From: an uncultured Actinomycetes bacterium
GTDB lineage: Bacteria; Actinomycetota; Acidimicrobiia; Acidimicrobiales; Ilumatobacteraceae
NCBI GenBank assembly: GCA_903872155.1
Contig: CAIQJP010000161.1
Span: forward strand, 62,001-126,000
Length of the DNA stretch: 64,000 nucleotides
Reading direction: 5' to 3'
Under the pieces are notes generated by a model, which saw only the letters and a program-made list of their open reading frames with translations, searched no databases and was not told the origin of the DNA. Shown here piece after piece: positions 1 to 64,000 of this stretch (its first letter is position 1; the number at the start of each line of letters is the position of its first letter). A program made the translations under genes and the position numbers.

Positions 1-159
1 TTTGAGGAAGGTCTCCAACCATGGGACCTCGCTGCGGGTCAATTAATCGCGGCTGAGGCTGGCGCCGTCGCTTCTAACTTTTCCGGAGGCCCCATCATTC
101 CATCGGAAGTCGTCGTGACGACACCTCGAATACATTCGTCACTCATCTCATCTTTATGA
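1..159 (+). CDS. Inositol monophosphatase family protein, C-terminal end (5' truncated)
   Basis: The frame is open from the first base and ends at a TGA, giving the last 52 residues. It contains the family's C-terminal signature Trp-Asp-Leu-Ala-Ala-Gly followed by EAGAVASNFSG; the Asp of this WD motif is a metal ligand in inositol-monophosphatase-like phosphatases. It is therefore probably the C-terminus of a SuhB/HisN/CysQ-like Mg-dependent phosphatase. Substrate cannot be decided because the N-terminal half lies outside the window. It ends 64 nt before the response-regulator gene on the same strand. Confidence 0.75.
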   Translation, partial: FEEGLQPWDLAAGQLIAAEAGAVASNFSGGPIIPSEVVVTTPRIHSSLISSL

Positions 160-223
160 GCTGAATTCAAAGAATCATCACACTTGTCCCCGCCGCAGGC
201 CTGTCATAGGGCAAGATGTAGGC

Positions 224-904
224 GTGGGAACAAGAATCCTTGCAGTTGAAGATGATGAACGAATTCGCGCCGCCGTCAAGTTGGCGCTCGAAGACGAAGG
301 CTGGACCGTCGACGAAGCTGCAAGTGGCGAAGAAGCTGCCATTTTGTTCCTGCGCCAACCAGCCGATGTCGTCCTCATTGACATCATGCTGCCCGGTATC
401 GACGGTTTTGAATTGTGTCGCACTATTCGTCGAGCCAGCGATGTTCCGATCGTCATGGTGACGGCTCGGGCCGACACTCATGATGTTGTCGCTGGACTTG
501 AAGCTGGAGCCGACGATTACCTCACCAAGCCATTTGCCCCCAAAGAACTCTCGGCAAGGATTCGAGCCTTATTGCGTCGAGCCCGGCCAGCTCACCCTGC
601 CCATCCAAAACTCGTATTCGGCGACCTTGAGATCATTCCCGATGAAGGCAAAGTTTTGCGCTCAGGTACCGAACTTCATTTGACGAAAACAGAATTCAGA
701 TTGTTGTGTGAACTCGCACAAAATCCCGGACGGGTTTTTAGTCGTGAACACCTGCTTGATCATGTTTGGGGTTATGGCTACTTTGGCGACGGACGTCTTG
801 TCGATGTTCACATCCGTCGACTTCGTACCAAAGTTGAAAGTGATTCTGCCAACCCACGTCATGTCGTGACAGTACGTGGCCTTGGTTACCGATTACAGGC
901 CTGA
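224..904 (+). CDS. mtrA: OmpR/PhoB-family response regulator, MtrA-like
   Basis: This is a DNA-binding response regulator of 226 aa, the usual length for the OmpR family. An N-terminal receiver domain (about 1-115) shows the acidic pair near D10/D11, the phospho-acceptor D53 (VLIDIMLP), T80 and K102. A C-terminal winged helix (about 130-226) ends in TVRGLGYRLQA. The winged-helix part (FSREHLLDHVWGY, RLVDVHIRRLRTKVE) resembles mycobacterial MtrA. The start is GTG at 224, with no clear Shine-Dalgarno sequence. The histidine kinase gene follows within a few bases and a GerMN lipoprotein gene comes third, which parallels the actinobacterial mtrA-mtrB-lpqB operon controlling cell-wall and division genes. 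The family assignment is firm; the MtrA orthology is inferred from sequence and context. Confidence 0.85.
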   Translation: MGTRILAVEDDERIRAAVKLALEDEGWTVDEAASGEEAAILFLRQPADVVLIDIMLPGIDGFELCRTIRRASDVPIVMVTARADTHDVVAGLEAGADDYLTKPFAPKELSARIRALLRRARPAHPAHPKLVFGDLEIIPDEGKVLRSGTELHLTKTEFRLLCELAQNPGRVFSREHLLDHVWGYGYFGDGRLVDVHIRRLRTKVESDSANPRHVVTVRGLGYRLQA

Positions 905-910
905 TACTTG

Positions 911-2377
911 GTGACAATCGAGCCAGACATGATCGAGTCGCCGGCACCAAAGGCTCGTTCCATGAGAACACCGGGAAAATCCCGCCGAAGGGGCATTCGC
1001 CCAATGGGATTGCGGGGTCGCATACTTTTGACTTTTGGCCTCGGAAGTTTGGCTTTGTCGCTTTTTCTGGCGCTGGCAACATTTAGTTTCACCCGTTCAA
1101 ATTTGGTCGACGAACGAACAGCTAGCGCTGTTGACCAAACGTATGCCAACGCTTCTCGTCTAGCAGTAGATCTCCGTTCAAATCCCACCAATATCCAAAC
1201 TGTGCTCGAAAGACTTGGGGCCGATCGTCCACTCGTTTATTTCCGAGGCACTTGGACGGGTAACGACGCGCGTTTTTCGTCGTCCGTCATCCCATCTTCA
1301 TTACTCAATGCCGTCTTACAAAAACGTCAACCAACAACAATGCGAATTGAAGTTGAAAACGAATTAGTACTCGCAGTTGGAGTCCCGATTGATTCAGTCG
1401 ATGCGGTCTATTTTGAATTTCCTTCTGTCGACGATGTGCGTTCAACATTGAACAGCGTCAATCTTGCTCTTATTCTCGCCGCCGGTATCACGACACTTCT
1501 TGGCATTGTTCTTGGAGCCATTGCTGCTTCACGAGCTGTGCGCCCACTCACTGCTGCGAGTCAAGCAGCACAAGCCATCGCAGGTGGAAGACTTGATACA
1601 CGTCTCGAGGAAACTGAAGACCCCGACCTTGCGGTTCTAACTTCTTCATTCAATGACATGGCAAGCGCATTGCAATTACGTGTTGAACGCGATACTCGCT
1701 TCACTTCCGATGTCAGTCATGAATTGCGATCTCCACTCATGACGCTCGCCGCTTCGGTCGAAGTCATGCAGGCACGGCGCGACGAGATGCCCGAACGCGC
1801 TCAGGCCGCACTCGATTTGCTCGTTGCCGATGTGTCTCGGTTTCAAGGACTCGTTGAGGACTTGCTTGAAATATCACGTTTTGATGCTGGCGGAATCCGA
1901 CTCAACGTTGATGAACTACTTGTTGGCGAATTTGTGCGTCAAGCAATCGCGATCAGCAGTGCCCCAGAGACACGAATTCTGGTTTCCGAAATAGCTGAAG
2001 AAATGATTATCAAAGGAGACCGCCGCCGCCTGGCTCGAGTCGTTGCCAACTTGATTGACAATGGCAGAGCTTACGGCGGAGGGGAACTTGAGATATCGGT
2101 TTTTGTTCCCGATGACGAAGATCCACCATCGCAAATTTGGATCACCGTTGAAGATCATGGACCTGGCGTTCCCCATGATGAACGAGATCTCATTTTTGAA
2201 CGTTTTGCTCGTGGGTCAATTGCTGGACGTCGTAGTGGATCAGAAGGTGCCGGTCTCGGCCTCGCTCTGGTTGATGAACACATCAAACTGCATCAAGGAC
2301 GAGTGTGGGTTGAGGATCGCCTTGATGGTCTTGACGGCGCCTGCTTCATTATCGAATTACCTGCGGAGCGGGTGTAA
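911..2377 (+). CDS. mtrB: Membrane sensor histidine kinase, MtrB-like
   Basis: This is the sensor kinase partner of the upstream regulator. It has two transmembrane segments (about 37-61 and 184-208) flanking a small extracytoplasmic domain. These are followed by a HAMP linker, a HisKA domain with the phospho-acceptor His in DVSHELRSPL (about residue 270), and an HATPase domain with N box (NLIDNG), G1 box (DHGPGVP) and G2 box (GAGLGLALVDEH). About 488 aa. The start could be TTG 908 or GTG 911; GTG is preferred. It sits 6 nt after the regulator and 2 nt before the lipoprotein gene, so the three genes are surely co-transcribed. The signal sensed is unknown; in mycobacteria MtrB localises to septa. 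Confidence 0.85.
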   Translation: MTIEPDMIESPAPKARSMRTPGKSRRRGIRPMGLRGRILLTFGLGSLALSLFLALATFSFTRSNLVDERTASAVDQTYANASRLAVDLRSNPTNIQTVLERLGADRPLVYFRGTWTGNDARFSSSVIPSSLLNAVLQKRQPTTMRIEVENELVLAVGVPIDSVDAVYFEFPSVDDVRSTLNSVNLALILAAGITTLLGIVLGAIAASRAVRPLTAASQAAQAIAGGRLDTRLEETEDPDLAVLTSSFNDMASALQLRVERDTRFTSDVSHELRSPLMTLAASVEVMQARRDEMPERAQAALDLLVADVSRFQGLVEDLLEISRFDAGGIRLNVDELLVGEFVRQAIAISSAPETRILVSEIAEEMIIKGDRRRLARVVANLIDNGRAYGGGELEISVFVPDDEDPPSQIWITVEDHGPGVPHDERDLIFERFARGSIAGRRSGSEGAGLGLALVDEHIKLHQGRVWVEDRLDGLDGACFIIELPAERV

Positions 2378-2379
2378 CG

Positions 2380-3009
2380 ATGAATCATCCAAAGTTCAAG
2401 GTCGTTGGCAAATTTATTGCGCCTGCTCTTTTCATCGCAGTCATGACCGGCTGCTCATTCGGTCCCGAGGGTCAACCGCGAATGATTCCTGAATCTCAGC
2501 AACAGAAATTGAATGAGACGACTTCGTCGAATGAGGTTGGTGTTGGGTTTGGACGCATCTACCTTCAAAGATCTGAGAGTACTGGTGGTTCTGTGCTCAC
2601 AGGAGTGCAGCGCAATATTTCCAGTGATCCATTAGACATCGTTCAAGTGATGCTCAGCGGACCCACCAAGGCCGAACAAGATGCTGGACTCCGAAGTGCA
2701 ATTCCCGCATCCACTGAAGTGTTATCAGCCCGTTATGTCGCTATTGATTTGGTGAAGGTTGATCTCACCGACAAAATCTTTAAAGCGACTGGCGATGATC
2801 TCGTCTCTTCGATTGCCCAAATTGTTCTCACTTTGTGTGATATCTCCGGCATTGAGCGAGTCATCATTGTCGTCAATGGAGAAGTCAACGAATGGCCCAA
2901 AGGTGATGGATCGCTGACGTCGCAACCTTTAACGGCATTTGACTTTCCAGGTCGTGCTGTGAGCAGTCAGCCGGCTTTCCCCGCCATCGTGAACACGCTG
3001 AGCGAATAA
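2380..3009 (+). CDS. GerMN-domain lipoprotein, short LpqB-like
   Basis: A lipoprotein of 209 aa with a signal peptide ending in the lipobox VMTGC (Cys25). A GerMN-type domain spans about residues 70-185 (IVQVMLSGPT, LTDKIFKATG, ISGIERVIIVVNGE). In actinobacteria the third gene of the mtrAB operon encodes LpqB, a GerMN plus beta-propeller lipoprotein of nearly 600 aa that modulates MtrB. Here only the GerMN part is present, so this is a short form. It starts 2 nt after the kinase stop and faces the convergent pfkA gene 14 nt away with no visible hairpin terminator. The position suggests an envelope accessory factor of the two-component system; the interaction is inferred. Confidence 0.75.
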   Translation: MNHPKFKVVGKFIAPALFIAVMTGCSFGPEGQPRMIPESQQQKLNETTSSNEVGVGFGRIYLQRSESTGGSVLTGVQRNISSDPLDIVQVMLSGPTKAEQDAGLRSAIPASTEVLSARYVAIDLVKVDLTDKIFKATGDDLVSSIAQIVLTLCDISGIERVIIVVNGEVNEWPKGDGSLTSQPLTAFDFPGRAVSSQPAFPAIVNTLSE

Positions 3010-3023
3010 CTGATTTCTCCGCA

Positions 3024-4058
3024 TTAGCCAAAGAAAACCGAACCGATTTCGTGAAAGAGATTCTTGTCAATCGGCCGCTTTTTGTTGACAACTTCACTCA
3101 ACGGGACCGTCGTGACCTGAGACGAACGCAATGCGACCATATGGCCAACTGCACCATTGTGCAGCGCGTCAACAGCTGCAAGACCAAAACGTGTTGAGAG
3201 AATTCGATCGTATGCTGTCGGCGTACCACCTCGCTGCACGTGACCAATTTGTACGACGCGCGATTCATAGCCAGTTCGAGTTTCAATTTCTTGAGCGATC
3301 GTCGCACAAATTCCGCCGTATCGTGGTCGACCAATCTGATCGTGCTCATATTCAGGCAACTTCATCGTTCCCGGTATTGGCTGAGCACCTTCGGCAACTA
3401 CCACAATTGATGCGTAACGCCCTCCCTGATGGCGATTAGCGACTTGTTCGCACACTTTGCTGATGTCAAAGGGTTCTTCTGGAACCAAAATCACCGTTGC
3501 TCCACCTGCAATACCGGCATACAAAGCGATCCAGCCAGTGTCTCGGCCCATGAGTTCAACGACCATCACTCGGTCATGGCTTTCGGCAGTTGTATGCAAG
3601 CGATCAATCGCATCAGTTGCGATTTGCACCGCGGTATGAAACCCAAATGTGAGATCGGTTCCATAAACATCGTTGTCAATCGTTTTTGGTACTCCGATGA
3701 TAGGTAGTGAAGTTTGCTCAAAAATCAATGATGCGACGGTCAATGACCCATTGCCGCCAATGACAATGAGTCCGTCAAGCTTTTGTTCGGCAAAACATTT
3801 CCGAACTAGATCAACACCATTGGCCATGTCATATGGGCTACCGCGGCGAGTGCCCAAGATCGTTCCCCCTCGCGGCAAGAGTCCTCGAACATCGGATTCT
3901 TGCAATGAAACGTAACGTTGCTCCATGACACCATCCCACGAATCGAGGAATCCTAAGAATTCGTCGTGATAGGTGGCAATACCTTTGCGGACCACCGCTC
4001 GGATGACTGCGTTCAATCCTGGGCAATCCCCTCCGCCTGTCATGATTCCGATGCGCAT
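3024..4058 (-). CDS. pfkA: 6-phosphofructokinase, group III type
   Basis: Phosphorylates fructose 6-phosphate to fructose 1,6-bisphosphate, the committed step of glycolysis. 344 aa, full length. Visible motifs are the N-terminal GIMTGGGDCPGLNAVIR, the nucleotide/PPi loop GGNGS (101-105), the catalytic PKTIDND (124-130) and MGRDTGWIA. Gly104 is the residue usually linked to ATP use, while Lys125 is typical of PPi-dependent and group III enzymes. Asn103 replaces the Asp that commonly helps bind Mg-nucleotide, so the phosphoryl donor is not certain. A TAGGCT box lies 6 nt upstream of the ATG, fitting a leaderless transcript. It is divergent from the small membrane protein gene at 4090. Confidence 0.9.
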   Translation of the reverse strand: MRIGIMTGGGDCPGLNAVIRAVVRKGIATYHDEFLGFLDSWDGVMEQRYVSLQESDVRGLLPRGGTILGTRRGSPYDMANGVDLVRKCFAEQKLDGLIVIGGNGSLTVASLIFEQTSLPIIGVPKTIDNDVYGTDLTFGFHTAVQIATDAIDRLHTTAESHDRVMVVELMGRDTGWIALYAGIAGGATVILVPEEPFDISKVCEQVANRHQGGRYASIVVVAEGAQPIPGTMKLPEYEHDQIGRPRYGGICATIAQEIETRTGYESRVVQIGHVQRGGTPTAYDRILSTRFGLAAVDALHNGAVGHMVALRSSQVTTVPLSEVVNKKRPIDKNLFHEIGSVFFG

Positions 4059-4089
4059 CTCCTCAGCCTAGGCATGAAACAATGAAGGG

Positions 4090-4461
4090 ATGGCTTGGGA
4101 CTCGACAAGAACTGTGAACTGGGGACGCCTGACGCGCGAGTGGGTTGTTTACGCGGTAGTGATGTCAGCGGTGTTTGTGATTTTTCTCCGCGACAATGTG
4201 TCAGCTGGATCGGTCGCTGGCCTTGCTGCCTCATTCCCGATGTATCTCATCTTTGGTGGCGCGCTCGCCAAAATGGGCTACCAACGCAAAACACTGAGCG
4301 ATCTCCGCCGCGAAACTCCGGTGCGTAGACCCCGAGCAAGTCGACGTTCAACCAGCACCACATCGACCAGTTCTACACCAACGAGAGTTCGGCCCGCGCC
4401 GACGAGTCGCACTTCGACGGGTCCATCGCAACATCGTTCGAATAAGCGCAAAAAGCGATAA
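4090..4461 (+). CDS. Small membrane protein with basic Ser/Thr/Arg-rich tail
   Basis: I do not recognise this 123-aa protein. It has two predicted membrane helices (about 18-35 and 43-65). These are followed by a hydrophilic tail (70-123) rich in Arg, Ser, Thr and Pro that ends KRKKR and is likely cytoplasmic and disordered. The gene ends 2 nt before the glycerol kinase start, so the two are probably co-transcribed. The coding frame is credible because it fills the gap between pfkA and glpK without overlap and has a coherent membrane profile. No function can be proposed. Confidence 0.6.
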   Translation: MAWDSTRTVNWGRLTREWVVYAVVMSAVFVIFLRDNVSAGSVAGLAASFPMYLIFGGALAKMGYQRKTLSDLRRETPVRRPRASRRSTSTTSTSSTPTRVRPAPTSRTSTGPSQHRSNKRKKR

Positions 4462-4463
4462 CA

Positions 4464-5984
4464 ATGAGTGGCTCGCCATACGTCATGGCCATCGATGCCG
4501 GCACGACCGGTGTGCGATGCCGAGCAGTATTCGTTAATGGTCAAGAAACCGTCGCCGCGTATCGCGAATTTACGCAACACTTCCCACAACCAGGCTGGGT
4601 TGAACACGATGCGGAAGAAATCTGGCGCGCAGTCGTCGAAACCTTCAATGAAGTCGTCAGCAAAATTGGAGTTCCTGTCGCAATCGGAATCACCAATCAG
4701 CGAGAGACTGTCGTTGCATGGAATCGCGCGACGGGCGAGGTCTACGGCCGAGCAATCGTGTGGCAAGATCGTCGTACCGCCCCGATGTGTGAGCAACTCA
4801 CCGACGACGGCCATTTAGAAACTGTCCGGTCAATCACTGGTCTCGTTCTCGACCCATATTTTTCCGGCACAAAAATGGCGTGGATGCTTGACCACGGGGT
4901 CCCGGCTTCGGCTGATTTGGCCCTTGCCACGGTTGACAGTTGGATTCTTTGGAAATTGACGCACGGCCAGGTATTCGCAACTGATCCCTCAAATGCCAGC
5001 CGCACAATGTTGTTTGATATTCGCTCGTTGGAGTGGAGTTCAACGATGAGCGAACTACTTGGCGTACCTGTACATTTTCTTCCCGAGGTTCTCCCATCAA
5101 GCGGTCGCTTCGGAACGACCGCCTCACCCGAACTGCCATTGGGGATTCCGATTTCTGGAATAGCTGGCGATCAACAATCGGCACTTTTTGGACAAACTTG
5201 TTTTGCAACGGGAATGGCCAAAAATACGTACGGCACGGGCAGTTTCATCTTGATGAATGTTGGTTCACAATGCCCCGAACCAACACCAGGACTGCTCACC
5301 ACAGTTGCATGGAGCATTTCTCACCCCGATGGCACGATCACGACGACCTATGCACTTGAAGGCGCGATCTTTGTGACCGGCGCAGCAGTTCAATGGCTGC
5401 GAGATGGTCTCGGAATCATTTCTTCGTCGTCCGACATTGGACCGCTCGCCGAATCAGTGAGCGATAACGGTGGTGTTTACTTAGTTCCGGCATTCACCGG
5501 TCTCGGAAGCCCGTGGTGGGATCCATATGCTCGTGGGACACTCATTGGCATCACTCGTGGAACAAATCGTGCCCACATTGCGCGAGCTGTCGTTGAAGCC
5601 ATGGCTCTGCAAACACGAGACGCAGTTGAGGCAATGCAGTCGGCCAGCGGCACTCATCTTGCCGAATTACGCGTTGACGGTGGAGCCTCAGTGATGAATC
5701 TCCTGCTCGAGTTACAAGCCGATCAACTCGGTATCACGGTTCGTCGACCAGTTGATCAAGAAACGACGGCTATCGGAGCTGCTTTTCTTGCGGGACTCGC
5801 CGAGAATATTTGGCCGTCACTTGATGCGCTCAGCGAACGTTGGGTGTCTGACATCGTTGTCACCCCGCATGAACCAGAGTCAATTGAAAGAATTTTCGCT
5901 GATGCACTGCATTCAACTTGGCTCAACGCAGTGTCCCGATCACGCGATTGGGCTGACCATGAGCAATCGACAACTATCGAATAG
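4464..5984 (+). CDS. glpK: Glycerol kinase
   Basis: Phosphorylates glycerol to sn-glycerol 3-phosphate with ATP in the cytoplasm. 506 aa, the normal length for the FGGY family. Motifs include the N-terminal phosphate loop AIDAGTTGVRCR, the GlpK segment GITNQRETVVAWNR with IVWQDRRT, the central GIAGDQQSALFGQ, and the ADP-binding region KNTYGTGSFILMN. The C-terminal RVDGGASVMNLLLELQAD is also typical. It starts 2 nt after the small membrane protein gene. Its stop faces the ACT-domain gene on the other strand only 7 nt away, so any transcription stop must lie within coding sequence. No glycerol facilitator gene is adjacent. Confidence 0.93.
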   Translation: MSGSPYVMAIDAGTTGVRCRAVFVNGQETVAAYREFTQHFPQPGWVEHDAEEIWRAVVETFNEVVSKIGVPVAIGITNQRETVVAWNRATGEVYGRAIVWQDRRTAPMCEQLTDDGHLETVRSITGLVLDPYFSGTKMAWMLDHGVPASADLALATVDSWILWKLTHGQVFATDPSNASRTMLFDIRSLEWSSTMSELLGVPVHFLPEVLPSSGRFGTTASPELPLGIPISGIAGDQQSALFGQTCFATGMAKNTYGTGSFILMNVGSQCPEPTPGLLTTVAWSISHPDGTITTTYALEGAIFVTGAAVQWLRDGLGIISSSSDIGPLAESVSDNGGVYLVPAFTGLGSPWWDPYARGTLIGITRGTNRAHIARAVVEAMALQTRDAVEAMQSASGTHLAELRVDGGASVMNLLLELQADQLGITVRRPVDQETTAIGAAFLAGLAENIWPSLDALSERWVSDIVVTPHEPESIERIFADALHSTWLNAVSRSRDWADHEQSTTIE

Positions 5985-5991
5985 CTATTGA

Positions 5992-6663
5992 CTAACTACT
6001 CGCTAACGCAGAACTCACGATCCGAGCAATCAAGGTGAGATGTTGGCGTTCACGCAATCGAAATGCTCCGCGTTGACGGCCAACAACGATTGCCGCGTCT
6101 AATAGGTCAAGCGGTGCCCATGCCACATCAGCGGGCGTATGTTCATGTTGAGCATCACTCGCAAGATGACTAATGCCGCCCAAGAATGCCATTACCCATG
6201 GCAAGTCAGGGACGTCTCCCGAAACGGCGAGCGGTGATTGCGCACCGTTCGGCACAACTGTGCACCAATCCGCTTCAAGCATGTCACGAACCAATTCGCA
6301 GGTCGCCTCAGTTCGCTCATCGTGAGGAGTCTCCATGATGCGCGCTGCAGTGTCGAGCGCCAAAACACTTTGATCTGGCCGATCCTGCGCAACTCGGTGC
6401 ACGTCTTCAACAGCAACACCTTCCACTTGACTCACGCAACTGATCAGCTTTTCGAGGTTCAGTTCTTCATGACGCGCTTCATCATTTGGAGTCGACCCTT
6501 GTGTCGGTAATGCCACAATTAATTCGTCGATTGCCATGCCAGCACCACGTTCAAGGATTTCAATTCCGATCACGTCACCATCGGCCTGCCCAATTGCGGC
6601 GGCCACTCGACCGAGTGTTCCTGGAATATCAGGAAGCCACAGACGTAAGACGTAAGTTTGCAC
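5992..6663 (-). CDS. ACT-domain protein with GAF-like C-terminal region
   Basis: A 223-aa cytoplasmic protein. Residues 1-55 form an ACT domain (YVLRLWLPDIPGTLGRVAAAIGQ, then VIGIEILERG), a small-molecule-binding regulatory fold that commonly senses amino acids. The remainder, about 95-223, resembles a degenerate GAF-like module (AWAPLDLLDAAIVVGRQRGAF and a terminal helix). No catalytic domain is present, so a regulatory role is more likely than an enzymatic one. It is the last gene of a seven-gene minus-strand operon with the ROK kinase 41 nt upstream. The GAF assignment is tentative. Confidence 0.65.
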   Translation of the reverse strand: MQTYVLRLWLPDIPGTLGRVAAAIGQADGDVIGIEILERGAGMAIDELIVALPTQGSTPNDEARHEELNLEKLISCVSQVEGVAVEDVHRVAQDRPDQSVLALDTAARIMETPHDERTEATCELVRDMLEADWCTVVPNGAQSPLAVSGDVPDLPWVMAFLGGISHLASDAQHEHTPADVAWAPLDLLDAAIVVGRQRGAFRLRERQHLTLIARIVSSALASS

Positions 6664-6704
6664 GCCTTGACACTAACCAGTCAGATGGCACCGTGCCGTG
6701 AACA

Positions 6705-7652
6705 TTAGATGTCTGAAATGTGCGCGTATTCGGGCAACAGGGCCGCCCCAATTGCACCGGCTTGTTCGGCAAATTTCGCAAGTACAAGTTTTGGGTGGGG
6801 TCGCAACTCGGGCGAATACAGCAATTCTCCAAACCAGTGTTGAATCGGTCGAAGAAATAAATCTCCCGATCCTGCTAGTCCTCCGCCAATCACCAACATT
6901 GATGGATCAAGCAGATTGGTGAGGTTTGACAGTCCGAGAGCCACCCACCGCGCAAACTCATCGACAATCGCCAAGGCTTCATCGTCACCCCGAAGTGCGG
7001 CTTCGCGAATATGCTCACCACGAATGTGCGCAATACCACCGGCCAAAGTTTGGACCATCTGGGCTTGTCCGCGTTCGGCCGCCAACGTACCGAGGTACGC
7101 CAAGCCATTACCCGATGCGTATCGTTCCCAACAGCCCCGTTGTCCGCACACGCATTTGGGACCCGCAGGATCAACGACCATGTGTCCAATTTCGCCAGCA
7201 AAACCATTCGTACCGCGCACCAAACGTCCACCAGAGACAAGTCCACCACCAATGCCCGTCCCGAGTGTCACGACAACGACATCGTCAAATCCTTGAGCCG
7301 CTCCAACTGACCATTCGGCCACCGCAGCACACGTCGCATCATTTTCAATCGCAATGTCACAGAGCAAAACTTCCCGCAAAATTGGGCCGACGGCAAAATC
7401 AGCAATATCGACCAAATTGGGAGCTGCCCGCAATACACCTTGTCTGGTCACGAGCCCAGGGACTCCGATACCTACCGAATCAACCTCGCCCAGTTCACGA
7501 ACAATCGAAACAAGGGTGTCAATAATTTGGTCGGCACCCTTTGGTGTATCACGGCGAACCTCATCAACAATTTTCCCGTTTTGCCAGACAACACCAAGGC
7601 ACTTGGTTCCACCGACATCAATCCCGGCGCGACGTCCGTTCGCTATAGGCAT
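6705..7652 (-). CDS. ROK-family sugar kinase (glucokinase-like)
   Basis: A 315-aa ROK kinase, probably ATP- or polyphosphate-dependent glucokinase. The N-terminal phosphate loop GIDVGGTKCLGVV and a second nucleotide loop (VVTLGTGIGGGLVSGG) are clear. The ROK zinc site follows as EIGHMVVD and CVCGQRGCWERYASG (the CxCGxxGCxE pattern), with E/H residues typical of glucose-phosphorylating members. It follows the SRPBCC gene by 10 nt in the same operon. Actinobacteria often place such a glucokinase beside a polyketide-cyclase-like gene and a PimB-like mannosyltransferase, as here. Substrate is inferred. Confidence 0.85.
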   Translation of the reverse strand: MPIANGRRAGIDVGGTKCLGVVWQNGKIVDEVRRDTPKGADQIIDTLVSIVRELGEVDSVGIGVPGLVTRQGVLRAAPNLVDIADFAVGPILREVLLCDIAIENDATCAAVAEWSVGAAQGFDDVVVVTLGTGIGGGLVSGGRLVRGTNGFAGEIGHMVVDPAGPKCVCGQRGCWERYASGNGLAYLGTLAAERGQAQMVQTLAGGIAHIRGEHIREAALRGDDEALAIVDEFARWVALGLSNLTNLLDPSMLVIGGGLAGSGDLFLRPIQHWFGELLYSPELRPHPKLVLAKFAEQAGAIGAALLPEYAHISDI

Positions 7653-7662
7653 AACTTTGCCT

Positions 7663-8103
7663 TCACCGATTGGATTCTGCTTGAACCTTCAACTCTTTCA
7701 CAGTGTTGAGAATCCGAACTTCAGCTCGACGCTTCACGAAACCGGGAAGCGGCACAACAAGTTCAATCGACAAGTTGTAGGTGAGAACGACACCACCTGA
7801 ATTATCTGGCGAGAACATGTAGGCACCATCAACCGCCCGCATAATGTCACCTGACACCATGTGCCACGACAAACGAGCAGGAGCGGCGCTGTAGTCGTAC
7901 GACAAGGTGTAATGCGTGCTTCGACCAAGTGCCGACGTACGGAATTCAACTTGGGTGGCACGTCCCTGATCGTCGCGCGTCAGCACAACTGCAGATTTCA
8001 CATCTTTGGCCCATTCGGGGTAACGCTCAAAATCTGTTGCAATCGCCCAACAACTTTCGTGGGGAGCCTGAATGGTGATCGTCAATGACGCGGTGTCAGC
8101 CAT
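7663..8103 (-). CDS. SRPBCC / polyketide-cyclase-like protein
   Basis: A 146-aa START/Bet v1-like protein with the usual opening SLTITIQAPHESCWAIATDFERYPEWAKDVKSA and a beta-rich middle ending in a long C-terminal helix (FVKRRAEVRILNTVKELKVQ). Such proteins bind hydrophobic ligands in a central cavity. In actinobacteria they recur next to a ROK glucokinase and a mannosyltransferase, but their ligand is not established. Spacing is 9 nt from the membrane protein upstream and 10 nt to the kinase downstream, so it is inside the operon. No catalytic residues can be named. Confidence 0.75.
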   Translation of the reverse strand: MADTASLTITIQAPHESCWAIATDFERYPEWAKDVKSAVVLTRDDQGRATQVEFRTSALGRSTHYTLSYDYSAAPARLSWHMVSGDIMRAVDGAYMFSPDNSGGVVLTYNLSIELVVPLPGFVKRRAEVRILNTVKELKVQAESNR

Positions 8104-8112
8104 GACTATGTT

Positions 8113-8622
8113 CTAGCCGATCTGACGGTCATCGGGGTGGCTCTCGGCTGGGGAAGAGTCACCTTTCAGCCGGCGAGCCCCGAAAGATCCGTAGGTTGCT
8201 GCCCACAATCCGTTCAATCCGAGACCCAAGATCGGGACCAGAACTCCAAAGGCCAACGTCGACCCACGACTCGAATTCTGCGCTCCCTCTTGCAAAGTAC
8301 TCGGACGAGCAATCGCCGTTGCGATGGCAATCACACTTTGCGCGGCCAAGCATGAGTGCATCACGATTTTAACTTTCCTGGGAATAGCACGCCCCAATAA
8401 GAAGTACATCTCGGCAACAGATATTTCGAGTTCGCGACTTTTTTGTACCGCAGTCCAATAGCCCCAAAGAAATGCGGCGATACCAATCGTAAATAACGAG
8501 AGCGCGACGATGACCCCTTGAGTCTTGGCGAAACCGTCAAAAACAATTGCCGCAACGATGGCCGACACACCAAACACCGCTGTTGCCAAAACATTAAATC
8601 GCAAAATATTTTTACCGCTCAC
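8113..8622 (-). CDS. Four-helix integral membrane protein, unknown function
   Basis: A 169-aa protein with about four hydrophobic segments (roughly 8-28, 34-55, 86-104 and 120-142). It has a charged loop (QKSRELEISVAEMYFL) and a short acidic C-terminus. I do not recognise a family. Its ATG overlaps the stop of the glycosyltransferase gene by 4 nt (ATGA), implying translational coupling and a possible membrane-partner role for that enzyme, which is inference only. Confidence 0.65.
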   Translation of the reverse strand: MSGKNILRFNVLATAVFGVSAIVAAIVFDGFAKTQGVIVALSLFTIGIAAFLWGYWTAVQKSRELEISVAEMYFLLGRAIPRKVKIVMHSCLAAQSVIAIATAIARPSTLQEGAQNSSRGSTLAFGVLVPILGLGLNGLWAATYGSFGARRLKGDSSPAESHPDDRQIG

Positions 8623-9740
8623 GACCAGACTCCAAAAACATGACCGAGTCGCTCGGCGAGCATCTCGTAGGAAAATTGTGAGATCGCCCGTTCGCGCGAT
8701 GCGGCCCCCATACGTCGCCGCAAATCTGGATCGTTCAACAACGTCTCCATGTAACTCGCAACGGCTTCGACATCTTCAGATTCTTCAACGACAAATCCAG
8801 TTTCGCCATGAGCAACTGCCTCAGCCGCTCCTCCACTTGATCCCGCGATTTGCGGAACTCCACAGGCAGCAGCTTCCACAAAAACAATGCCGAAGCCTTC
8901 TTGCTCAAGACCGCCCCAACGATTACGGCACAGCATGGTGTAGATATCGGCACATCCATACAAACGCGGTAAGTCATCGTGAGCAACCCGCCCCAGAAAT
9001 GTGACCGGGGCATGTAGTTCGTGCGCCAGCTTTTCTAATCGCTCGCGATCGCGACCAGATCCAGCAATTGCCAAAACCAAGTTTGGTCGCGAATCTTTCA
9101 ACTTGGCGACCGCGCGAATCGCAGTGTCGAATCCTTTTCGTGGAACTAGTCGACTAATTCCGACGATCAACTCTGTTTTGTCGGTGAAGCCAAAATCACG
9201 TCGAGCCTGCGCGCGATCTTGAGCACTCAACGGAACAAACCGCTCACTGTCAACACCTGGCGGAACAATTGTCATTGGCAACTCGCGACCAGCAGCGTGC
9301 ACTGCTTCGGCTGCTGGGTATCCGCCAGCGGCAACGACATGGCGCGCGTGCCGCAATACTCGTCCCAAAACCTGCTTCGAGCCAGGGATTCGCCCAGGGA
9401 CAGTGACTTCGGCGCCGTGCAAAACGACGTCGTATGGCAAATCGAGATATGGCCCGATGATTCCAAGCGGAACTGCTGGGTCAAGAACTATGAGGTCGGC
9501 GCCAACTCGTTTGGCCATTTCATTGACGCGCTTCACCATCCATGGATGAGGCAAAAGTACTGATTCTTTGGTGCGCTCAATATGAAAAGGTTGGGCCGCA
9601 TCAAACTCGGCGGTGCCTTCATAGGGACTTGTTAACACCGCAAAAGAATCGGGCGGAAGTCGACGCCACCATTCCCACAGCAACGATTGAATCCCACCAA
9701 TCTTGGGCGGAAAATCATTGGTGACGAGAAGATGTTTCAT
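8619..9740 (-). CDS. GT4-family glycosyltransferase, PimB-like mannosyltransferase
   Basis: A 373-aa GT-B fold retaining glycosyltransferase. The N-terminal domain starts LLVTNDFPPKIGGIQSLLWEW, typical of actinobacterial PimB/MgtA-type enzymes. The C-terminal GT4 domain shows GISRLVPRKGFDTAIRAV, AGSGRDRERLEKLA and the donor-binding EGFGIVFVEAAACG with the E-x7-E pattern. Relatives transfer mannose from GDP-mannose to phosphatidylinositol mannosides or glucosaminyl lipids, so the likely role is envelope glycolipid assembly at the inner membrane face. The acceptor cannot be told from sequence. It overlaps queG by 4 nt and the membrane protein gene by 4 nt. Confidence 0.85.
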   Translation of the reverse strand: MKHLLVTNDFPPKIGGIQSLLWEWWRRLPPDSFAVLTSPYEGTAEFDAAQPFHIERTKESVLLPHPWMVKRVNEMAKRVGADLIVLDPAVPLGIIGPYLDLPYDVVLHGAEVTVPGRIPGSKQVLGRVLRHARHVVAAGGYPAAEAVHAAGRELPMTIVPPGVDSERFVPLSAQDRAQARRDFGFTDKTELIVGISRLVPRKGFDTAIRAVAKLKDSRPNLVLAIAGSGRDRERLEKLAHELHAPVTFLGRVAHDDLPRLYGCADIYTMLCRNRWGGLEQEGFGIVFVEAAACGVPQIAGSSGGAAEAVAHGETGFVVEESEDVEAVASYMETLLNDPDLRRRMGAASRERAISQFSYEMLAERLGHVFGVWS

Positions 9741-10927
9741 GAGGCCACCGTTCGAACGGGAATTGAATCAATCTGCGAATACTCATCTCGTACTGATTCG
9801 TCAGCATCAACCGCGAGTGACTCAACAAGATCACGTCGACCTAAACGGACCGCGGCCCACAAGGCATGAAGTCGAAGCATCGGATCAATATCTCCAAGGT
9901 AGCGGCGCAACAGTTGCTCAACTGGACTTATGACTGAATTATCGGGGGCAGGATGATTGACCGGCGCAATATTTCCCAAAATGATGAGGCCATTTCGACG
10001 CAACCAACGTGGATCGCGTTCAGCTAGATACCAACTGCCAAATTTGTCCAACAAACTTTCATCGGACGCATTCAAAAGTTCAATCACATCAACAAATGCT
10101 CCTGGTCCCGTAACTGGCGCGGTCCGCGAGTGATGACGCGTGTGCAGTCTGACCGTTGGCGGACAACTGGTTTGACAATCATCGCAGCCGTATAAGCGAT
10201 CACCTAATGCCACTCGAAACTCGCGCGGAAAGACGCCGGGCTTTTGCACTAACCATGCAAGGCAACGGCGAGCGTCAATGACTCCGTCAGCGACAATTGC
10301 TTGAGTCGGGCATTCGTCATAACACGCGCGACAGGTTCCACAACCGTCAGGCGCTGGTTGCGCTGCTGGCGTTAACACCGCAGTCGTCACGATTGATCCA
10401 AGACTGAAAAAACTGCCAGCGCCAGGAAGCAAAATATTGGCGTTCTTGCCGAACCACCCAAGACCAGCGCGATACGCCACTTCGCGATCGACCAAGTTGT
10501 TTTCGTCAGCAAAAACCACCGCTCGATAGCCATCAGCACGTAAGCGCAATGCGATCTTTTGTAACGCTTGTCGTAACGGCGTGTAGTGATCATCTTGCGC
10601 GTAGCGCGCCACACGGGCCGAAATGCCGCCGGGATGATCGGGCTGTTCAGAGTGATAACTACGTGCCGCCACAATGATTGAACGCGCTCCCTCAACGGCG
10701 GTGTTCGGATCGGTTGAACGCGATGGATTGCGATAGGTGAATCCCATGGTGTCGCTTAGCCCGCGGGCCTTGCGATCATCAATAGCAACTCGGGCTCGAC
10801 TGAGAGGCGCTGCATCGGTGACTCCTACTCGGTCAAGTCCGAGTTCACGAGCAAATTGCAGGAGGGATTCGAGGTATGCCGGGTCGGTTGTATCGACTGG
10901 AGGACTATTTCGCTTAACCCGATGCAC
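9737..10927 (-). CDS. queG: Epoxyqueuosine reductase
   Basis: Catalyses the last step of queuosine biosynthesis, reducing epoxyqueuosine in tRNA wobble position 34 with cobalamin and two [4Fe-4S] clusters. 396 aa. The N-terminal cobalamin-binding part contains LGLDRVGVTDAAPL and ARYAQDDHYTPLRQAL. The ferredoxin-like part has CGTCRACYDECPTQAI and CDDCQTSCPP, which together give the eight cluster Cys. A C-terminal HEAT-like tail (LRLHALWAAVRLGRRDLVESL) is also present. No other queuosine genes are in the window. It overlaps the small Cys-rich gene by 14 nt and the glycosyltransferase by 4 nt. Confidence 0.9.
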   Translation of the reverse strand: MHRVKRNSPPVDTTDPAYLESLLQFARELGLDRVGVTDAAPLSRARVAIDDRKARGLSDTMGFTYRNPSRSTDPNTAVEGARSIIVAARSYHSEQPDHPGGISARVARYAQDDHYTPLRQALQKIALRLRADGYRAVVFADENNLVDREVAYRAGLGWFGKNANILLPGAGSFFSLGSIVTTAVLTPAAQPAPDGCGTCRACYDECPTQAIVADGVIDARRCLAWLVQKPGVFPREFRVALGDRLYGCDDCQTSCPPTVRLHTRHHSRTAPVTGPGAFVDVIELLNASDESLLDKFGSWYLAERDPRWLRRNGLIILGNIAPVNHPAPDNSVISPVEQLLRRYLGDIDPMLRLHALWAAVRLGRRDLVESLAVDADESVRDEYSQIDSIPVRTVAS

Positions 10928-11219
10928 GATGACGAAGCGTAGGCACTAAACCAGCCTCAGCGAGGGCACGCATCGCCCGAATTTCTGAGATATCGAACAC
11001 AACTGCCATGGACTCGGCTCCAACCTGGCACGATTCGTCATTTTCGGTCTCACCCGAGGGCTCTTGAAACAAGAAAGTAACCACGCAGTCGGCGCAAGCA
11101 TCGGTTTCACGCATCACGCATGTGCCGCAATCGATCAACGTTGACGAACTGTCCGGCGTGGCCGGGGAAAGCTGAGCGAGATGGATTTTGGTACGGCGTG
11201 GCTGGTTCGGGAAGTTCAT
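10914..11219 (-). CDS. Small four-cysteine protein upstream of queG
   Basis: A 101-aa soluble protein starting at ATG 11219 (a longer open frame upstream is not convincing). Its hallmark is two CxxC pairs, C31/C34 and C42/C45 (IDCGTCVMRETDACADCVVTFLF region), likely to bind Zn or Fe-S. This is followed by an acidic stretch and a helical C-terminus ending LRHRASG. I do not recognise a named family, although small actinobacterial proteins with a CxDCVVT motif exist. It overlaps queG by 14 nt and is the first gene of the seven-gene operon, so a role near metal or Fe-S handling is possible but unproven. Confidence 0.7.
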   Translation of the reverse strand: MNFPNQPRRTKIHLAQLSPATPDSSSTLIDCGTCVMRETDACADCVVTFLFQEPSGETENDESCQVGAESMAVVFDISEIRAMRALAEAGLVPTLRHRASG

Positions 11220-11301
11220 AACTAAACCCTGCCCAAGGGGTATGGCACAGTGCCTAGGGGATGGCGAGAAATACGCCGACACAACATGAATAGATAAATA
11301 T

Positions 11302-12645
11302 TTAAAAAGCCCGCACTGGACGGACGAAGATCGTGGCGCCCTTGCTGACGTTGATCTGACTGCCGCTGTTGAAAAGCTGGTACCACGCGAAGTCGCCGTC
11401 GAACTCAGAAGAACTCCAATAGGCGCCAATCGAAAAACCACCAAGCGGTGAGCTCACATTATAGAGATTCGTAAATATCTGATTCAACTCATCTTTCGAC
11501 GGCAAAAACCAATCTGATTGTCCACCAGAAACTAGTTCGCTGCAATAAACGGCAGCCGATGTCGCTGCCACATTTCCTGACTGAGCAACAATGTCAATAG
11601 TATTTTGTGCGCCCGTACCAATTACTGTACCGTCAGGTCCAGCAACGGCTGCAGTCTGGTTTGCTCCAGTAACCCAAGACCGTTGAACTTCAGCCCCTAC
11701 CGGTGCTGCCTCAAAATATTGGGAACCCACAGGACGATTCATATCAACATAAAAGATGATGCCACCGCCGCCGCCGGGGTCACCCACTGCACACGAACCG
11801 CCCGACGCGCACGTCCGCGTGACTGTTGCCGTGCCACCGGTGTACCCAGTTCGTGTCGTCGTGATCGTCGCTGTTGAACTCGTTCGATAAGCCACGCCCA
11901 TCACTGTGACCAAACCAGTGCCGCTGACCGCTACCGAGCCCGACGCGGTCGCTGTACCGCCCCACGTGTACAACGCACTATAGTTGCTGATCTGCACTTG
12001 GAAACCACCAGGCGCTGCAGTCTGGGTCCCAAACGTTGGAGTCAACGCCGCACCCACCACCGACGTCTGCGTGACTGTTGCCGTGCCACCGGCGTACCCA
12101 GTTCGTGTCGTCGTGATCGTCGCTGTTGAACTCGTTCCAGCAGCCACACCGCTCACCGTGATCAAACCAGTGCCGCTGACCACTACCGAGCCATTCGCGG
12201 TCGCTGCACCAGCCCACGTGTACAACGCACTGTAGTTGCTGATCTGCACCGTGAAACCATCAGCTGTAGCTGTCGTGCTTCCAAATGTTGGAGTCAACGC
12301 CGCACCCACAAGCGACGTCGTAGTCGTTGTCGCTGACGGAACAGTCGTTGTCGCTGACGGAACAGTCGTTGTCGCTGACGGAACAGTCGTTGTCGCTGAC
12401 GGAACAGTCGTTGTCGCTGACGGAACAGTCGTTGTCGCTGGTGCACACGGATCAGCCACTTGAGGCGCCAACACCAAACCACCCAGCAACACCAAAGGCG
12501 CCACCACAACCGACAATCGACCAGCTGATGCCAGCGCCCATCGCGCCACAATCACACCAGCAACCAACAAGAACAAACCAGCGATCAAAACAAACGTCGA
12601 CCCGCCAGTAGCCGGCAAATGACACATATCAACAGCAAACATCAC
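11302..12645 (-). CDS. Protein A: N-terminal LPATG, two membrane helices, Thr repeats, DUF1566-like C-terminus
   Basis: A 447-aa envelope protein of unusual order. A tiny N-tail (MMFAVDMCH) runs into LPATGG (10-15), a hydrophobic helix (16-36) and ARW, exactly a sortase sorting signal but at the N-terminus. A second helix follows (43-63), then Cys67. Next come five TTTVPSA heptads (71-105) and two near-identical 84-residue beta-rich repeats (112-195, 196-279). The C-terminal domain (about 285-447) is like DUF1566/Lcl: SDWFLPSKDELNQIF, AYWSSSEFDGD, and ending FVRPVRAF. The topology by positive charges is N-tail out, short loop in, C-terminal domain out. It is paralogous to protein B (50972-52171), and the two share upstream DNA. 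Function unknown; no sortase gene is in the window. Confidence 0.75.
   Translation of the reverse strand: MMFAVDMCHLPATGGSTFVLIAGLFLLVAGVIVARWALASAGRLSVVVAPLVLLGGLVLAPQVADPCAPATTTVPSATTTVPSATTTVPSATTTVPSATTTVPSATTTTTSLVGAALTPTFGSTTATADGFTVQISNYSALYTWAGAATANGSVVVSGTGLITVSGVAAGTSSTATITTTRTGYAGGTATVTQTSVVGAALTPTFGTQTAAPGGFQVQISNYSALYTWGGTATASGSVAVSGTGLVTVMGVAYRTSSTATITTTRTGYTGGTATVTRTCASGGSCAVGDPGGGGGIIFYVDMNRPVGSQYFEAAPVGAEVQRSWVTGANQTAAVAGPDGTVIGTGAQNTIDIVAQSGNVAATSAAVYCSELVSGGQSDWFLPSKDELNQIFTNLYNVSSPLGGFSIGAYWSSSEFDGDFAWYQLFNSGSQINVSKGATIFVRPVRAF
11809..12312 (-). repeat. Tandem duplication of about 252 bp inside protein A
   Basis: Two consecutive units (12061-12312 and 11809-12060) encode 84-residue repeats that begin (L/V)VGAALTPTFG and share SALYTW, TITTTRTGY and GGTATVT blocks. 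DNA and protein similarity are both high, which points to a recent tandem duplication of one beta-rich extracellular domain. Confidence 0.85.
12323..12440 (-). repeat. 21-bp tandem repeat encoding TTTVPSA heptads
   Basis: Five perfect copies plus a partial sixth of a 21-bp unit (plus-strand phase gtcgttgtcgctgacggaa + ca) encode the heptad TTTVPSA in protein A. Unit number could change by slippage and so alter the linker length. Confidence 0.9.
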
Positions 12646-12668
12646 AAACCGACCTCAAATTTGTCAAC

Positions 12669-12712
12669 GACATAATTCGGGCCAAAGTGACTGATGCCAA
12701 TCACCACCATAC
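12669..12712 (-). promoter_or_regulatory. Conserved 44-bp upstream element, copy 1 (protein A promoter)
   Basis: This 44-bp block differs from the one at 52192-52235 at only two positions, although the flanks are unrelated. Read on the minus strand it contains TTGGCA, 17 bp, then AATTAT, a plausible -35/-10 pair located before the protein A start. It is probably the shared promoter, possibly with an operator. Confidence 0.6.
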
Positions 12713-12758
12713 ACAGTCCGGAGAACTGCTCGCTCCAACGCCACGAATCGGACCTGCG

Positions 12759-12776
12759 ACCTGCGGTTTAGGAAAC
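12759..12776 (-). repeat. tRNA-like hairpin element, copy 1
   Basis: The 18-bp plus-strand sequence acctgcggtttaggaaac is identical to 52282-52299. On the minus strand the surrounding 12763-12779 forms GCGGTTT-CCT-AAACCGC, which looks like the anticodon arm of tRNA-Arg(CCU). About 18 further bases (AGGTCGCAGGTCCGATTC) resemble a variable loop and degenerate T-arm. No D-arm or acceptor stem is present, so this is a tRNA-3'-half-like relic, hairpin or attachment site, not a tRNA gene. Confidence 0.6.
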
Positions 12777-12791
12777 CGCTGGCCTCGATGA

Positions 12792-12872
12792 CACGGGTAC
12801 GAGTTCTCGGCCGTTGGAGGCCTTGCCCCTGCTCACACCAGTTTCATGGTTGATTGCCGTGATGTCACCAGC
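12792..12872 (-). pseudogene. 27-codon remnant of an HNH endonuclease C-terminus
   Basis: Translation of the minus strand gives a 27-residue stretch beginning AGDITAINHETG and ending NGRELVPV. It aligns end to end with the C-terminal tail of the HNH pseudogene at 52311 (AGYTTTIEHDTG ... DGKELVPV). It has no start and runs directly into the 3' end of the GMC oxidoreductase gene, overlapping it by 8 nt. It is followed by the tRNA-like hairpin in the same order as at 52 kb, so it is a dead fragment of a duplicated module. Confidence 0.7.
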
Positions 12873-14298
12873 GATCGGCAATGAGTTCTGCTGCCATCAT
12901 GACTGGGAAATGGGTATTGGCACGGGGCAACATCGGGAAGATTGACGCATCACACACACGCAAATTCTTGATTCCGTGCACCCGCCCCACTGGGTCGACC
13001 ACTGCCGCCTCGTTGTCTGACTCACCCATGGCACAAGTTCCGGCCGCATGTACGTAATCACCAGTACGAGATTTCAACCAAGCAGCAACCTCGTGGGCGC
13101 TATTACCGAGAGCCGACAATGGCGTGCCGACATCATCAATAAATACTTCCGATGCAACTCGCTTCAGGCTTGGCGAATCAAGCAAGTGACGAGCCACTTC
13201 AACACCAACAGACAGGGCTTCGATATCGCGCTCATCGGCCAGCAGATTGAAACTCACGACCGGATCAACCAGCGGGTCAGATGACGCCAAAGCAATATGC
13301 CCGCGTGAACGCGTCAACATTAAAGCCACGCTCAACAATCCGTAGCCCTCAGAACTTTGACCCAGATGATCAATCGGAAGTAGCTGCAAGTCGGCAGGCT
13401 CAAAACCTGAAGTGAATCGCGCCAACGTTGTCACGGCCAATTCATGAGGAGAACACGACTCGGCGAGCGCAATCGTTAACGGTGCCGAAGGATGATCCTG
13501 CAGGCCTTGCCCGACCCCTGGTCGTTCAATTTTGCTGCGTAACAAAATCGCTGGTGAATGAATTGCGCCAGCTGCGACAACTACTTCTGCTGCCGCGATA
13601 AACGTGCCATCAGCAAGTACGACTCCAACTGCTTGGTTGTTCTCAATCGCAATGCGATCAACAAACACATCACAGACAACTTGCACATGCGGACGTAGCC
13701 GAGCTCGGTTCAAGTAGATATCTGCTGCCGAAACTCGATGACCATCAGATGTGCGAGTCAACATGGCTGGACCGACATCGCTACCAACCGCACCAAGTGG
13801 ATACGGACCTCGATGCCACAACCATCCTTCGGTTCGACACGCTTCAAACAATCCTGCTCCGATTCGCGACGGGGCACCAACATCGGCTTGAGTCAACGGA
13901 ATTTCTATTCGTCGAAAATACGGCTCAACATCACGCCACGACCAACCAGTGCAACCGAAGTCTCGTTCCCACGAGTCGTAGTCCTCAACTTCACCCCATA
14001 GTCCCAACATTGCATTGACAGCCGAAGATCCGCCAACGCCGCGACCGCGCGCGTATTCACGGCGCTCTTGTCCAACAACGCGTTGGGCTACGAGATCGGG
14101 CCAGCGACGACCAGGTTCTTCGAGTGCGGCAAAAAAGGAATTCCCGTCAATACCTGCAGGGGTCTTGCCGATCGCGATATCGGGTCCTGCTTCAAGGACG
14201 AGTACCGATAAACCACGACTTGAAAGTCGATCGGCCAACACGCAACCGGCCGACCCAGCACCAATCACTATGACGTCAGGGCGCTGTGAGTCACTCAT
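12865..14298 (-). CDS. GMC-family FAD oxidoreductase (choline dehydrogenase-like)
   Basis: A 477-aa flavoprotein of the glucose-methanol-choline family. The N-terminal FAD-binding motif is VIVIGAGSAGCVLADRLS. The GMC signature region is ARGRGVGGSSAVNAMLGLWG, and the C-terminal catalytic region contains VHAAGTCAMG and RANTHFPVMMAAELIADRW. Members oxidise alcohols or aldehydes; the substrate is not predictable here. Asn and His in the ANTHFP segment correspond to the usual catalytic pair position. It is the last gene of the moxR-VWA-phosphatase-GMC operon, 14 nt after the phosphatase. Its 3' end borders the duplicated HNH/LPxTG module. Confidence 0.85.
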   Translation of the reverse strand: MSDSQRPDVIVIGAGSAGCVLADRLSSRGLSVLVLEAGPDIAIGKTPAGIDGNSFFAALEEPGRRWPDLVAQRVVGQERREYARGRGVGGSSAVNAMLGLWGEVEDYDSWERDFGCTGWSWRDVEPYFRRIEIPLTQADVGAPSRIGAGLFEACRTEGWLWHRGPYPLGAVGSDVGPAMLTRTSDGHRVSAADIYLNRARLRPHVQVVCDVFVDRIAIENNQAVGVVLADGTFIAAAEVVVAAGAIHSPAILLRSKIERPGVGQGLQDHPSAPLTIALAESCSPHELAVTTLARFTSGFEPADLQLLPIDHLGQSSEGYGLLSVALMLTRSRGHIALASSDPLVDPVVSFNLLADERDIEALSVGVEVARHLLDSPSLKRVASEVFIDDVGTPLSALGNSAHEVAAWLKSRTGDYVHAAGTCAMGESDNEAAVVDPVGRVHGIKNLRVCDASIFPMLPRANTHFPVMMAAELIADRW

Positions 14299-14312
14299 TG
14301 GTGATCTTTGTA

Positions 14313-14969
14313 TCAGAGTTCGTCGGGTCGATTGGTTGATGCGGGCAAATCGGCTGTATGAGCCGCATCGTTGTAACGCACGAGACGCGAACGGCCTGGA
14401 CGCACAATCACAAATTCGGTAATTGATGTGTTCTTCGTATGAATTTCAAAGATTCCTGTACCCGACGTACGCAAAGCTTGACGCAGCACAGTGTCAACAA
14501 CACCACCATGACAGAAAACAACTGCTGTCCCGGCGCCCACTCGTTCAATCAACGCGCGAGTCGCTGCTCCGATACGAATTTGGAATTCAGCAATCGTCTC
14601 TCCACCTGGGAAAGTCACTCCGTACGGATCGTTCTCCCAATCGGGATCACCAAAACGTTCGGTGAATTCGGTGTATTTCAAACCGTCGCACTGTGGTCCT
14701 GGGTCGTGCTCACCAAATTCGGGGATGACTTCAATCGACTGACCAGCAAACGCCGGTAACACAATTTCGGCGGTCTCTTTAGCACGCGGGTAGGCGCTCG
14801 AGATCACGAGATCGGGTGTGAACTCAGCATTCTGCATCCATCGATCGCGCAACTTCACCGCTTGTTGACGGCCTAGATCGGACAACCCAATACACGAACG
14901 TGGTCCGCCAACAACGCGATTGACGGTGACTTGCGATTCGCCGTGGCGAACAAGAATTAAACGCGTCAT
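14313..14969 (-). CDS. Histidine phosphatase (phosphoglycerate mutase-like)
   Basis: A 218-aa protein of the histidine phosphatase superfamily. The catalytic motif LILVRHGES at the N-terminus supplies the phospho-His. A later FCHGGVVD supplies the second His, and a central Glu is present in EFGEHDPG. It is more like a broad-specificity phosphatase (CobC/GpmB type) than a glycolytic mutase. It lies 6 nt downstream of the VWA gene and 14 nt upstream of the GMC gene. The physiological substrate is unknown. Confidence 0.8.
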   Translation of the reverse strand: MTRLILVRHGESQVTVNRVVGGPRSCIGLSDLGRQQAVKLRDRWMQNAEFTPDLVISSAYPRAKETAEIVLPAFAGQSIEVIPEFGEHDPGPQCDGLKYTEFTERFGDPDWENDPYGVTFPGGETIAEFQIRIGAATRALIERVGAGTAVVFCHGGVVDTVLRQALRTSGTGIFEIHTKNTSITEFVIVRPGRSRLVRYNDAAHTADLPASTNRPDEL

Positions 14970-14975
14970 ACGGGA

Positions 14976-16418
14976 CTACGCCAATTTCTCCACGAAAGTT
15001 TCGAGTTGGCGTAAGTTACGGCATTCATAGGCGCCATCAGTATGAGCGGCGTATTCACCGACAATTGAGTCACCAGTGTTCCAGTACGACTTAGGTTCAG
15101 GATTCAACCAATACACCTGGCGAGCTTTTGACCGGATCTCTTTGATGACCCAAGCCTGTGATGCGTGATAGTTATTGCGCGCATCACCCAAGAACAACAC
15201 GGTGGTCTTTGGGCCAACGTCCTTGCCGTATTTGTCCCAGAAAACTTCGAAGGCATGGCCGTAGTCACTATGACCGTCAACCCACACAACATCTGCCTCA
15301 GTATTCACCCGATGAATGGCTTCGCTGATGTCATCAGTACCTTTAAAGAACTCGGTCACTTCGTCGATTCCGTCAATGAAAACGAAAGAACGCACTTTAG
15401 AGAATTGGCCCTGAATTGCGTAGACCAACATCAATGTAAAGCGCGCGAATGCGGCGACGCTTCCAGAAATATCGGCGACAACCATGAGTTCGGGCTTTGA
15501 CGGTCGCGGTTGTTTGAACTTTGGTTCGGCGGGAGTACCGCCATACGAAAGTGAGTGGCGAACCGTATTGCGGAAATCAAGTGGTCCCTTGCGACCATGA
15601 CGTCGTTTGCGAGCCAGACGAGCCGCCAACTTACGCGTGAGCGGATACAGCGATTTCTTTAATGCCTGCATTTCATCACGACTGGCGTGCATGAATTCAA
15701 CATCTTCCGGCAAGGGCTTGCGAAGAGTTTTTGCCATTGCTTCGGCACCACGATCGGCTACCAGACGTCGGCGAATTTCGGCTTCAATTTCTTTTTTGAA
15801 TTGATCAATACGGCTTTCGTATTCATCTTTTTCAAGCCGCTCTTCAAGAGGAGTCAGTTCGCCACCGACTTCTTGCTTGCTTGCCTCCATGAGCTTTTGC
15901 AACATGTTGTCAAGATCGAGATTGCGCAAGGTGCGGTACAAGTAATACGTGCCACCAACGGGACGACCTGGCTCCATGCCGGCGAACCGTTGCACCGACT
16001 GCTTGGCCAATGCCCGCATGAGACCTTGGTCGCCATTCATGAGGGCCTTCATCAACATCTGGGCAATTTCTTCGGGAGTCAGGCTGTCCATTCCTCCGGA
16101 CGAACCCTTACCTTCGCCTTGCTGTTGTTGCATCTGCTCTTGCATCTCGCGCCACATTTGCTCGAGTTCGTCCTCGGTGCCCTCACCGATTTTGTACTCG
16201 GGCCCACGCATTGAGAAATACACCTCAAAAACAGTCTCGAATGAACGCCAGTGGGCGCTGTTCTTGACCATCGTTGCTCCGAGCGCGTATTTGAACGCGT
16301 CTCGATCTTCAAGCGGAATGTGTCGAACCGCTTCCATCGCGTCAAGGTTCTCCGTCAACGAAACCGGCAAACCGGCGTTACGAAGTTCCTGAACGAAGCC
16401 AGAAAGTAGATCAAGCAT
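14976..16418 (-). CDS. CoxE-like von Willebrand factor A domain protein
   Basis: A 480-aa cytoplasmic protein of the VWA/CoxE family. The N-terminal helical part (MLDLLSGFVQELRNAGLPVS, HIPLEDRDAFKYALGATMV) is typical of MoxR-partner VWA proteins. A Gln/Gly-rich low-complexity stretch lies near residue 95. The C-terminal VWA domain carries the MIDAS motif DISGS (VVADISGSVAAFARF) with later Thr and Asp positions (VWVDGHSDYG, LFLGDARNNY). Such proteins work with MoxR AAA ATPases as chaperone-like activators of metal enzymes or complexes. The gene is 22 nt downstream of the moxR-like gene; the client is unknown. Confidence 0.85.
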   Translation of the reverse strand: MLDLLSGFVQELRNAGLPVSLTENLDAMEAVRHIPLEDRDAFKYALGATMVKNSAHWRSFETVFEVYFSMRGPEYKIGEGTEDELEQMWREMQEQMQQQQGEGKGSSGGMDSLTPEEIAQMLMKALMNGDQGLMRALAKQSVQRFAGMEPGRPVGGTYYLYRTLRNLDLDNMLQKLMEASKQEVGGELTPLEERLEKDEYESRIDQFKKEIEAEIRRRLVADRGAEAMAKTLRKPLPEDVEFMHASRDEMQALKKSLYPLTRKLAARLARKRRHGRKGPLDFRNTVRHSLSYGGTPAEPKFKQPRPSKPELMVVADISGSVAAFARFTLMLVYAIQGQFSKVRSFVFIDGIDEVTEFFKGTDDISEAIHRVNTEADVVWVDGHSDYGHAFEVFWDKYGKDVGPKTTVLFLGDARNNYHASQAWVIKEIRSKARQVYWLNPEPKSYWNTGDSIVGEYAAHTDGAYECRNLRQLETFVEKLA

Positions 16419-16440
16419 GAGCGACAGACAACCGTTCTGG

Positions 16441-17319
16441 TCAGGTCAAGCCGACAGAAAGTTCTTTGGCAGCTTTGGCGATATCAGACTGATACTTCAG
16501 CAAAACGTGCAACGTTTCTTTAGCCGTTTGCGCATCAATTGAATCAATGTTGAGCAACATCATGGTGCGAGCCCAATCGAGGGTTTCGCTCACACTTGGT
16601 GCCTTCTTCAAATCGAGCTGACGAATGCTGCGCACGATGCGCGCGACCTGATCGGCCAAGTTCTCGGTGATGTCGGGAACCTTGGCGAGAACTATTTCTT
16701 TTTCGCGTTCCATTGATGGGTAATCAACGTGCAAGTACAAGCAACGACGCTTGAGGGCTTCCGAAAGTTCACGAGTGTTGTTTGAGGTCAAGAACACCAT
16801 CGGAATTTGTGTGGCGGTAATGGTTCCGAGTTCAGGAATCGAGACTTGATACTCCGACAAGATTTCGAGTAGCAAAGCTTCGGTTTCGACCTCAACACGG
16901 TCGACTTCGTCAATCAACAGCACGACCGGATCTGGAGCGCTAATTGCTTCAAGAAGCGGACGGGTCAAAAGGAATTCGCGACTGAAGATGTCGTCGTGGA
17001 CTTCGCTCCATGAATCGCTGTTCTTGTCGGCCTGAATGCGCAGCAATTGCTTCTTGTAGTTCCATTCGTACAAGGCCTTTGATTCATCAAGACCCTCGTA
17101 ACACTGCAAACGGATGAGACGAGCCCCAAGCATTTCAGCAACGCTCTTGGCCAATTGGGTTTTACCCGTTCCGGCTGGCCCTTCAACCAAAATTGGCTTA
17201 GCTAAGCGATCAGCCAAGAAAGCAACGCCAGCAATGCCATCATCGGCGAGATAGTTGACGTCCTTCAGGCTGTCACGGACCTGCTGAACGGAAGAAAAAC
17301 GGTGTTCCATGTCATTCAC
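16441..17319 (-). CDS. MoxR-family AAA+ ATPase
   Basis: A 292-aa AAA+ ATPase. Walker A is GPAGTGKTQLAKS, Walker B is VVLLIDEVDR, and sensor 1 lies in PMVFLTSNNTRELSEALKRRC, which includes an arginine-finger-type segment. A lid follows (VSETLDWARTMML). Together with the VWA protein it forms the common MoxR/CoxE pair thought to remodel or activate protein complexes. It is the first gene of the operon, and its start at 17319 is divergent from murJ about 84 nt away. Which partner enzyme it matures is unclear; the GMC oxidoreductase at the end of the operon is one candidate. Confidence 0.9.
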   Translation of the reverse strand: MNDMEHRFSSVQQVRDSLKDVNYLADDGIAGVAFLADRLAKPILVEGPAGTGKTQLAKSVAEMLGARLIRLQCYEGLDESKALYEWNYKKQLLRIQADKNSDSWSEVHDDIFSREFLLTRPLLEAISAPDPVVLLIDEVDRVEVETEALLLEILSEYQVSIPELGTITATQIPMVFLTSNNTRELSEALKRRCLYLHVDYPSMEREKEIVLAKVPDITENLADQVARIVRSIRQLDLKKAPSVSETLDWARTMMLLNIDSIDAQTAKETLHVLLKYQSDIAKAAKELSVGLT

Positions 17320-17402
17320 CCTACAAGTTGGCGCCCAAACTCAAGAATTCAGACGCTCGAATGAGTCAAAGTCACCTATTTCACGACCTACCCTGTACAA
17401 CG

Positions 17403-19097
17403 ATGAATAGCGAGGGGACGCAATCAGGGCACGACGCCACTACTGGTGAGTCCACGCCTTCGTCGGGTCAATCGCATCCATCGACGGGCAATGAACTATT
17501 GCGAAGTAATGCCATCGTTGCGCTCGGCACGGGCCTCTCGCGACTTACTGGGATGTTGCGAGTCATCGTATTTGGTGTTGTCATCGGGCAAACTGCGCTC
17601 GCTGATGCGTATGACGGAGCAAATAACTCCCCCAACGCCGTATACGAACTTCTTCTTGGTGGCGTTTTATCGGCAGCTCTCGTCCCCATGTTCAGTCGCA
17701 TGCTCGAAGATGATGATCGCGACTCAGCCGAAGCAGTCGTTGGAACAGCCATTGTTGCGTTGACTTTCATCACTGCAATTGCTGTTTTCTTTGCACCTTG
17801 GGTATTCCGAGCTTTTTCCCTCAATCCCGCTGCTGGCATTGATGCCAATCAATTCCGCACAGTTGGCACCGCACTTACTCGTATCTTTTTGCTGCAAATC
17901 TTCTTTTATGGCATCTCTGCAGTCTTGGGTTCATTGCTCAATGCACAACGCCGTTTCTTCGCCGCCGCATGGTCTCCGCTCTTGGCCAACATTGTCATCA
18001 TTTGTTCGCTTCTCTATGTTCCAATTTTGTTGCATCATCCAGATAATGGAATCCCCCTCGTTGAAGTTCTCAATAGCCCCTCATTCCGTTGGCTTCTTGG
18101 ACTCGGAGCAACAGGTGGAATCGCATTACAAGCACTCATTCTTTTGCCGGCGATTCATCAAGCAGGTTTGAATTTCCGTTTTCGCTTCCGGCCACGACAC
18201 CCAGCCGTTCGTCACCTCATGCGTTTGTCGGGATGGACATTTGGTTATGTCATGGCTAATCAAGCAACCGTGATCGTTGTCAAAAATCTGGCCGAGCCAG
18301 GAAGCGGTGGGCAAGACGCTTTTACCAAAGCCACAACTTTCTTCTATTTTCCGCATGGACTTTTAGCGATGAGTATCGCGACAACTTTCATTCCAGAAAT
18401 GGCACGAGCCGTCGCCCGACGTGATCGCGAAGCATTTGTGGAGCGCACCGCATTTGGCTTACGTCTCGTCGGACTTTTGACTTTCCCCGCCGCATTCGCA
18501 TTTTTAGTGCTGTCTCGACCAATCATTGGCGCGCTCCTACAACACGGCGAATTCAGCGCAAGTGCAACGATTACAACGTCGCGGGCACTAGCTGGCTTAT
18601 CACTGGGCCTTATCGGTTATTCGATTTACCTCTTTGCGTTGCGGGGCTTCTACGCGCACCAAGATACGCGCACACCCTTTTTGATCAATCTGGTTCAGAA
18701 CGTATTGAACATTATTTTGGCTTTCGCTCTTGTACGCGCCTACGGGGTACTTGGACTAGGGGTCGCTTTCGCCGTGTCATACATCATTGGTGCTGTCGTC
18801 GCTCTATATGTTTTACGAATCAAAGTTCGGACGTTCCCAGTTGGAGATGTGCTGATCAGTTTGGCTCGCATGTTGATGGCAGCAGCAGTCATGGGAGCGG
18901 TTCTCTGGCTTGCACTCAAGCCCGTTGGCGATAACGATGGTTTTGGCGCAGTGCTCAAAATCTCTGTCGGAATTGTCATCGGAACTTTGGTATACCTTGG
19001 CGCATTGACACTCTTGAGAGTCCCCGAAGTCACCGGATTACGTTCAGTCAGTCAACGCTTTATCAGCAACCGCAATTCAGCGGGGCAACAAGACTAA
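17403..19097 (+). CDS. murJ: Lipid II flippase MurJ
   Basis: An integral membrane protein of the MOP superfamily that flips lipid II across the membrane for peptidoglycan synthesis. About 564 aa from ATG 17403, with 14 hydrophobic segments. The first helix region RSNAIVALGTGLSRLTGMLRVIVFGVVIG and the conserved Arg in SRLTG match MurJ/MviN. The LLGGVLSAALVPMFSRML and NLAEPGSGGQDAFTKATTFFYFPHGLLAMSIATTFIPEMAR segments also match. An upstream TTG (17328) or ATG (17361) is possible, but TACCCT 8 nt before 17403 fits a leaderless start. Its 3' end overlaps the 3' end of proB by 21 nt. Confidence 0.9.
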   Translation: MNSEGTQSGHDATTGESTPSSGQSHPSTGNELLRSNAIVALGTGLSRLTGMLRVIVFGVVIGQTALADAYDGANNSPNAVYELLLGGVLSAALVPMFSRMLEDDDRDSAEAVVGTAIVALTFITAIAVFFAPWVFRAFSLNPAAGIDANQFRTVGTALTRIFLLQIFFYGISAVLGSLLNAQRRFFAAAWSPLLANIVIICSLLYVPILLHHPDNGIPLVEVLNSPSFRWLLGLGATGGIALQALILLPAIHQAGLNFRFRFRPRHPAVRHLMRLSGWTFGYVMANQATVIVVKNLAEPGSGGQDAFTKATTFFYFPHGLLAMSIATTFIPEMARAVARRDREAFVERTAFGLRLVGLLTFPAAFAFLVLSRPIIGALLQHGEFSASATITTSRALAGLSLGLIGYSIYLFALRGFYAHQDTRTPFLINLVQNVLNIILAFALVRAYGVLGLGVAFAVSYIIGAVVALYVLRIKVRTFPVGDVLISLARMLMAAAVMGAVLWLALKPVGDNDGFGAVLKISVGIVIGTLVYLGALTLLRVPEVTGLRSVSQRFISNRNSAGQQD

Positions 19098-20195
19098 AGC
19101 ATCACGATGCACGACTACTTGAGGAAATCCATCTTCAAGTTCAGTTGATCGACGACCAATTGATTGAGCCACTTGGGCACTCGACATTGAAGCACTGCCC
19201 CGAGCTATAGCAACGCCGTCGTGAGAAATGATTTCAATGGTGTCGCCAGATTCAAAATCTCCGTCGGCTTGGGTGACACCTGCCGGAAGCAACGACACGG
19301 TTCCACCAACTAAAATCTTTGAGGCGCCCGCGTCAATATGAACGCGCCCACTGACTTCACTCGCAAATGCCACCCATAATTGTCGAGCCGAGAGGTTGCG
19401 ATCAGAGCCATGAAATGTGGTGCCGATCGAAGATGTTTGGGCCACAGCGCCAGCGACAATGTCAGTGAGAACGTTGGCGATGTCGGCGCTGGCGATCACA
19501 GCGCGTACACCTGACCAGGAAGCAATACGAGCAGCAGAGAGTTTTGACGCCATTCCACCACTTCCGCGATTTGATCCTGAGGCTCCAGCATCAACGCTCA
19601 TCAATGGGTCGCCCTCAAAAACATCGGTGATGAGAGTTGCCGATGCATCAGAGCGCGGATCAGATGTATACAGACCCTCGATATCTGTCAACAAAATGAG
19701 CACATCGGCTTTCAACAGATGCGATAACAATGCCGAAATGTGATCATTGTCGCCAAAGCGGATTTCATCATTGGCAATTGCATCATTTTCGTTGACGACT
19801 GGCACACAACCAAGTTCAAGAAGTCGTTCAAGGGTGTCACGAGCATGCAAGTACTGGGTTCGATCGACGAAATCATGCGGTACTAACAAAACTTGAGCTG
19901 CCACCAAGTTATGACTTGCAAACTCGGCGTTGTAGACCTCCATCAGTCGACTCTGACCCGCAGCTGCCAAGGCCTGCAAAGTTCGAATATCGCTCGGACG
20001 TTCTTTCATACCGAGCGCAGAAACTCCTGCCGATACCGCGCCTGATGTCACAAGCACTACTTCATGACCATCGGCGCGCAAACGGGCAATTTGCTCACAG
20101 ATATTGGCAATCATGGCGCGATCAATGACGCCGACATCATCGGTGAGTGAGGAAGTTCCAATCTTGGCGACAACACGCATTGCGGCAGCCTTCAC
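19077..20195 (-). CDS. proB: Glutamate 5-kinase with PUA domain
   Basis: First enzyme of proline biosynthesis, phosphorylating glutamate to gamma-glutamyl phosphate. 372 aa. The amino acid kinase domain (about 1-260) shows VVAKIGTSSLTDD, VTSGAVSAGVSALGM, VVNENDAIANDEIRFGDNDHISALL and GSNRGSGGMASKLSAARIAS. A C-terminal PUA domain (about 285-370) contains RVHIDAGASKILVGGTVSLLPAGV. The ATG at 20195 overlaps the obg stop (ATGA), so the two are coupled as in many actinobacteria. MRVVAKIG at 20180 is an alternative start. No proA is adjacent within the window. Confidence 0.93.
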   Translation of the reverse strand: MKAAAMRVVAKIGTSSLTDDVGVIDRAMIANICEQIARLRADGHEVVLVTSGAVSAGVSALGMKERPSDIRTLQALAAAGQSRLMEVYNAEFASHNLVAAQVLLVPHDFVDRTQYLHARDTLERLLELGCVPVVNENDAIANDEIRFGDNDHISALLSHLLKADVLILLTDIEGLYTSDPRSDASATLITDVFEGDPLMSVDAGASGSNRGSGGMASKLSAARIASWSGVRAVIASADIANVLTDIVAGAVAQTSSIGTTFHGSDRNLSARQLWVAFASEVSGRVHIDAGASKILVGGTVSLLPAGVTQADGDFESGDTIEIISHDGVAIARGSASMSSAQVAQSIGRRSTELEDGFPQVVVHRDALVLLPR

Positions 20196-21442
20196 ATTTC
20201 CGGCGCGTAATCAAATGAAAATTCACCGATCCACACGACATCACCTGTCACTGCGCCGGCGCGAGCTAGCAGTCGTGGGACTCCAAGTTTTTTCAGTCGC
20301 TCTTCGATATACGACATTGCTTCGGGCGTAGTTACATCGTTGAGGTGAACAGTGCGTTCAGCTTTACGACCATGCACCCGGAATCCACCACTGCCCAATT
20401 TCTCGACCCATGAACCTTCTGATTCGGGCTTCAAAATCACACGGCCTTCAAGAACTGGCAATTCTTGTCGCGCCGAGTGCACAAGAGATGCAAGGCGACC
20501 CACGAGTTCACGTAATCCTTGATTCGTGATCGCTGATATGAGCATGCCGTCCCACTCATCCACCATTTCTACGGTGGCAGAATCGGTTTTGGTACCAACA
20601 ATGACGCGTGGACGCTCAAGCAGTTGCGGATCGTATGACTCGAGTTCGCGCAACAAAACATCAAGTTGTGCTTGCGGTGATGTGTCGTCGACAGGTGCAA
20701 GGTCGATCAAAATACACAGCACTCGAGCCCGTTCAACGTGGCGCAAGAACTGATGCCCAAGACCCTTGCCTTCGGCTGCACCTTCGATCAAACCAGGAAT
20801 GTCCGCAACAACAAATTCAGTGACGTTGTCAATGCGTACAACACCCAAGTTCGGTTCAAGAGTTGTGAACGGATAGGCCGCGATCTTCGGTTTGGCCGCT
20901 GAGATCACGCTAATGAGCGTGCTTTTGCCGGCGTTAGGAAATCCCACAAGTGCCACATCGGCGATGAGTTTGAGTTCGAGTTTGAGCCAGCGCTCTTCGC
21001 CCTTTTCACCTTGCTCAGCAAAACTCGGCGCTTTACGGCGGTTCGCCATGAATCGAGCGTTACCGCGTCCGCCTCGTCCACCACCAGCCGCCAGCCAACG
21101 ATCGCCGTGGTTGGTGAGGTCGGCAAGAACTTCGTCGGTGTACATATCGCGAATCAGGGTTCCTTCAGGAACATGGACTTCCATCACTTCGCCACGCTTA
21201 CCGTGCAGGTCTTTGCCCTTGCCATGAACACCGTTGCCGGCAATTCGGTGTGGGTGATCACGGAATGCCAAAAGTGAGGCGACGTTGCGGTCAGCAATGA
21301 GCCAGACGTCTCCGCCCTGGCCGCCATCTCCACCGTTTGGTCCACCCATGGCTTCGGGACCCTCACGTCGGAAGGACACACATCCAGCTCCACCGTCTCC
21401 GGCGCGCACATTCAATTGGCATTCGTCAACGAAATGACTCAT
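20192..21442 (-). CDS. obg: GTPase Obg/CgtA
   Basis: An essential ribosome-associated GTPase acting in 50S maturation and stress control. 416 aa. The N-terminal Gly-rich Obg fold (DECQLNVRAGDGGAGCVSFRREG) is followed by a G domain with G1 GFPNAGKSTL, G2 AYPFTT, G3 DIPG and G4 GTKTD. The C-terminal OCT domain includes ESEGSWVEKLGSGGFRVHGRKAER. A good AGAGG Shine-Dalgarno element lies about 6 nt upstream of ATG 21442. It follows the usual rplU-rpmA-obg-proB order, except that the dNTPase gene on the opposite strand is interposed between rpmA and obg. Confidence 0.95.
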   Translation of the reverse strand: MSHFVDECQLNVRAGDGGAGCVSFRREGPEAMGGPNGGDGGQGGDVWLIADRNVASLLAFRDHPHRIAGNGVHGKGKDLHGKRGEVMEVHVPEGTLIRDMYTDEVLADLTNHGDRWLAAGGGRGGRGNARFMANRRKAPSFAEQGEKGEERWLKLELKLIADVALVGFPNAGKSTLISVISAAKPKIAAYPFTTLEPNLGVVRIDNVTEFVVADIPGLIEGAAEGKGLGHQFLRHVERARVLCILIDLAPVDDTSPQAQLDVLLRELESYDPQLLERPRVIVGTKTDSATVEMVDEWDGMLISAITNQGLRELVGRLASLVHSARQELPVLEGRVILKPESEGSWVEKLGSGGFRVHGRKAERTVHLNDVTTPEAMSYIEERLKKLGVPRLLARAGAVTGDVVWIGEFSFDYAPEM

Positions 21443-21512
21443 CAGGACCTCTCACTACTACCCAACCACGATACCCCCGTTGGTTGCCTCACCCCCGACG
21501 TATTGTTGTGTC

Positions 21513-22688
21513 GTGACCGATGAACCCCAGCAAACAACTCCGCAATCGTCACCGCCCTCGATACATGTCGATCCCGATATGCAAGAACGTGCCGAACGCT
21601 GGGCAAGCACAATGGGCGGCTCTCCGTCCCCCGTCGGTATTACCTTGGCCCACACCGACTCGTGGGCCGGCACTGGGTCAACTGGCAGTCGCTTGCGGGC
21701 CGAGCGCGAAGAGTTCATGGAGTCGTCACTGAGTCGCCTCGCCACCCGTTCAAGCGAAGCGGGAAGTCGGGCTATCCCCGAAGAAGCCGACCCTTTACGG
21801 ACATGCTTTGAGCGCGATCGTGACCGTATTTTGCATGCGACTGCATTTCGTCGACTTGCTGGCAAAACTCAGGTCTTTGTCTTTCCCGACGACCATCAGC
21901 GCACTCGCCTCACCCACGCCATTGAAGTCGCTCAAGTGGCAGCATCGGTTGCTCGACCGCTCGGACTCAACGTCACCCTCACCGAAGCCATCGCGCTCGG
22001 CCACGACTGTGGTCATGGTCCTGGCGGGCATGCCAGCGAAGATGCACTAGCACCGTTTATTGACAACGGCTTCGATCATGCGCTCTGGGGTGCCGATGTC
22101 ACGCTTGTGCCGCTCAACTTATGTCGCGAAACCCTCGACGGCATTCGCAATCATTCATGGAGCCGTCCAGCTCCCGCAACACCTGAAGGTGAAGTCGTCA
22201 GTTGGGCCGACCGCATCGCCTATGTCTGTCACGACTTTGAAGATGCCGTCGATGCCGGAATTGTGACGCCTGATGAATTGCCAACGATTGTGAAATCACG
22301 TTGCGGAACCACTCGTTCACAACAACTTGGAACTTTCATCACATCAATGGTCCGGGCCGCAATGAACAGCGGGCGAATCGGTATGGAACCCGATATTGCT
22401 GAAGCCCTTGCTGCCTTTCGCAAATTCAATTACGAGCAGGTGTACTTACGACCAGAGAGTCGTCATCAAGCCGATCAAGTCATCGCGCTGTTACGAGCAC
22501 TCGTCGAGTTTTACACTGCTCAACCAATTCATTTGCCCGAAGCAATGCGCGCAACCAGTGGATCAAACGAAGCCCAGCGTTCAGCAGTTGAATACGTCGC
22601 TGGAATGACCGACCGCTTTGCGTGTCGTCAAGGCGCAGTTTTACTTGGTTGGAGCACCGATCAACTTCCCCGCGGCATTGACGTCTAA
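21513..22688 (+). CDS. dgt: dGTPase-like HD-domain deoxynucleotide triphosphohydrolase
   Basis: Hydrolyses dNTPs to deoxynucleoside and tripolyphosphate. About 391 aa. The N-terminal signature is RDRILHATAFRRLAGKTQVF. The HD metal site is RTRLTHAIEVAQVAASVAR with ALGHDCGHGPGGHASE, plus the later Asp in SWADRIAYVCHDFEDAVDAG. This is the short Dgt family, similar to the type that precedes dnaG in many actinobacteria. The GTG at 21513 is preferred because TATTGT lies 6 nt upstream (leaderless pattern); TTG 21480 is an upstream alternative. Convergent with rpmA, from which it is separated by a bidirectional terminator. Confidence 0.88.
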   Translation: MTDEPQQTTPQSSPPSIHVDPDMQERAERWASTMGGSPSPVGITLAHTDSWAGTGSTGSRLRAEREEFMESSLSRLATRSSEAGSRAIPEEADPLRTCFERDRDRILHATAFRRLAGKTQVFVFPDDHQRTRLTHAIEVAQVAASVARPLGLNVTLTEAIALGHDCGHGPGGHASEDALAPFIDNGFDHALWGADVTLVPLNLCRETLDGIRNHSWSRPAPATPEGEVVSWADRIAYVCHDFEDAVDAGIVTPDELPTIVKSRCGTTRSQQLGTFITSMVRAAMNSGRIGMEPDIAEALAAFRKFNYEQVYLRPESRHQADQVIALLRALVEFYTAQPIHLPEAMRATSGSNEAQRSAVEYVAGMTDRFACRQGAVLLGWSTDQLPRGIDV

Positions 22689-22711
22689 CGAAAAGTTGAC
22701 CAAAACAAAAC

Positions 22712-22731
22712 GACCGCCCGAAGGCGGTCGT
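22712..22731. terminator. Bidirectional intrinsic terminator between dgt and rpmA
   Basis: An 8-bp perfect stem CGACCGCC / GGCGGTCG with a CGAA tetraloop. On the minus strand it is followed by TTTTGTTTT and on the plus strand by a weaker TTTG, so it mainly ends the rplU-rpmA transcript but can serve dgt too. Confidence 0.85.
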
Positions 22732-22754
22732 TTGAAAACAAAAGTGTGTCGAAA

Positions 22755-23009
22755 TTATTCGGCCGGAACGACGTCAATCACTCGTCGACCCTTGCGGGTA
22801 CCGAACTGAACAGTTCCATCAACCAAAGCGAACAATGTGTCATCGCCGCCACGGCCGACATTCTTGCCAGCATGGAATGTTGTTCCGCGCTGACGAATAA
22901 GAATGGTTCCAGCGGTGATTGAGGTACCGCCGAAGGACTTGACGCCGAGGCGCTGTGCATTGGAGTCGCGGCCGTTACGTGTAGAACCGCCGCCCTTAGT
23001 CTTTGACAT
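22755..23009 (-). CDS. rpmA: 50S ribosomal protein L27
   Basis: Ribosomal protein of the peptidyl-transferase region of the large subunit. 84 aa, normal length. The N-terminus [20 protein letters not shown] and the body [27 protein letters not shown] are diagnostic. The true ATG is at 23009; longer upstream frames overlap rplU. It follows rplU by 4 nt and ends shortly before the bidirectional terminator. There is no N-terminal cleavage extension of the Firmicutes type. Confidence 0.97.
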
Positions 23010-23013
23010 GGTG

Positions 23014-23325
23014 TCAGCCTTTCGCGATTGAGGTGATCTCGACCACCTGGTAGTGCTGGCGATGCCCGTAGCGACGGCGCTGGTTAGTGCGTCGCTTATA
23101 GGTAAAGCCGTTGATCTTGGGACCTGACGCCGAGCCGACAATGCGACCCGAGACCTTTGATCCGGCGAGTTGAGTAGGTGTGGCAAGCACGGTGTCGCCA
23201 TCGACGACCAGCACGGGCGTGAAGTCCACCGAGGCACCCTGTTCGAGGCCTAGAAGTTCAACATGCACTTGCTGGCCTTCGGCCACACGGACCTGCTTGC
23301 CACCGGTTGCGATCACTGCATACAT
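23014..23325 (-). CDS. rplU: 50S ribosomal protein L21
   Basis: Large-subunit ribosomal protein, 103 aa, starting at ATG 23325. It begins [18 protein letters not shown] and ends with the RNA-binding basic segment [23 protein letters not shown]. It lies 86 nt downstream of the RNase E/G gene and 4 nt upstream of rpmA, the usual rne/rng-rplU-rpmA arrangement. The 86-nt leader holds a TAGAGT box but no recognisable L21 leader RNA fold that I can confirm. Confidence 0.97.
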
Positions 23326-23411
23326 AGCGAATAGCGACTCTACCTGCCTCAACGACGTTAAACCAACGCCTTGCTCAGGACTTATCTTGACGTCTTTCTT
23401 AATGTCGTTCA

Positions 23412-25451
23412 TTAGTTGAGCAGATCGTGGTTGACAAGCATGCCGCGACCTTGACATTCAGGGCACTGACCAGCGAAGTTCGTCAAAAGTCCCTCGCCGA
23501 TTCGCTTGCGGGTCATTTCCACAAGTCCGAGTTCAGAGATGTCAAATACCTGAGTTCGGGTCTTATCTCGCGACAAAGCGGTCTTGAAGGCCTCCACCAC
23601 CTTGCGGCGATTGTCCTTGATTTCCATATCGATGAAGTCGATGACGATGATTCCGCCAATATCGCGCAAGCGCAGTTGGTGCGCCACCTCGTCGGCCGCC
23701 TCAAGGTTGTTCTGGAAGACCGTTGCTTCAAGGTTGGAGGTACCCACATTGCGTCCGGTGTTGACGTCGATCACGGTGAGGGCTTCGGTGTGCTCAATAA
23801 TCAACGAACCACCTGAGGGCAACCACACCTTGCGATCAAGGGCTTTGTGGATCTGCTCGTGCACGTGGAACTTCTCGAAGATCGGGAGTCCCTCATTGGC
23901 TGGATCAAAATATTCAACACGATCAGCGAGCTCGGGGTTGAACGCCTGCACATATGAATGCACATCTTCGAATAACTGATGATCGTCAATAATGACGCCG
24001 CGATAGTCAGAGTTGAACTCTTCACGAATCACGCGTACTGCAAGCGGTGGCTCGCGATACAACAAGGTCGGTCCGCCAGCTTTGGCGGCCTTGGCCTCAA
24101 TAGCGTTCCACTGGTCGAGCAGACGGGTCATATCGGCATGGAGTTCATGTTCGGTCGCAGACTCGGCAGCTGTTCGAACGATGAGTCCGTGTTCGGCCGG
24201 CTTCACTCGGTCAAGAATGCCACGCAAACGCTTACGTACATCATCGGGTAAACGCTTCGAGATGCCGTAGGTCTTTGAGTTCGGAATCAACACGACAAAG
24301 CGACCAGGTAACGACACTTCTTGAGTCAGTCGTGCACCCTTGAGTCCGATCGGATTCTTAGTGACCTGACACACAATGAGTTGCTTACCTTTCAGGATTT
24401 GTTCAATCCGAGGTTCGCTATCAACAATGTCTTCGGCGTCGTACTGCACGTCACCGCGATAGAGCACGGCATTTTTGGGCGTGCCAATATCGACGAAAGC
24501 TGCTTCCATTCCGGGCAAAACATTTTGAACCTTGCCGACATAAATGTTGCCGTGGATCTGAGCGACGTCGTCTGCAGGACGACTGACATAATGCTCGATC
24601 AGGCTGCGGCCTTCCATGACTGCAACTTGGGTGAGATCGTTACGAACCTGAACAGCCATGAAGTAGCGACCGATCGGACGACCATTGCGCTCGCGACCCT
24701 TACGGCGTTCAACGACGGCTGCATCTGAACGGTCGTTGTTACGAATATCAGAACCACCACGGGGCTTGTTGTTGCGACGACGCTTCTTCTTGGCATTCGC
24801 TGATTCACCAGTCGGAGCAGCAGCCTCACCAGAAGTCGGAACGCCTTCAACAACAGCTTCCTGATCAGGTGTCACGCCATCTTGAGCTGCAGCATCTTTG
24901 GGGACATTCTTTTTGGCGTTTTGCTGACCTTTGCCCTTGCGCTGGTTGTTGGGACGTGGTCCCCCAGCACGCGTGCCTCCAGGCATCGTCACACCAGACG
25001 GTGTCGAACTTAAGGGCGGAGTCGCCGGCACCGAACTTGGTCGAGTGTCACCGATTTTGGGACGCGGAACCAAAGCCTCAGTCGCCGCGTCAACATCGGC
25101 GCGACCTTCACTCATGCGCTCGGGTAACTCGAAATCGTCTTGCACACCGGCGATTGGCGTCGCGACGTGCTCTGGTTCGTCGTAGTTGTCGTCGTCATCG
25201 AAGTCGCCATCGTCGTCTTCGTCAAATTCTTCATCGCCGTCATCATCAGAATCTGACGATGCGCCTTGAGGGCGTGGACGATTGCGGCCGCCTCGTGACC
25301 CACGACGCCGCTTTTTATAGGCGTTGTTGGCACTCGTGCCTGTTTCGTCGTTGTCTCCGGTCTCGTTTACCTCGCCAGTCTCAGTTGAATCAATGATCTC
25401 GCTGTTGGCTGATGGTTCGTCGGCCGGATCCGTAAATAAGGGTTCGTTCAT
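23412..25451 (-). CDS. rne: Ribonuclease E/G family endoribonuclease
   Basis: Endoribonuclease for mRNA decay and rRNA/tRNA processing. 679 aa. The N-terminal 250 residues are disordered, first acidic (DDDGDEEFDEDDDGDFD) and then basic (KKKRRRNNKPRGG), as in actinobacterial RNase E. The S1 domain follows (GNIYVGKVQNVLPGMEAAFVDIG). The DNase I-like catalytic core has EALTVIDVNTGRNVG and GGIIVIDFIDM, which supply the two metal-binding Asp. The Zn-link is CPECQGRG at the C-terminus. The catalytic core is at the C-terminus and the scaffold at the N-terminus, the reverse of E. coli. It starts 15 nt after the DUF2344 gene and leads into rplU-rpmA. Confidence 0.92.
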   Translation of the reverse strand: MNEPLFTDPADEPSANSEIIDSTETGEVNETGDNDETGTSANNAYKKRRRGSRGGRNRPRPQGASSDSDDDGDEEFDEDDDGDFDDDDNYDEPEHVATPIAGVQDDFELPERMSEGRADVDAATEALVPRPKIGDTRPSSVPATPPLSSTPSGVTMPGGTRAGGPRPNNQRKGKGQQNAKKNVPKDAAAQDGVTPDQEAVVEGVPTSGEAAAPTGESANAKKKRRRNNKPRGGSDIRNNDRSDAAVVERRKGRERNGRPIGRYFMAVQVRNDLTQVAVMEGRSLIEHYVSRPADDVAQIHGNIYVGKVQNVLPGMEAAFVDIGTPKNAVLYRGDVQYDAEDIVDSEPRIEQILKGKQLIVCQVTKNPIGLKGARLTQEVSLPGRFVVLIPNSKTYGISKRLPDDVRKRLRGILDRVKPAEHGLIVRTAAESATEHELHADMTRLLDQWNAIEAKAAKAGGPTLLYREPPLAVRVIREEFNSDYRGVIIDDHQLFEDVHSYVQAFNPELADRVEYFDPANEGLPIFEKFHVHEQIHKALDRKVWLPSGGSLIIEHTEALTVIDVNTGRNVGTSNLEATVFQNNLEAADEVAHQLRLRDIGGIIVIDFIDMEIKDNRRKVVEAFKTALSRDKTRTQVFDISELGLVEMTRKRIGEGLLTNFAGQCPECQGRGMLVNHDLLN

Positions 25452-25466
25452 GATGATGTTCCTTTC

Positions 25467-26237
25467 TCATGCGCTCACCGAAGTGTGCGCAGCGCGGCCA
25501 GTCAGCACGTCAACGCGCTCACCGTCTCGCTCAATCCATTGGTTGATACGAAGTACCCGATTGAGGTGATCCCAGGGATTGATTGGTGGATCACTTTCAG
25601 GTACCAAAACTTCGACTAACTCGGTGGGTCGAATCCCACGACCCGAGGTGGTGAGAACTGCAACGATTGCGTGGCCAACGGATTCACCAATCCAGTCAGC
25701 CGGTAACGAAGACATCAATTCGGCGTCAGCCGAACGGAGTTCCAAAATTCCTGGACGAATATTGTCCAAGTGTTTTTCTCCCTTGCGTTCGCGCGTTAAC
25801 AGCACCTCAGCGCTGTTATTCACACGTTCGATGGCGGATGCAATATCTGGTCCACCATCTGGCTCTGCGACCAACATGACCCACGTTGTCGCAACAACAC
25901 CTTCTTGCAAAGAAACCTCGGTGCCGGCACATTCACGAATGCCAGTCACGCTCATACCCACCGGCAAACTCGTCGAAAGCCGATCAGCAATCGAATCAAG
26001 TTGGTCGGCGGTGACTCCCGATGCTGGATCAAGAGTGATGTCGATCAGTTCAATCAAAGATTCGGCACCGGTTGGAAGTGCCAAACCAAAAGCCATTTTC
26101 GGCCGAGGAGTAAAACCGACCGACATTGCGACGGCGATTCCAGCCTTGCGCATCGTGCGCTCCCACATATGAGCCACGTCGCGGTGACCCGTGAAGCGAA
26201 TCTTGCCCAGTTTTGAATAACTCACGCGAATCTTCAT
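25467..26237 (-). CDS. TIGR03936/DUF2344 radical-SAM-linked protein
   Basis: A 256-aa protein of the DUF2344 family, recognisable from MKIRVSYSKLGKIRFTGHRDVAHMWERTMRKAGIAVAMS and FTPRPKMAFGLALPTG. In other bacteria this domain is fused to or encoded beside the TIGR03960 radical SAM protein. Here the ATG overlaps its stop by 4 nt. The pair is conserved next to RNase E/G in actinobacteria, but no reaction is established. It is presumably the substrate- or RNA-binding partner of the radical SAM enzyme. Confidence 0.85.
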   Translation of the reverse strand: MKIRVSYSKLGKIRFTGHRDVAHMWERTMRKAGIAVAMSVGFTPRPKMAFGLALPTGAESLIELIDITLDPASGVTADQLDSIADRLSTSLPVGMSVTGIRECAGTEVSLQEGVVATTWVMLVAEPDGGPDIASAIERVNNSAEVLLTRERKGEKHLDNIRPGILELRSADAELMSSLPADWIGESVGHAIVAVLTTSGRGIRPTELVEVLVPESDPPINPWDHLNRVLRINQWIERDGERVDVLTGRAAHTSVSA

Positions 26238-28189
26238 GACGCACCCACGCTTGATTTACTGCGCAAGGTGACAGGAGTAATTCCGCCGCGTGACAAATCT
26301 TGACCAGTCCCTTGGCTACCGCCTGCTGGCGGAATAGGTGAGGCAACGATGTGCTCAAGTCCGTCACCGGTACATACTCCACAGTCGTAACACGGAGTCC
26401 AACGACAATCTTCAAGACCGAACTCGTTTAATGAGGCGCGCCAGTCTTGCCATAAGAAATCTTGGTGAAGGCCTGCTGACAAGTGATGCCAGGGCAAAAT
26501 TTCTTTTTCGTCACGATGTCTGGTGATATAGAAATCAGGAGACAATCCTTCGGCTGCCATTGCATCAAGCCAACGATCAAGTTTGAAATACTCTGACCAC
26601 TCTTGAAACACGCCACCGTCGCGCCATACGCGCTCAATGACAGCTCCGATACGGCGGTCACCACGACTTGCCAAACCTTCAGCCAGCGATGCTGACGGGT
26701 CGTGCCACTTCACATTGACACCTTTGGTTTTGGTCGCGGCATCGCGTACCAAACCAATTTTGCGACGCAATTCGGGAACGCTGTTCTGCCCAAACCACTG
26801 GAAAGGAGTATGCGATTTAGGGACGAATCCACCAATACTTACTGTCACATTGGCTCGTCCCGTATGACGCTTACCGACCGCGACACATCCGGCCGCCAGA
26901 TCAATAATGCCTTGCGTATCGATATCGGTTTCGGTGGGCAGACCAGTCAAGAAGTACAACTTGGCACGCGACCATCCAGAAGCAAATGCTGATTCAACGG
27001 CACCGTACAGATCTTCTTCGGTAATGAGTTTGTTGATCACTGTTCGCAATCGCCACGTGCCTGCTTCGGGGGCGAAGGTCAATCCGCTACGACGCCCGCC
27101 CGCAACTTTGGCCGCGAGACCAACAGTGAAAGCGTCAACGCGCAACGACGGCAAACTGACCGTTGGTGCACCGCATGCGGTCGGGTCGGGAACGATTGAC
27201 GAAATGACTGATTCGATACCACTGAAATCGGCGGTGGACAACGACGTGAGACTGACTTCGTTATACCCCGTACGTTGCAATCCATCAACAATCATTGAGC
27301 GAACTTGCTCAGCCGGGCGCTCGCGAACTGGTCGCGTGATCATTCCGGCTTGGCAGAATCGGCAGCCGCGGGTACATCCACGGAAAACTTCGACAGCAAG
27401 ACGGTCGTGCACTACTTCAGTTATTGGTGCAAGCGGATTGCGCGGGTAATCCCAATCGCCAAGATCAGAGACGGTGCGCTTCATAACTCGCTCAGGAACA
27501 CCGGCGTACAACGGCTTGATTTCACGAATGTGCTCACCGTCGTACTCGACGCCATACAGCGACGGCACATAGACACCCGGGATTTGCGCCAGAGCTTTCA
27601 AAACTGCAAGTCGCGAGCCTTCGGTGCGTCCCGATGCTTTCCACTCACGAACAACTTCGGTGATTTCGCCGATGACTTCTTCGCCTTCACCTAAAACGGC
27701 GACGTCAATGAAGTCGGCCATGGGTTCGGGGTTGAAGGCGGCGTGACCACCGATCATGACGATCGGATCGGTCGGCGAACGGAGTTCGGCCCTCACTGGG
27801 ACCCCAGCAAGGTCGACCATATTGAGCAAATTCGTGAAAACCAGTTCGGATGACAAGTTGAAAGCCAAGATGTCAAAATCTTCGGCGGCACGATGTGAGT
27901 CGACCGAAAAGAGGGGAATCCCCCGCTCACGCATCAGGGCCTCAAGGTCGACCCAGGGCGCGTACGTACGCTCGGCTACGGCGTCGGGGCGCTCATTCAG
28001 AATCTCGTACAGGATCTGCAGCCCTTGATTGGGCAGGCCGACCTCATACACATCGGGGTAAGCGAGGAGCCAAGCCACTTTGCCGTGGCCGTGCTGAGGA
28101 ACTATCGCTCCATCTTCGCACCCGATATAGCGGGCTGGTTTGCGCACCCGAGCAAGAAGCGGTTCTAGCCGCGACCACAGGGATGTCAT
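26234..28189 (-). CDS. TIGR03960-family B12-binding-like radical SAM protein
   Basis: A 651-aa enzyme. The N-terminal Rossmann-like region (about 1-230) resembles a B12-binding fold (VAWLLAYPDVYEVGLPNQGL, VMIGGHAAFNPEPMADFIDVAVLGEGEE). The radical SAM core has the cluster motif CTRGCRFCQAG, i.e. CxxxCxxC. The C-terminal part ends in a second Cys set (CRWTPCYDCGVCTGDG). The reaction is unknown; it always travels with DUF2344. Upstream is a TACAAT box 9 nt before the ATG and a DnaA-box match, so it may have its own promoter rather than relying on rodA readthrough. Confidence 0.88.
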   Translation of the reverse strand: MTSLWSRLEPLLARVRKPARYIGCEDGAIVPQHGHGKVAWLLAYPDVYEVGLPNQGLQILYEILNERPDAVAERTYAPWVDLEALMRERGIPLFSVDSHRAAEDFDILAFNLSSELVFTNLLNMVDLAGVPVRAELRSPTDPIVMIGGHAAFNPEPMADFIDVAVLGEGEEVIGEITEVVREWKASGRTEGSRLAVLKALAQIPGVYVPSLYGVEYDGEHIREIKPLYAGVPERVMKRTVSDLGDWDYPRNPLAPITEVVHDRLAVEVFRGCTRGCRFCQAGMITRPVRERPAEQVRSMIVDGLQRTGYNEVSLTSLSTADFSGIESVISSIVPDPTACGAPTVSLPSLRVDAFTVGLAAKVAGGRRSGLTFAPEAGTWRLRTVINKLITEEDLYGAVESAFASGWSRAKLYFLTGLPTETDIDTQGIIDLAAGCVAVGKRHTGRANVTVSIGGFVPKSHTPFQWFGQNSVPELRRKIGLVRDAATKTKGVNVKWHDPSASLAEGLASRGDRRIGAVIERVWRDGGVFQEWSEYFKLDRWLDAMAAEGLSPDFYITRHRDEKEILPWHHLSAGLHQDFLWQDWRASLNEFGLEDCRWTPCYDCGVCTGDGLEHIVASPIPPAGGSQGTGQDLSRGGITPVTLRSKSSVGAS

Positions 28190-28247
28190 GACTTGCGAAT
28201 TGTACCGTCAGACCGCCAAGTCGGGTCGCTTATCGGTACAGACCACC

Positions 28248-28256
28248 TGTGGATAA
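28248..28256 (-). promoter_or_regulatory. DnaA-box match upstream of the radical SAM gene
   Basis: TGTGGATAA on the plus strand is the exact complement of the consensus DnaA box TTATCCACA. It lies in the 93-nt gap between rodA and the TIGR03960 gene, about 60 nt before its start. Single box; relevance is inferred. Confidence 0.4.
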
Positions 28257-28282
28257 GTCAGCCCACTCTCAATACGACCGGT

Positions 28283-29446
28283 CTACCGCATGCGGCGCAT
28301 GTGGATGCTTTCGACCAGGCCCACCATGATGGCGAAAGACACCAACGACGACCCGCCATAGCTCACAAAGGGTAAGGGCACACCGGTCACGGGCATGATG
28401 CCCATGGTCATGCCGATGTTTTGAAAAACATGCCACAAAATGACCCCAAAAATGCCCGCACAGATATACGAACCAAAAAGGTCTTTGCTGAGGTGCCCGA
28501 CTCGCCAAATACGGAAAAGTAGTAGTCCGAAGAGTCCGAGAACGACTCCCCCGCCAATCATCCCGAACTGTTCGGCAATCGCCGAAAAGATGAAGTCACT
28601 TTGCTGCACCGGAATGAATTTGCCGTTAGTCAGTGGAGCCTTGAGGTAGCCCTTGCCAAACCAACCCCCGGTCGCAACGGCACGCTTGGCATAACGCACT
28701 TGGAAGACGTACTTCTCCAGGTCCTTATCGGAAGAGTTTTGATTAATAAAAGCCGTAATTCGTTTCAACTGGTATCGGTCGACAATTCCAGCAACGATTG
28801 CGGCTGCGACCGTGCCAACAGTGAGCACACTGATTAAAGCCAGGTAACGCAGCCGAGCTCCCGCCATGACCAAAACGCACAACGAACCGACGATCAATAC
28901 GAATGCCGAACCAAGGTCGGGCTGCACAATGATCAATGCCGTCGGAATTCCGACGAGCACCAGACCTCCAATGAACTTTGAGTAACTCATGTCTTCTTCG
29001 CGAGACTCGCTGAAGTACGCGGCTAACGCGACCAACACTGCTGGCTTGGCAAATTCAGCGGGCTGAAATGCCACGGGACCAAAGTCAAAAGAAAGTCGGG
29101 CGCCACCTTTCAGAGCACCGACCGATAGCACCATCAACAATCCGATAACGGAACATCCGTACAAGAAATATGCTCGCTCGCGAAGTAGTTGATAATCGAA
29201 TGCCATCACAATGACGAGAACAACAGCCGACGCAATCAAGAACGTCACTTGGCGAACGGCGAACCAATACGGATCAGCATCAACTTTCCAATACGTCGCG
29301 CTATAGATCGCAAATGCCCCGATAACTCCCAGCAGTACGACGGGCGCAAGCATTGTCCAATCAATATTGCGGCGCGGATCACCAGGACCAGAACGAATAT
29401 TTCCTAAACGACTTTGTGGTCGTTTATTGAGAATTGGAAAAGCCAT
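28283..29446 (-). CDS. rodA: Rod-shape SEDS glycosyltransferase RodA
   Basis: SEDS-family peptidoglycan polymerase working with PBP2 in lateral wall growth. 387 aa from ATG 29446, which shares its A with the mrdA stop (TGATG). About ten membrane helices. Family segments are PVAFQPAEFAKPAVLVALAAYFS, VQPDLGSAFVLIVG (catalytic Asp region), FIPVQQSDFIFSAIAEQFGMIGG and a C-terminal VPLPFVSYGGSSLVSFAIMVGLVES. A longer upstream start inside mrdA is rejected. It belongs to the elongasome operon mreB-mreC-mreD-mrdA-rodA. Confidence 0.93.
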   Translation of the reverse strand: MAFPILNKRPQSRLGNIRSGPGDPRRNIDWTMLAPVVLLGVIGAFAIYSATYWKVDADPYWFAVRQVTFLIASAVVLVIVMAFDYQLLRERAYFLYGCSVIGLLMVLSVGALKGGARLSFDFGPVAFQPAEFAKPAVLVALAAYFSESREEDMSYSKFIGGLVLVGIPTALIIVQPDLGSAFVLIVGSLCVLVMAGARLRYLALISVLTVGTVAAAIVAGIVDRYQLKRITAFINQNSSDKDLEKYVFQVRYAKRAVATGGWFGKGYLKAPLTNGKFIPVQQSDFIFSAIAEQFGMIGGGVVLGLFGLLLFRIWRVGHLSKDLFGSYICAGIFGVILWHVFQNIGMTMGIMPVTGVPLPFVSYGGSSLVSFAIMVGLVESIHMRRMR

Positions 29447-31650
29447 CAGTCGCGACCACCATAAGCAGCTCCACCAAGACAACGATTACTTGGCAATGAA
29501 CGTTCGGGAGCAGCAACCGTCGCTGTGATGTCAAGTGGATTAGATGGAAGTACTTCGGCCATTGTCGCCGCACCGGCGGCTGCCATAAACATGCACTTCA
29601 CAACCGGCGCAGCCGCCTTTGATCCGTAACCACTCTTTTCAAGATAAGCCGTCACAACATAGGGTTGATTCGGATCGATACTAAATGCCGCGAAAGCAGA
29701 CGAGTCATTCCACGGCAAACTTGCCGCACCCTGGGCAGTTCCTGTTTTTCCGGCAATCGGCAAATCTTCGTAGGGATAACTCTGGAAGAGTTTTTCACCA
29801 GTTGTGTAGTGATACGAATCGTAAAACAATCCGGGGCCGGTGATGACTCGAGTTAATCCGCGCACAATCGGATCAAGAACTTCGGGGGCAATATTCAAAC
29901 TACGAATGGTGTCCTTGGTACCAAGATTGATCGCCACAGTTGACTTAGTGAGATCGGCGACGCCTACTTGATCAGAATTTGGTGTTCCCGGTTCTAGCAA
30001 TGCAAGTGCGAGCAATGGACGATTGACGTCGCCACCATTTGCCAGAGTTCCATAAGCTTGCGCTAGCTGCAACGGCGTGGCGGCCAAGAGACCCTGACCG
30101 ACTGCCAGCTGCACATTGTCGCCGACGAGATACTTAGTGCTTTCACCTTCCATCAAGACACCACTCTCAACCAGCTTCTTTTTACTTTCCTTATCGGGCA
30201 CTCGACCAGCCGACTCAAAAGGCAAATCAATACCCGTCAAACTTCCGAAACCAAACTTACGAACTTCTTCTTGCAAGATTGGCTGACCACCACGTTCAGA
30301 GAATATTTCTTCTCCAATCTTGTAAAAGAAAGTGTCAGATGAGACAGCTAGAGCATCTTCAACGTTGACCTTGCCGTATCGACATGCATAGTTACCGCCA
30401 CCACACAATGCATTTCGATAAATGCACTTAATCATTTGACACGTCTCTTTATCGATACTGACCAATGTGTATTCGCCTTGGTCGAGATAACGATATTCAG
30501 AGCCACCTGGCAACTGCCCGGTATCAAGGGCTGCGTAGGCAACAAAAGGCTTAAAGCTTGAACCCAAGTTGTACTGACCCTGAATTGCTCGGTTCACCAA
30601 AAGTGATTTATCTGGATCATCAGTCTTAGGAAAGATCTCCGCGAATTTGCTTCCAGAAATTCCGGAGTTGAACCAACGATTATCAAATGTTGGATAACTC
30701 GCTAGCGCCATCACTTCGCCAGTCGAGTAATTCATCATGACCACCGAACCTGCCGGGGCCTTTAGATTTTGGCAATCGGGGAACTGCGGCTTGACCGATT
30801 TACGTTTTGCATCCTTGGCTTGGCACGTCTCCACAAAACGACGTAAGCGAAGTTGAGTTTCTAAAGCCTGTTCGGCGAATTGCTGATAGTTGAGATCAAT
30901 TGAGAGTTGCAGGTCATTGCCAGGGATCGGCTCAACTCGTTCAATAACCCGCAAAATTGCACCACGGGAATCGACTTCATATTTCACATAGCCAGGAGTT
31001 CCGCGCAAATAACGTTCGTACACCTTTTCAACACCGAATTGACCAACTCGTTCATTCAGGTTGTAACCCAAATCGAGATACTGGGCACTGTCATTTTGAG
31101 TGATGGCCCCAAGGTAACCAAGTATGTGCGCAGCTATTGGGGCGTAGGGATAGGCGCGCTTCCATTCAGTTGTGACATCGATTCCGGGGAAGTCTTCACT
31201 GCGTTCGAGTAAATACATCGCAGTGTCTTCACCGACATCTTCTTGAATCGGCAGAGGGAGTAAAGGACTGTATTTTGAACCCTTCGGCTTCCCGTCCGAT
31301 CCGAGCGGCCCGGCGTAACGCGTTTCTAAATCTGTCACCGTTGTTTGCAGTATCGGAGCAAGCCGCCCAAATAGTTCAAGTCGATCTGCCTGATCACGCA
31401 ATGCTTCCCACGACACGGTCACCGTCAACATCTTTTCGTTATCGGCCATGATGCGTCCGAAACGATCAAAAATGCGTCCGCGCTCGGGTAACAATTTTTG
31501 GGTGCGCGTCTTGTTTGATTGCACCTTTTGTTCGAGCGCCGGTGAGTCAACGACTTGCAAGAACCACATGCGCATTCCCATCGCACCAAACAACAGCATC
31601 GCAACAACGCCAATTGCGGCCAACCGACTTGAACGTTTGTCAGTTGCCAT
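29446..31650 (-). CDS. mrdA: Penicillin-binding protein 2 (elongation transpeptidase)
   Basis: Class B PBP that crosslinks lateral wall peptidoglycan. 734 aa. It has an N-terminal signal anchor (RLAAIGVVAMLLFGAMGMRMWFLQVV), a PBP dimerisation domain with RGRIFDRFGRIMADN, and a transpeptidase domain. That domain has the SxxK motif in LGSSFKPFVAYAALD, an SSD-type second motif (VSSDTFFYKIG) and KTG in IAGKTGTAQGAAS. The domain contains several additional Cys (CQMIKCIYRNALCGGGNYAC) suggestive of disulfides on the outer face. Coupled to rodA by overlap and 42 nt downstream of mreD. Confidence 0.93.
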   Translation of the reverse strand: MATDKRSSRLAAIGVVAMLLFGAMGMRMWFLQVVDSPALEQKVQSNKTRTQKLLPERGRIFDRFGRIMADNEKMLTVTVSWEALRDQADRLELFGRLAPILQTTVTDLETRYAGPLGSDGKPKGSKYSPLLPLPIQEDVGEDTAMYLLERSEDFPGIDVTTEWKRAYPYAPIAAHILGYLGAITQNDSAQYLDLGYNLNERVGQFGVEKVYERYLRGTPGYVKYEVDSRGAILRVIERVEPIPGNDLQLSIDLNYQQFAEQALETQLRLRRFVETCQAKDAKRKSVKPQFPDCQNLKAPAGSVVMMNYSTGEVMALASYPTFDNRWFNSGISGSKFAEIFPKTDDPDKSLLVNRAIQGQYNLGSSFKPFVAYAALDTGQLPGGSEYRYLDQGEYTLVSIDKETCQMIKCIYRNALCGGGNYACRYGKVNVEDALAVSSDTFFYKIGEEIFSERGGQPILQEEVRKFGFGSLTGIDLPFESAGRVPDKESKKKLVESGVLMEGESTKYLVGDNVQLAVGQGLLAATPLQLAQAYGTLANGGDVNRPLLALALLEPGTPNSDQVGVADLTKSTVAINLGTKDTIRSLNIAPEVLDPIVRGLTRVITGPGLFYDSYHYTTGEKLFQSYPYEDLPIAGKTGTAQGAASLPWNDSSAFAAFSIDPNQPYVVTAYLEKSGYGSKAAAPVVKCMFMAAAGAATMAEVLPSNPLDITATVAAPERSLPSNRCLGGAAYGGRD

Positions 31651-31692
31651 CGCAATAGCCTGACATATGGTTTGCAGTGAGTGGCGTCGCCA

Positions 31693-32229
31693 TTACAAGA
31701 AGACCTCAGCAGGGGGTGCGAGCCGTTGATTGCGTCGTACTGCCAGCGACCATCGAGCAATCGGCACTGCAATAAAACTAAAGAGCGCATTGGTAATAGC
31801 AACCACAATGATCACTTTTGTCAGCCGTGACGACAACCAACCTTCAACACCGATCCAATTGGCGACCACTGGCAACACAAAAGTTGCAAGTCCACTCACG
31901 AGGCCTAGGACTAAAGCATTTAACCATTTTGGATTTTCAATAGCGCGTGAGTGAAGGTACCCAGCGCCCCAACCCGCCGCTCCGTATACCAAAGCTGAAA
32001 GCCCCAATGGACTAGTGACAACAAGGTCAAACATCAGACCGAAAACAAAACCAGCTAATGCTCCATTTTCTGAGCCGCCTGCTAAACCAGCAGCGATTGA
32101 TAACGCCAACATTATTTGTAGAACAACACCGAAAATCTTTACCTCTGCAAAAAAAGTTGTTTGTAGCGCCAAGGCAGGAAGGCCCACCAAGAGCAATCGC
32201 ACTAAGGGTCTGTTCACAAAATCAATCAT
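31693..32229 (-). CDS. mreD: Rod shape-determining membrane protein MreD
   Basis: A 178-aa membrane protein with about five helices (for example LVGLPALALQTTFFAEVKIFG, LSIAAGLAGGSENGALAGFVFGLMFDL and GWGAGYLHSR). Size, hydrophobic pattern and position between mreC and mrdA identify it as MreD, whose sequence is poorly conserved. The ATG overlaps the mreC stop by 4 nt. It links MreC and the PBP2-RodA synthase in the elongasome. Confidence 0.85.
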   Translation of the reverse strand: MIDFVNRPLVRLLLVGLPALALQTTFFAEVKIFGVVLQIMLALSIAAGLAGGSENGALAGFVFGLMFDLVVTSPLGLSALVYGAAGWGAGYLHSRAIENPKWLNALVLGLVSGLATFVLPVVANWIGVEGWLSSRLTKVIIVVAITNALFSFIAVPIARWSLAVRRNQRLAPPAEVFL

Positions 32230-33371
32230 GGAGTTCCTGTTGCGACGGGCTGATACAACAAAACTCGCACAAAGTTCAGAGCAGTTAATTTGGCAGTCAA
32301 ACGGACTTCCAGAACAGCACCAGAAGTTCCTGTACGTTCAACAATTTTGATCACTCGGCCAACCACAATTCCACGCGGGGCCAAACTTTGCGAACCACCA
32401 GAAGTAATCACCAATGCACCAACTTGAACTTCACCAAATCGCGAATTTTGATCGATGAATTCAACGACTGGAGCATTATCGATTCCGCGACCTCGGAAAA
32501 TCCCAGTCTCAGCAACTGGGAGATCGTCAAGGTTGATCGTGGTTGTCGGACCACCAGCAGTCGTGCCTGGGGCAATCGTGACAATGTCGCCAGTTGTCGT
32601 TGGAGCCAAAGCCCCAAAGTCAACGCCAGATAGATCGATCGTCGTTGATGTTGTTGATGAAGTTGTCTGTGCATTTGGATCAACGATTGCTGTTGCTAGC
32701 GGACCTACAGGCACAAGAGTTGTCGTTGTTGTGCTTGTAGTTGTCGTCGACGTACTGGTCGTCGTCGTTGTCGACGTTGTCGTTGTGGTGGTCGTCGCCG
32801 GCACCATGTCCGGTTGATTCACTACTTGAACGGGGATTGCGTAAAGAGAATCGTTTGCAAGAAGCACTAACGAGCGATTGTTGTCGACCCACGTAATTCG
32901 ACCAACCAACCCCGCTGCATTCACTACTGGCATTCCTACTCGCAAACCTCGGTCGCTTCCCTGATTGATTTCGACCGTTTGCGAATAGTTAGAAGGCGTA
33001 CCGCCAACCACTTGGGCTGTCACAGACGAGATATCAGCAAGGTTGTCAATACCATTCAACGCCAACAATTCTTGAGCATCGCGCACGGTGGCAAGAGCAG
33101 CAATAAATGCTCCTTCTTGTTGATCGAGTTGGTCTTGAAGTCGTTGATTCTCGGCTTCAAGATCGCCGTAATGGGTGATGCCACGCCATGTGTTTTCAAG
33201 CGGCCGCGTGACGACACGCGCAGAACTCTGCACTGGTTCAAAGATTGTGCTGAAAACATTGCGCAATCCATGGACTACTGAGCTTCCTTGAAGGTCAAGG
33301 GTGATTAGCAATATTGAAGACAGAGCGAGAAGGGCAATAGCCCGACGACGACTTACCGAATAAACCGGCAT
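32226..33371 (-). CDS. mreC: Rod shape-determining protein MreC with Thr-rich insertion
   Basis: Bitopic elongasome protein, 381 aa. Membrane anchor at about residues 9-27, coiled coil (YGDLEAENQRLQDQLDQQEGAFIAAL) at about 68-95, then the beta-barrel domain (TPSNYSQTVEINQGSDRGLRVGMPVVNAAGLVGRI ... LVITSGGSQSLAPRGIVVGRV). The domain is interrupted between IPVQV (about 180) and ETGIFRGRG (about 290) by roughly 100 residues rich in Thr/Ser, including near-pure threonine at 193-218. Canonical MreC has a short turn there. The insertion is in frame and low-complexity, probably an extracellular disordered or glycosylated loop. It is 15 nt after mreB and overlaps mreD by 4 nt. Confidence 0.9.
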   Translation of the reverse strand: MPVYSVSRRRAIALLALSSILLITLDLQGSSVVHGLRNVFSTIFEPVQSSARVVTRPLENTWRGITHYGDLEAENQRLQDQLDQQEGAFIAALATVRDAQELLALNGIDNLADISSVTAQVVGGTPSNYSQTVEINQGSDRGLRVGMPVVNAAGLVGRITWVDNNRSLVLLANDSLYAIPVQVVNQPDMVPATTTTTTTSTTTTTSTSTTTTSTTTTTLVPVGPLATAIVDPNAQTTSSTTSTTIDLSGVDFGALAPTTTGDIVTIAPGTTAGGPTTTINLDDLPVAETGIFRGRGIDNAPVVEFIDQNSRFGEVQVGALVITSGGSQSLAPRGIVVGRVIKIVERTGTSGAVLEVRLTAKLTALNFVRVLLYQPVATGTP

Positions 33372-33386
33372 GAATCAGATCCTGAC

Positions 33387-34418
33387 CTAGTCGTCGCTCT
33401 GCGACAAGAGACCGCGCATCATCTCAATATTTTCCAAGGCTCGCCCCGAGCCAATAACGACCGAATACAACGGATCATTAGCGATATTGATCGGCATTCC
33501 GGTTTCATGGGCCAAACGACGATCGATTCCAGCAAGCAACGCGCCGCCGCCCGTAATCGTGATCCCTTGGTGCATGATGTCGGCTGCTAGCTCTGGTGGA
33601 GTTTTGTCAAGAGTTGTACGTACGGCATCAACGATGGCAGCCACAGGTTCGGCGATGGCTTCACGAACTTGATCGGTCGACAACGAAATTGTTCGCGGCA
33701 ATCCACTGATGAGATCACGACCACGAATGTCTGCAGTCATCTCTTCTTCGAATGGCCATGCCGAACCCATTTGAATTTTGATTTCTTCAGCAGTTCGTTC
33801 ACCCACTGCTAATGAGAACTCTTTTTTCAGATAGGCCAATAGCGCTTCATCGAGTTCATCTCCAGCGATGCGCAACGACTGGGCGGTCACGATGCCACCC
33901 AATGAAATCACCGCGACTTCGGTCGTACCGCCACCGATATCGACGATCATGTTGCCGCTCGGTTCATGAACCGCCAAGTCTGCACCAATAGCCGCCGCCA
34001 TCGGTTCTTCAATAATGTGCACGGGCTTGCGGGCTCCGGCATATTCGGCGGCGTCTTGAACAGCGCGCTGCTCAACTCCGGTGATCCCCGACGGCACACA
34101 CAGCACCATACGCGGCTTGCTCCAACGACTGCTGTGCACTTTTTGAATGAAATAGCGCAACATCTTTTCGCACACATCAAAGTCCGCAATGACGCCATCT
34201 TTGAGTGGTCGTACGGCGCGAATGTGCCCCGGGGTACGACCCATCATGCGCTTAGCTTCGTGGCCAACCGCTACGGGCTTGCCATCAGAAACGTCAAGAG
34301 CAACCACGGACGGCTCATTTAAAACAACGCCTTGACCCCGGACATAGATCAGCGTGTTGGCTGTTCCAAGGTCGATTGCTATATCTCGCCCGAGGGCCAG
34401 CGGATTACTGCGGGCCAT
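33387..34418 (-). CDS. mreB: Rod shape-determining protein MreB
   Basis: Bacterial actin homologue directing lateral wall synthesis. 343 aa, normal length. Phosphate 1 motif DIAIDLGTANTLIYVRG, phosphate 2 MIVDIGGGTTEVAVISLGG, and adenosine motif GITITGGGALLAGIDRRLA. The conserved RPLKDGVIADFDVCEKMLRYFI is also present. It starts the mreBCD-mrdA-rodA cassette, 56 nt downstream of ndk. The N-terminal amphipathic segment is short (MARSNPLALGR). Confidence 0.96.
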   Translation of the reverse strand: MARSNPLALGRDIAIDLGTANTLIYVRGQGVVLNEPSVVALDVSDGKPVAVGHEAKRMMGRTPGHIRAVRPLKDGVIADFDVCEKMLRYFIQKVHSSRWSKPRMVLCVPSGITGVEQRAVQDAAEYAGARKPVHIIEEPMAAAIGADLAVHEPSGNMIVDIGGGTTEVAVISLGGIVTAQSLRIAGDELDEALLAYLKKEFSLAVGERTAEEIKIQMGSAWPFEEEMTADIRGRDLISGLPRTISLSTDQVREAIAEPVAAIVDAVRTTLDKTPPELAADIMHQGITITGGGALLAGIDRRLAHETGMPINIANDPLYSVVIGSGRALENIEMMRGLLSQSDD

Positions 34419-34474
34419 GGCCAGAGCCTCCTACGACGTGCGGCACCTGCCAAAAAGCAGGGGTCCCCGAAATG

Positions 34475-34885
34475 TTACAGATTGGGGAAGAAAATACTGA
34501 TCTCGCGCTCGGCCGAAGCCAAGGAATCGCTGCCGTGCACCAAGTTCTCCGTGAACAAGATGCCAAGATCACCACGGATGGTGCCAGGGGCGGCGTTGCG
34601 AGGATTGGTCGCGCCCATCATGTTGCGGACGACTTCCCAGGTATTTTCGGGGCTCTCAAGCACCAAAGCCACCACGGGTCCACGCGACATAAAGGTCACT
34701 AATTCGCCGTAAAAGCCCTTGCCAACATGCTCTTCGTAGTGGCGAGCCAGTGTGTCGGCATCAAGTTGACGCAATTCCAGGGCCACAACGGTGAGACCTT
34801 TGGCTTCGAATCGGGACAAAACTGATCCGATGAGGCCGCGTTCGACGGTATCGGGCTTTAAAAGGACAAGGGTACGGTCAGACAT
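34475..34885 (-). CDS. ndk: Nucleoside diphosphate kinase
   Basis: Transfers the terminal phosphate between NTPs and NDPs through a phospho-His. 136 aa from ATG 34885. TLVLLKPDTVERGLIG opens the fold, followed by HVGKGFYGELVTFMSRGPV, the nucleotide-binding MMGATNPRNAAPGTIRGDLG, and the active-site His in ENLVHGSDS. A longer frame into folC is rejected because ndk homologues begin at this Met. It lies between folC (44 nt upstream) and mreB. Confidence 0.96.
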   Translation of the reverse strand: MSDRTLVLLKPDTVERGLIGSVLSRFEAKGLTVVALELRQLDADTLARHYEEHVGKGFYGELVTFMSRGPVVALVLESPENTWEVVRNMMGATNPRNAAPGTIRGDLGILFTENLVHGSDSLASAEREISIFFPNL

Positions 34886-34928
34886 GGTCACTAACCCTAC
34901 CGCCCAGTTCGCGTCCTCGCTGTTCGGG

Positions 34929-36224
34929 TCAGGGCAGTAGTCGGCGCAAATACGGTCGGGCTGACCCAACTACATAGAGCGATCCGGTTATCAGCAAGGC
35001 ATCATCGGGCCCGATTTCTTGCATGGCACGGTCAATGGCCGCCTCAACGGTGCTGACGGTCGCAACTTCGTCGCATCCCAATCGACGGGCCGCCTCGGCC
35101 ACTTCTTGGGCCGGCAATCCTCGCGGCGACGGAGCCGTACAGCAGATCACAAGATCAAATTCATCCGCTCGCAAAGCCGACAACATGTCAAATGGATCGC
35201 GCCCTTTCAGACAGCCAATGACCAGTAGTCGTCGGCCAGCCGGATCGAAATCCTCAAGAAAAACTGCGGCACACACATCGGCGCCAGCCGGATTATGTGC
35301 GCCGTCAACGATGACCAATGGTTGATGGCCCATGACTTCAAATCGACCCGGCATTGACACATTGCCAAATGCTTCGTCAATGATGTCGGCTGCCAATGGT
35401 CGGGCAAAAAATGCTTCAACCGCAGTGATCGCCACGATCGCGTTTTCAGCTTGGTGGCGACCGTGCAACGGAACTAACACCTCGGGGTAAATCGTTGTCG
35501 GTGTTCGAACATCGACCATGCGTCCACCGAGTGCCAATTGATTTGAGTCAACGTCAAAGTCACGTTGGCGAACCAGCAATGAAGCACCGCCAGCCTGAGC
35601 GAAAATCTCGACGATCTCTTCATCAGTGTCGCCACAGATCACAGCACTTTGCGATTTGATGATTCCGGCTTTTTCGCGAGCAATATCAGCGCGAGTTGGG
35701 CCGGCGAATTCCATATGATCAAGACCAATATTCGTAATCACGGCAACTTGGGCATCAACAACATTGGTTGCATCCCAGCGACCAAGAAGTCCAACTTCGA
35801 TCACCATCACATCAACTGCTTCGTCGGCGAACCATCTAAACGCCGCAGCGGTACAGATATCGAAATAACCAGGACGCGAACCAGTCAGCATTTCTAAATC
35901 GGCGATCGCCGCAATCTGCTCGGCGAACGCATCATCGGGAATTGGCTCGCAATCAATCGTGAAACGCTCATTAACCCGCTCAAGGTGAGGACTCGTGTAG
36001 GTTCCCACTCGCAAACCACTCGCCATCAAGAGTCGCGTGATCATTTGCGCAGTTGAACCTTTGCCATTAGTTCCGGTGATGTGCACCACGGGGGCACAAT
36101 GTTGCGGTTCGCCCATGAGTTCGCACAACCGCGAAATCATGTCAAGCGAGGGCGAGTCGATACGACCAGTTTTTTGATATCCGGCGTGTTCGTCGAGATA
36201 TGCCAAAGCCTGCTGGTACGTCAT
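34929..36224 (-). CDS. folC: Folylpolyglutamate synthase / dihydrofolate synthase
   Basis: Mur-ligase-family enzyme that adds glutamate to folates, possibly also making dihydrofolate. 431 aa. ATP loop HITGTNGKGSTAQMITRLL, then YTSPHLERVNERF, DATNVVDAQVAVITNIGLDHMEF, and the central His/Lys region (REKAGIIKS). The C-terminal domain has IVDGAHNPAGADVCAAVFLE. No folP or folE is near. It is 22 nt downstream of clpX and belongs to the same strand run. Confidence 0.92.
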   Translation of the reverse strand: MTYQQALAYLDEHAGYQKTGRIDSPSLDMISRLCELMGEPQHCAPVVHITGTNGKGSTAQMITRLLMASGLRVGTYTSPHLERVNERFTIDCEPIPDDAFAEQIAAIADLEMLTGSRPGYFDICTAAAFRWFADEAVDVMVIEVGLLGRWDATNVVDAQVAVITNIGLDHMEFAGPTRADIAREKAGIIKSQSAVICGDTDEEIVEIFAQAGGASLLVRQRDFDVDSNQLALGGRMVDVRTPTTIYPEVLVPLHGRHQAENAIVAITAVEAFFARPLAADIIDEAFGNVSMPGRFEVMGHQPLVIVDGAHNPAGADVCAAVFLEDFDPAGRRLLVIGCLKGRDPFDMLSALRADEFDLVICCTAPSPRGLPAQEVAEAARRLGCDEVATVSTVEAAIDRAMQEIGPDDALLITGSLYVVGSARPYLRRLLP

Positions 36225-36246
36225 GACCTCAACCCTACGACTGGAA

Positions 36247-37530
36247 TCAACTAGCGGCGCGACGTGGACGAGCCACTCGTGTCGCTGAACGCATCACCAA
36301 TGTTGGCGGCGACTTCAACTTGACAGAATCAACATCGATGATGACCTTGGCCACATCGGCACGACCCGGCAGGTCGTACATGACGTTCAAGAGAGTCTCT
36401 TCAAGAATTGCTCGCAGTCCTCGTGCGCCTGTGCCGCGCCCGAGGGCTTGTTCGGCTATGGCGTCAAGCGCTTCTTCGGTGAGTTCGAGTTCGACATCTT
36501 CAAATTCAAAGAACTTTTGGAACTGCTTCAGTAGCGCATTCTTCGGTTCGGTCAAGATCTTGATCAACGCTGGCTTATCGAGACTGTGTACTGCCCCAAC
36601 CATTGGCAAACGACCAACGAATTCGGGAATCAAACCAAAGGACAACAAATCTTCGGGCAATACCTGAGCGAATAAGTCGCCGGCATCTTTTTCGGCCTTA
36701 TTCTTCACCGTTGCATGAAAGCCGACGCCCTTATGGCCAATACGCTGCTCAATGATTTTGTCAAGGCCAGCAAATGCGCCACCACAAATGAATAACACAT
36801 TTGTTGTATCAATTTGAATGAATTCTTGATGGGGGTGTTTACGTCCACCCTGTGGCGGAACCGAGGCAACTGTTCCTTCAAGGATTTTCAAGAGAGCTTG
36901 CTGCACACCTTCACCCGACACGTCGCGAGTAATTGAAGGGTTTTCACTCTTACGCGCCACCTTGTCGATTTCATCAATGTAGATGATGCCAGTTTCGGCC
37001 TTCTTCACATCAAAGTCAGCGGCTTGAATCAGTTTCAGCAAGATATTTTCAACGTCTTCACCGACATATCCAGCTTCGGTTAATGCTGTTGCGTCAGCAA
37101 TGGCAAATGGAACATTGAGCATGCGCGCCAACGTTTGTGCGAGGTGAGTCTTGCCACATCCGGTTGGGCCAAGCAACAAAATGTTGCTCTTAGCCAACTC
37201 AACTTCGTCGCGTCGCGCTATACCAGTTTCTTTCTGATATTGAAGACGGCGGTAGTGGTTATACACGGCAACGGCGAGAACCTTTTTTGCCTGATCTTGT
37301 CCGACGACATAATCGTCAAGGAACGATGAAATTTCGCGCGGCTTGGGAAGTTCTTCAAGGCGAAGGTCGGAGGCTTCACCAACTTCTTCTTCAATGATTT
37401 CGTTGCAGAGGTCAATGCACTCGTCACAAATGTAGACACCAGGTCCGGCAATAACTTTCTTGACCTGTTTTTGCGACTTACCGCAAAACGAGCACTTAAC
37501 GATCTCGCCTGTGTCACCAAACTTTGCCAC
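36247..37530 (-). CDS. clpX: ATP-dependent Clp protease ATP-binding subunit ClpX
   Basis: AAA+ unfoldase that feeds substrates to ClpP. 427 aa. The N-terminal C4 zinc domain is [15 protein letters not shown] ... CDECIDLC. Walker A is [18 protein letters not shown], and pore loop 1 is [12 protein letters not shown]. Walker B is [10 protein letters not shown], with a sensor region at [10 protein letters not shown] and the ClpP-binding loop region before it. GTG start at 37530. It follows clpP, in the usual tig-clpP-clpX order. Confidence 0.96.
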
Positions 37531-37620
37531 GATTACCCAACCTTTCGCCTCACAGCCTTACACATTTGGGTCCTTCAGTGGTTGGATGCCCTACTGGCTA
37601 TCGGACACAACCGCAGGTCA

Positions 37621-38253
37621 TCAGCGAATGGGACCCGTGCGGTCAACAGCAGATCGCGATGAGATGACATCGTCGATGATTCCGTAGGCCAGAGCTTCGT
37701 TTGCTTCCATCACAAAGTCACGATCGGTATCAGCATGAATGCGCTCGCGGGGCTGACCGGTGTGCTCCGACAAGATTTCTTCGAGGATGTCGCGCATTCG
37801 GAAAATTTCTTTCGCCGCGATTTCGAGATCGGTGACTTGGCCGTATCCGACTTGACCGTACGGCTGGTGCAACAACACTCGGCTATGTGGAAGAGCAAGG
37901 CGCTTACCCTTGGTTCCAGCAGCCAACAAAACTGCAGCAGCACTTGCTGCTTGACCAAGGCAAATAGTGGCAATGTCGTTCTTGATGAACTGCATCGTGT
38001 CGTAAATCGCGAACAATGCCGTGATGTCGCCACCAGGACTGTTGATGTAGATATTGATGTCCTTATCGGGATTTTCACTCTCCAGGTGAATCAACTGTGC
38101 ACACACCAAGTTGGCGATGGTGTCATCGATGGGCGTGCCAATAAAGAGAATGTTTTCCTTGAGCAAACGGCTGTACAAGTCGTACGCACGCTCGCCGCGG
38201 CTGGTCTGTTCGACAACTGTCGGAACGTAATAGTTGATTGCCTCGAGGTCCAT
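37621..38253 (-). CDS. clpP: ATP-dependent Clp protease proteolytic subunit
   Basis: Serine peptidase barrel subunit. 210 aa from ATG 38253, which has an AGGA Shine-Dalgarno sequence 6 nt upstream. It includes [18 protein letters not shown], the catalytic Ser in [16 protein letters not shown], the catalytic His in [12 protein letters not shown], and the Asp in [13 protein letters not shown]. Actinobacteria usually have tandem clpP1-clpP2; only one copy is present here, so a second one must lie elsewhere or be missing. A longer frame into tig is rejected. Confidence 0.95.
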
Positions 38254-38263
38254 AATGTTCCTA

Positions 38264-39703
38264 TCAGTCGTGTTCGGAGTGATCGTGGTCTGAATGATCA
38301 TGATCGTGATCATGATTGTGATCGGCCTCTGAGTGCCCAATCACGACATCGCTGTCAAGAGTCTTGCCGCTGGGGTCGACGTATTCAACGCGGTGGATCA
38401 ACCAGTCAAGAGCCTTTGACTTGCTGATCTCGGCTGCCAAGTCAACGACAGCGTCATTGGCTTGGTACGCCGCACGAACTTGATCGACGCTAATGAAGCG
38501 AATCTTCTTGTTCTTTGGCGAACCAGCCATTTGGTGTTCGCGGACTGCTTGTTCGTTCGTGCGATCAGCCATTGACTCAAACTCGCGTTCGATTTCGTCT
38601 TCGGTGGCGTCAAGGTTTTCGGCCCTCACCACGGCGCGCAGCGCCAAATCAACCTTGACGGCCTTTTGGCTTTGCGGGCGCAAACCTTCAACGAATGACT
38701 GTGCATCTTGACCAGTGGCTTGCATCCACTGATCGATGTTGATTCCTTGCGACTGGAACTGACGAATGGTGTTTTCAACTCGGCGCTGCAAGTCGGCGGC
38801 AACCATGGCCTCTGGGGTTTCGATCTCGGCGAGTGCGACGAGTGAGTCGGTCACTTTTTCGACAACCACATTGCGAACCTGGTTGAGGCGGTTCGTCGTC
38901 AGGCGTTCAACAACTGATTCGCGCCATTCGGCGACGGTGCTAAAACCATCAATGTTTTCGTCAACCCAAGCGTCATTAAGGTCGGCAACAACCAACTCTT
39001 GGACCGAGTTCAGGGTCACTGCGAAATCAGCAGCTTCTTGGGTGCCCGAAGGAGTGTCGGTAAACGTGAACGATGCTCCGGCTGATTTGCCAATGAGTTC
39101 ATCGTCAAATGACGGAGCAACCCACTTCTTACCGATTTCGTATGACCAGTCATCAACTGCGAGGCCAACCACGGGTTCACCATCGCGTGAACCAACAAGA
39201 TCAACGACAACAAAGTCGCCTTCTTTGGCGGCACGGTCAATCGTGGTCAACTTGCCCAAGCGACGACGCTCGGCGTCAAGCACATCGTCAACTTCTTGAT
39301 CGGCGACATCGATCGCCGGGACTTCAACACGCAATCCGCCGTATCCAGGCAGGGTGATGACGGGACGGATCTCGCATGTTGCGTCAAATGAAACGGGACC
39401 AGACTCTTGGCCGCCCACGATGTCAATTTCGGGTGTCGCAATAATGTCGACGTTGTGCTCGCGCACGGCCCGTCCTAAATATTGAGGAACCGCGTCACGC
39501 AAAGCTTGTTCGCGAGCAGCTGCAATGCCGATGCGAGCCTCCAAAACTTTGCGAGGGGCCTTACCAGCACGGAAGCCCGGCAAGCGGACCTCTTGAGCAA
39601 TCTTGGCAAAAGCGGCGTCTATGTCAGTGGCGAAATCAGCCTCATCCACCAGGACGGAGAGCTTGACTTTGTTGCCTTCGAGGGGTTCACATGTCGTCTT
39701 CAC
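38264..39703 (-). CDS. tig: Trigger factor with His-rich C-terminal tail
   Basis: Ribosome-bound chaperone and peptidyl-prolyl isomerase. About 479 aa from GTG 39703; TACACT lies 9 nt upstream, suggesting a leaderless or short-leader transcript. The ribosome-binding domain contains the signature [17 protein letters not shown]. An FKBP-like PPIase domain follows ([19 protein letters not shown] and [17 protein letters not shown]), then a helical C-terminal domain. Unusually it ends in an Asp/His tail with nine His in the last 23 residues ([17 protein letters not shown]), a likely metal-binding appendage. A longer open frame upstream lacks homology and is rejected. Heads the clpP-clpX operon. 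Confidence 0.94.
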
Positions 39704-39802
39704 AGACAGCCGAGTGTATCGGCGAGGTGGCACCGAGGACCCACGAAGAGACAGGATTGATGTATGTTGGTGAACACACCCCAGTGAAGTCAGGAAGATG
39801 TT

Positions 39803-40084
39803 ATGAAGTCGCCGTTTAAGCCCATCTGGAAGCCCCATGCTCTGGCCACTCCCCATGCGGAGCAAATCGCTCTTCGTATCAAAGACAAGGTCGTTGCAAC
39901 CACTCAATTAGCCGATGTCCCCGCCGGCACCGAGGGCAAAGTGCTCCTCGCCAATGGTTTTAACTGGCAGCGCTACCGCATTCTCTTTAATAACGGCATC
40001 GAAATCGGGGACCTTGACGCCCGCCATATCGCCCCCATCGGCCGAGCCGCCAAGCGCATTGCCAAGGCCGAATCCCGCGCCTAA
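39803..40084 (+). CDS. Small actinobacterial protein with SH3-like fold, unknown function
   Basis: A 93-aa basic protein starting MKSPFKPIWKPHALATPH. Its middle (VPAGTEGKVLLANGFNWQRYRILFNNGIEIGDLDARHIAP) looks like a small SH3/KOW-like beta barrel with a basic C-terminal helix. I have seen this pattern only as hypothetical proteins. An AGGA Shine-Dalgarno lies about 8 nt before ATG 39803, supporting expression. Divergent from tig (99 nt apart) and convergent with the DosR-like regulator. Nucleic-acid binding is possible from the basic charge, but unproven. Confidence 0.65.
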   Translation: MKSPFKPIWKPHALATPHAEQIALRIKDKVVATTQLADVPAGTEGKVLLANGFNWQRYRILFNNGIEIGDLDARHIAPIGRAAKRIAKAESRA

Positions 40085-40096
40085 AACAGCTTCCGA

Positions 40097-40756
40097 TCAG
40101 GCCTCAGGCTTGTTTTTGGTGAATTCGAGGCGAGTCGCAAACACTGCAGCCTCGGTGCGGCGTTCCATATCTAGTTTGGACAACATGTTGCTCACGTAGT
40201 TCTTGACCGTTTTTTCGGCAAGGTGCAGGCGTTGACCGATTTGGCGATTCGTGCAACCTTCAGCGATGAGGTCCAAAATCTTGCGCTCTTGTTCGGTCAG
40301 ACGAGCCAATCTTTCATCTTCTGGAGTCGGCTCGCGTAAACGTTTGAGAACTCGCCCGGTGACGGCGGGGTCAAGAAGCGATTCGCCTAACGCGACACGT
40401 TTCACCGCAGCCACTAATTCGTTCCCACGAATTTGCTTCAGTACGTAACCTGAAGCTCCGGCCATGATGGCTTCGAACAACGCTTCGTCGTCGCTATATG
40501 ACGTCAACATCAAGCAAAACACCTCGGGAAATTCGCTACGAACTTCACGACATACTTCCACGCCGTTCCCATCGGGTAAACGCACATCGAGTATGGCGAC
40601 TTTGGGTTGACAGGCTTTGATACGTGGAAGCGCCTCCGAAGCCAGTCCCGCTTCGCCAACGACCTTGACCTCACCACTTGCCTCGAGCAAAGAGCGCACG
40701 CCTTGTCGCACCACCTCGTGGTCGTCGAGTAAGAAAACAGGAACGGGGGTAGTCAT
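40097..40756 (-). CDS. devR: DosR/DevR-like NarL-family response regulator
   Basis: Two-component regulator, 219 aa from ATG 40756. The receiver domain has FLLDDHEVVRQGVRSLLEA, the phospho-Asp in VAILDVRLPDGNG, and K in GYVLKQIRG. The LuxR-type HTH domain (about 148-212) reads LTEQERKILDLIAEGCTNRQIG and then HLAEKTVKNYVSNMLSKLDMERRTEAAVFATRL. This is close to mycobacterial DosR, with its DNA-contacting Lys, Lys and Asn of EKTVKNYVS preserved. This predicts binding to a DosR-type box, and such boxes are found at 40792 and 41971. Divergent from its kinase about 100 nt away. Confidence 0.85.
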   Translation of the reverse strand: MTTPVPVFLLDDHEVVRQGVRSLLEASGEVKVVGEAGLASEALPRIKACQPKVAILDVRLPDGNGVEVCREVRSEFPEVFCLMLTSYSDDEALFEAIMAGASGYVLKQIRGNELVAAVKRVALGESLLDPAVTGRVLKRLREPTPEDERLARLTEQERKILDLIAEGCTNRQIGQRLHLAEKTVKNYVSNMLSKLDMERRTEAAVFATRLEFTKNKPEA

Positions 40757-40791
40757 ACGTGAAGTCTGCCTGAGATTTACCATGTGGTTCA

Positions 40792-40805
40792 GGGACCAAG
40801 GTCAC
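40792..40805. promoter_or_regulatory. DosR-type operator in the devR/devS intergenic region
   Basis: GGGACCAAGGTCAC has the DosR spacing GGGAC-4 nt-GTCCC with one mismatch in the right arm. It sits between the divergent regulator and kinase genes, so autoregulation of both is plausible. Confidence 0.5.
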
Positions 40806-40859
40806 TTCCTTCGCGCTCCGACACCCGCCGAATCAAAGGCCCACCGTTCATGGCATACG

Positions 40860-41933
40860 ATGCCCTCTATGGGGAGCGAGGAAGATAAAAATCACGGTCG
40901 CTCTCATCTTGAAGTCCTTTCCGACGCGATCTTGCATCAAGCCATTGTCAGTAGTCCCGATGGGTTGCTGATCTGCGACGCCGCTGGAACGATCAGATTC
41001 GTCAATGAAGCTTTGTGCCTCATGGTTGATTACACCTCTGATCAACTCATTGGACAACAAGTTGAAATGCTCGTGCCAAATCGCGAACATGACACTCATG
41101 TTCAACGACGTGAGGGTTACATCGAGTCCCCGCACTCGCGTCCAATGGGTCGTGGGCTGACATTGTCGGCGGTTCGATCCGATGGATCCGAGGTTGCCGT
41201 CGAAATCAGCCTGTCTCCCGTTGTTTCGCCAACGGGCAGCATGACGATTGCCTCGATTCGCGATATCACCGATCGACTCGCTGATGCCGAACGCTTGCGT
41301 TCGACGCGCGAAAAACTCACCTTGTCAACCGAACGCGAACGCATTGCTCGCGATCTACACGACACCGTTTTACAACGACTTTTCGGTCTTGGCTTAGAAC
41401 TTCAAGCGATGGCCATGAAGCAATCGGGTGTGCCTGATAGCGAATCAACTGTGACACGACTTGAAACATCAGTCGATGAGATTGATCACATTATTAAGGA
41501 AATTCGCACCAGCGTGTTCACATTGGGTGCGGCCCGTCGCGATGGTTCATTGGGTCAAGAAATCGGCGACATCCTTGCTCAAGCGGCACGAGTGCTGGGT
41601 TTTTCACCGCGCCTTCGCATTGAAGGCGCTCTTGAAAACATGGTGTCAGGTGCATTACGCATTGACCTCGCCGCTTCGTTACGTGAAGCACTCGGCAATG
41701 TCGCCCGTCATTCTCAGGCAACTGTCGTATCCGTTGAATTAGTCGTTCGCGACTACACCTTGACGATGAGAGTCATTGATAACGGTGTCGGAATTCCTCA
41801 AGAAGCTCAATCAAGTCCAGGAAATGGACTGCGTAATCTCAGCACACGGGCCACAACTCATGGCGGGACCTGCAATCTCATTCCACTTGAATCCGGCGGA
41901 ACACTCGTCGAATGGATTGTTCCCGTCGTTTGA
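40860..41933 (+). CDS. PAS-domain sensor histidine kinase, DosS/DevS-type transmitter
   Basis: Soluble kinase of about 357 aa partnering the DosR-like regulator. N-terminal PAS domain (about 20-135): AILHQAIVSSPDGLLICDAAGTI, FVNEALCLMVDYTSDQLIGQQVEMLVPNREHD, LSAVRSDGSEVAVEISLSPV. Then a HisKA_3 dimerisation box with the phospho-His in RERIARDLHDTVLQRLFGLGLELQ. The HATPase domain has SLREALGNVARHSQ, DNGVGIP and GNGLRNLSTRA. It has one PAS instead of the tandem GAF domains of DosS. Start is ATG 40860 or ATG 40869; TACGAT 7 nt before 40869 fits a leaderless start there. Long upstream extensions antisense to devR are rejected. The gene starts beyond the DosR box at 40792. Confidence 0.85.
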   Translation: MPSMGSEEDKNHGRSHLEVLSDAILHQAIVSSPDGLLICDAAGTIRFVNEALCLMVDYTSDQLIGQQVEMLVPNREHDTHVQRREGYIESPHSRPMGRGLTLSAVRSDGSEVAVEISLSPVVSPTGSMTIASIRDITDRLADAERLRSTREKLTLSTERERIARDLHDTVLQRLFGLGLELQAMAMKQSGVPDSESTVTRLETSVDEIDHIIKEIRTSVFTLGAARRDGSLGQEIGDILAQAARVLGFSPRLRIEGALENMVSGALRIDLAASLREALGNVARHSQATVVSVELVVRDYTLTMRVIDNGVGIPQEAQSSPGNGLRNLSTRATTHGGTCNLIPLESGGTLVEWIVPVV

Positions 41934-41970
41934 TTTTCGTCGTTTCATACTCGTGATAAGTTCCACAGTT

Positions 41971-41984
41971 GGGACTTAGGTCCC
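41971..41984. promoter_or_regulatory. DosR-type operator upstream of the multicopper oxidase gene
   Basis: GGGACTTAGGTCCC is a perfect GGGAC-4 nt-GTCCC inverted repeat, as in the mycobacterial DosR box. It is 59 nt before the oxidase ATG and overlaps a second inverted repeat TTAGGTCC / GGACCTAA (41976-41983 and 41989-41996). A TGTTAT -10-like sequence follows about 15 nt later. Confidence 0.6.
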
Positions 41985-42042
41985 TAGAGGACCTAACTGT
42001 TATCCCTGCGAACCCTGCTGAAAAAACGAGCAAGGTAGACGC

Positions 42043-43395
42043 ATGAATAAAGACGACCGTTCCGTATTGATGTGGGGTTCTTTTGGTGTCGCGATTGCTG
42101 CATTATTTGTAGCCATCGCGAGCATGACAGGTTTAGTTGACAAGAACTCATCAAGTTCTTCCAATTCGGGGACTGGTCCAACTGTTGTTGATGTACAACT
42201 TTCAGAATTTGCCATCACGCCAGCAGCGATAGTTGTTCCACCAGGTGCCGTACAAATACGCGTCACCAATAACGGAACAATGGTGCACAACTTTTCGGTT
42301 CCGTCGTTAAGTAAAAAAACTGCTGACATCAATCCGGGCGAGTCTGAAACTCTCGATCTCGGAACTCTCTCTGAAGGCGCCATGGATGTCTTGTGCGAGA
42401 TCGCTGGGCATGCGGGTTCGGGAATGGTCGGAACCCTGACCGTCACTACAGGCACTAGCCCAACCGACACTTCAGCGTCGGGCGGTCTTCATGGCTTCGC
42501 CAATTGGCAGGCAATGGATCAGGCCATGGAAATTCGTGCCAAGGCATACCCCGCCGCCACTTCAGGCGAAAAGGGTGGCCAACCATTTGTACCCGTCGTC
42601 GAAGCCGACGGCACCAAGGTTTTCAATATCACCGTGAAAGAAGTTGATTGGGAAGTCGAACCGGGCAAGATCGTGAAAGCTAAGACCTACAACGGCACGG
42701 TGCCTGGTCCCGAAATTCACGTCAATGTCGGCGACAAAGTGCGTCTTGTTGTCACCAATGAATTGAACGAGTCAACTTCTGTGCACTTTCACGGAATTCG
42801 TGTTCCGAATAAGTACGACGGCGTCGACCCGTACACGCAGAAGCCCATCATGCCGGGCGAAACTTTCACCTATGAATTCACAACGCTTGAGCCCGCGGTC
42901 GGCATCTACCACTCGCACCATGATGCACAAGTGCAAATTCCTGACGGAATGTTCGGTGCATTCATCGTTGGTGAAATGCCGATACCCGATGTGTTGAAAG
43001 CAAAGGGCTTCACACAGGTCGACAAAGAAGTCACTATGACTCTGAATGACTCTGGCACCATCGGCTTGTCGTTGAACGGAAAATCCTTCCCCGCCACCGA
43101 TCCGTACACATTGCGCGTCGGTCAAGTCATGATGGTTCACTATCAAAATGAAGGCTTAATGGGTCACCCCATGCATCTTCACCAACCAGTCGGTTGGATC
43201 ATCGCAAAAGATGGCGTGCCGCTCTTAACACCCGAACCGTCGGACACCATTTGGGTTGCTCCCGGCGAGCGTTACACCGTCCTTTATAAGGCAACAGATG
43301 TTGGAGTATGGGCCTGGCACTGTCACATCTTGAGCCACGCCGAAGGACCTCAAGGCATGTTCGGCATGGTGACGGCACTCATCGTCACGCCATAA
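42043..43395 (+). CDS. Multicopper oxidase with N-terminal plastocyanin-like domain
   Basis: Exported or membrane-anchored copper enzyme, 450 aa. An N-terminal hydrophobic anchor (about 10-30) is followed by a cupredoxin domain (about 45-140) with the copper ligands in MVHNFSV and LCEIAGHAGSGM. Then come two oxidase domains with the four trinuclear/T1 motifs HFHG, HSHHDAQ, HPMHLHQ and HCHILSHAEGPQGM. The last motif carries the T1 Cys in HCH. The N-terminal domain probably relays electrons. It is 109 nt from the DosS-like kinase and follows a DosR-type operator; an AAGG Shine-Dalgarno precedes ATG 42043. Substrate could be a metal, phenol or nitrogen compound; not determinable. Confidence 0.88.
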   Translation: MNKDDRSVLMWGSFGVAIAALFVAIASMTGLVDKNSSSSSNSGTGPTVVDVQLSEFAITPAAIVVPPGAVQIRVTNNGTMVHNFSVPSLSKKTADINPGESETLDLGTLSEGAMDVLCEIAGHAGSGMVGTLTVTTGTSPTDTSASGGLHGFANWQAMDQAMEIRAKAYPAATSGEKGGQPFVPVVEADGTKVFNITVKEVDWEVEPGKIVKAKTYNGTVPGPEIHVNVGDKVRLVVTNELNESTSVHFHGIRVPNKYDGVDPYTQKPIMPGETFTYEFTTLEPAVGIYHSHHDAQVQIPDGMFGAFIVGEMPIPDVLKAKGFTQVDKEVTMTLNDSGTIGLSLNGKSFPATDPYTLRVGQVMMVHYQNEGLMGHPMHLHQPVGWIIAKDGVPLLTPEPSDTIWVAPGERYTVLYKATDVGVWAWHCHILSHAEGPQGMFGMVTALIVTP

Positions 43396-43412
43396 CGACA
43401 CGCCGCGAAAGC

Positions 43413-43447
43413 CTAGGAAGTGGCAGTCAACCGCCACTTTCCCCTAG
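43413..43447. promoter_or_regulatory. Inverted repeat and -10 box before the TetR gene
   Basis: AAGTGGC (43418-43424) and GCCACTT (43433-43439) form a 7-bp inverted repeat with an 8-nt spacer, extended outward by CTAGG / CCCCTAG. It abuts TAGTCT (43445-43450), which lies 6 nt before ATG 43457, so it could be the TetR operator overlapping the promoter, or a terminator of the oxidase gene. Confidence 0.45.
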
Positions 43448-43456
43448 TCTGTCTGC

Positions 43457-44062
43457 ATGTCCCCGACTTCGAGCGCAGCAACCACCATCTCTCTTGATGG
43501 GCGTCGCGAACGCGGTGCTCGCAATAAAGAGGCCGTGGTATCAGCGCTTCTCGAGCTCTACAGCCAGGGTGAAGTTCAACCACCGGCGGCGCGTATTGCC
43601 GAAATAGCCGGGGTTTCCGAGCGTTCGGTATTTCGTTACTTCGATGACATGGAAGACCTCGCCAGTTGCGCTATCAACGTCCAGTGGGAACGGGTCCGTG
43701 AACTGTACGAAACCCTTGATAGCTCTGGCGATCTCACGAAACGAATCAACTCCATCATTGACCACCGTCTGAAGTTGTACGACAAAGTCGGAAGTGTCAT
43801 GCGCGTCGCCGTCGTCGCGGCCTATAAGTCTCAGGTCGTTGCGATGGCAGTGAAAGAACGGCGACAAATAATGGGTCGACGAGCATTGCAACAATTTGAA
43901 AATGAATTGAAATCGGTGAGCGACGTTGAAAACAAAGAACGAATCCTTGATTACACGTTGTCACTTGAGAACATCATCTATCTCAAAGAAGCCCTGGGAC
44001 TTTCGCACAGCAAAGTTCGCGAGACTTTGAACGCGTCGATCAAGTCACTCTTTAACAGTTGA
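43457..44062 (+). CDS. TetR-family transcriptional regulator
   Basis: A 201-aa regulator. The N-terminal HTH reads NKEAVVSALLELYSQGEVQPPAARIAEIAGVSERSVFRYFDDMEDL, the standard TetR recognition helix region ending in the YF motif. The C-terminal ligand and dimer domain is helical and unassigned. Ligand and targets are unknown. It begins 61 nt after the oxidase and has an inverted repeat over its own promoter. Its 3' end faces the REC-EAL gene 15 nt away. Confidence 0.85.
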   Translation: MSPTSSAATTISLDGRRERGARNKEAVVSALLELYSQGEVQPPAARIAEIAGVSERSVFRYFDDMEDLASCAINVQWERVRELYETLDSSGDLTKRINSIIDHRLKLYDKVGSVMRVAVVAAYKSQVVAMAVKERRQIMGRRALQQFENELKSVSDVENKERILDYTLSLENIIYLKEALGLSHSKVRETLNASIKSLFNS

Positions 44063-44077
44063 TTGACAAGAACTGAC

Positions 44078-45265
44078 TTACGACAGATATTCAAACTTGC
44101 GTCGCCAGTCGTCCAGTGCAACATCAAGTTGCACCGGATTCACTGGTGGAGAGATCAGATAACCCTGGGCCGCATCGCAACCCAGGTCGCGCACCATGCG
44201 GAATTGATCCACTGATTCAACGCCTTCAGCAACCACCTGTAGTTGCAATGAGTGACCGACATCAATTCCCGATCGCACCATCGGGTCGGGTTCGGCGGCA
44301 TTGATATCGAGACGACTGACCATGGCACGATCAATTTTTAATTCGGTAAACGGCGCGACCAACAATCGTTCGTAATTACTCGTGCCAGTTCCGAAGTCGT
44401 CAACTGACAGTTTGAATCCCGCGATACGTAAACGAGTCAAGATTGATAGCGCTGGAGCAACATCGGTGATCGGCGCGGTTTCGGTGACTTCAAAAGTCCA
44501 ACGTTCGGCCGCTGCCGCTTCAAGCAAAATCTTCTGAGCCCGACGCGGCAACTCTTCGTCATCAAGATCGAGCACCGAGATATTGATCGAGATATCAGGC
44601 ATTGAGGCAAGCGCCCGGTAACGCTTGCGATCGCGCGCTGCCATCGACATCACGATGTCAAGCAGTTCCCCCGTTCGACCTTCTTGTTCGATCAATGCAA
44701 CAAAGATTCCGGGTGAGACATCACCGTGCTCGGGGTGACGCCAACGCACGAGTGCTTCAACACCCAACGCTTCACCACTGCGAGTAGAAACCTTGGGTTG
44801 ATACGCCAAATGCAAAAAGTCGGGCTGCAATAACAAGTTGGCATCAATAATGACTTTGGGTCCCGTGGGGTCGACACCCATTTCGGACACTTGTGACAAT
44901 TCAAGCATTGCTGTTTTCAGAACATCTAATGAGAAGGGCTTCGCGAAGGTTCCGAGCACGCGAAGTTTATGCATTTCAGCGATACGACCTGCAGTATCTA
45001 ATAACGATTGGTCAGCACCACTCACCAAGATCACGGGCATTCCTCGATGGGTTGCACCGAGTTTGCTCATCACTTCAATGCCGTCCATTTCGCCGAGTGA
45101 CAAGTCAAGAACCACGAGATCAAAACGCCCAACAATTGCCGCCTCAATTTCGCTCGGACTGCTGGCGGACGTTGCGTCAAACCCTGCTGACTCGGCGACA
45201 GCGACAATCAATTCGCAGATTGCTTCCTCGTCGTCAATGACGAGTACTTTTGGCGTCTCACTCAT
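44078..45265 (-). CDS. REC-EAL response regulator, cyclic-di-GMP phosphodiesterase
   Basis: A 395-aa protein. The N-terminal receiver domain (about 6-120) has the phospho-Asp in DLVVLDLSLGEMDG. The C-terminal EAL domain (about 150-395) has the signature LGVEALVRWRHPEHG, NISVLDL, FEVTETAPITD, DDFGTGTSNYERL, LKIDRAMV and AEGVES. All expected metal-binding and catalytic residues appear present, so it should hydrolyse c-di-GMP to pGpG. No GGDEF domain. The ATG overlaps the hybrid kinase stop by 4 nt, so it is the dedicated output partner of that kinase. Confidence 0.87.
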   Translation of the reverse strand: MSETPKVLVIDDEEAICELIVAVAESAGFDATSASSPSEIEAAIVGRFDLVVLDLSLGEMDGIEVMSKLGATHRGMPVILVSGADQSLLDTAGRIAEMHKLRVLGTFAKPFSLDVLKTAMLELSQVSEMGVDPTGPKVIIDANLLLQPDFLHLAYQPKVSTRSGEALGVEALVRWRHPEHGDVSPGIFVALIEQEGRTGELLDIVMSMAARDRKRYRALASMPDISINISVLDLDDEELPRRAQKILLEAAAAERWTFEVTETAPITDVAPALSILTRLRIAGFKLSVDDFGTGTSNYERLLVAPFTELKIDRAMVSRLDINAAEPDPMVRSGIDVGHSLQLQVVAEGVESVDQFRMVRDLGCDAAQGYLISPPVNPVQLDVALDDWRRKFEYLS

Positions 45266-48150
45266 AATTGTTCACCACCCTCAATATCTTCTGTACTCTC
45301 ACTCTCTCGCGCTTCAGCAATGAGCGGCGACAAAGCGTTGTACAAGTCTTCGCGTGAAAATGGCTTGGCCAAAGTACGTTCGCCCTGTTCTTGCAATTCT
45401 TTCATACTCGCTGAGTAACCAGTCATAAAGATCACCGCAAGATCGGGCACGATGGCAACCGCCAGACGAGCCAACTGAATACCGTCCATCTCTTCACCGA
45501 AGTTTGCATCCGAGACCAATACGTCTGGTTCAAAAGTTTCGATGAGTTCGAGTGCGGCCTTTGGCGAGGTTTCGAAACGCGCATCGACACCCATATCAAT
45601 GAGCCACGACGCCACCATTTCGGCGAGTGACTGTTCGTCATCGGCTACTACGACTCGGCGACCCGAGCGACGTTGCACTGCCCGTTCATCGGTTTTCTGT
45701 ACGCCAGTATGAATGGGAAGACTCAAAGTCACCGTCGTGCCAACACCCAGTCGACTCTCTAAATACGCAGTACCACCACTTTGTTTGGCAAATGCGTACA
45801 CCGTCGCTAGGCCAAGGCCAGTGCCACTACCCGCACGCTTGGTGGTGAAGAACGGTTCGAAGGCGCGCGCCACAACATCTGCCGGCATGCCTTTTCCATC
45901 ATCGGCCACCGCGAGTTCTAACGTTTGAGTCTCGGGCACCTGTCGTGCGGAAATCTTTAACGTTCCGGTCGGACCCATGGCATCTCGTGAGTTGAACGTA
46001 AGATTCAAAATACAACTAGATAGTCGGCCCGCGTCGACCATCAGCTGCAGGCTGGGGTCGGGAATATCTACTTCAACTTGTCGGCCCGCACCAAGTGCCT
46101 GCTTCATGAGTGGCAGGAGTCCTTTCACCAAATCGGACAACGTGACTGCGCTCTCTTCCAGCGGTTGACTACGCGCAACCGCGAGCAACGACTTGGTGAT
46201 TTCGGCGCCACGTTCAACAGCCGACATCGACCGAGAAACAAACTTGGACAACTTCTCATCATTCGCGATGGTGTCATTCATCGCCATGAGCTGCAAGTTG
46301 CCGAGCGTCACAAAAAGCAAGTTGTTGAAGTCGTGGGCCAGGCCACCCGCCAAAGCGCCAAGTGACTCCATTCGTTCAGATTGCGAAGAGCGCATAGCCA
46401 AACTACGACGTTCCGTCGAATCGGTTGCATGCAAAAAGCCCACGCGGTCATTGGACATTCCGTGAATGGGATACGCCTCAATTTCGACGATACGCATCGA
46501 ACTATCAAGATCGTCTTCACCTAATTCGGCATGGGCAACTTCGCCGTCAAGTGCTTGCTGTAACGCATCAATGACGAGTCGGGCCCGACCCGAATCGGGA
46601 TCCAACCCAAAGATCGCGGTGACATCAAGTCCGGGGATAGCGCCGGGGAATTCATCGCGCACCTCTTGGTTGGCCGCAAGCACCTTGAGCGATTCATCAA
46701 AGACAACTGACTTGCCAGGCGTGGCATCGAGCGCTGCCTCAAGTAGCAACTCTCGTCGACGACGTTCAAGAAATAATCGATACTGCGCGTTCGCACCTTG
46801 AAGAAGTACCAAAAGCATTGCGAGGCCGAAGAGAACTTCAATGCCCAAAACCAAGACAGTTGAGCGAACCTCAATTCCGAAATTCGCCATCGGGCTTGCA
46901 GTAAACCGCAGGCGCAGATCGCTAATGACGCCATCACTTGAAGAAGACTGCGAAGGTTGTGACTTGTTGTCGCCCTCAATCCAGAGCGATGTTGAAATCT
47001 CGTTGTTTGCGATGTCAGCAATTTCAATTTGCACATCGTCAACGAGTCCACTGAACGCGACCATTCCCGAATGCAAGAGTTCGGGGATTGAATACGATAC
47101 GACGACGAATTGTTGCGATGGAGATTCTTTTACCGGAAGGGCGAAGTAGATATTCGGCTCAAAGGTTGAACTCGACAACGCAATATCTTCTATCCCGAGT
47201 AACTGCACTTCGTTGTTTTGTGTTGAATCAAGTATTGCCCCATCAAATTTGCCGACGGCAGTTTTGAACGAGCTCACACTTGGCGATTCAAGCCGACTCA
47301 GAGACTGGTCAACTGATAACGAACCATTTGCTTCAACGCTGACAAGCGCGGCGACCGAGATCTCAGATTGCCCAAGAACCAATGTTTGTAATTGTTCTTC
47401 AAATCGCGTCGGATCTTGCACGATGACCGATTCTGAATTATCAACTTGCAATCTCAACATTGACAACTGTTCGGCCGTCGACTTGAGAAATCCAGTTTGT
47501 GCAGCTTCAGCCACGAACGTCAGATTGTCTTCATCTTGCCGTTCCCAAACCTGTCGCGTGATTTCGATAGCGACCAAAGTCATCATCACAATGACGAGCG
47601 GAGCCAAGAGTTCTGCCGCAACAGACTTGTCGTAACGAAACCAATGTGAACCTTTACGCGACGCGACGATCGCCGCAATGATTGACGCGATTGCGATACC
47701 AATACCTTGACTTACTGAAGCCATCGCGACATCGCGGTTGATCCACGACACCAATAGAGTTTCGCTCCACCCACCAACGACCGAAATCAGTGCGACCCAA
47801 AACAGGAATTTCCAGATTCGAGCTGATGGAGTCACCGGATGCACCCGAGCAATCGTTCGCTCAATAGCCACGAATAACGCGAGCGTTTCAAGCATTGCCA
47901 ACGCGGTCACCGCGATGAGCGAACCAATATGGCCATCAACGATCGAGTGATCGGCCGAACTGCCGAAAAGAAGATAGGCGCCCCCAAGACCGACCAGCCC
48001 AGACATAAGAGCTCCCCGACCCCAGAACAGCGCGGCACCGACCACAACGGCCATGGAAAAACGCACGTCAAGACTTCCAGTCGCCGTCGACCAAGCGGTC
48101 GCTGCCGATGCCACCAGCACGCCGAAATTGCGAAACATCGGGTTTCTCAA
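45262..48150 (-). CDS. Hybrid sensor histidine kinase (membrane sensor, CHASE-like, PAS, receiver)
   Basis: A 962-aa protein. An N-terminal membrane region of about six to eight helices (1-200) is MASE-like. It is followed by a roughly 200-residue extracytoplasmic domain (CHASE-like, ending SMANFGIEVRS in part) and another helix (VLVLGIEVLFGLAMLLVLL). Next come a PAS-like segment (AALDATPGKSVVFDESLKVLAAN), then HisKA with phospho-His in LGALAGGLAHDFNNLLFVTL. An HATPase domain follows (LTFNSRDAMG, ADDGKGMP, GSGTGLGLATVYAFAKQSGG), and a C-terminal receiver (VVVADDEQSLAEMV, VLVSDANFGEEMDG, FMTGYSASMKE, TLAKPFSRED). It drives the coupled REC-EAL regulator, linking an envelope signal to c-di-GMP. 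The exact CHASE subtype cannot be told. Confidence 0.87.
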   Translation of the reverse strand: MRNPMFRNFGVLVASAATAWSTATGSLDVRFSMAVVVGAALFWGRGALMSGLVGLGGAYLLFGSSADHSIVDGHIGSLIAVTALAMLETLALFVAIERTIARVHPVTPSARIWKFLFWVALISVVGGWSETLLVSWINRDVAMASVSQGIGIAIASIIAAIVASRKGSHWFRYDKSVAAELLAPLVIVMMTLVAIEITRQVWERQDEDNLTFVAEAAQTGFLKSTAEQLSMLRLQVDNSESVIVQDPTRFEEQLQTLVLGQSEISVAALVSVEANGSLSVDQSLSRLESPSVSSFKTAVGKFDGAILDSTQNNEVQLLGIEDIALSSSTFEPNIYFALPVKESPSQQFVVVSYSIPELLHSGMVAFSGLVDDVQIEIADIANNEISTSLWIEGDNKSQPSQSSSSDGVISDLRLRFTASPMANFGIEVRSTVLVLGIEVLFGLAMLLVLLQGANAQYRLFLERRRRELLLEAALDATPGKSVVFDESLKVLAANQEVRDEFPGAIPGLDVTAIFGLDPDSGRARLVIDALQQALDGEVAHAELGEDDLDSSMRIVEIEAYPIHGMSNDRVGFLHATDSTERRSLAMRSSQSERMESLGALAGGLAHDFNNLLFVTLGNLQLMAMNDTIANDEKLSKFVSRSMSAVERGAEITKSLLAVARSQPLEESAVTLSDLVKGLLPLMKQALGAGRQVEVDIPDPSLQLMVDAGRLSSCILNLTFNSRDAMGPTGTLKISARQVPETQTLELAVADDGKGMPADVVARAFEPFFTTKRAGSGTGLGLATVYAFAKQSGGTAYLESRLGVGTTVTLSLPIHTGVQKTDERAVQRRSGRRVVVADDEQSLAEMVASWLIDMGVDARFETSPKAALELIETFEPDVLVSDANFGEEMDGIQLARLAVAIVPDLAVIFMTGYSASMKELQEQGERTLAKPFSREDLYNALSPLIAEARESESTEDIEGGEQL

Positions 48151-48285
48151 GGTTTGAACCCTCGTGTCACGGGGAAAAGTCCAACGATTCGGGAAAAATC
48201 AATGTTGCAGATATCTGATCGTACGCCGAGACAAGTCTCTGACGAGACCATTTCCGCAGGTGACACGAGGTACAATTTTGCTTCT

Positions 48286-48361
48286 CGGGGAGTAGCGCAG
48301 TTGGTAGCGCACCTGCTTTGGGAGCAGGAGGCCGGGAGTTCGAGTCTCCTCTCCCCGACCA
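48286..48361 (+). tRNA. tRNA-Pro(UGG)
   Basis: 76 nt with encoded CCA. Acceptor stem CGGGGAG / CTCCCCG, D-arm GCGC...GCGC, anticodon arm CCTGC-TTTGGGA-GCAGG (anticodon TGG), T-arm GGGAG-TTCGAGT-CTCCT. A TACAAT box at 48271-48276 is a plausible -10. It sits between the hybrid kinase and the glutathione peroxidase gene. Confidence 0.97.
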
Positions 48362-48430
48362 ATTCTCTTTATTGTCATTTTAAATTCTGTTAGTCGTCAT
48401 CCCGTTCGGTCACAGACCCATGGCATTCAT

Positions 48431-48931
48431 ATGTCAATGTTGGGCATGAGCATCTCCGACATCTCCATTAATACCCTGTCCGGTCAACCCACCTCACTTG
48501 GCGGCCTTGGTGCCAAAGTCATGTTGGTCGTCAACGTGGCGAGCAAGTGCGGACTGACCCCGCAATACACCGGTCTCGAAGCCCTGCACGAAAAGTATGC
48601 CGGTCAAGGATTCAGCGTGGTTGGTGTTCCATGCAACCAGTTCATGGGACAAGAGCCCGGTTCACCCGACGAAATCGCAACTTTCTGTTCCACGACTTAT
48701 GGCGTGACGTTCCCGCTACTCGAAAAAATTGATGTCAATGGCGATAATCGCCACCCGATCTATCAGCAACTCACTGATGTCGCAGATGCCGAAGGTGTCA
48801 ATGGCGATATTCGTTGGAACTTCGAAAAGTTCTTGGTCAATGGTTCAGGCGAAATCCTCGGTCGCTTTAGCCCAATGATCACACCCGAAGACCCGGCGTT
48901 AGTTGCCGCAATCGAATCACACTTGAAGTAA
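48431..48931 (+). CDS. Glutathione peroxidase-family thiol peroxidase
   Basis: A 166-aa thioredoxin-fold peroxidase. The peroxidatic Cys is in VNVASKCGLTPQYTGLEALH. The second conserved segment FSVVGVPCNQFMGQEPGS has the resolving-type Cys position, and the third, RWNFEKFLVNGSGEILGRFSP, carries the Trp. Cys rather than Sec means it is a thioredoxin-type peroxidase in bacteria (BtuE-like); actinobacteria do not make glutathione. The start may be Met6 (48446). It follows tRNA-Pro by about 70 nt and is convergent with the L,D-transpeptidase gene. Confidence 0.88.
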   Translation: MSMLGMSISDISINTLSGQPTSLGGLGAKVMLVVNVASKCGLTPQYTGLEALHEKYAGQGFSVVGVPCNQFMGQEPGSPDEIATFCSTTYGVTFPLLEKIDVNGDNRHPIYQQLTDVADAEGVNGDIRWNFEKFLVNGSGEILGRFSPMITPEDPALVAAIESHLK

Positions 48932-48949
48932 TTACGAGCTAAATATTCG

Positions 48950-50947
48950 CTAGTCGTGAATCCAGACTTTGGCGCCTTTGGGTAACAAGTTTTCAAACCA
49001 AATCAAGTCCATCACTGGGTTCGCGACTCGAATACATCCGTGCGATGCTGGATAGGCAGGAATGCTGCGTGATCCGTGCACGGCAATTCCTCCGACGACA
49101 AATTTTGGTCGATACAAACTTCCGAGATTTCCTTCGTAAACCTTTTCGTCGCGCTCTTTATAAATCTTAAAGTCGCCAACAGGCGTCTTTGCAACACCAG
49201 TAACACGGCCGTTTGACAGTTGGTCTTCTTCGTCGTAGTCCTTACCGTTACCAGTCGACACGTTGAATGTGTAGACAACTTTGCCCTCGCGTACGACGAA
49301 CGCAACTTGCTTGGCTTTATCAACTTCAAAGAAGTCGCCTGTGGTACGACCAGCGACTGGCTTGCATTGTGTTGTGTTGAGATATGCGGCGGTCGTTGCA
49401 TCGGTGACCGATGTGGCAGCCAGACCAGTCCACTTCTGAAATGCCATCACTGCTTGTTTGGTTGACAATCCATATTCGCCGTCAGCCCCCGAGTTCCAAA
49501 AACCAAGTTCGAGCAATCGCAATTGCAGACGCTTGACGGCGTCAGGTCCAGAACCTGTACGAATTGGTCCGACCGGCCAGGCAGCAACACCCACGCAACC
49601 AGATGTTGTCGCTTGCACTACTTTGCTGCGAACTGCGTAACTCGCTGTTTGTGGAATTCCTACATACCAACCAGAGATGTCCGCGATGAGCTGACCGCCA
49701 CCTTCGGTAAACACATCAAACCCGCGTGACGAGACCGGGACAACCGCATGACTCGCCACGGTTTGGTTGGAGTAAATGACGTTTGTCGTGCTCGTGCTTC
49801 GTGACGTAGCCGTCGTTGGTGAACTTCCAGCGGGAGTCACCGACACGTATCCAGCCAAGAACGCATCGGTGATGGTTGTGTTCATGGCAACCGCGGCGAT
49901 ATTCGAATGACCAAGTTGAGTTTGGACGTCTACTTCAACGGAGCCAGTTCCGGTGATGCGACCAGTAGCACGCGTATCTAGAAAACGCGACGGTGAATCC
50001 AACGGAACGAAGAGACCGTCGGTCGATTGCGGAGCGTTGCTACCAGTAAATGAGCCAACTAGATCAACGATCACATGCCCACCGCCTGATGAATAGACAT
50101 CGACTTGGCCATTTTGATTCACACTCGTGATTACTTGGTTGGCTGATATCGCGCCTATGGCAAATGAATTGAGATTTGACGAATCAGGTTTGTTATTTCC
50201 ACTTGGGAAAACCTGCCAGTAGCCCTCGCTGAGTCCAATCACTGTCACACTGAGAACTACTGCAGAAGTAGAACTAGAAATTGAATCCGGAACAGAAATA
50301 GTTCTTGTTTCGCCAGCGATCATCACTGAACTGTTTCGCGAGTCATAGATACGCGTTGGTGCGGGGCGACTCACCAAGCGACCCGTGGACGTTGCTGTTG
50401 CCGACGGCGTGTAGTAGCCAACGAGGTCGACAACAACGTTGCCACCATCACTGGAATACACACTGATGCCGCCATTGACTACCGGCACCGTGACCAAGTT
50501 TGGAACAGCGACTGCTCCGCCGTAGGTCGAGATGTAATCGTCGACATTTAATTGCGAAGCATTTGGTCGGGCTTGACCGGTGGGCCACAACGTCCAGTAT
50601 CCGGGCGCCGCTGGGCCAACCACGGTGACGTTCACGACAGCGGCTGTTACGGATGCACTGAAAAGAACACCAATCGGTCCGGTGAGCATGACTGTTCTGG
50701 TGCCACCAGCCTCAACGATTGATTGACCAGGGTTACGAGTATCAAGCACCCGTTGTGATTGCGGCAAAAGAACAAACGATGAAGCATTGGCGGGAACGTC
50801 GGTCGTTAACACAGAGGGTACAAGTACAGCAACTGATGACGCCGATGCCTTGACTTGCCGACTGCCGTAGCCCACTGAGGACAAAACAAGAACGATCAAC
50901 AGAAAAACAGTAACGAAGTACTTTGCTCGTGCCTTGATCGCTTTCAC
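48950..50947 (-). CDS. L,D-transpeptidase with repeated surface domains
   Basis: A secreted or membrane-anchored wall enzyme of 665 aa. An N-terminal hydrophobic anchor (YFVTVFLLIVLVLSSVGYG) is followed by three beta-rich repeats of about 130 residues with a P-x-R-x-x-DTR signature (SQRVLDTRNPGQ, APTRIYDSRNS, SPSRFLDTRA). A peptidoglycan-binding helix motif follows (VKRLQLRLLELGFWNSGADGEYGLSTKQAVMAFQ). The C-terminal YkuD domain has the catalytic HGSRSIPAYPASHGCIRVAN, containing the active Cys. It crosslinks peptidoglycan 3-3. The gene is 24 nt downstream of protein B and probably co-transcribed with it. Confidence 0.88.
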   Translation of the reverse strand: MKAIKARAKYFVTVFLLIVLVLSSVGYGSRQVKASASSVAVLVPSVLTTDVPANASSFVLLPQSQRVLDTRNPGQSIVEAGGTRTVMLTGPIGVLFSASVTAAVVNVTVVGPAAPGYWTLWPTGQARPNASQLNVDDYISTYGGAVAVPNLVTVPVVNGGISVYSSDGGNVVVDLVGYYTPSATATSTGRLVSRPAPTRIYDSRNSSVMIAGETRTISVPDSISSSTSAVVLSVTVIGLSEGYWQVFPSGNNKPDSSNLNSFAIGAISANQVITSVNQNGQVDVYSSGGGHVIVDLVGSFTGSNAPQSTDGLFVPLDSPSRFLDTRATGRITGTGSVEVDVQTQLGHSNIAAVAMNTTITDAFLAGYVSVTPAGSSPTTATSRSTSTTNVIYSNQTVASHAVVPVSSRGFDVFTEGGGQLIADISGWYVGIPQTASYAVRSKVVQATTSGCVGVAAWPVGPIRTGSGPDAVKRLQLRLLELGFWNSGADGEYGLSTKQAVMAFQKWTGLAATSVTDATTAAYLNTTQCKPVAGRTTGDFFEVDKAKQVAFVVREGKVVYTFNVSTGNGKDYDEEDQLSNGRVTGVAKTPVGDFKIYKERDEKVYEGNLGSLYRPKFVVGGIAVHGSRSIPAYPASHGCIRVANPVMDLIWFENLLPKGAKVWIHD

Positions 50948-50971
50948 CCGAATCAGGCTAAGGACAAATTG

Positions 50972-52171
50972 CTAAAACACCCGAATAGGGCGGATGGAAC
51001 CGGCGTAGCCCTTCCAGCCACCGCCTTGGCTGCCAGTGTCGAAATTCTGAAGATTTGCGCCATCGAGACCGTACTCAAAAGTAGTCCAGTAGTAGTCAGG
51101 ATTAAAACCACTTCGTAGTGCCCCACCCTGACATACCGTTTCTGAACCCGCCACCTGGTGTGTGTCTCGAGCATATTTACATAGCTCGTTTAACTCATCT
51201 ATCGACGGCATAAACCAATCGTCCTGACCCCCTAAAACTAATTCGTTTACTGCCGCGATCGCGCTGTCCCAGTCGACTTTTGGATCGGACGAGTTGATTC
51301 CACCACAGTTGTTCTGCCAATCGGCACAGGCCACTTCAAAATATTGGGAACCCACAGCACGAGCTAAATCCTTAAAAAAGATCTTTCCCCCACTCGGACC
51401 CGGATCACCGACGCTGTAAACAACAGGTGCAACCGTCGTTGTAGTCGTAGTAGTCGTAGTTGTTGTTGTCGTCGTTGTCGTGGTCGTAGTTGTTGTCGTC
51501 GTTGTCGGTGTTGTGGATGTCGTTGTTGTTGTCGGTACAAACGTTGTTGTCGTTGTCGGTGCAAACGTTGTTGTCGTTGTCGGTGTAAACGTTGTCGAAG
51601 TGGTTGTCACGGCCATAGTCGTTGGTGCAAGGGTTGTCGAGATGTTCAACGACTCAACTGTGATCTCCTGAGCGAAACCAATACCACTCACCGGCGCATA
51701 CACCGCCAAAGTGCAGTTACCTGCAGTCAGACCTTGCGGCAGAGTCCCAGTCAACGTCACCAACCCTTGACCGTTTGCTGCCGCTAATCCAATCACTTGT
51801 GGAGTTGACCCAACGATCAATTGCACCATCTCATTTGGGGTGAATCCACCGATCACCACCGTCACCGCTCCTCCAGTGGCCACCGCAGCATTCGACAACA
51901 AGGGTGTCGAAGATGCAGGCAAACCCTCAATAACAGCAAGCGACGGAGCGTCAGTCGCAAGGTTCAAACAACTATCTGCAGTCGATGGAACCAAGAAAAG
52001 TCCACCCAACAGCACCAAAGGCACCATGGTCACAGACAGTCGACCAGCAGATGACCGCACCCAACGCGCAGCAATCACACCACCGACCAACAACGATAAA
52101 CCAGCAAGAATAAAAACATTCGTGCCACCAGTAGAAGGCAACCGGCAAACATCAAGAGCGAGCATCACCAA
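50972..52171 (-). CDS. Protein B: N-terminal LPSTG, two membrane helices, poly-Thr linker, DUF1566-like C-terminus
   Basis: A 399-aa paralogue of protein A. The N-tail (MVMLALDVCR) enters LPSTGG (11-16), a helix (18-37) with a following Arg-Trp, and a second helix (45-63). Cys68 follows, then a beta-rich domain (about 75-170: PSLAVIEGLPASSTPLLSNAAVATGGAV, and so on). A long threonine-rich linker with many consecutive Thr is next. The C-terminal DUF1566-like domain (about 250-399) has VGDPGPSGGKIFF, DWFMPSIDELNELC, YYWTTFEYGLDG and SIRPIRVF. Protein B lacks the 84-residue repeats of A. It lies upstream of the L,D-transpeptidase by 24 nt, which ties the pair to the cell wall. Function unknown. 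Confidence 0.75.
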   Translation of the reverse strand: MVMLALDVCRLPSTGGTNVFILAGLSLLVGGVIAARWVRSSAGRLSVTMVPLVLLGGLFLVPSTADSCLNLATDAPSLAVIEGLPASSTPLLSNAAVATGGAVTVVIGGFTPNEMVQLIVGSTPQVIGLAAANGQGLVTLTGTLPQGLTAGNCTLAVYAPVSGIGFAQEITVESLNISTTLAPTTMAVTTTSTTFTPTTTTTFAPTTTTTFVPTTTTTSTTPTTTTTTTTTTTTTTTTTTTTTTTTVAPVVYSVGDPGPSGGKIFFKDLARAVGSQYFEVACADWQNNCGGINSSDPKVDWDSAIAAVNELVLGGQDDWFMPSIDELNELCKYARDTHQVAGSETVCQGGALRSGFNPDYYWTTFEYGLDGANLQNFDTGSQGGGWKGYAGSIRPIRVF

Positions 52172-52191
52172 TCATCCTCGAGCATGTACAA

Positions 52192-52235
52192 GACATAATT
52201 CGGGTCGAAGTGACTGATGCCAATCACCACCATAC
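52192..52235 (-). promoter_or_regulatory. Conserved 44-bp upstream element, copy 2 (protein B promoter)
   Basis: Matches 12669-12712 at 42 of 44 positions. On the minus strand TTGGCA-17 bp-AATTAT precedes the protein B start. Flanking sequence is not conserved, so this block is under selection or recently copied. Confidence 0.6.
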
Positions 52236-52281
52236 TCAGACAAAAAATGTGATGTGCACCTTTCGTAGCAAATGGGCTACA

Positions 52282-52299
52282 ACCTGCGGTTTAGGAAAC
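52282..52299 (-). repeat. tRNA-like hairpin element, copy 2
   Basis: Identical over 18 bp to 12759-12776. Here the stem is imperfect (GTTT-CCT-AAAC), but the next bases form TGTAGC-CCATT-TGCTACG, a second hairpin at the place of a T-arm. It lies just after the HNH pseudogene stop. Confidence 0.55.
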
Positions 52300-52310
52300 T
52301 GAAGTCGCAA

Positions 52311-52823
52311 TTAGACGGGGACGAGTTCTTTTCCGTCTGATGTATAGACACTGCTAATGCCGGTGTCGTGTTCGATGGTTGTGGTGTAGCCCGCGGTTGC
52401 TTTATATCTGTTGTGTTTTCGACATAACGGGTCGCCGTTATCGGGTGATGTTGTTCCGCCTTCAGACCATGGTGTGCGATGGTCGGCTTCACACGTTAAA
52501 GCCGTGCATCCTGGCCAAATACATTTTCTTCGTCTCAAAAAGATTGCTTCTCGTGATGAACCAGTGAAAAGTCGTGATTTGCGTCCGAGATCAATCACGG
52601 TGCTCGGTGAACTCATGACAACGCGTCGTACCTGGCCGATCATTGATGCGACGATCGCATCAAACGGATCGATCGCTACACCAGCTGTGGTTTCGCATCG
52701 GCGTGAGTTGTTCGGGTGTGGTGAGACTCGTCGCTGGCTCATGGTTGACTCACCGACGTCGCCCACATACCCGAGTTCTGTGTCGTGTTGGTGGTGTGGG
52801 CTCAATCGACGTTCGTCTCCCAC
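52311..52823 (-). pseudogene. Degraded HNH endonuclease (DUF222/13E12 type), C-terminal half only
   Basis: An open frame of about 170 codons whose C-terminal 100 residues are a clear HNH domain: STVIDLGRKSRLF, then CIWPGCTALTCEADHRTPWSEGG, DNGDPLCRKHNRYK, and ending DGKELVPV. The DUF222 N-terminal domain is absent. The sequence up to about 53070 contains frame-broken remnants (for example a stretch RRQAAPHTDLTQHSDLN) and stops, so the gene is dead or truncated. The same C-terminal tail occurs as a 27-codon relic at 12792. In mycobacteria the related REP13E12 family hosts phage integration sites, which may be relevant. The domain may still fold but a functional full protein is unlikely. Confidence 0.7.
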
Positions 52824-53078
52824 GACCAGCTACGTCTCACCAGTCAGATCACTCTCACCGTGCTCACGTTGAGATCACTGTGCTGGGTCAGATCGGTGTG
52901 GGGCGCAGCCTGTCGTCGGGTGACAACATCAGATGCCTTGATCGTCAACGATCTGACTTCACAGTTCGGTGGCATCTGGTTGGAGACCGGCGAGCAGGCG
53001 ACGAGCCCGATACCGATCAACATTACAACAGCAACACATTGGTGATTATGACCACTAGAACTCAGCAATACTGACTAG

Positions 53079-54266
53079 GTGCCCAATGCAACGAATTCAC
53101 TGATTACCTCCCGAGGTGTCCGTGCATTCGTTGATGGCCTGATCTCGGTCATTCTTCCGGCGTACTTAATCAATCTCGGTTACTCCGGTTTCCAAGTGGG
53201 GGCTTTAGTTACTGCAACGCTTCTTGGTTCTGCCGCGCTCACGTTGGCCGTTGGCCTGCGCGGATTCCGCCAAACACCAACTCGACTATTGATGTGGCTC
53301 ACCGGTCTCATGGCTCTCACCGGAATCGGCTTTGCAACGATCACTTGGTTCTGGGCTCTGTTCATCATTGGTGCCATCGGCACAATGAATCCATCTTCAG
53401 GCGATGTGAGTCCGTTTCTACCGTTAGAGCAATCACTTCTGCCCCTCACAACTGCCGACAAGAACCGCAATGTTGTGTTTGCTCGATACGCAATGGTTGC
53501 CTCGTTGATCGGAGCAATTGGCGCACTTGCCGCTGGACTCCCCCAATTTATTGCCAACACATACGACGTCCATGTGCAGACAGTCGATCGTTATGTGTTC
53601 TTGCTATACGCACTCGGTGGACTCTTTCTGTTTTTCAATTATCAGCGACTCCAACTTCCGGCAATTCCCATTCCGTCGCGCACACCACTTGCGACAAGCC
53701 GGCGCAATGTCACTCGGCTATCAATTCTCTTCAGCATCGATGCCTTTGGTGGTGGCTTCGTGGTGCAATCAATGTTGGTGCTCTGGCTTGGGCAACGTTT
53801 CAACATGTCTACGGCTCGCATCGGAAGTTTGCTTTTTGTCACCGGAATACTTTCAGCGTTCTCCATTCTCTTGGCTCCGAAAGTCGCCAAGAGATTCGGT
53901 CTCGTGCGAACCATGGTCTTCACTCACATTCCTGCCAGCATCTTCTTGATTGCCGCAGCATTTATGCCGAACGCTCCGCTTGCAATCGCCTGTCTCATTC
54001 TGAGAAGCCTGGTTTCAAGCATGGATGTTCCAGCCCGAACCAGTTACGTCATGGCGATAGTTCCAGCCAACGAACGTGCCGCAGCCGCAAGTGTCACTAA
54101 TGTGCCGCGCAGCTTGGCTGCAGCCCTACCCCCACTAGCCACAGGGGCCATGCTCGATCATTCCAACTTCGGTTGGCCTCTACTTCTTGCAGGAATCATC
54201 AAAATCACCTACGACTTGCTCTTATTGTTCCAATTCCGGTCAGTCCGCCCACCAGAAGAGCGTTGA
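53079..54266 (+). CDS. MFS transporter
   Basis: A 395-aa membrane protein with 12 predicted helices and the alternating loop pattern of the major facilitator superfamily. Segments include DGLISVILPAYLINLGYSGFQVGALVTATLLGSAALTL (helices 1-2), SILFSIDAFGGGFVVQSMLVLWLG at the second half, and RSLVSSMDVPARTSYVMAIVPANERAAAASVTNVPRSLAAAL. The substrate is unknown; weak resemblance to small-molecule exporters. GTG start at 53079 with AATACT 6 nt upstream. It is followed 24 nt later by a second MFS gene, so the two may form an operon. Confidence 0.82.
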   Translation: MPNATNSLITSRGVRAFVDGLISVILPAYLINLGYSGFQVGALVTATLLGSAALTLAVGLRGFRQTPTRLLMWLTGLMALTGIGFATITWFWALFIIGAIGTMNPSSGDVSPFLPLEQSLLPLTTADKNRNVVFARYAMVASLIGAIGALAAGLPQFIANTYDVHVQTVDRYVFLLYALGGLFLFFNYQRLQLPAIPIPSRTPLATSRRNVTRLSILFSIDAFGGGFVVQSMLVLWLGQRFNMSTARIGSLLFVTGILSAFSILLAPKVAKRFGLVRTMVFTHIPASIFLIAAAFMPNAPLAIACLILRSLVSSMDVPARTSYVMAIVPANERAAAASVTNVPRSLAAALPPLATGAMLDHSNFGWPLLLAGIIKITYDLLLLFQFRSVRPPEER

Positions 54267-54290
54267 CAGCAGTCTCCACGCCTACCATGG

Positions 54291-55757
54291 GTGAACGCAC
54301 ATCAAAGCTCGGTTGAACGGAAACCTCTCGTGAAGAAAATTGAATATAAGTGGATAGTTGCAGTCGTGTTTGTCCTTGGCCTTTTCATGGAAATCCTGGA
54401 CACCACCATCATCAACACCGCCATACCCACTTTGGCCAAGGATTTCTCGGCAACCCCAGCAACGATGGAATGGGTCATTCTTGGCTACTTGCTCTCGCTC
54501 GCAGTTTTCATCCCATCATCGGGTTGGATTGGTGACAAGTTCGGAACTAAGAAGACTTTCTTATTTGCCCTCACCATGTTCACGCTCGCATCAATGCTGT
54601 GTGGCCAGGCAAACTCGCTCGGCCAACTCATTGCATTCCGTCTTCTGCAGGGCGTCGGCGGTGGAATGTTGACTCCTGTCGGAACAGCAATGTTGTATCG
54701 CGCCTTCCCGCCCGAAGAACGCGCCCGCGCTTCAGCGGTTCTGATTATTCCGAGCGTGATCGCACCAGCACTTGGACCAGTCTTAGGTGGCGCAATCGTC
54801 ACCAACACTTCGTGGCGTTGGATTTTCTATGTGAATGTTCCAGTGGGAATTATTGGAATTATCTTCTCGGCTCTTTTCTTAAAAGAACATCGCGAACCTC
54901 GTGCTGGCGGCTTCGATATTGCCGGTTTCCTCTTGTCAGGTTTTGGGCTTGCAGGAATTTTGTATGCACTGTCCCAAGGGCCAGAGCATGGCTGGCTATC
55001 AAACGCAGTTCTCCTCACCGGACTCGGTGGTTTGGCTCTCATGGCCATCATGGTCAAGGTTGAATTGACGGTCGCCGAACCCATGTTGGCTTTGCGCCTA
55101 TACAAAGACCGCATTTTCCGTAACGCCAACTTCACAACCACGCTGTCGTATGGCGGCTTCATCGGTTTCTATTTCTTGCTTCCACAGTTCATGCAAACTC
55201 TTCTCGGAGTCACTGCGTTCAAATCTGGTCTCGCCACTTTCCCACAGGCAGTTGGTGTCATTGCCATGAGCCAAGTTGTTGGCCGGCTGTATCACACGAT
55301 TGGACCACGTCGACTCGTCACTTTCGGAATGATTGCAGCGGGATCAGCGACACTTCCCTTCGCGTTCTTGGGACTTAATACTTCGTTGTGGACCATCGGT
55401 GGATTGATGTTCTTACGTGGATGCGGAATGGCCTTTGCATTTATGCCATTGCAGGCTGCGACCTATGCCAACATCGAAGGACCCGACACTGGGCGTGCTT
55501 CGTCAATCTTTTCGGCGCAACGACAAACTTCAGCAGCACTTGGCGTGGCCATTTTGGCCACGATCTTCATCACTAAAACCAATCACATGGTTGCAAGTGG
55601 CACCGAACCCCGTCAGGCCATGCTCAATGGATTCCATACTGGCTTCTATGCCTCGGTTGGAATCTTTGCAATTGCCGCGGTGTGGGCATTCTTCAAAATC
55701 AGTGACGCCGATGCTTCACGCACCATGCAACCTCGACCAAAGGTTGCCAAGGCCTAA
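54291..55757 (+). CDS. DHA2-family MFS drug/proton antiporter (EmrB/QacA-like)
   Basis: A 488-aa protein with 14 predicted helices. The diagnostic EmrB/QacA motif GLFMEILDTTIINTAIPTLAKDF lies in helix 1. The segment FLATCS-like loop is followed by WIGDKFGTKKTFLFALTMFTLASMLCG (motif A), LLQGVGGGMLTPVGTAMLYRAFPPEERARASAV and PALGPVLGGAIVTNTSWRWIFYVNVPVGIIG (motif C). It exports hydrophobic compounds using the proton gradient. A TACCAT box precedes GTG 54291. No dedicated regulator is adjacent. Confidence 0.88.
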   Translation: MNAHQSSVERKPLVKKIEYKWIVAVVFVLGLFMEILDTTIINTAIPTLAKDFSATPATMEWVILGYLLSLAVFIPSSGWIGDKFGTKKTFLFALTMFTLASMLCGQANSLGQLIAFRLLQGVGGGMLTPVGTAMLYRAFPPEERARASAVLIIPSVIAPALGPVLGGAIVTNTSWRWIFYVNVPVGIIGIIFSALFLKEHREPRAGGFDIAGFLLSGFGLAGILYALSQGPEHGWLSNAVLLTGLGGLALMAIMVKVELTVAEPMLALRLYKDRIFRNANFTTTLSYGGFIGFYFLLPQFMQTLLGVTAFKSGLATFPQAVGVIAMSQVVGRLYHTIGPRRLVTFGMIAAGSATLPFAFLGLNTSLWTIGGLMFLRGCGMAFAFMPLQAATYANIEGPDTGRASSIFSAQRQTSAALGVAILATIFITKTNHMVASGTEPRQAMLNGFHTGFYASVGIFAIAAVWAFFKISDADASRTMQPRPKVAKA

Positions 55758-55764
55758 GTAACAA

Positions 55765-56751
55765 CTACAAACCGCGCAGTTTGTATTTCATAATGTCGTC
55801 AGTCGTGATGGTTGATCCACAATCACGACTTGCGTCCAACACGTCGGGTGTTGTCAACGTTGCAGTATCAAAATAGTCAGCAGCGTAGATCGTTGAACCA
55901 TCTTTGTATCGACGCACACTGGTTCCGCGAGTCATCGGCACTCGTTCACCTGCAGATGTCACTGCTACCTGGATCCACTCTTGCAAATAAGTGGATCCAT
56001 TATTCAGTTCGGGACCAACAGGGACGAATTCAATACGTCCAACGCGCGGCATGATGTCCATGATCCAACTCTTGATTTCGTCACGCCCATGAAACTCACC
56101 AAAGATCGGATCGATGTACACCGAATCGGTTGGATGGAACTGTTCGCAGTCGGCATCAAAGTCAACTTCTGAGCACACCGTCACTGGTGTCGCCGCATGA
56201 CGTTCCCATTGGTTCGGTGATGGTGCATCGGGTAACGGAGCGGCTTCAACTCCTGGTGGCGGCGGAACTCGAAAAGATCCGGTGTCATAAACATCGCAGG
56301 CCCAGGTCATCCAACCCTCGCGATAGCGACGCACGCTGACTCCGCGTGACATCGGCATTTTTCCTTCGCCCATTCCCATGACTGCCATATCGGCGACCAT
56401 TTGCCATTCGTCAACCGTGGTGATTCCTTCACCGTCATCAAAAAACTCAGGCTCAGATGTCGGAACGAATTCAATAAAACTGATTTCCGACATCATCGGT
56501 ACAAGCCAACCACGAATGTCTTTTTGTCCGTAATACGAACCATAGATGGCGTCGAAGTATCGCGAATTGGTGGGGTGCATAAAGTCGGCCATGAGATGTA
56601 TACCTGCTTGACCCACCAAAGGATGCGCTAACGCAGTCATCATCTCTTCAGGCGTCAATCCACTTGGCTCGGTAATCACCCGATCCAAACTCACTGGAGT
56701 CACTTTCAATGACTGGGCGAACTTCTCCGCGAACGCTTCAACCTTGTTCAC
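55765..56751 (-). CDS. Tandem SnoaL-like/NTF2-fold protein
   Basis: A 328-aa soluble protein made of two similar NTF2/SnoaL-like halves: about 48-160 (FMHPTNSRYFDAIYGSYYGQKDIRGWLVPMMSEISFIEFVP) and about 200-310 (FHPTDSVYIDPIFGEFHGRDEIKSWIMDIMPRVGRIEFVP). Both halves carry a terminal SVRRY motif (VSVRRYREGWMTW, TSVRRYKDGSTIY). The halves appear to come from an internal duplication. Such folds act in isomerisation, cyclisation or binding, but active-site identity is not clear. It is 11 nt downstream of the amidohydrolase gene, so the two are likely one operon. Confidence 0.75.
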   Translation of the reverse strand: MNKVEAFAEKFAQSLKVTPVSLDRVITEPSGLTPEEMMTALAHPLVGQAGIHLMADFMHPTNSRYFDAIYGSYYGQKDIRGWLVPMMSEISFIEFVPTSEPEFFDDGEGITTVDEWQMVADMAVMGMGEGKMPMSRGVSVRRYREGWMTWACDVYDTGSFRVPPPPGVEAAPLPDAPSPNQWERHAATPVTVCSEVDFDADCEQFHPTDSVYIDPIFGEFHGRDEIKSWIMDIMPRVGRIEFVPVGPELNNGSTYLQEWIQVAVTSAGERVPMTRGTSVRRYKDGSTIYAADYFDTATLTTPDVLDASRDCGSTITTDDIMKYKLRGL

Positions 56752-56762
56752 GACTTCTCCGA

Positions 56763-58520
56763 TCAGCTACGAACGAGCGAACCAGGTCGAGCACCCGTGT
56801 CGGCATCGTGGCGACGGGTGACTTGACCCTTCACCAATGTTGCCAAGTAACCCTGCACCGGCTGAATCAAACGCGTTCCACCTGCGGGCAAATCATGGAA
56901 TGCCTTGGGCGGTGATACCCGCAGATTTTCAAAGTCGATCACGTTGATATCGGCACGAAGACCCACGGCTAAACGACCACGATCTTTGAGCCCATACAAA
57001 TCAGCGTTACGTGCCGTTTGTTTAGCCACCAAGAACTCGAGCGGCAAACGCTCGCCCTTGTGACGGTCGCGAGCCCAGAACGTGAGTTGCGTGGTTGGCA
57101 TAGTGGCATCACAAATGAGTGTCACGTGTGCGCCAGCATCGCTCAGCCCGGTCACTGTTTCGGAGTGAATCAACATCTTTCGCAACACTTCTTGACTGTC
57201 ATGAACGTTTGGTCCGCCCATTAACGCACACATTGCAGCGCCATCTTGTTCGAGCATGTAGTCATACAACAGATCAAGTACATCTTGTCCAGTTACTGCA
57301 GCGCGTGAACCCAACATTTCGGACGGATCTGGCTCGTAATCAACCGGATCAGCAAGCGGGTACATGAACATCGCCGCGGTCTGGAACAACTGATACATGT
57401 TGGCCATCGAACCTGGCTGATCAACCAGCACATCAGTTTCCGACATGATCGCTGCCTTAATTTCGGGCTTCGCCATTTCGCGGGCACGATCGGCCAACGA
57501 CAAGTGCGCCAACTTCATATACGTTGGGCGCCGCTGGAAGGCGTGATAACCAGAAAGTCCAGACGCAAGTCCGATCGGTCGTGACGACACTTGCGGATAC
57601 AACTGCGCACCAGTTTGATTTGCCGTCACCACCATCTCGAGTAGGCGTTCCCAAGTATCAGGGGCATAGTCGGGTGATTGCACCAGTGTGAACGTCACCT
57701 TGCGACCACTCTGACGTGAGAAGTCGGCCATCAATTTCACTTCGGCTTCTGGTGTGGTGCGCTCACCACCGAGTCGCTCAAGCTTGCCAACAGTTCCGGC
57801 GGGAATCATTTCGAATACGCCACGACCAGCGCGACCCATGGCGTCAGCGATCGCCGACAACTCTTGATCGGGAGCAAAAGTTCCGGGCACGGGCGAACCA
57901 TCAAGAGCGCGGTGACCAATTGTTCGTGACGTACTAAAGCCAAGTGCACCCGCTTGTACTGCTTCAGTGACAAGTTGCGACATCTGACGAAGATCTTCGG
58001 GTGTTGCTTCTTCGTTCATGCGACCGCGCTCACCCATCACGTAGTAACGCAATGAACCGTGGGCGATCTGGGCACCAATATCTAGCGAGTAACGACGACT
58101 CGCGATGTAGTCCATGTATTCGGGGAATGATTCCCAACGACCCCACTCAATACCTTCGTAGAGCGCAGTGCCCGGAATATCTTCGACACCTTCCATGAGT
58201 TCGATCAACGACTTCTCACCGCCGGGTCGAACTGGCGCAAAACCAACGCCGCAGTTACCCATCACGATTGTTGTTGCACCGTTACCGGCCGACGGGTCCA
58301 TGACCTCGTCCCAGCTCACTTGACCGTCGTAGTGCGTGTGCACGTCAACCCAGCCGGGCGTGACGATGGCACCGTCGGCATCGATGGTTTCTTTGGCCGA
58401 CTCGGCAATTGAGCCACCCACTTCAACAATCACGCCGTCGCGCACACCAACATCGCCTTGGCGACGATCGGCTCCTGTGCCGTCAACGATGGTTCCACCC
58501 TTAATGACGTAATCGAGCAT
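56763..58520 (-). CDS. N-acyl-D-amino-acid deacylase-like amidohydrolase
   Basis: A 585-aa metal-dependent amidohydrolase with D-aminoacylase-family features. The HxH metal motif is in [17 protein letters not shown], followed by [22 protein letters not shown], a carboxylate or Cys region in the D-aminoacylase pattern. The C-terminal part has [20 protein letters not shown] and [19 protein letters not shown]. The nucleophile and proton relay lie at the Asp of the SDAGAHV loop. It probably deacylates N-acyl-D-amino acids or hydantoin-like compounds; substrate not predictable. Upstream of the tandem SnoaL gene. Confidence 0.82.
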
Positions 58521-58579
58521 TGCAACCCCCCGGTTTGCGATCTTACGAAGGGTAAGTTAGCCCACTTTGCGGGTCAGTA

Positions 58580-59113
58580 CTAGTGCTCAAGCAGTCCGGC
58601 GTCTTTTGACCAACCCCAGTGCATGCGCCCATGCCCCGCATTGGCCGACAGAACTCCGCCAATGGTGCCATCAGCCCACGGTGCCCCGGGCAAAGTCTCT
58701 TCAAGTTGTTCATCAGAGAGCTCAGACAGCAATTGCAGACTCACGGCTCGCGCGCTGGCAGTAATCGCGATCGCTTCACTCAACGAAATTCCACGATGCT
58801 CAATTTGCCACTCTTCGGTCATTGCATGCACCGTTGCCATGATCTGATCGCGGGTGCGGGCTTTGCCCGAGTCATCGTTCAAAAGGCCAACTGGATTTGG
58901 CGCTCCACTTATATGTCTGCGAATCATGGCTGCGAAATTACGTTCGATCAGTGCCAGGTGGACGAAGTGATCAATCGCCGTCCACATATTTGAAGGGTCG
59001 TGCTCGCTTGGTGTCAATCGACGATTGAGCTGTTCTTCAGACAACTCCGACATGGCCTTCAACAACCACACACGGTCGTTATTGAGCACGGTTTCAATCT
59101 CGGTACGGTTCAT
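58580..59113 (-). CDS. DinB/YfiT-like metal-binding four-helix protein
   Basis: A protein of about 177 aa starting at ATG 59113. It resembles the DinB/maleylpyruvate-isomerase-like bundle: LNNDRVWLLKAMSELSEEQLNRRLTPS, WTAIDHFVHLALIERNFAAMIRRH with His residues at metal-ligand positions, and GHGRMHWGWSKD near the C-terminus. Members are thought to be thiol (mycothiol or bacillithiol) transferases or hydrolases. Function is unassigned. A 5' extension of the frame is rejected because the Met at 59113 is the family start. Next to the tRNA-Gly gene on the other strand. Confidence 0.75.
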   Translation of the reverse strand: MNRTEIETVLNNDRVWLLKAMSELSEEQLNRRLTPSEHDPSNMWTAIDHFVHLALIERNFAAMIRRHISGAPNPVGLLNDDSGKARTRDQIMATVHAMTEEWQIEHRGISLSEAIAITASARAVSLQLLSELSDEQLEETLPGAPWADGTIGGVLSANAGHGRMHWGWSKDAGLLEH

Positions 59114-59237
59114 CAGATCCCCTATCCTGGACTGTTGTGAACAGTCCCAACCGCCGTCAGTTTCACACATTGGCTACGAAATCGGCGACTCAGGTTCGTG
59201 ATTCTGACCTTGCCCACTAGACTGACCAACGAAATAT

Positions 59238-59310
<73 letters not shown>

Positions 59311-59312
<2 letters not shown>

Positions 59313-59362
59313 TAGATAGCAAAAGGACCCCGAGCTTGCGAGGGGTCCTTTTGCTATCTATG
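59311..59362. terminator. Perfect 21-bp hairpin after tRNA-Gly (bidirectional terminator)
   Basis: Left arm 59311-59331 and right arm 59342-59362 are exact inverted repeats of 21 bp around a 10-nt loop. The arms contain AAAAGGACCCC and GGGGTCCTTTT, so each strand has a U tract inside or after the stem. It likely terminates the tRNA-Gly transcript. Confidence 0.8.
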
Positions 59363-59385
59363 CACTGGTCTCAAGAATCGGGAGG

Positions 59386-59453
59386 AGCGAAGCGACGGAT
59401 CCCGTCACCCGGGTCACTTCAATCGTCCAGCGAAGCGACGGCTCCCGTCACCC
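59386..59453 (+). repeat. Decayed 25-bp direct repeats resembling the tRNA-Gly 3' end
   Basis: 59386-59410 and 59429-59453 are 25-bp direct repeats differing at one position. Both contain TCCCGTCACCC, exactly as in tRNA-Gly 59296-59306. The second copy overlaps the last codons of the acetyltransferase gene. Confidence 0.7.
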
Positions 59454-60038
59454 ATGCTGATTCAGGAAATTCTTGACACTCATTTCGTAGATGTCCTCGG
59501 GACCGTCTTCGTCATCAATCTGTTGACCGACGTGCGCAAAACCAAACTTGCGAACTAACCCCACCGAAGCTTCGTTATTCGGATCAACCGTATAGCGAAA
59601 CTTCAACACGCCCGACTGCGATGCCGCCCAAAGCCACATCCCTTTCAAAGCCTCGTAGCCAAAACCTTGGCGCCAGAAGTTTTCATGAACTCCTAAGCCA
59701 ATCTCGAGCATTCCAGTTTCATCGGGCGCACCATGAAAACTCAGACTGCCAACGATCTCTCGAGTTTCACGCAAGACCATCCAACGTACGAACCATTTGT
59801 TGACTTCGGGGTTCGCTTTCACTTGCGGGACTCGCCAACGCAAAGGTGAATGACCGTCAACCAGCACCCGATACGGATTTGTGAATTGGCCCGAACCATA
59901 AATCGACAAGTTTTCGGGGTCTTCATACAACGTCACTACATCGCTCGCCGAAATGTGATGTAGATCTAAACGCTCACAGACAATGACCGGTTCAGAAACT
60001 TGTGACAACTCCACGATCAAAGCGTACTCAGCACACAT
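59448..60038 (-). CDS. GNAT-family N-acetyltransferase (RimJ/RimL-like)
   Basis: A 196-aa acetyltransferase. CERLDLHHISASDVVTLYEDPEN opens the fold, then ETREIVGSLSFHG with GMLEIGLGVHENFWRQGFGYEALKGMWLWA. The acetyl-CoA pyrophosphate loop is within RQGFGYEAL, with the C-terminal VDPNNEASVGLVRKFGFAHVG. It resembles RimJ/RimL enzymes acting on N-termini or small amines; the substrate is unknown. Its 3' end overlaps the decayed tRNA-like repeat. The lipoprotein gene starts downstream in the opposite reading order on the same strand. Confidence 0.82.
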   Translation of the reverse strand: MCAEYALIVELSQVSEPVIVCERLDLHHISASDVVTLYEDPENLSIYGSGQFTNPYRVLVDGHSPLRWRVPQVKANPEVNKWFVRWMVLRETREIVGSLSFHGAPDETGMLEIGLGVHENFWRQGFGYEALKGMWLWAASQSGVLKFRYTVDPNNEASVGLVRKFGFAHVGQQIDDEDGPEDIYEMSVKNFLNQHG

Positions 60039-60470
60039 TCACGACTTGAACTGTGACAACGCACCCGCGAGACCAGCGAGTGTTATCGGCACCATCCATC
60101 CGTCAACGACGACGACATCACCAGCAAGAGAATCAATTCGACAGCATGCGGCGAACAGTTCATCGCGAGCAAGCACCGATGAACCTTCTGACAAATCAGA
60201 CAGAGCGTCACGAGCATGATCAACAGCCTCTGGAGATGCACCCATGACCGAGGTACCAAAATCAATCATCTCGGCGTCAATCAATGACTTCCAGGCACTC
60301 GCAAAAGCCAACTCGTCTACATCTAATTCGGCAACCGGCATTCGAACCGTGGTTGAAGGTTCCGTTTGTACAGCCGCATTCATATCGGCAGGGTCGGCGC
60401 CGCATGCAGCCAACAATGCAGCAAGTCCAGTCATGCCAGCAGTACGTTCAAATAACTCGCGCCGACGCAT
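60039..60470 (-). CDS. Tat-signal/lipoprotein-like small subunit partner of GMC oxidoreductase
   Basis: A 143-aa exported protein. The N-terminus MRRRELFERTAGMTGLAALLAAC combines a Tat-like twin Arg (RRREL) with a lipobox-like Cys (LLAAC, about residue 23). The mature part is helical (ELAFASAWKSLIDAEMIDFG, ALSDLSEGSSVLARDELFAACCRIDS) and could be the small subunit of a gluconate-2-dehydrogenase-subunit-3-type protein. Its ATG shares its A with the GMC oxidoreductase stop (TAATG), strong evidence of translational coupling. GMC dehydrogenases in other bacteria have a similar Tat-exported small subunit. The homology is weak, so this is inference. Confidence 0.6.
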   Translation of the reverse strand: MRRRELFERTAGMTGLAALLAACGADPADMNAAVQTEPSTTVRMPVAELDVDELAFASAWKSLIDAEMIDFGTSVMGASPEAVDHARDALSDLSEGSSVLARDELFAACCRIDSLAGDVVVVDGWMVPITLAGLAGALSQFKS

Positions 60471-61960
60471 TACAAACGTTCCTTTAACGTGCGAGCCAAA
60501 CGAACTGCCAACGCCACAATTGTCAAAGTCGGATTCGAGAATCCGGCTGCTGGAAACGCCGAGCCTCCTACTGCATACAAATTGTCAATCGCATGACATT
60601 TGAGATTGGCGTCAACAACTCCGTGATCGGGGCTTTCATGCATCCGTGCACCGCCAAGGTGATGCCCGCCACCTTCCATGGTGACAAACTCGGCGGGGTC
60701 ACCAAATGTCACTGGACCAAAACCGGCCTTCATCAATTCTTTGGCCACCAATTCAAGTGAAATTTTAATGTCTACAACATCTTGATCATTCACGCGCCAA
60801 TCCAGGCGAGCTCGCTTTGAACCCAAATCATCCTTGCCTGAGATCAACGAAATACGACTCTCGGCATTCCAACGCTGCTCAGTACGCGCGTACAAGCCAA
60901 TGACGTGTGACGACTTACTTTTCAACGCCGATGGTCGCGACGATTCCCACAACCTTCGCAACGCTTCTCCATGAAGTGACTCTTCCGGAATTGATTCAAG
61001 AGGCTCCATCGTGAATGATGTGTTGATCATTCCTCGTTCGGCGGCGAATTCTTCGTTGAGACCCAAGCCAATTTTGAACTGTGTTTTGTCAACATCGAGT
61101 GGGTAATCGGTAAAGCCAACTAAATCTTCTGGTGCGTGATCGCCGCACATCACTGCGCCAACAGCACCATGGGGATGCTCAAGAAAGCCTCGACCTAAAG
61201 TGTCGCTTTGACGTAGGCCCTTTACATCGTCGGCGGCAACCAGCAATTGACGAGTGTTTTCAATGCCACCGCATGCCAACACAAAACAATCAGCCGTTAA
61301 TTCAAAATCAACTCCTAGGTCATTCTTGATATGAAGTTTGCGAGCATACGCAACTCCGTCTACTTCTTCAAACGAAAAGCCTTGACAGTTCGCCCCAAAG
61401 TAAACTGGGACTGCAGATTCTTGCATTCGAATGCGGTAATAGCCGCCGAAACGTAGTTCTTTGGGAAATCGCCACACCGGCGTCGCCAACACGTCGTTAC
61501 TCGGTATCAAATTCTTCGCGCCGAGCCCATCTAGTAAAACGCTCGCGTCAAACACATCTCGGCCAAGCGTGCAGATCTCTAAAGCGTCTTGATAGTCATC
61601 TTCAAGATCGGCTCGAGGAAATGGCCAACCATTGCCGAGTTCATTCGTGCGCGACCCAAACACATTCTCTTCAATACGTCGGCACCAACCAATCCAGTGA
61701 TTGGTCGTGCCTCCGAAATACCGCAATCGCCAAACATCAAGATCGGGATAGGTGAATCCGGGACCTGCGGAGACTTCGCCTTTGTAGCGGTCTTGAGATA
61801 ACTCGGTGTAGTCGCGATATCCACCTTCAAGAATGACAACTGATAGGCCGGACTTTTCTAATTCCAGGGCCAGAGTGATCCCCGCAGCACCGGCACCAAT
61901 CACCGCAACATCGCAGCGCGGCAACTCTTTACGATTTGACTTGGCGAGATCAATAAACAC
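60470..61960 (-). CDS. GMC-type FAD oxidoreductase (sugar or alcohol dehydrogenase-like)
   Basis: A 496-aa flavoprotein. FAD-binding CDVAVIGAGAAGITLALELEKSGLSVVILEGG, then the GMC-like RYFGGTTNHWIGWCRR and the C-terminal GGGHHLGGARM, which carries the His of the active-site pair, with VVDANLKCHAIDNLYAVGGSAFPAAGFSNPTLTIVALAVRLA. Related to gluconate/fructose dehydrogenase large subunits and pyranose oxidases. It is coupled to the small Tat lipoprotein gene at 60470, suggesting a periplasmic or surface complex, but no Tat signal is visible on this subunit itself, so export would be by hitchhiking. Substrate unknown. Confidence 0.83.
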   Translation of the reverse strand: MFIDLAKSNRKELPRCDVAVIGAGAAGITLALELEKSGLSVVILEGGYRDYTELSQDRYKGEVSAGPGFTYPDLDVWRLRYFGGTTNHWIGWCRRIEENVFGSRTNELGNGWPFPRADLEDDYQDALEICTLGRDVFDASVLLDGLGAKNLIPSNDVLATPVWRFPKELRFGGYYRIRMQESAVPVYFGANCQGFSFEEVDGVAYARKLHIKNDLGVDFELTADCFVLACGGIENTRQLLVAADDVKGLRQSDTLGRGFLEHPHGAVGAVMCGDHAPEDLVGFTDYPLDVDKTQFKIGLGLNEEFAAERGMINTSFTMEPLESIPEESLHGEALRRLWESSRPSALKSKSSHVIGLYARTEQRWNAESRISLISGKDDLGSKRARLDWRVNDQDVVDIKISLELVAKELMKAGFGPVTFGDPAEFVTMEGGGHHLGGARMHESPDHGVVDANLKCHAIDNLYAVGGSAFPAAGFSNPTLTIVALAVRLARTLKERL

Positions 61961-62044
61961 TTCCGTTATTCATAACAGCATCAAGCAAGCAATCAAAATT
62001 TAAGAACTGCCTTTTGATCCATGCCAACGATTACCGTTAGAGCG

Positions 62045-62812
62045 ATGGTCCACCAACCCACTGCTCTCATTCGTCGTCCCAGCCCACGACTCGACGAAGG
62101 TCTCGTGACCCATATTGAAAGAACCCCAGTCGATTACGAACTCGCCCTCAAACAATGGGCCAACTATGTCGAAGCTTTGCGACTCTGCAAGTGGAAGATC
62201 GTTGAGGTTCCGGCCGCTGACGATTGCCCCGACAGCGTATTTATTGAAGATGCTGTCGTGATGTACAAAGGCACTGCCATCATCACCCGACCCGGTAGCG
62301 ACTCGCGCAAGCCCGAGATCATTGAAGTTGAAAAGGTTGTCGCCGAACTCGGTCACCCAATATCACGCATCACCGAGCCAGGAACCCTTGATGGTGGCGA
62401 TGTTCTCAAAGTTGATGACACCATTTATGTGGGTCTTGGCGGTCGCACCAACGCCGAAGGAATCGCTCAATTCGCATCAATTGTTCAACCGCTTGGTGCA
62501 CAGGTTGTCACGGTTCCGATCACCAAGGTTTTGCATCTCAAGTCGGCAGTTACCGCGTTGCCTTCTGGCGAAATCATTGGCTTTGAAGAATTGGTTGATG
62601 ACCCCAGCATTTTCCCCGATTTCATCGCGGTTCCTGAAGAGTCAGGTTCGCATGTTGTCATCGTCGGAGAAAAGCGATTGTTGATGGCAGCCGATGCCCC
62701 CGAGACTGCCGAGACTTTGCGCGATATGGGTTACTTCGTGATCGAGGTCGACATCAGCGAGTTCATCAAACTCGAAGGCTGCGTTACTTGCTTGTCGGTG
62801 CGTATCCGCTGA
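62045..62812 (+). CDS. ddaH: Dimethylargininase (N(omega),N(omega)-dimethylarginine hydrolase)
   Basis: Hydrolyses dimethylarginine or related guanidines to citrulline-type products; amidinotransferase-fold enzyme. About 255 aa. Diagnostic segments are TALIRRPSPRLDEGLVTHIERTPVD, DSVFIEDAVVMYKGTAIITRPGSDSRKPE, TLDGGDVLKVDD, the active His region VLHLKSAVTALPSG, and the catalytic Cys in LEGCVTCLSVRI. TACCGT 7 nt before ATG 62045 supports that start (leaderless); ATG 62021 is an alternative. Its 3' end overlaps the oxygenase gene on the other strand by 29 bp. Confidence 0.88.
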   Translation: MVHQPTALIRRPSPRLDEGLVTHIERTPVDYELALKQWANYVEALRLCKWKIVEVPAADDCPDSVFIEDAVVMYKGTAIITRPGSDSRKPEIIEVEKVVAELGHPISRITEPGTLDGGDVLKVDDTIYVGLGGRTNAEGIAQFASIVQPLGAQVVTVPITKVLHLKSAVTALPSGEIIGFEELVDDPSIFPDFIAVPEESGSHVVIVGEKRLLMAADAPETAETLRDMGYFVIEVDISEFIKLEGCVTCLSVRIR

Positions 62813-63668
62813 CTTCGCCAAGTTCGCGAATCATGTCGTGGAAGACCAATAGGGGTTCTTCCCACTTGGGGCTCAGAAGTCCTTCTGAATAAACGCCCGA
62901 CTCAAGATTTCTTTGTACGGCTTCACAAATCCGCACGTCTTCTTCTGCGACCGTTTCATTCATGGAATGAATTCGTTCCAAATCGGGTGCACCAGGTTCG
63001 AAGAAGTACTCAAAGTACAAATCAATTTCGTTGTGACCACGCGGCAACCATCTCTCGACGGCCCAGCCACCAGGAACCACGTTGAATGCAAAAGTTGGGT
63101 ACAGCCAACCGAACATGCCAAAGACACTGTCGCCACGTGGCGGCATGACATGGACATTCCAGCGACGATCATCGCCCAAGATCACCGAATAATTCGACGC
63201 ATCGGCATCGCGGGCCATTTCGGGGTGCACTGAGGGAACGTGATAGCCCTCGAGAAAATTATCGGCGTAAGTTTTCCAGTTGCACTTCACCCGACGAATC
63301 GTTCGCGAATGAAAGACTAACTTCTCTAAGGGAAGATCTATGAGCGCAGTCGGAAATTGATCGAGCCAATCAATGAGTGAACAGTTGCTGGTATCAAGAG
63401 CAACAAAAATCATTCCTCGGAAAGAGTCAACGAGAATGGCCTCGCGCTTTCCTCCGCTCAACAAAGCACTCGCGACCAAGTTCGCCGACGAGCGAACGAT
63501 TTCGATATCGATCTCGGCGACTGACTCATGCAGCACATCACCAATATTTGGGATGTCACTGTCGTAGCCAACATGAACCCATGAATCACCAAAAACTGTT
63601 TGGCGTTCACTTTCATAAACTTCTGGGTTGATATACCAATCGGCGGTCAACGTGGAATTGGTACTCAC
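62784..63668 (-). CDS. Rieske-type oxygenase alpha-subunit homologue lacking the Rieske cluster
   Basis: A 294-aa protein that aligns with ring-hydroxylating / glycine betaine-type oxygenase alpha subunits. It keeps the N-terminal lead-in (WYINPEVYESERQTVFGDSWVHVGY) and then the catalytic domain. The mononuclear iron site is NWKTYADNFLEGYHVPSVHPEM (His143 and His148), with a probable carboxylate at Asp244 (EEDVRICEAVQRNLESGVYSEG). The CxH...CxxH Rieske segment of about 70 residues is simply missing between IEIVRSS (about 60) and SFRGMIFVALD (about 82-92), with no frameshift. Without it, electrons would have to come from another protein, or the protein may have a non-oxygenase role. The enoyl-CoA hydratase gene is immediately upstream. 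Confidence 0.8.
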   Translation of the reverse strand: MSTNSTLTADWYINPEVYESERQTVFGDSWVHVGYDSDIPNIGDVLHESVAEIDIEIVRSSANLVASALLSGGKREAILVDSFRGMIFVALDTSNCSLIDWLDQFPTALIDLPLEKLVFHSRTIRRVKCNWKTYADNFLEGYHVPSVHPEMARDADASNYSVILGDDRRWNVHVMPPRGDSVFGMFGWLYPTFAFNVVPGGWAVERWLPRGHNEIDLYFEYFFEPGAPDLERIHSMNETVAEEDVRICEAVQRNLESGVYSEGLLSPKWEEPLLVFHDMIRELGEVSGYAPTSK

Positions 63669-63677
63669 GTTTCAACA

Positions 63678-64000
63678 CTACTTGCGTTGGGCCATGTACC
63701 TAGCCGTCGCGTCGCGACTTTCTGGATCACGCATGGCATAAACCAGCATGTCGGCATCACCAGCGCTGCGGCCAGTGCCGGCAATCTCTTCCATCACTGC
63801 ATTGACCTGTTGTTTTGTCGAATGAAGTGAATACAAAGTCTTCGACGCAAGATTCTGTGCCAAATGAGTCACAGTGGCCTCCAAATCGCCTGGAGCCACG
63901 ACTTGATTGATGAAACCAATCGATTTTGCTTCATCTGCGCCAAAGGGACGACAGGTCAATACCAATTCTTTGGTGAGGGCTGGACCAATTTCGCGAACCA
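63678..64000 (-). CDS. Enoyl-CoA hydratase/isomerase family protein (5' truncated by window end)
   Basis: The C-terminal about 107 residues of a crotonase-fold protein. GPALTKELVLTCRPFGADEAKSIGFINQVVAPGDLEA is the conserved ALG-type helix region leading into the C-terminal helical domain (THLAQNLASKTLYSLHSTKQQVNAVMEE). The active-site oxyanion region lies upstream, outside the window. It is 9 nt upstream of the Rieske-less gene and probably in the same operon. Substrate unknown. Confidence 0.8.
   Translation of the reverse strand, partial: VREIGPALTKELVLTCRPFGADEAKSIGFINQVVAPGDLEATVTHLAQNLASKTLYSLHSTKQQVNAVMEEIAGTGRSAGDADMLVYAMRDPESRDATARYMAQRK

Follow-up and report, generated by a model that had tools for sequence, protein, structure and literature searches.

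The window, a 64,000-nucleotide stretch of an Ilumatobacteraceae genome assembly, carries two genes whose products begin alike (proteins A and B, Table 1). Both proteins open with M-x(5)-C-x-LPxTG, followed by a hydrophobic helix, an RW pair, a second helix and a further Cys. On rereading, the N-terminus of A was MFAVDMCHLPATGG-helix-ARW-helix-DPC-Thr-rich and that of B was MLALDVCRLPSTGG-helix-ARW-helix-DSC, which confirms the order of Cys-x, LP[AS]TGG, hydrophobic helix and ARW given in the first-pass annotation of this DNA. Translation of A from its ATG gave MFAVDMCHLPATGGSTFVLIAGLFLLVAGVIVARWALASAGRLSVVVAPLVLLGGLVLAPQVADPC, then Thr-rich repeats. The motif starts at residue 9 of 446 in A and at residue 9 of 397 in B, and is thus N-terminal and not C-terminal. 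Among the members of the family that were read (see below), just 2-6 residues precede the Cys, with no separate N-terminal secretion signal ahead of the motif. In A the C-x-LPATGG two-helix anchor is followed by a Thr-rich stretch, two ~84-aa repeats and an Lcl_C domain. The C-x-LPSTGG anchor of B is followed by a domain of ~100 residues, a Thr-rich stretch and Lcl_C. The second helix had been said to lead into a Thr-rich linker in both proteins; this holds for A but not for B, where the ~100-residue domain intervenes. Lcl_C (PF07603, formerly DUF1566) scored 39.0 bits in A and 37.6 bits in B (Pfam cut-off 34.9) and was the sole Pfam listing for either protein at E <= 1, so the DUF1566-like domain suspected earlier is present in both. 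The NCBIfam LPXTG_anchor model (TIGR01167) matched residues 9-31 of B with 16.0 bits (cut-off 15.9), and A had no match to it at E <= 1.

Table 1. Position of proteins A and B and of their N-terminal and C-terminal features in the window
Feature	Coordinates	Strand	Remarks
Protein A	11302..12642	minus	446 aa from ATG (at 12642)
A first conserved Cys (C7)	12622..12624	minus	
A LPATG (residues 9-13)	12604..12618	minus	
A hydrophobic helix 1 (~residues 16-34)	12541..12597	minus	then W..SAGR
A hydrophobic helix 2 (~residues 44-61)	12460..12513	minus	
A second conserved Cys (C66)	12445..12447	minus	
A Lcl_C domain (PF07603)	11311..11577	minus	Pfam
Protein B	50972..52165	minus	397 aa from ATG (at 52165)
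B first conserved Cys (C7)	52145..52147	minus	
B LPSTG (residues 9-13)	52127..52141	minus	
B hydrophobic helix 1 (~residues 16-34)	52064..52120	minus	
B hydrophobic helix 2 (~residues 44-61)	51983..52036	minus	
B second conserved Cys (C66)	51968..51970	minus	
B Lcl_C domain (PF07603)	50981..51319	minus	Pfam

Two copies had been noted on first reading; the source genome (2.81 Mb, 165 contigs) holds six copies of the N-terminal 68 residues, which is more than chance. In all, 795,933 bases of this genome (~6 kb of them counted twice) were scanned in six frames for open frames that have, close to their start, a Cys within 4 residues of [LIFMV][PA]xT[GA] together with a hydrophobic stretch. The scan found five of the six copies, the sixth lying outside the sampled bases, and one chance 77-codon frame. 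The GTDB species genomes yielded eight loci in six MAGs. When these MAGs were searched together with two genomes of the source genus, 16 matches were obtained, all in the six MAGs, and 13 proved to be members when read. Profile searches covered 395 genomes of the class, 396 of the phylum, 397 of the order and 221 of the bacterial family, and the class was searched again with a broader profile (395 genomes); all of these samples overlap, and the six MAGs recur in the 221-genome search with identical coordinates. A member or remnant was present in 18 of the 221 genomes, in six genera (loci read). Outside this bacterial family, the matches listed included G102 and G393, which belong to another family of the same order. 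Altogether the hairpin family comprises at least 34 motif-bearing members plus one homologue without the motif (L121) in at least 20 genomes from two bacterial families of one order, counts that are lower bounds because they cover, among the matches listed, only hits whose locus was read. The 34 consist of 32 in the main member list and the two LAxTG members of G393 found later. Weak hits that proved on reading to be C-terminal anchors or unrelated proteins were not counted as members. A viral origin was considered and rejected, as none of 27 pattern hits in IMG/VR (0/27) encodes a relative.

In-frame stops lie five codons (A) and three codons (B) upstream of the ATG. As the sequence is assembled, an internal motif is therefore excluded, which disposes of the concern, voiced on first reading, that the true start might be far upstream. 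General caution about short motifs is what speaks for a wrong start or a chance motif; with these stops before both ATGs and the same start pattern in 34 members, we regard this explanation as practically negligible.

Several genes of the family have a tRNA-Arg gene or its remnants ~90-185 bases upstream (L015, L048, L051, L054, L060). The tRNA-Arg is intact at L048 and L054, a degenerate near-full tRNA-like copy precedes the C91 copy of the source genome, and a 3' fragment precedes A, G396b and G398b; by alignment score above shuffles, tRNA-Arg-type upstream sequence was present in 6/32. An identical 18-base piece is located upstream of A (12759-12776) and B (52282-52299). The upstream sequences suggest that copies may have spread from, or into, tRNA-Arg 3' ends. 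Closer to the genes, a 37-base element with two differing bases (12669-12705 for A, 52192-52228 for B) ends 26 bases before the ATGs, and similar sequence also precedes the C91 and C22 copies of this genome. An L,D-transpeptidase with a peptidoglycan-binding domain is encoded at 48950-50947, 24 bases past the B stop on the same strand, and is possibly co-transcribed with B. Directly upstream of B is an HNH endonuclease gene (52311-52823), and the end of a similar HNH gene was seen by eye upstream of the C22 copy.

Conservation within the motif was assessed across the 34 motif-bearing members, of which 31 have LPxTG, two LAxTG and one FPxTG (FPSTG). The x residue takes seven kinds (E 11, A 7, T 7, S 6, and K, V and Y once each), and 12 different residues occur between Cys and Leu, with none at all in three members. 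Across 32 rows Pro is encoded by all four of its codons and Thr by three, so the DNA has changed while the motif residues stayed. In an alignment of 19 divergent rows the invariant positions are the first Cys, P, T, G, one helix Gly and the second Cys, at 45% mean column identity, and the motif Leu is kept in 18. This alignment was hand-picked; it leaves out near copies, truncated rows, G398b, the C91 copy and the two later-found LAxTG rows. The motif is followed by a hydrophobic stretch and then positive residues, in the order of a sorting signal. Alignment of homologues had been proposed as a check, and in it the motif, the Cys and both helices are conserved together, so this is no chance look-alike. 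Retention of L, P, T and G while x and the neighbours vary is the behaviour of a sortase motif, and the end of a helix alone would not need it.

The residues could nevertheless be structural. A plain hairpin membrane anchor, with LPxTG-like residues and Cys that no sortase cuts, would need nothing beyond the two helices, which alone suffice for anchoring, and it accommodates both the FPSTG member and L121. The latter is a 771-codon frame that keeps the hairpin and the second Cys and, read from the nearest ATG, has neither LPxTG nor the first Cys. Free variation of LPxTG with only the helix kept, which the first-pass annotation named as the observation that would tell against a signal, was absent from 34 of the 35 homologues and present in L121. 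Exact retention of L, P, T and G beside variable neighbours is unexplained by a plain hairpin, as is the occurrence of LAxTG in both the N-terminal and the C-terminal signals of G393 (below). We consider this explanation unlikely.

In all readable members (31/31) the N-tail has a charge of 0 or is negative and the loop between the helices carries +2 to +4. By the positive-inside rule this pattern would place the N-tail, the motif, both Cys and the ectodomain outside, and from it we infer a hairpin topology. The topology envisaged for A and B on first reading, with the chain returning outward through the second helix, fits this pattern. An AlphaFold model of the hairpin had helices at 12-38 and 44-58 with low confidence (mean pLDDT 64.5), too uncertain for a Cys-Cys distance.

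A search of the source genome for sortases, also suggested earlier, gave four matches to the sortase domain PF04203, all on contigs other than those of A and B. L001 exceeds the class E cut-off (164.1 versus 160), and L002 and L003 pass the general sortase cut-off only; all three keep the catalytic Cys. In L003 (G000:C14), a 621-codon frame, several surface-type repeats precede the sortase domain. The fourth, L004 (G000:C87), is a membrane sortase-domain protein in which the catalytic His and Cys are both replaced. A similar pseudo-sortase-like frame, L277, occurs in G393, a genome of the other bacterial family, and the order may thus possess a conserved pseudo-sortase. Sortase matches were found in 9/10 related genomes. 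G395, which has a member of the hairpin family, had no sortase match in its 1.6 Mb assembly, and a sortase search of the parts of G393 and G102 that had been sampled gave only the pseudo-sortase-like frame of G393.

Motif types at the two ends of surface proteins were compared within genomes. All six N-terminal hairpins of the source genome have LPxTG, and so do its C-terminal anchors (7/7), with no LAxTG in the 795,933 bases scanned; five of these seven anchors come from stretches chosen via earlier LPxTG matches, a selection that leaves only the lack of LAxTG unbiased. Three candidates were left out of the C-terminal counts as chance: the LPVTG of L285 in the source genome, an FtsW/RodA-like motif, the IPTTA of L269 in G393 and the 337-aa frame of L126. 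In G393 both hairpins are LAxTG (LASTG and LAYTG), and the C-terminal anchors are LAxTG as well (5/5), with no LPxTG in 628,174 bases scanned. LAXTG is given as the class E sortase signal in the available portion of PMC5148588. G102, with an N-terminal LPTTG, had no C-terminal anchor, LPxTG or LAxTG, in 401 kb, and the agreement thus rests on two genomes. The match of N- and C-terminal motif types within a genome favours reading by sortase and is the strongest of the indirect arguments for it; the joint difference of both ends between genomes is difficult to account for unless one and the same reader acts on both. These sequence comparisons suggest that the N-terminal motif probably works as a sortase signal, and we consider cleavage by sortase likely.

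Cleavage could also serve processing. Sortase would then cut off the N-terminal cap, and the N-terminal Gly left on the hairpin would accept another LPxTG protein. Sortases usually take such a Gly as nucleophile, a second Gly directly follows that of the motif in 23/34 rows, and the scheme would make sense of an 8-12-residue peptide being discarded. It leaves 11/34 rows, in which another residue stands there, without the second Gly, and the conservation of a Cys in the discarded part has no explanation under it; we think this use of sortase improbable.

The first Cys is found one or two residues before the motif in all 34 motif-bearing members, extending to the whole family the conservation noted for A and B. 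A second Cys, absent from the first-pass annotation, follows directly after helix 2 and is as fixed as the first. It is located 54-63 residues beyond the motif in 31/31 readable members and is also found in the motif-less L121, where it evidently does not need the first. Left out of this count were G400a (contig edge), G1102 (frameshift) and G275 (29-codon remnant); the alternative frame of G1102 runs on to a Cys and a Thr-rich stretch. The second Cys of G398b, which is counted, sits in the divergent end of a short 71-aa frame. As a control, a Cys within 4 residues before the motif was found in 0/33 C-terminal LPxTG anchors, which were read from 29 of 30 loci of the bacterial family, and in none of the 12 C-terminal anchors of the source genome (7) and G393 (5). 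Four collagen-like C-terminal anchors of another genus (L115 twice, L118, L160) are exceptions with a Cys before LPxTG, which means that a Cys at this place is not entirely confined to N-terminal signals. In L115, L118 and L160, NC-x or SC-x stands before the C-terminal LPxTGG, which sets them apart from the remaining C-terminal anchors examined.

Processing at the second Cys was evaluated as a further explanation. Helix 2 would be an internal signal peptide, and signal peptidase I or lipoprotein processing would free or lipidate the ectodomain. Divergent members do have AxA-like stretches before this Cys. Signal peptidase I-like sites after helix 2 occurred in 17/31 members, against 20.3 expected from shuffles, and are thus not enriched. 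A strict lipobox was present in 1/32 rows, and a PROSITE-like pattern in 2/32, neither of them A or B; on this count lipidation at the second Cys is rejected. In favour of processing, Gram-positive M26 proteases are cut 56 residues after LPxTG, according to the available text of PMC9637739, and this is near the spacing of the second Cys. Taken together, we hold this explanation to be quite improbable.

Two near-invariant Cys predicted to be extracellular would most simply be used as a disulfide, one partner on the piece that sortase keeps and the other on the ectodomain side; we rate this reading as plausible, though slightly short of an even chance. No VKOR oxidase was found in the source genome (0/1), which counts against one enzymatic route to the disulfide.

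The outer domains behind the anchor vary, and the anchor is in this sense modular. Besides Lcl_C in A and B (Pfam), there is a plastocyanin-type copper protein in L048 and L054 and DUF285 repeats in L100. Glycine-rich GGxGGxGG repeats follow the hairpin in L065, L069, L101, L103, L105, L106 and L121, with a common Cys-containing domain between hairpin and repeats. The two of these that were scanned, L101 and L105, had no Pfam match; the repeat proteins resemble mycobacterial PGRS. Furthermore, the ~100-residue domain of B recurs directly before the C-terminal LPATG of L047 in the source genome (58% identical over 102 residues). The hairpin and the C-terminal anchor hence look like alternative ways of holding outer parts of one kind.

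From these observations we propose the following mechanism. Helix 1 would insert with the short, non-positive N-tail outside, the positive loop between the helices would stay cytoplasmic, and helix 2 would lead the chain out again, with the Thr-rich stretch and an exchangeable outer domain following. The hairpin motif would be cut after Thr by a sortase shared with the ordinary C-terminal anchors, and the Cys-bearing N-terminal peptide (8-12 residues) would be joined to the wall or to a lipid-linked precursor. The peptide Cys would form a disulfide with the second Cys, directly behind helix 2, and the outer domain would in this way be covalently tied to the wall-bound peptide. The earlier statement that only a tiny peptide would be linked to the wall is accordingly incomplete, since the second conserved Cys could tie that peptide to the ectodomain. 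For A and B as surface proteins with a sortase-read N-terminal signal on a two-helix hairpin and a Cys-Cys disulfide, the whole model appears to us evenly poised between right and wrong. That a disulfide-stapled wall anchor, with only the Cys-bearing peptide linked to the wall and the ectodomain held through the disulfide, is a general module is a more tentative suggestion. The staple is a testable proposal and not a result. If it is true, reduction could undo the covalent link to the wall, and we know of no sortase attachment that is covalent yet reducible in such a way. The stapled anchor would then serve copper-protein-like, adhesin-like, DUF285 and glycine-rich outer domains. The N-terminal tag and the Cys pair suggest an unusual mode of wall fastening, and the near-invariant pair suggests a concrete answer to how N-terminal LPxTG proteins stay attached.

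The usual genome search for sortase substrates combines a C-terminal sorting signal with a secretion signal at the N-terminus, and would miss an N-terminal class or file it with membrane proteins. The genome of Ilumatobacter coccineum is described as having 13 LPXTG ORFs (PMC3910706, in the part available). Among the papers listed in literature searches on N-terminal sorting signals or LPXTG, on Acidimicrobiia sortases and on LPXTG in Ilumatobacter, none dealt with such a family in Acidimicrobiia. Relative to the canonical C-terminal signal (TIGR01167), the hairpin family likewise has LPxTG, a hydrophobic stretch and positive residues, and its motif type agrees with that of the C-terminal anchors in the source genome. 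It differs in being N-terminal, in continuing into a second helix and a whole ectodomain, and in the Cys before the motif. The G393 hairpins LASTG and LAYTG are like class E sortase substrates (LAXTG), from which the family differs in its N-terminal placement and in the LPxTG of most members. Lcl_C in A and B is shared with the Lcl collagen-like adhesin (NF046116); however, A scores 38.6 bits against an equivalog cut-off of 500 (NCBIfam), B is not listed, and Lcl_C is only one of several domains behind the hairpin anchor.

The closest parallel is with M26 proteases. To our knowledge, streptococcal and related proteases are the sole known N-terminal case. M26 proteases have a signal peptide and tens of residues before the motif, whereas only 2-6 residues precede the Cys in the hairpin family. 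As far as the cited texts were available, an N-terminal LPxTG is described for streptococcal and Gemella M26 proteases (PMC9637739, PMC7939560), their surface localisation is attributed to sortase A (PMC9637739), and covalent surface linkage by sortase A is reported (PMC7695701). An N-terminal signal is therefore not a wholly new mode, and the new anchoring mode considered on first reading is not supported in this respect. By these descriptions, IgA1 protease, ZmpB, ZmpC and ZmpD resemble the hairpin family in that LPxTG is close to the N-terminus and precedes the ectodomain. Unlike them, A and B have no G5 or M26 domain (Pfam, E <= 1), the hairpin family belongs to a different phylum, and it has a Cys pair, none being described for the proteases in the available portions of PMC9637739, PMC7939560 and PMC7695701. 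The hairpin family is thus apparently a second case of N-terminal LPxTG, independent of the streptococcal proteases. New in it are the occurrence in an unrelated lineage, an N-tail reduced to a minimum, the paired Cys and outer domains that can be exchanged.
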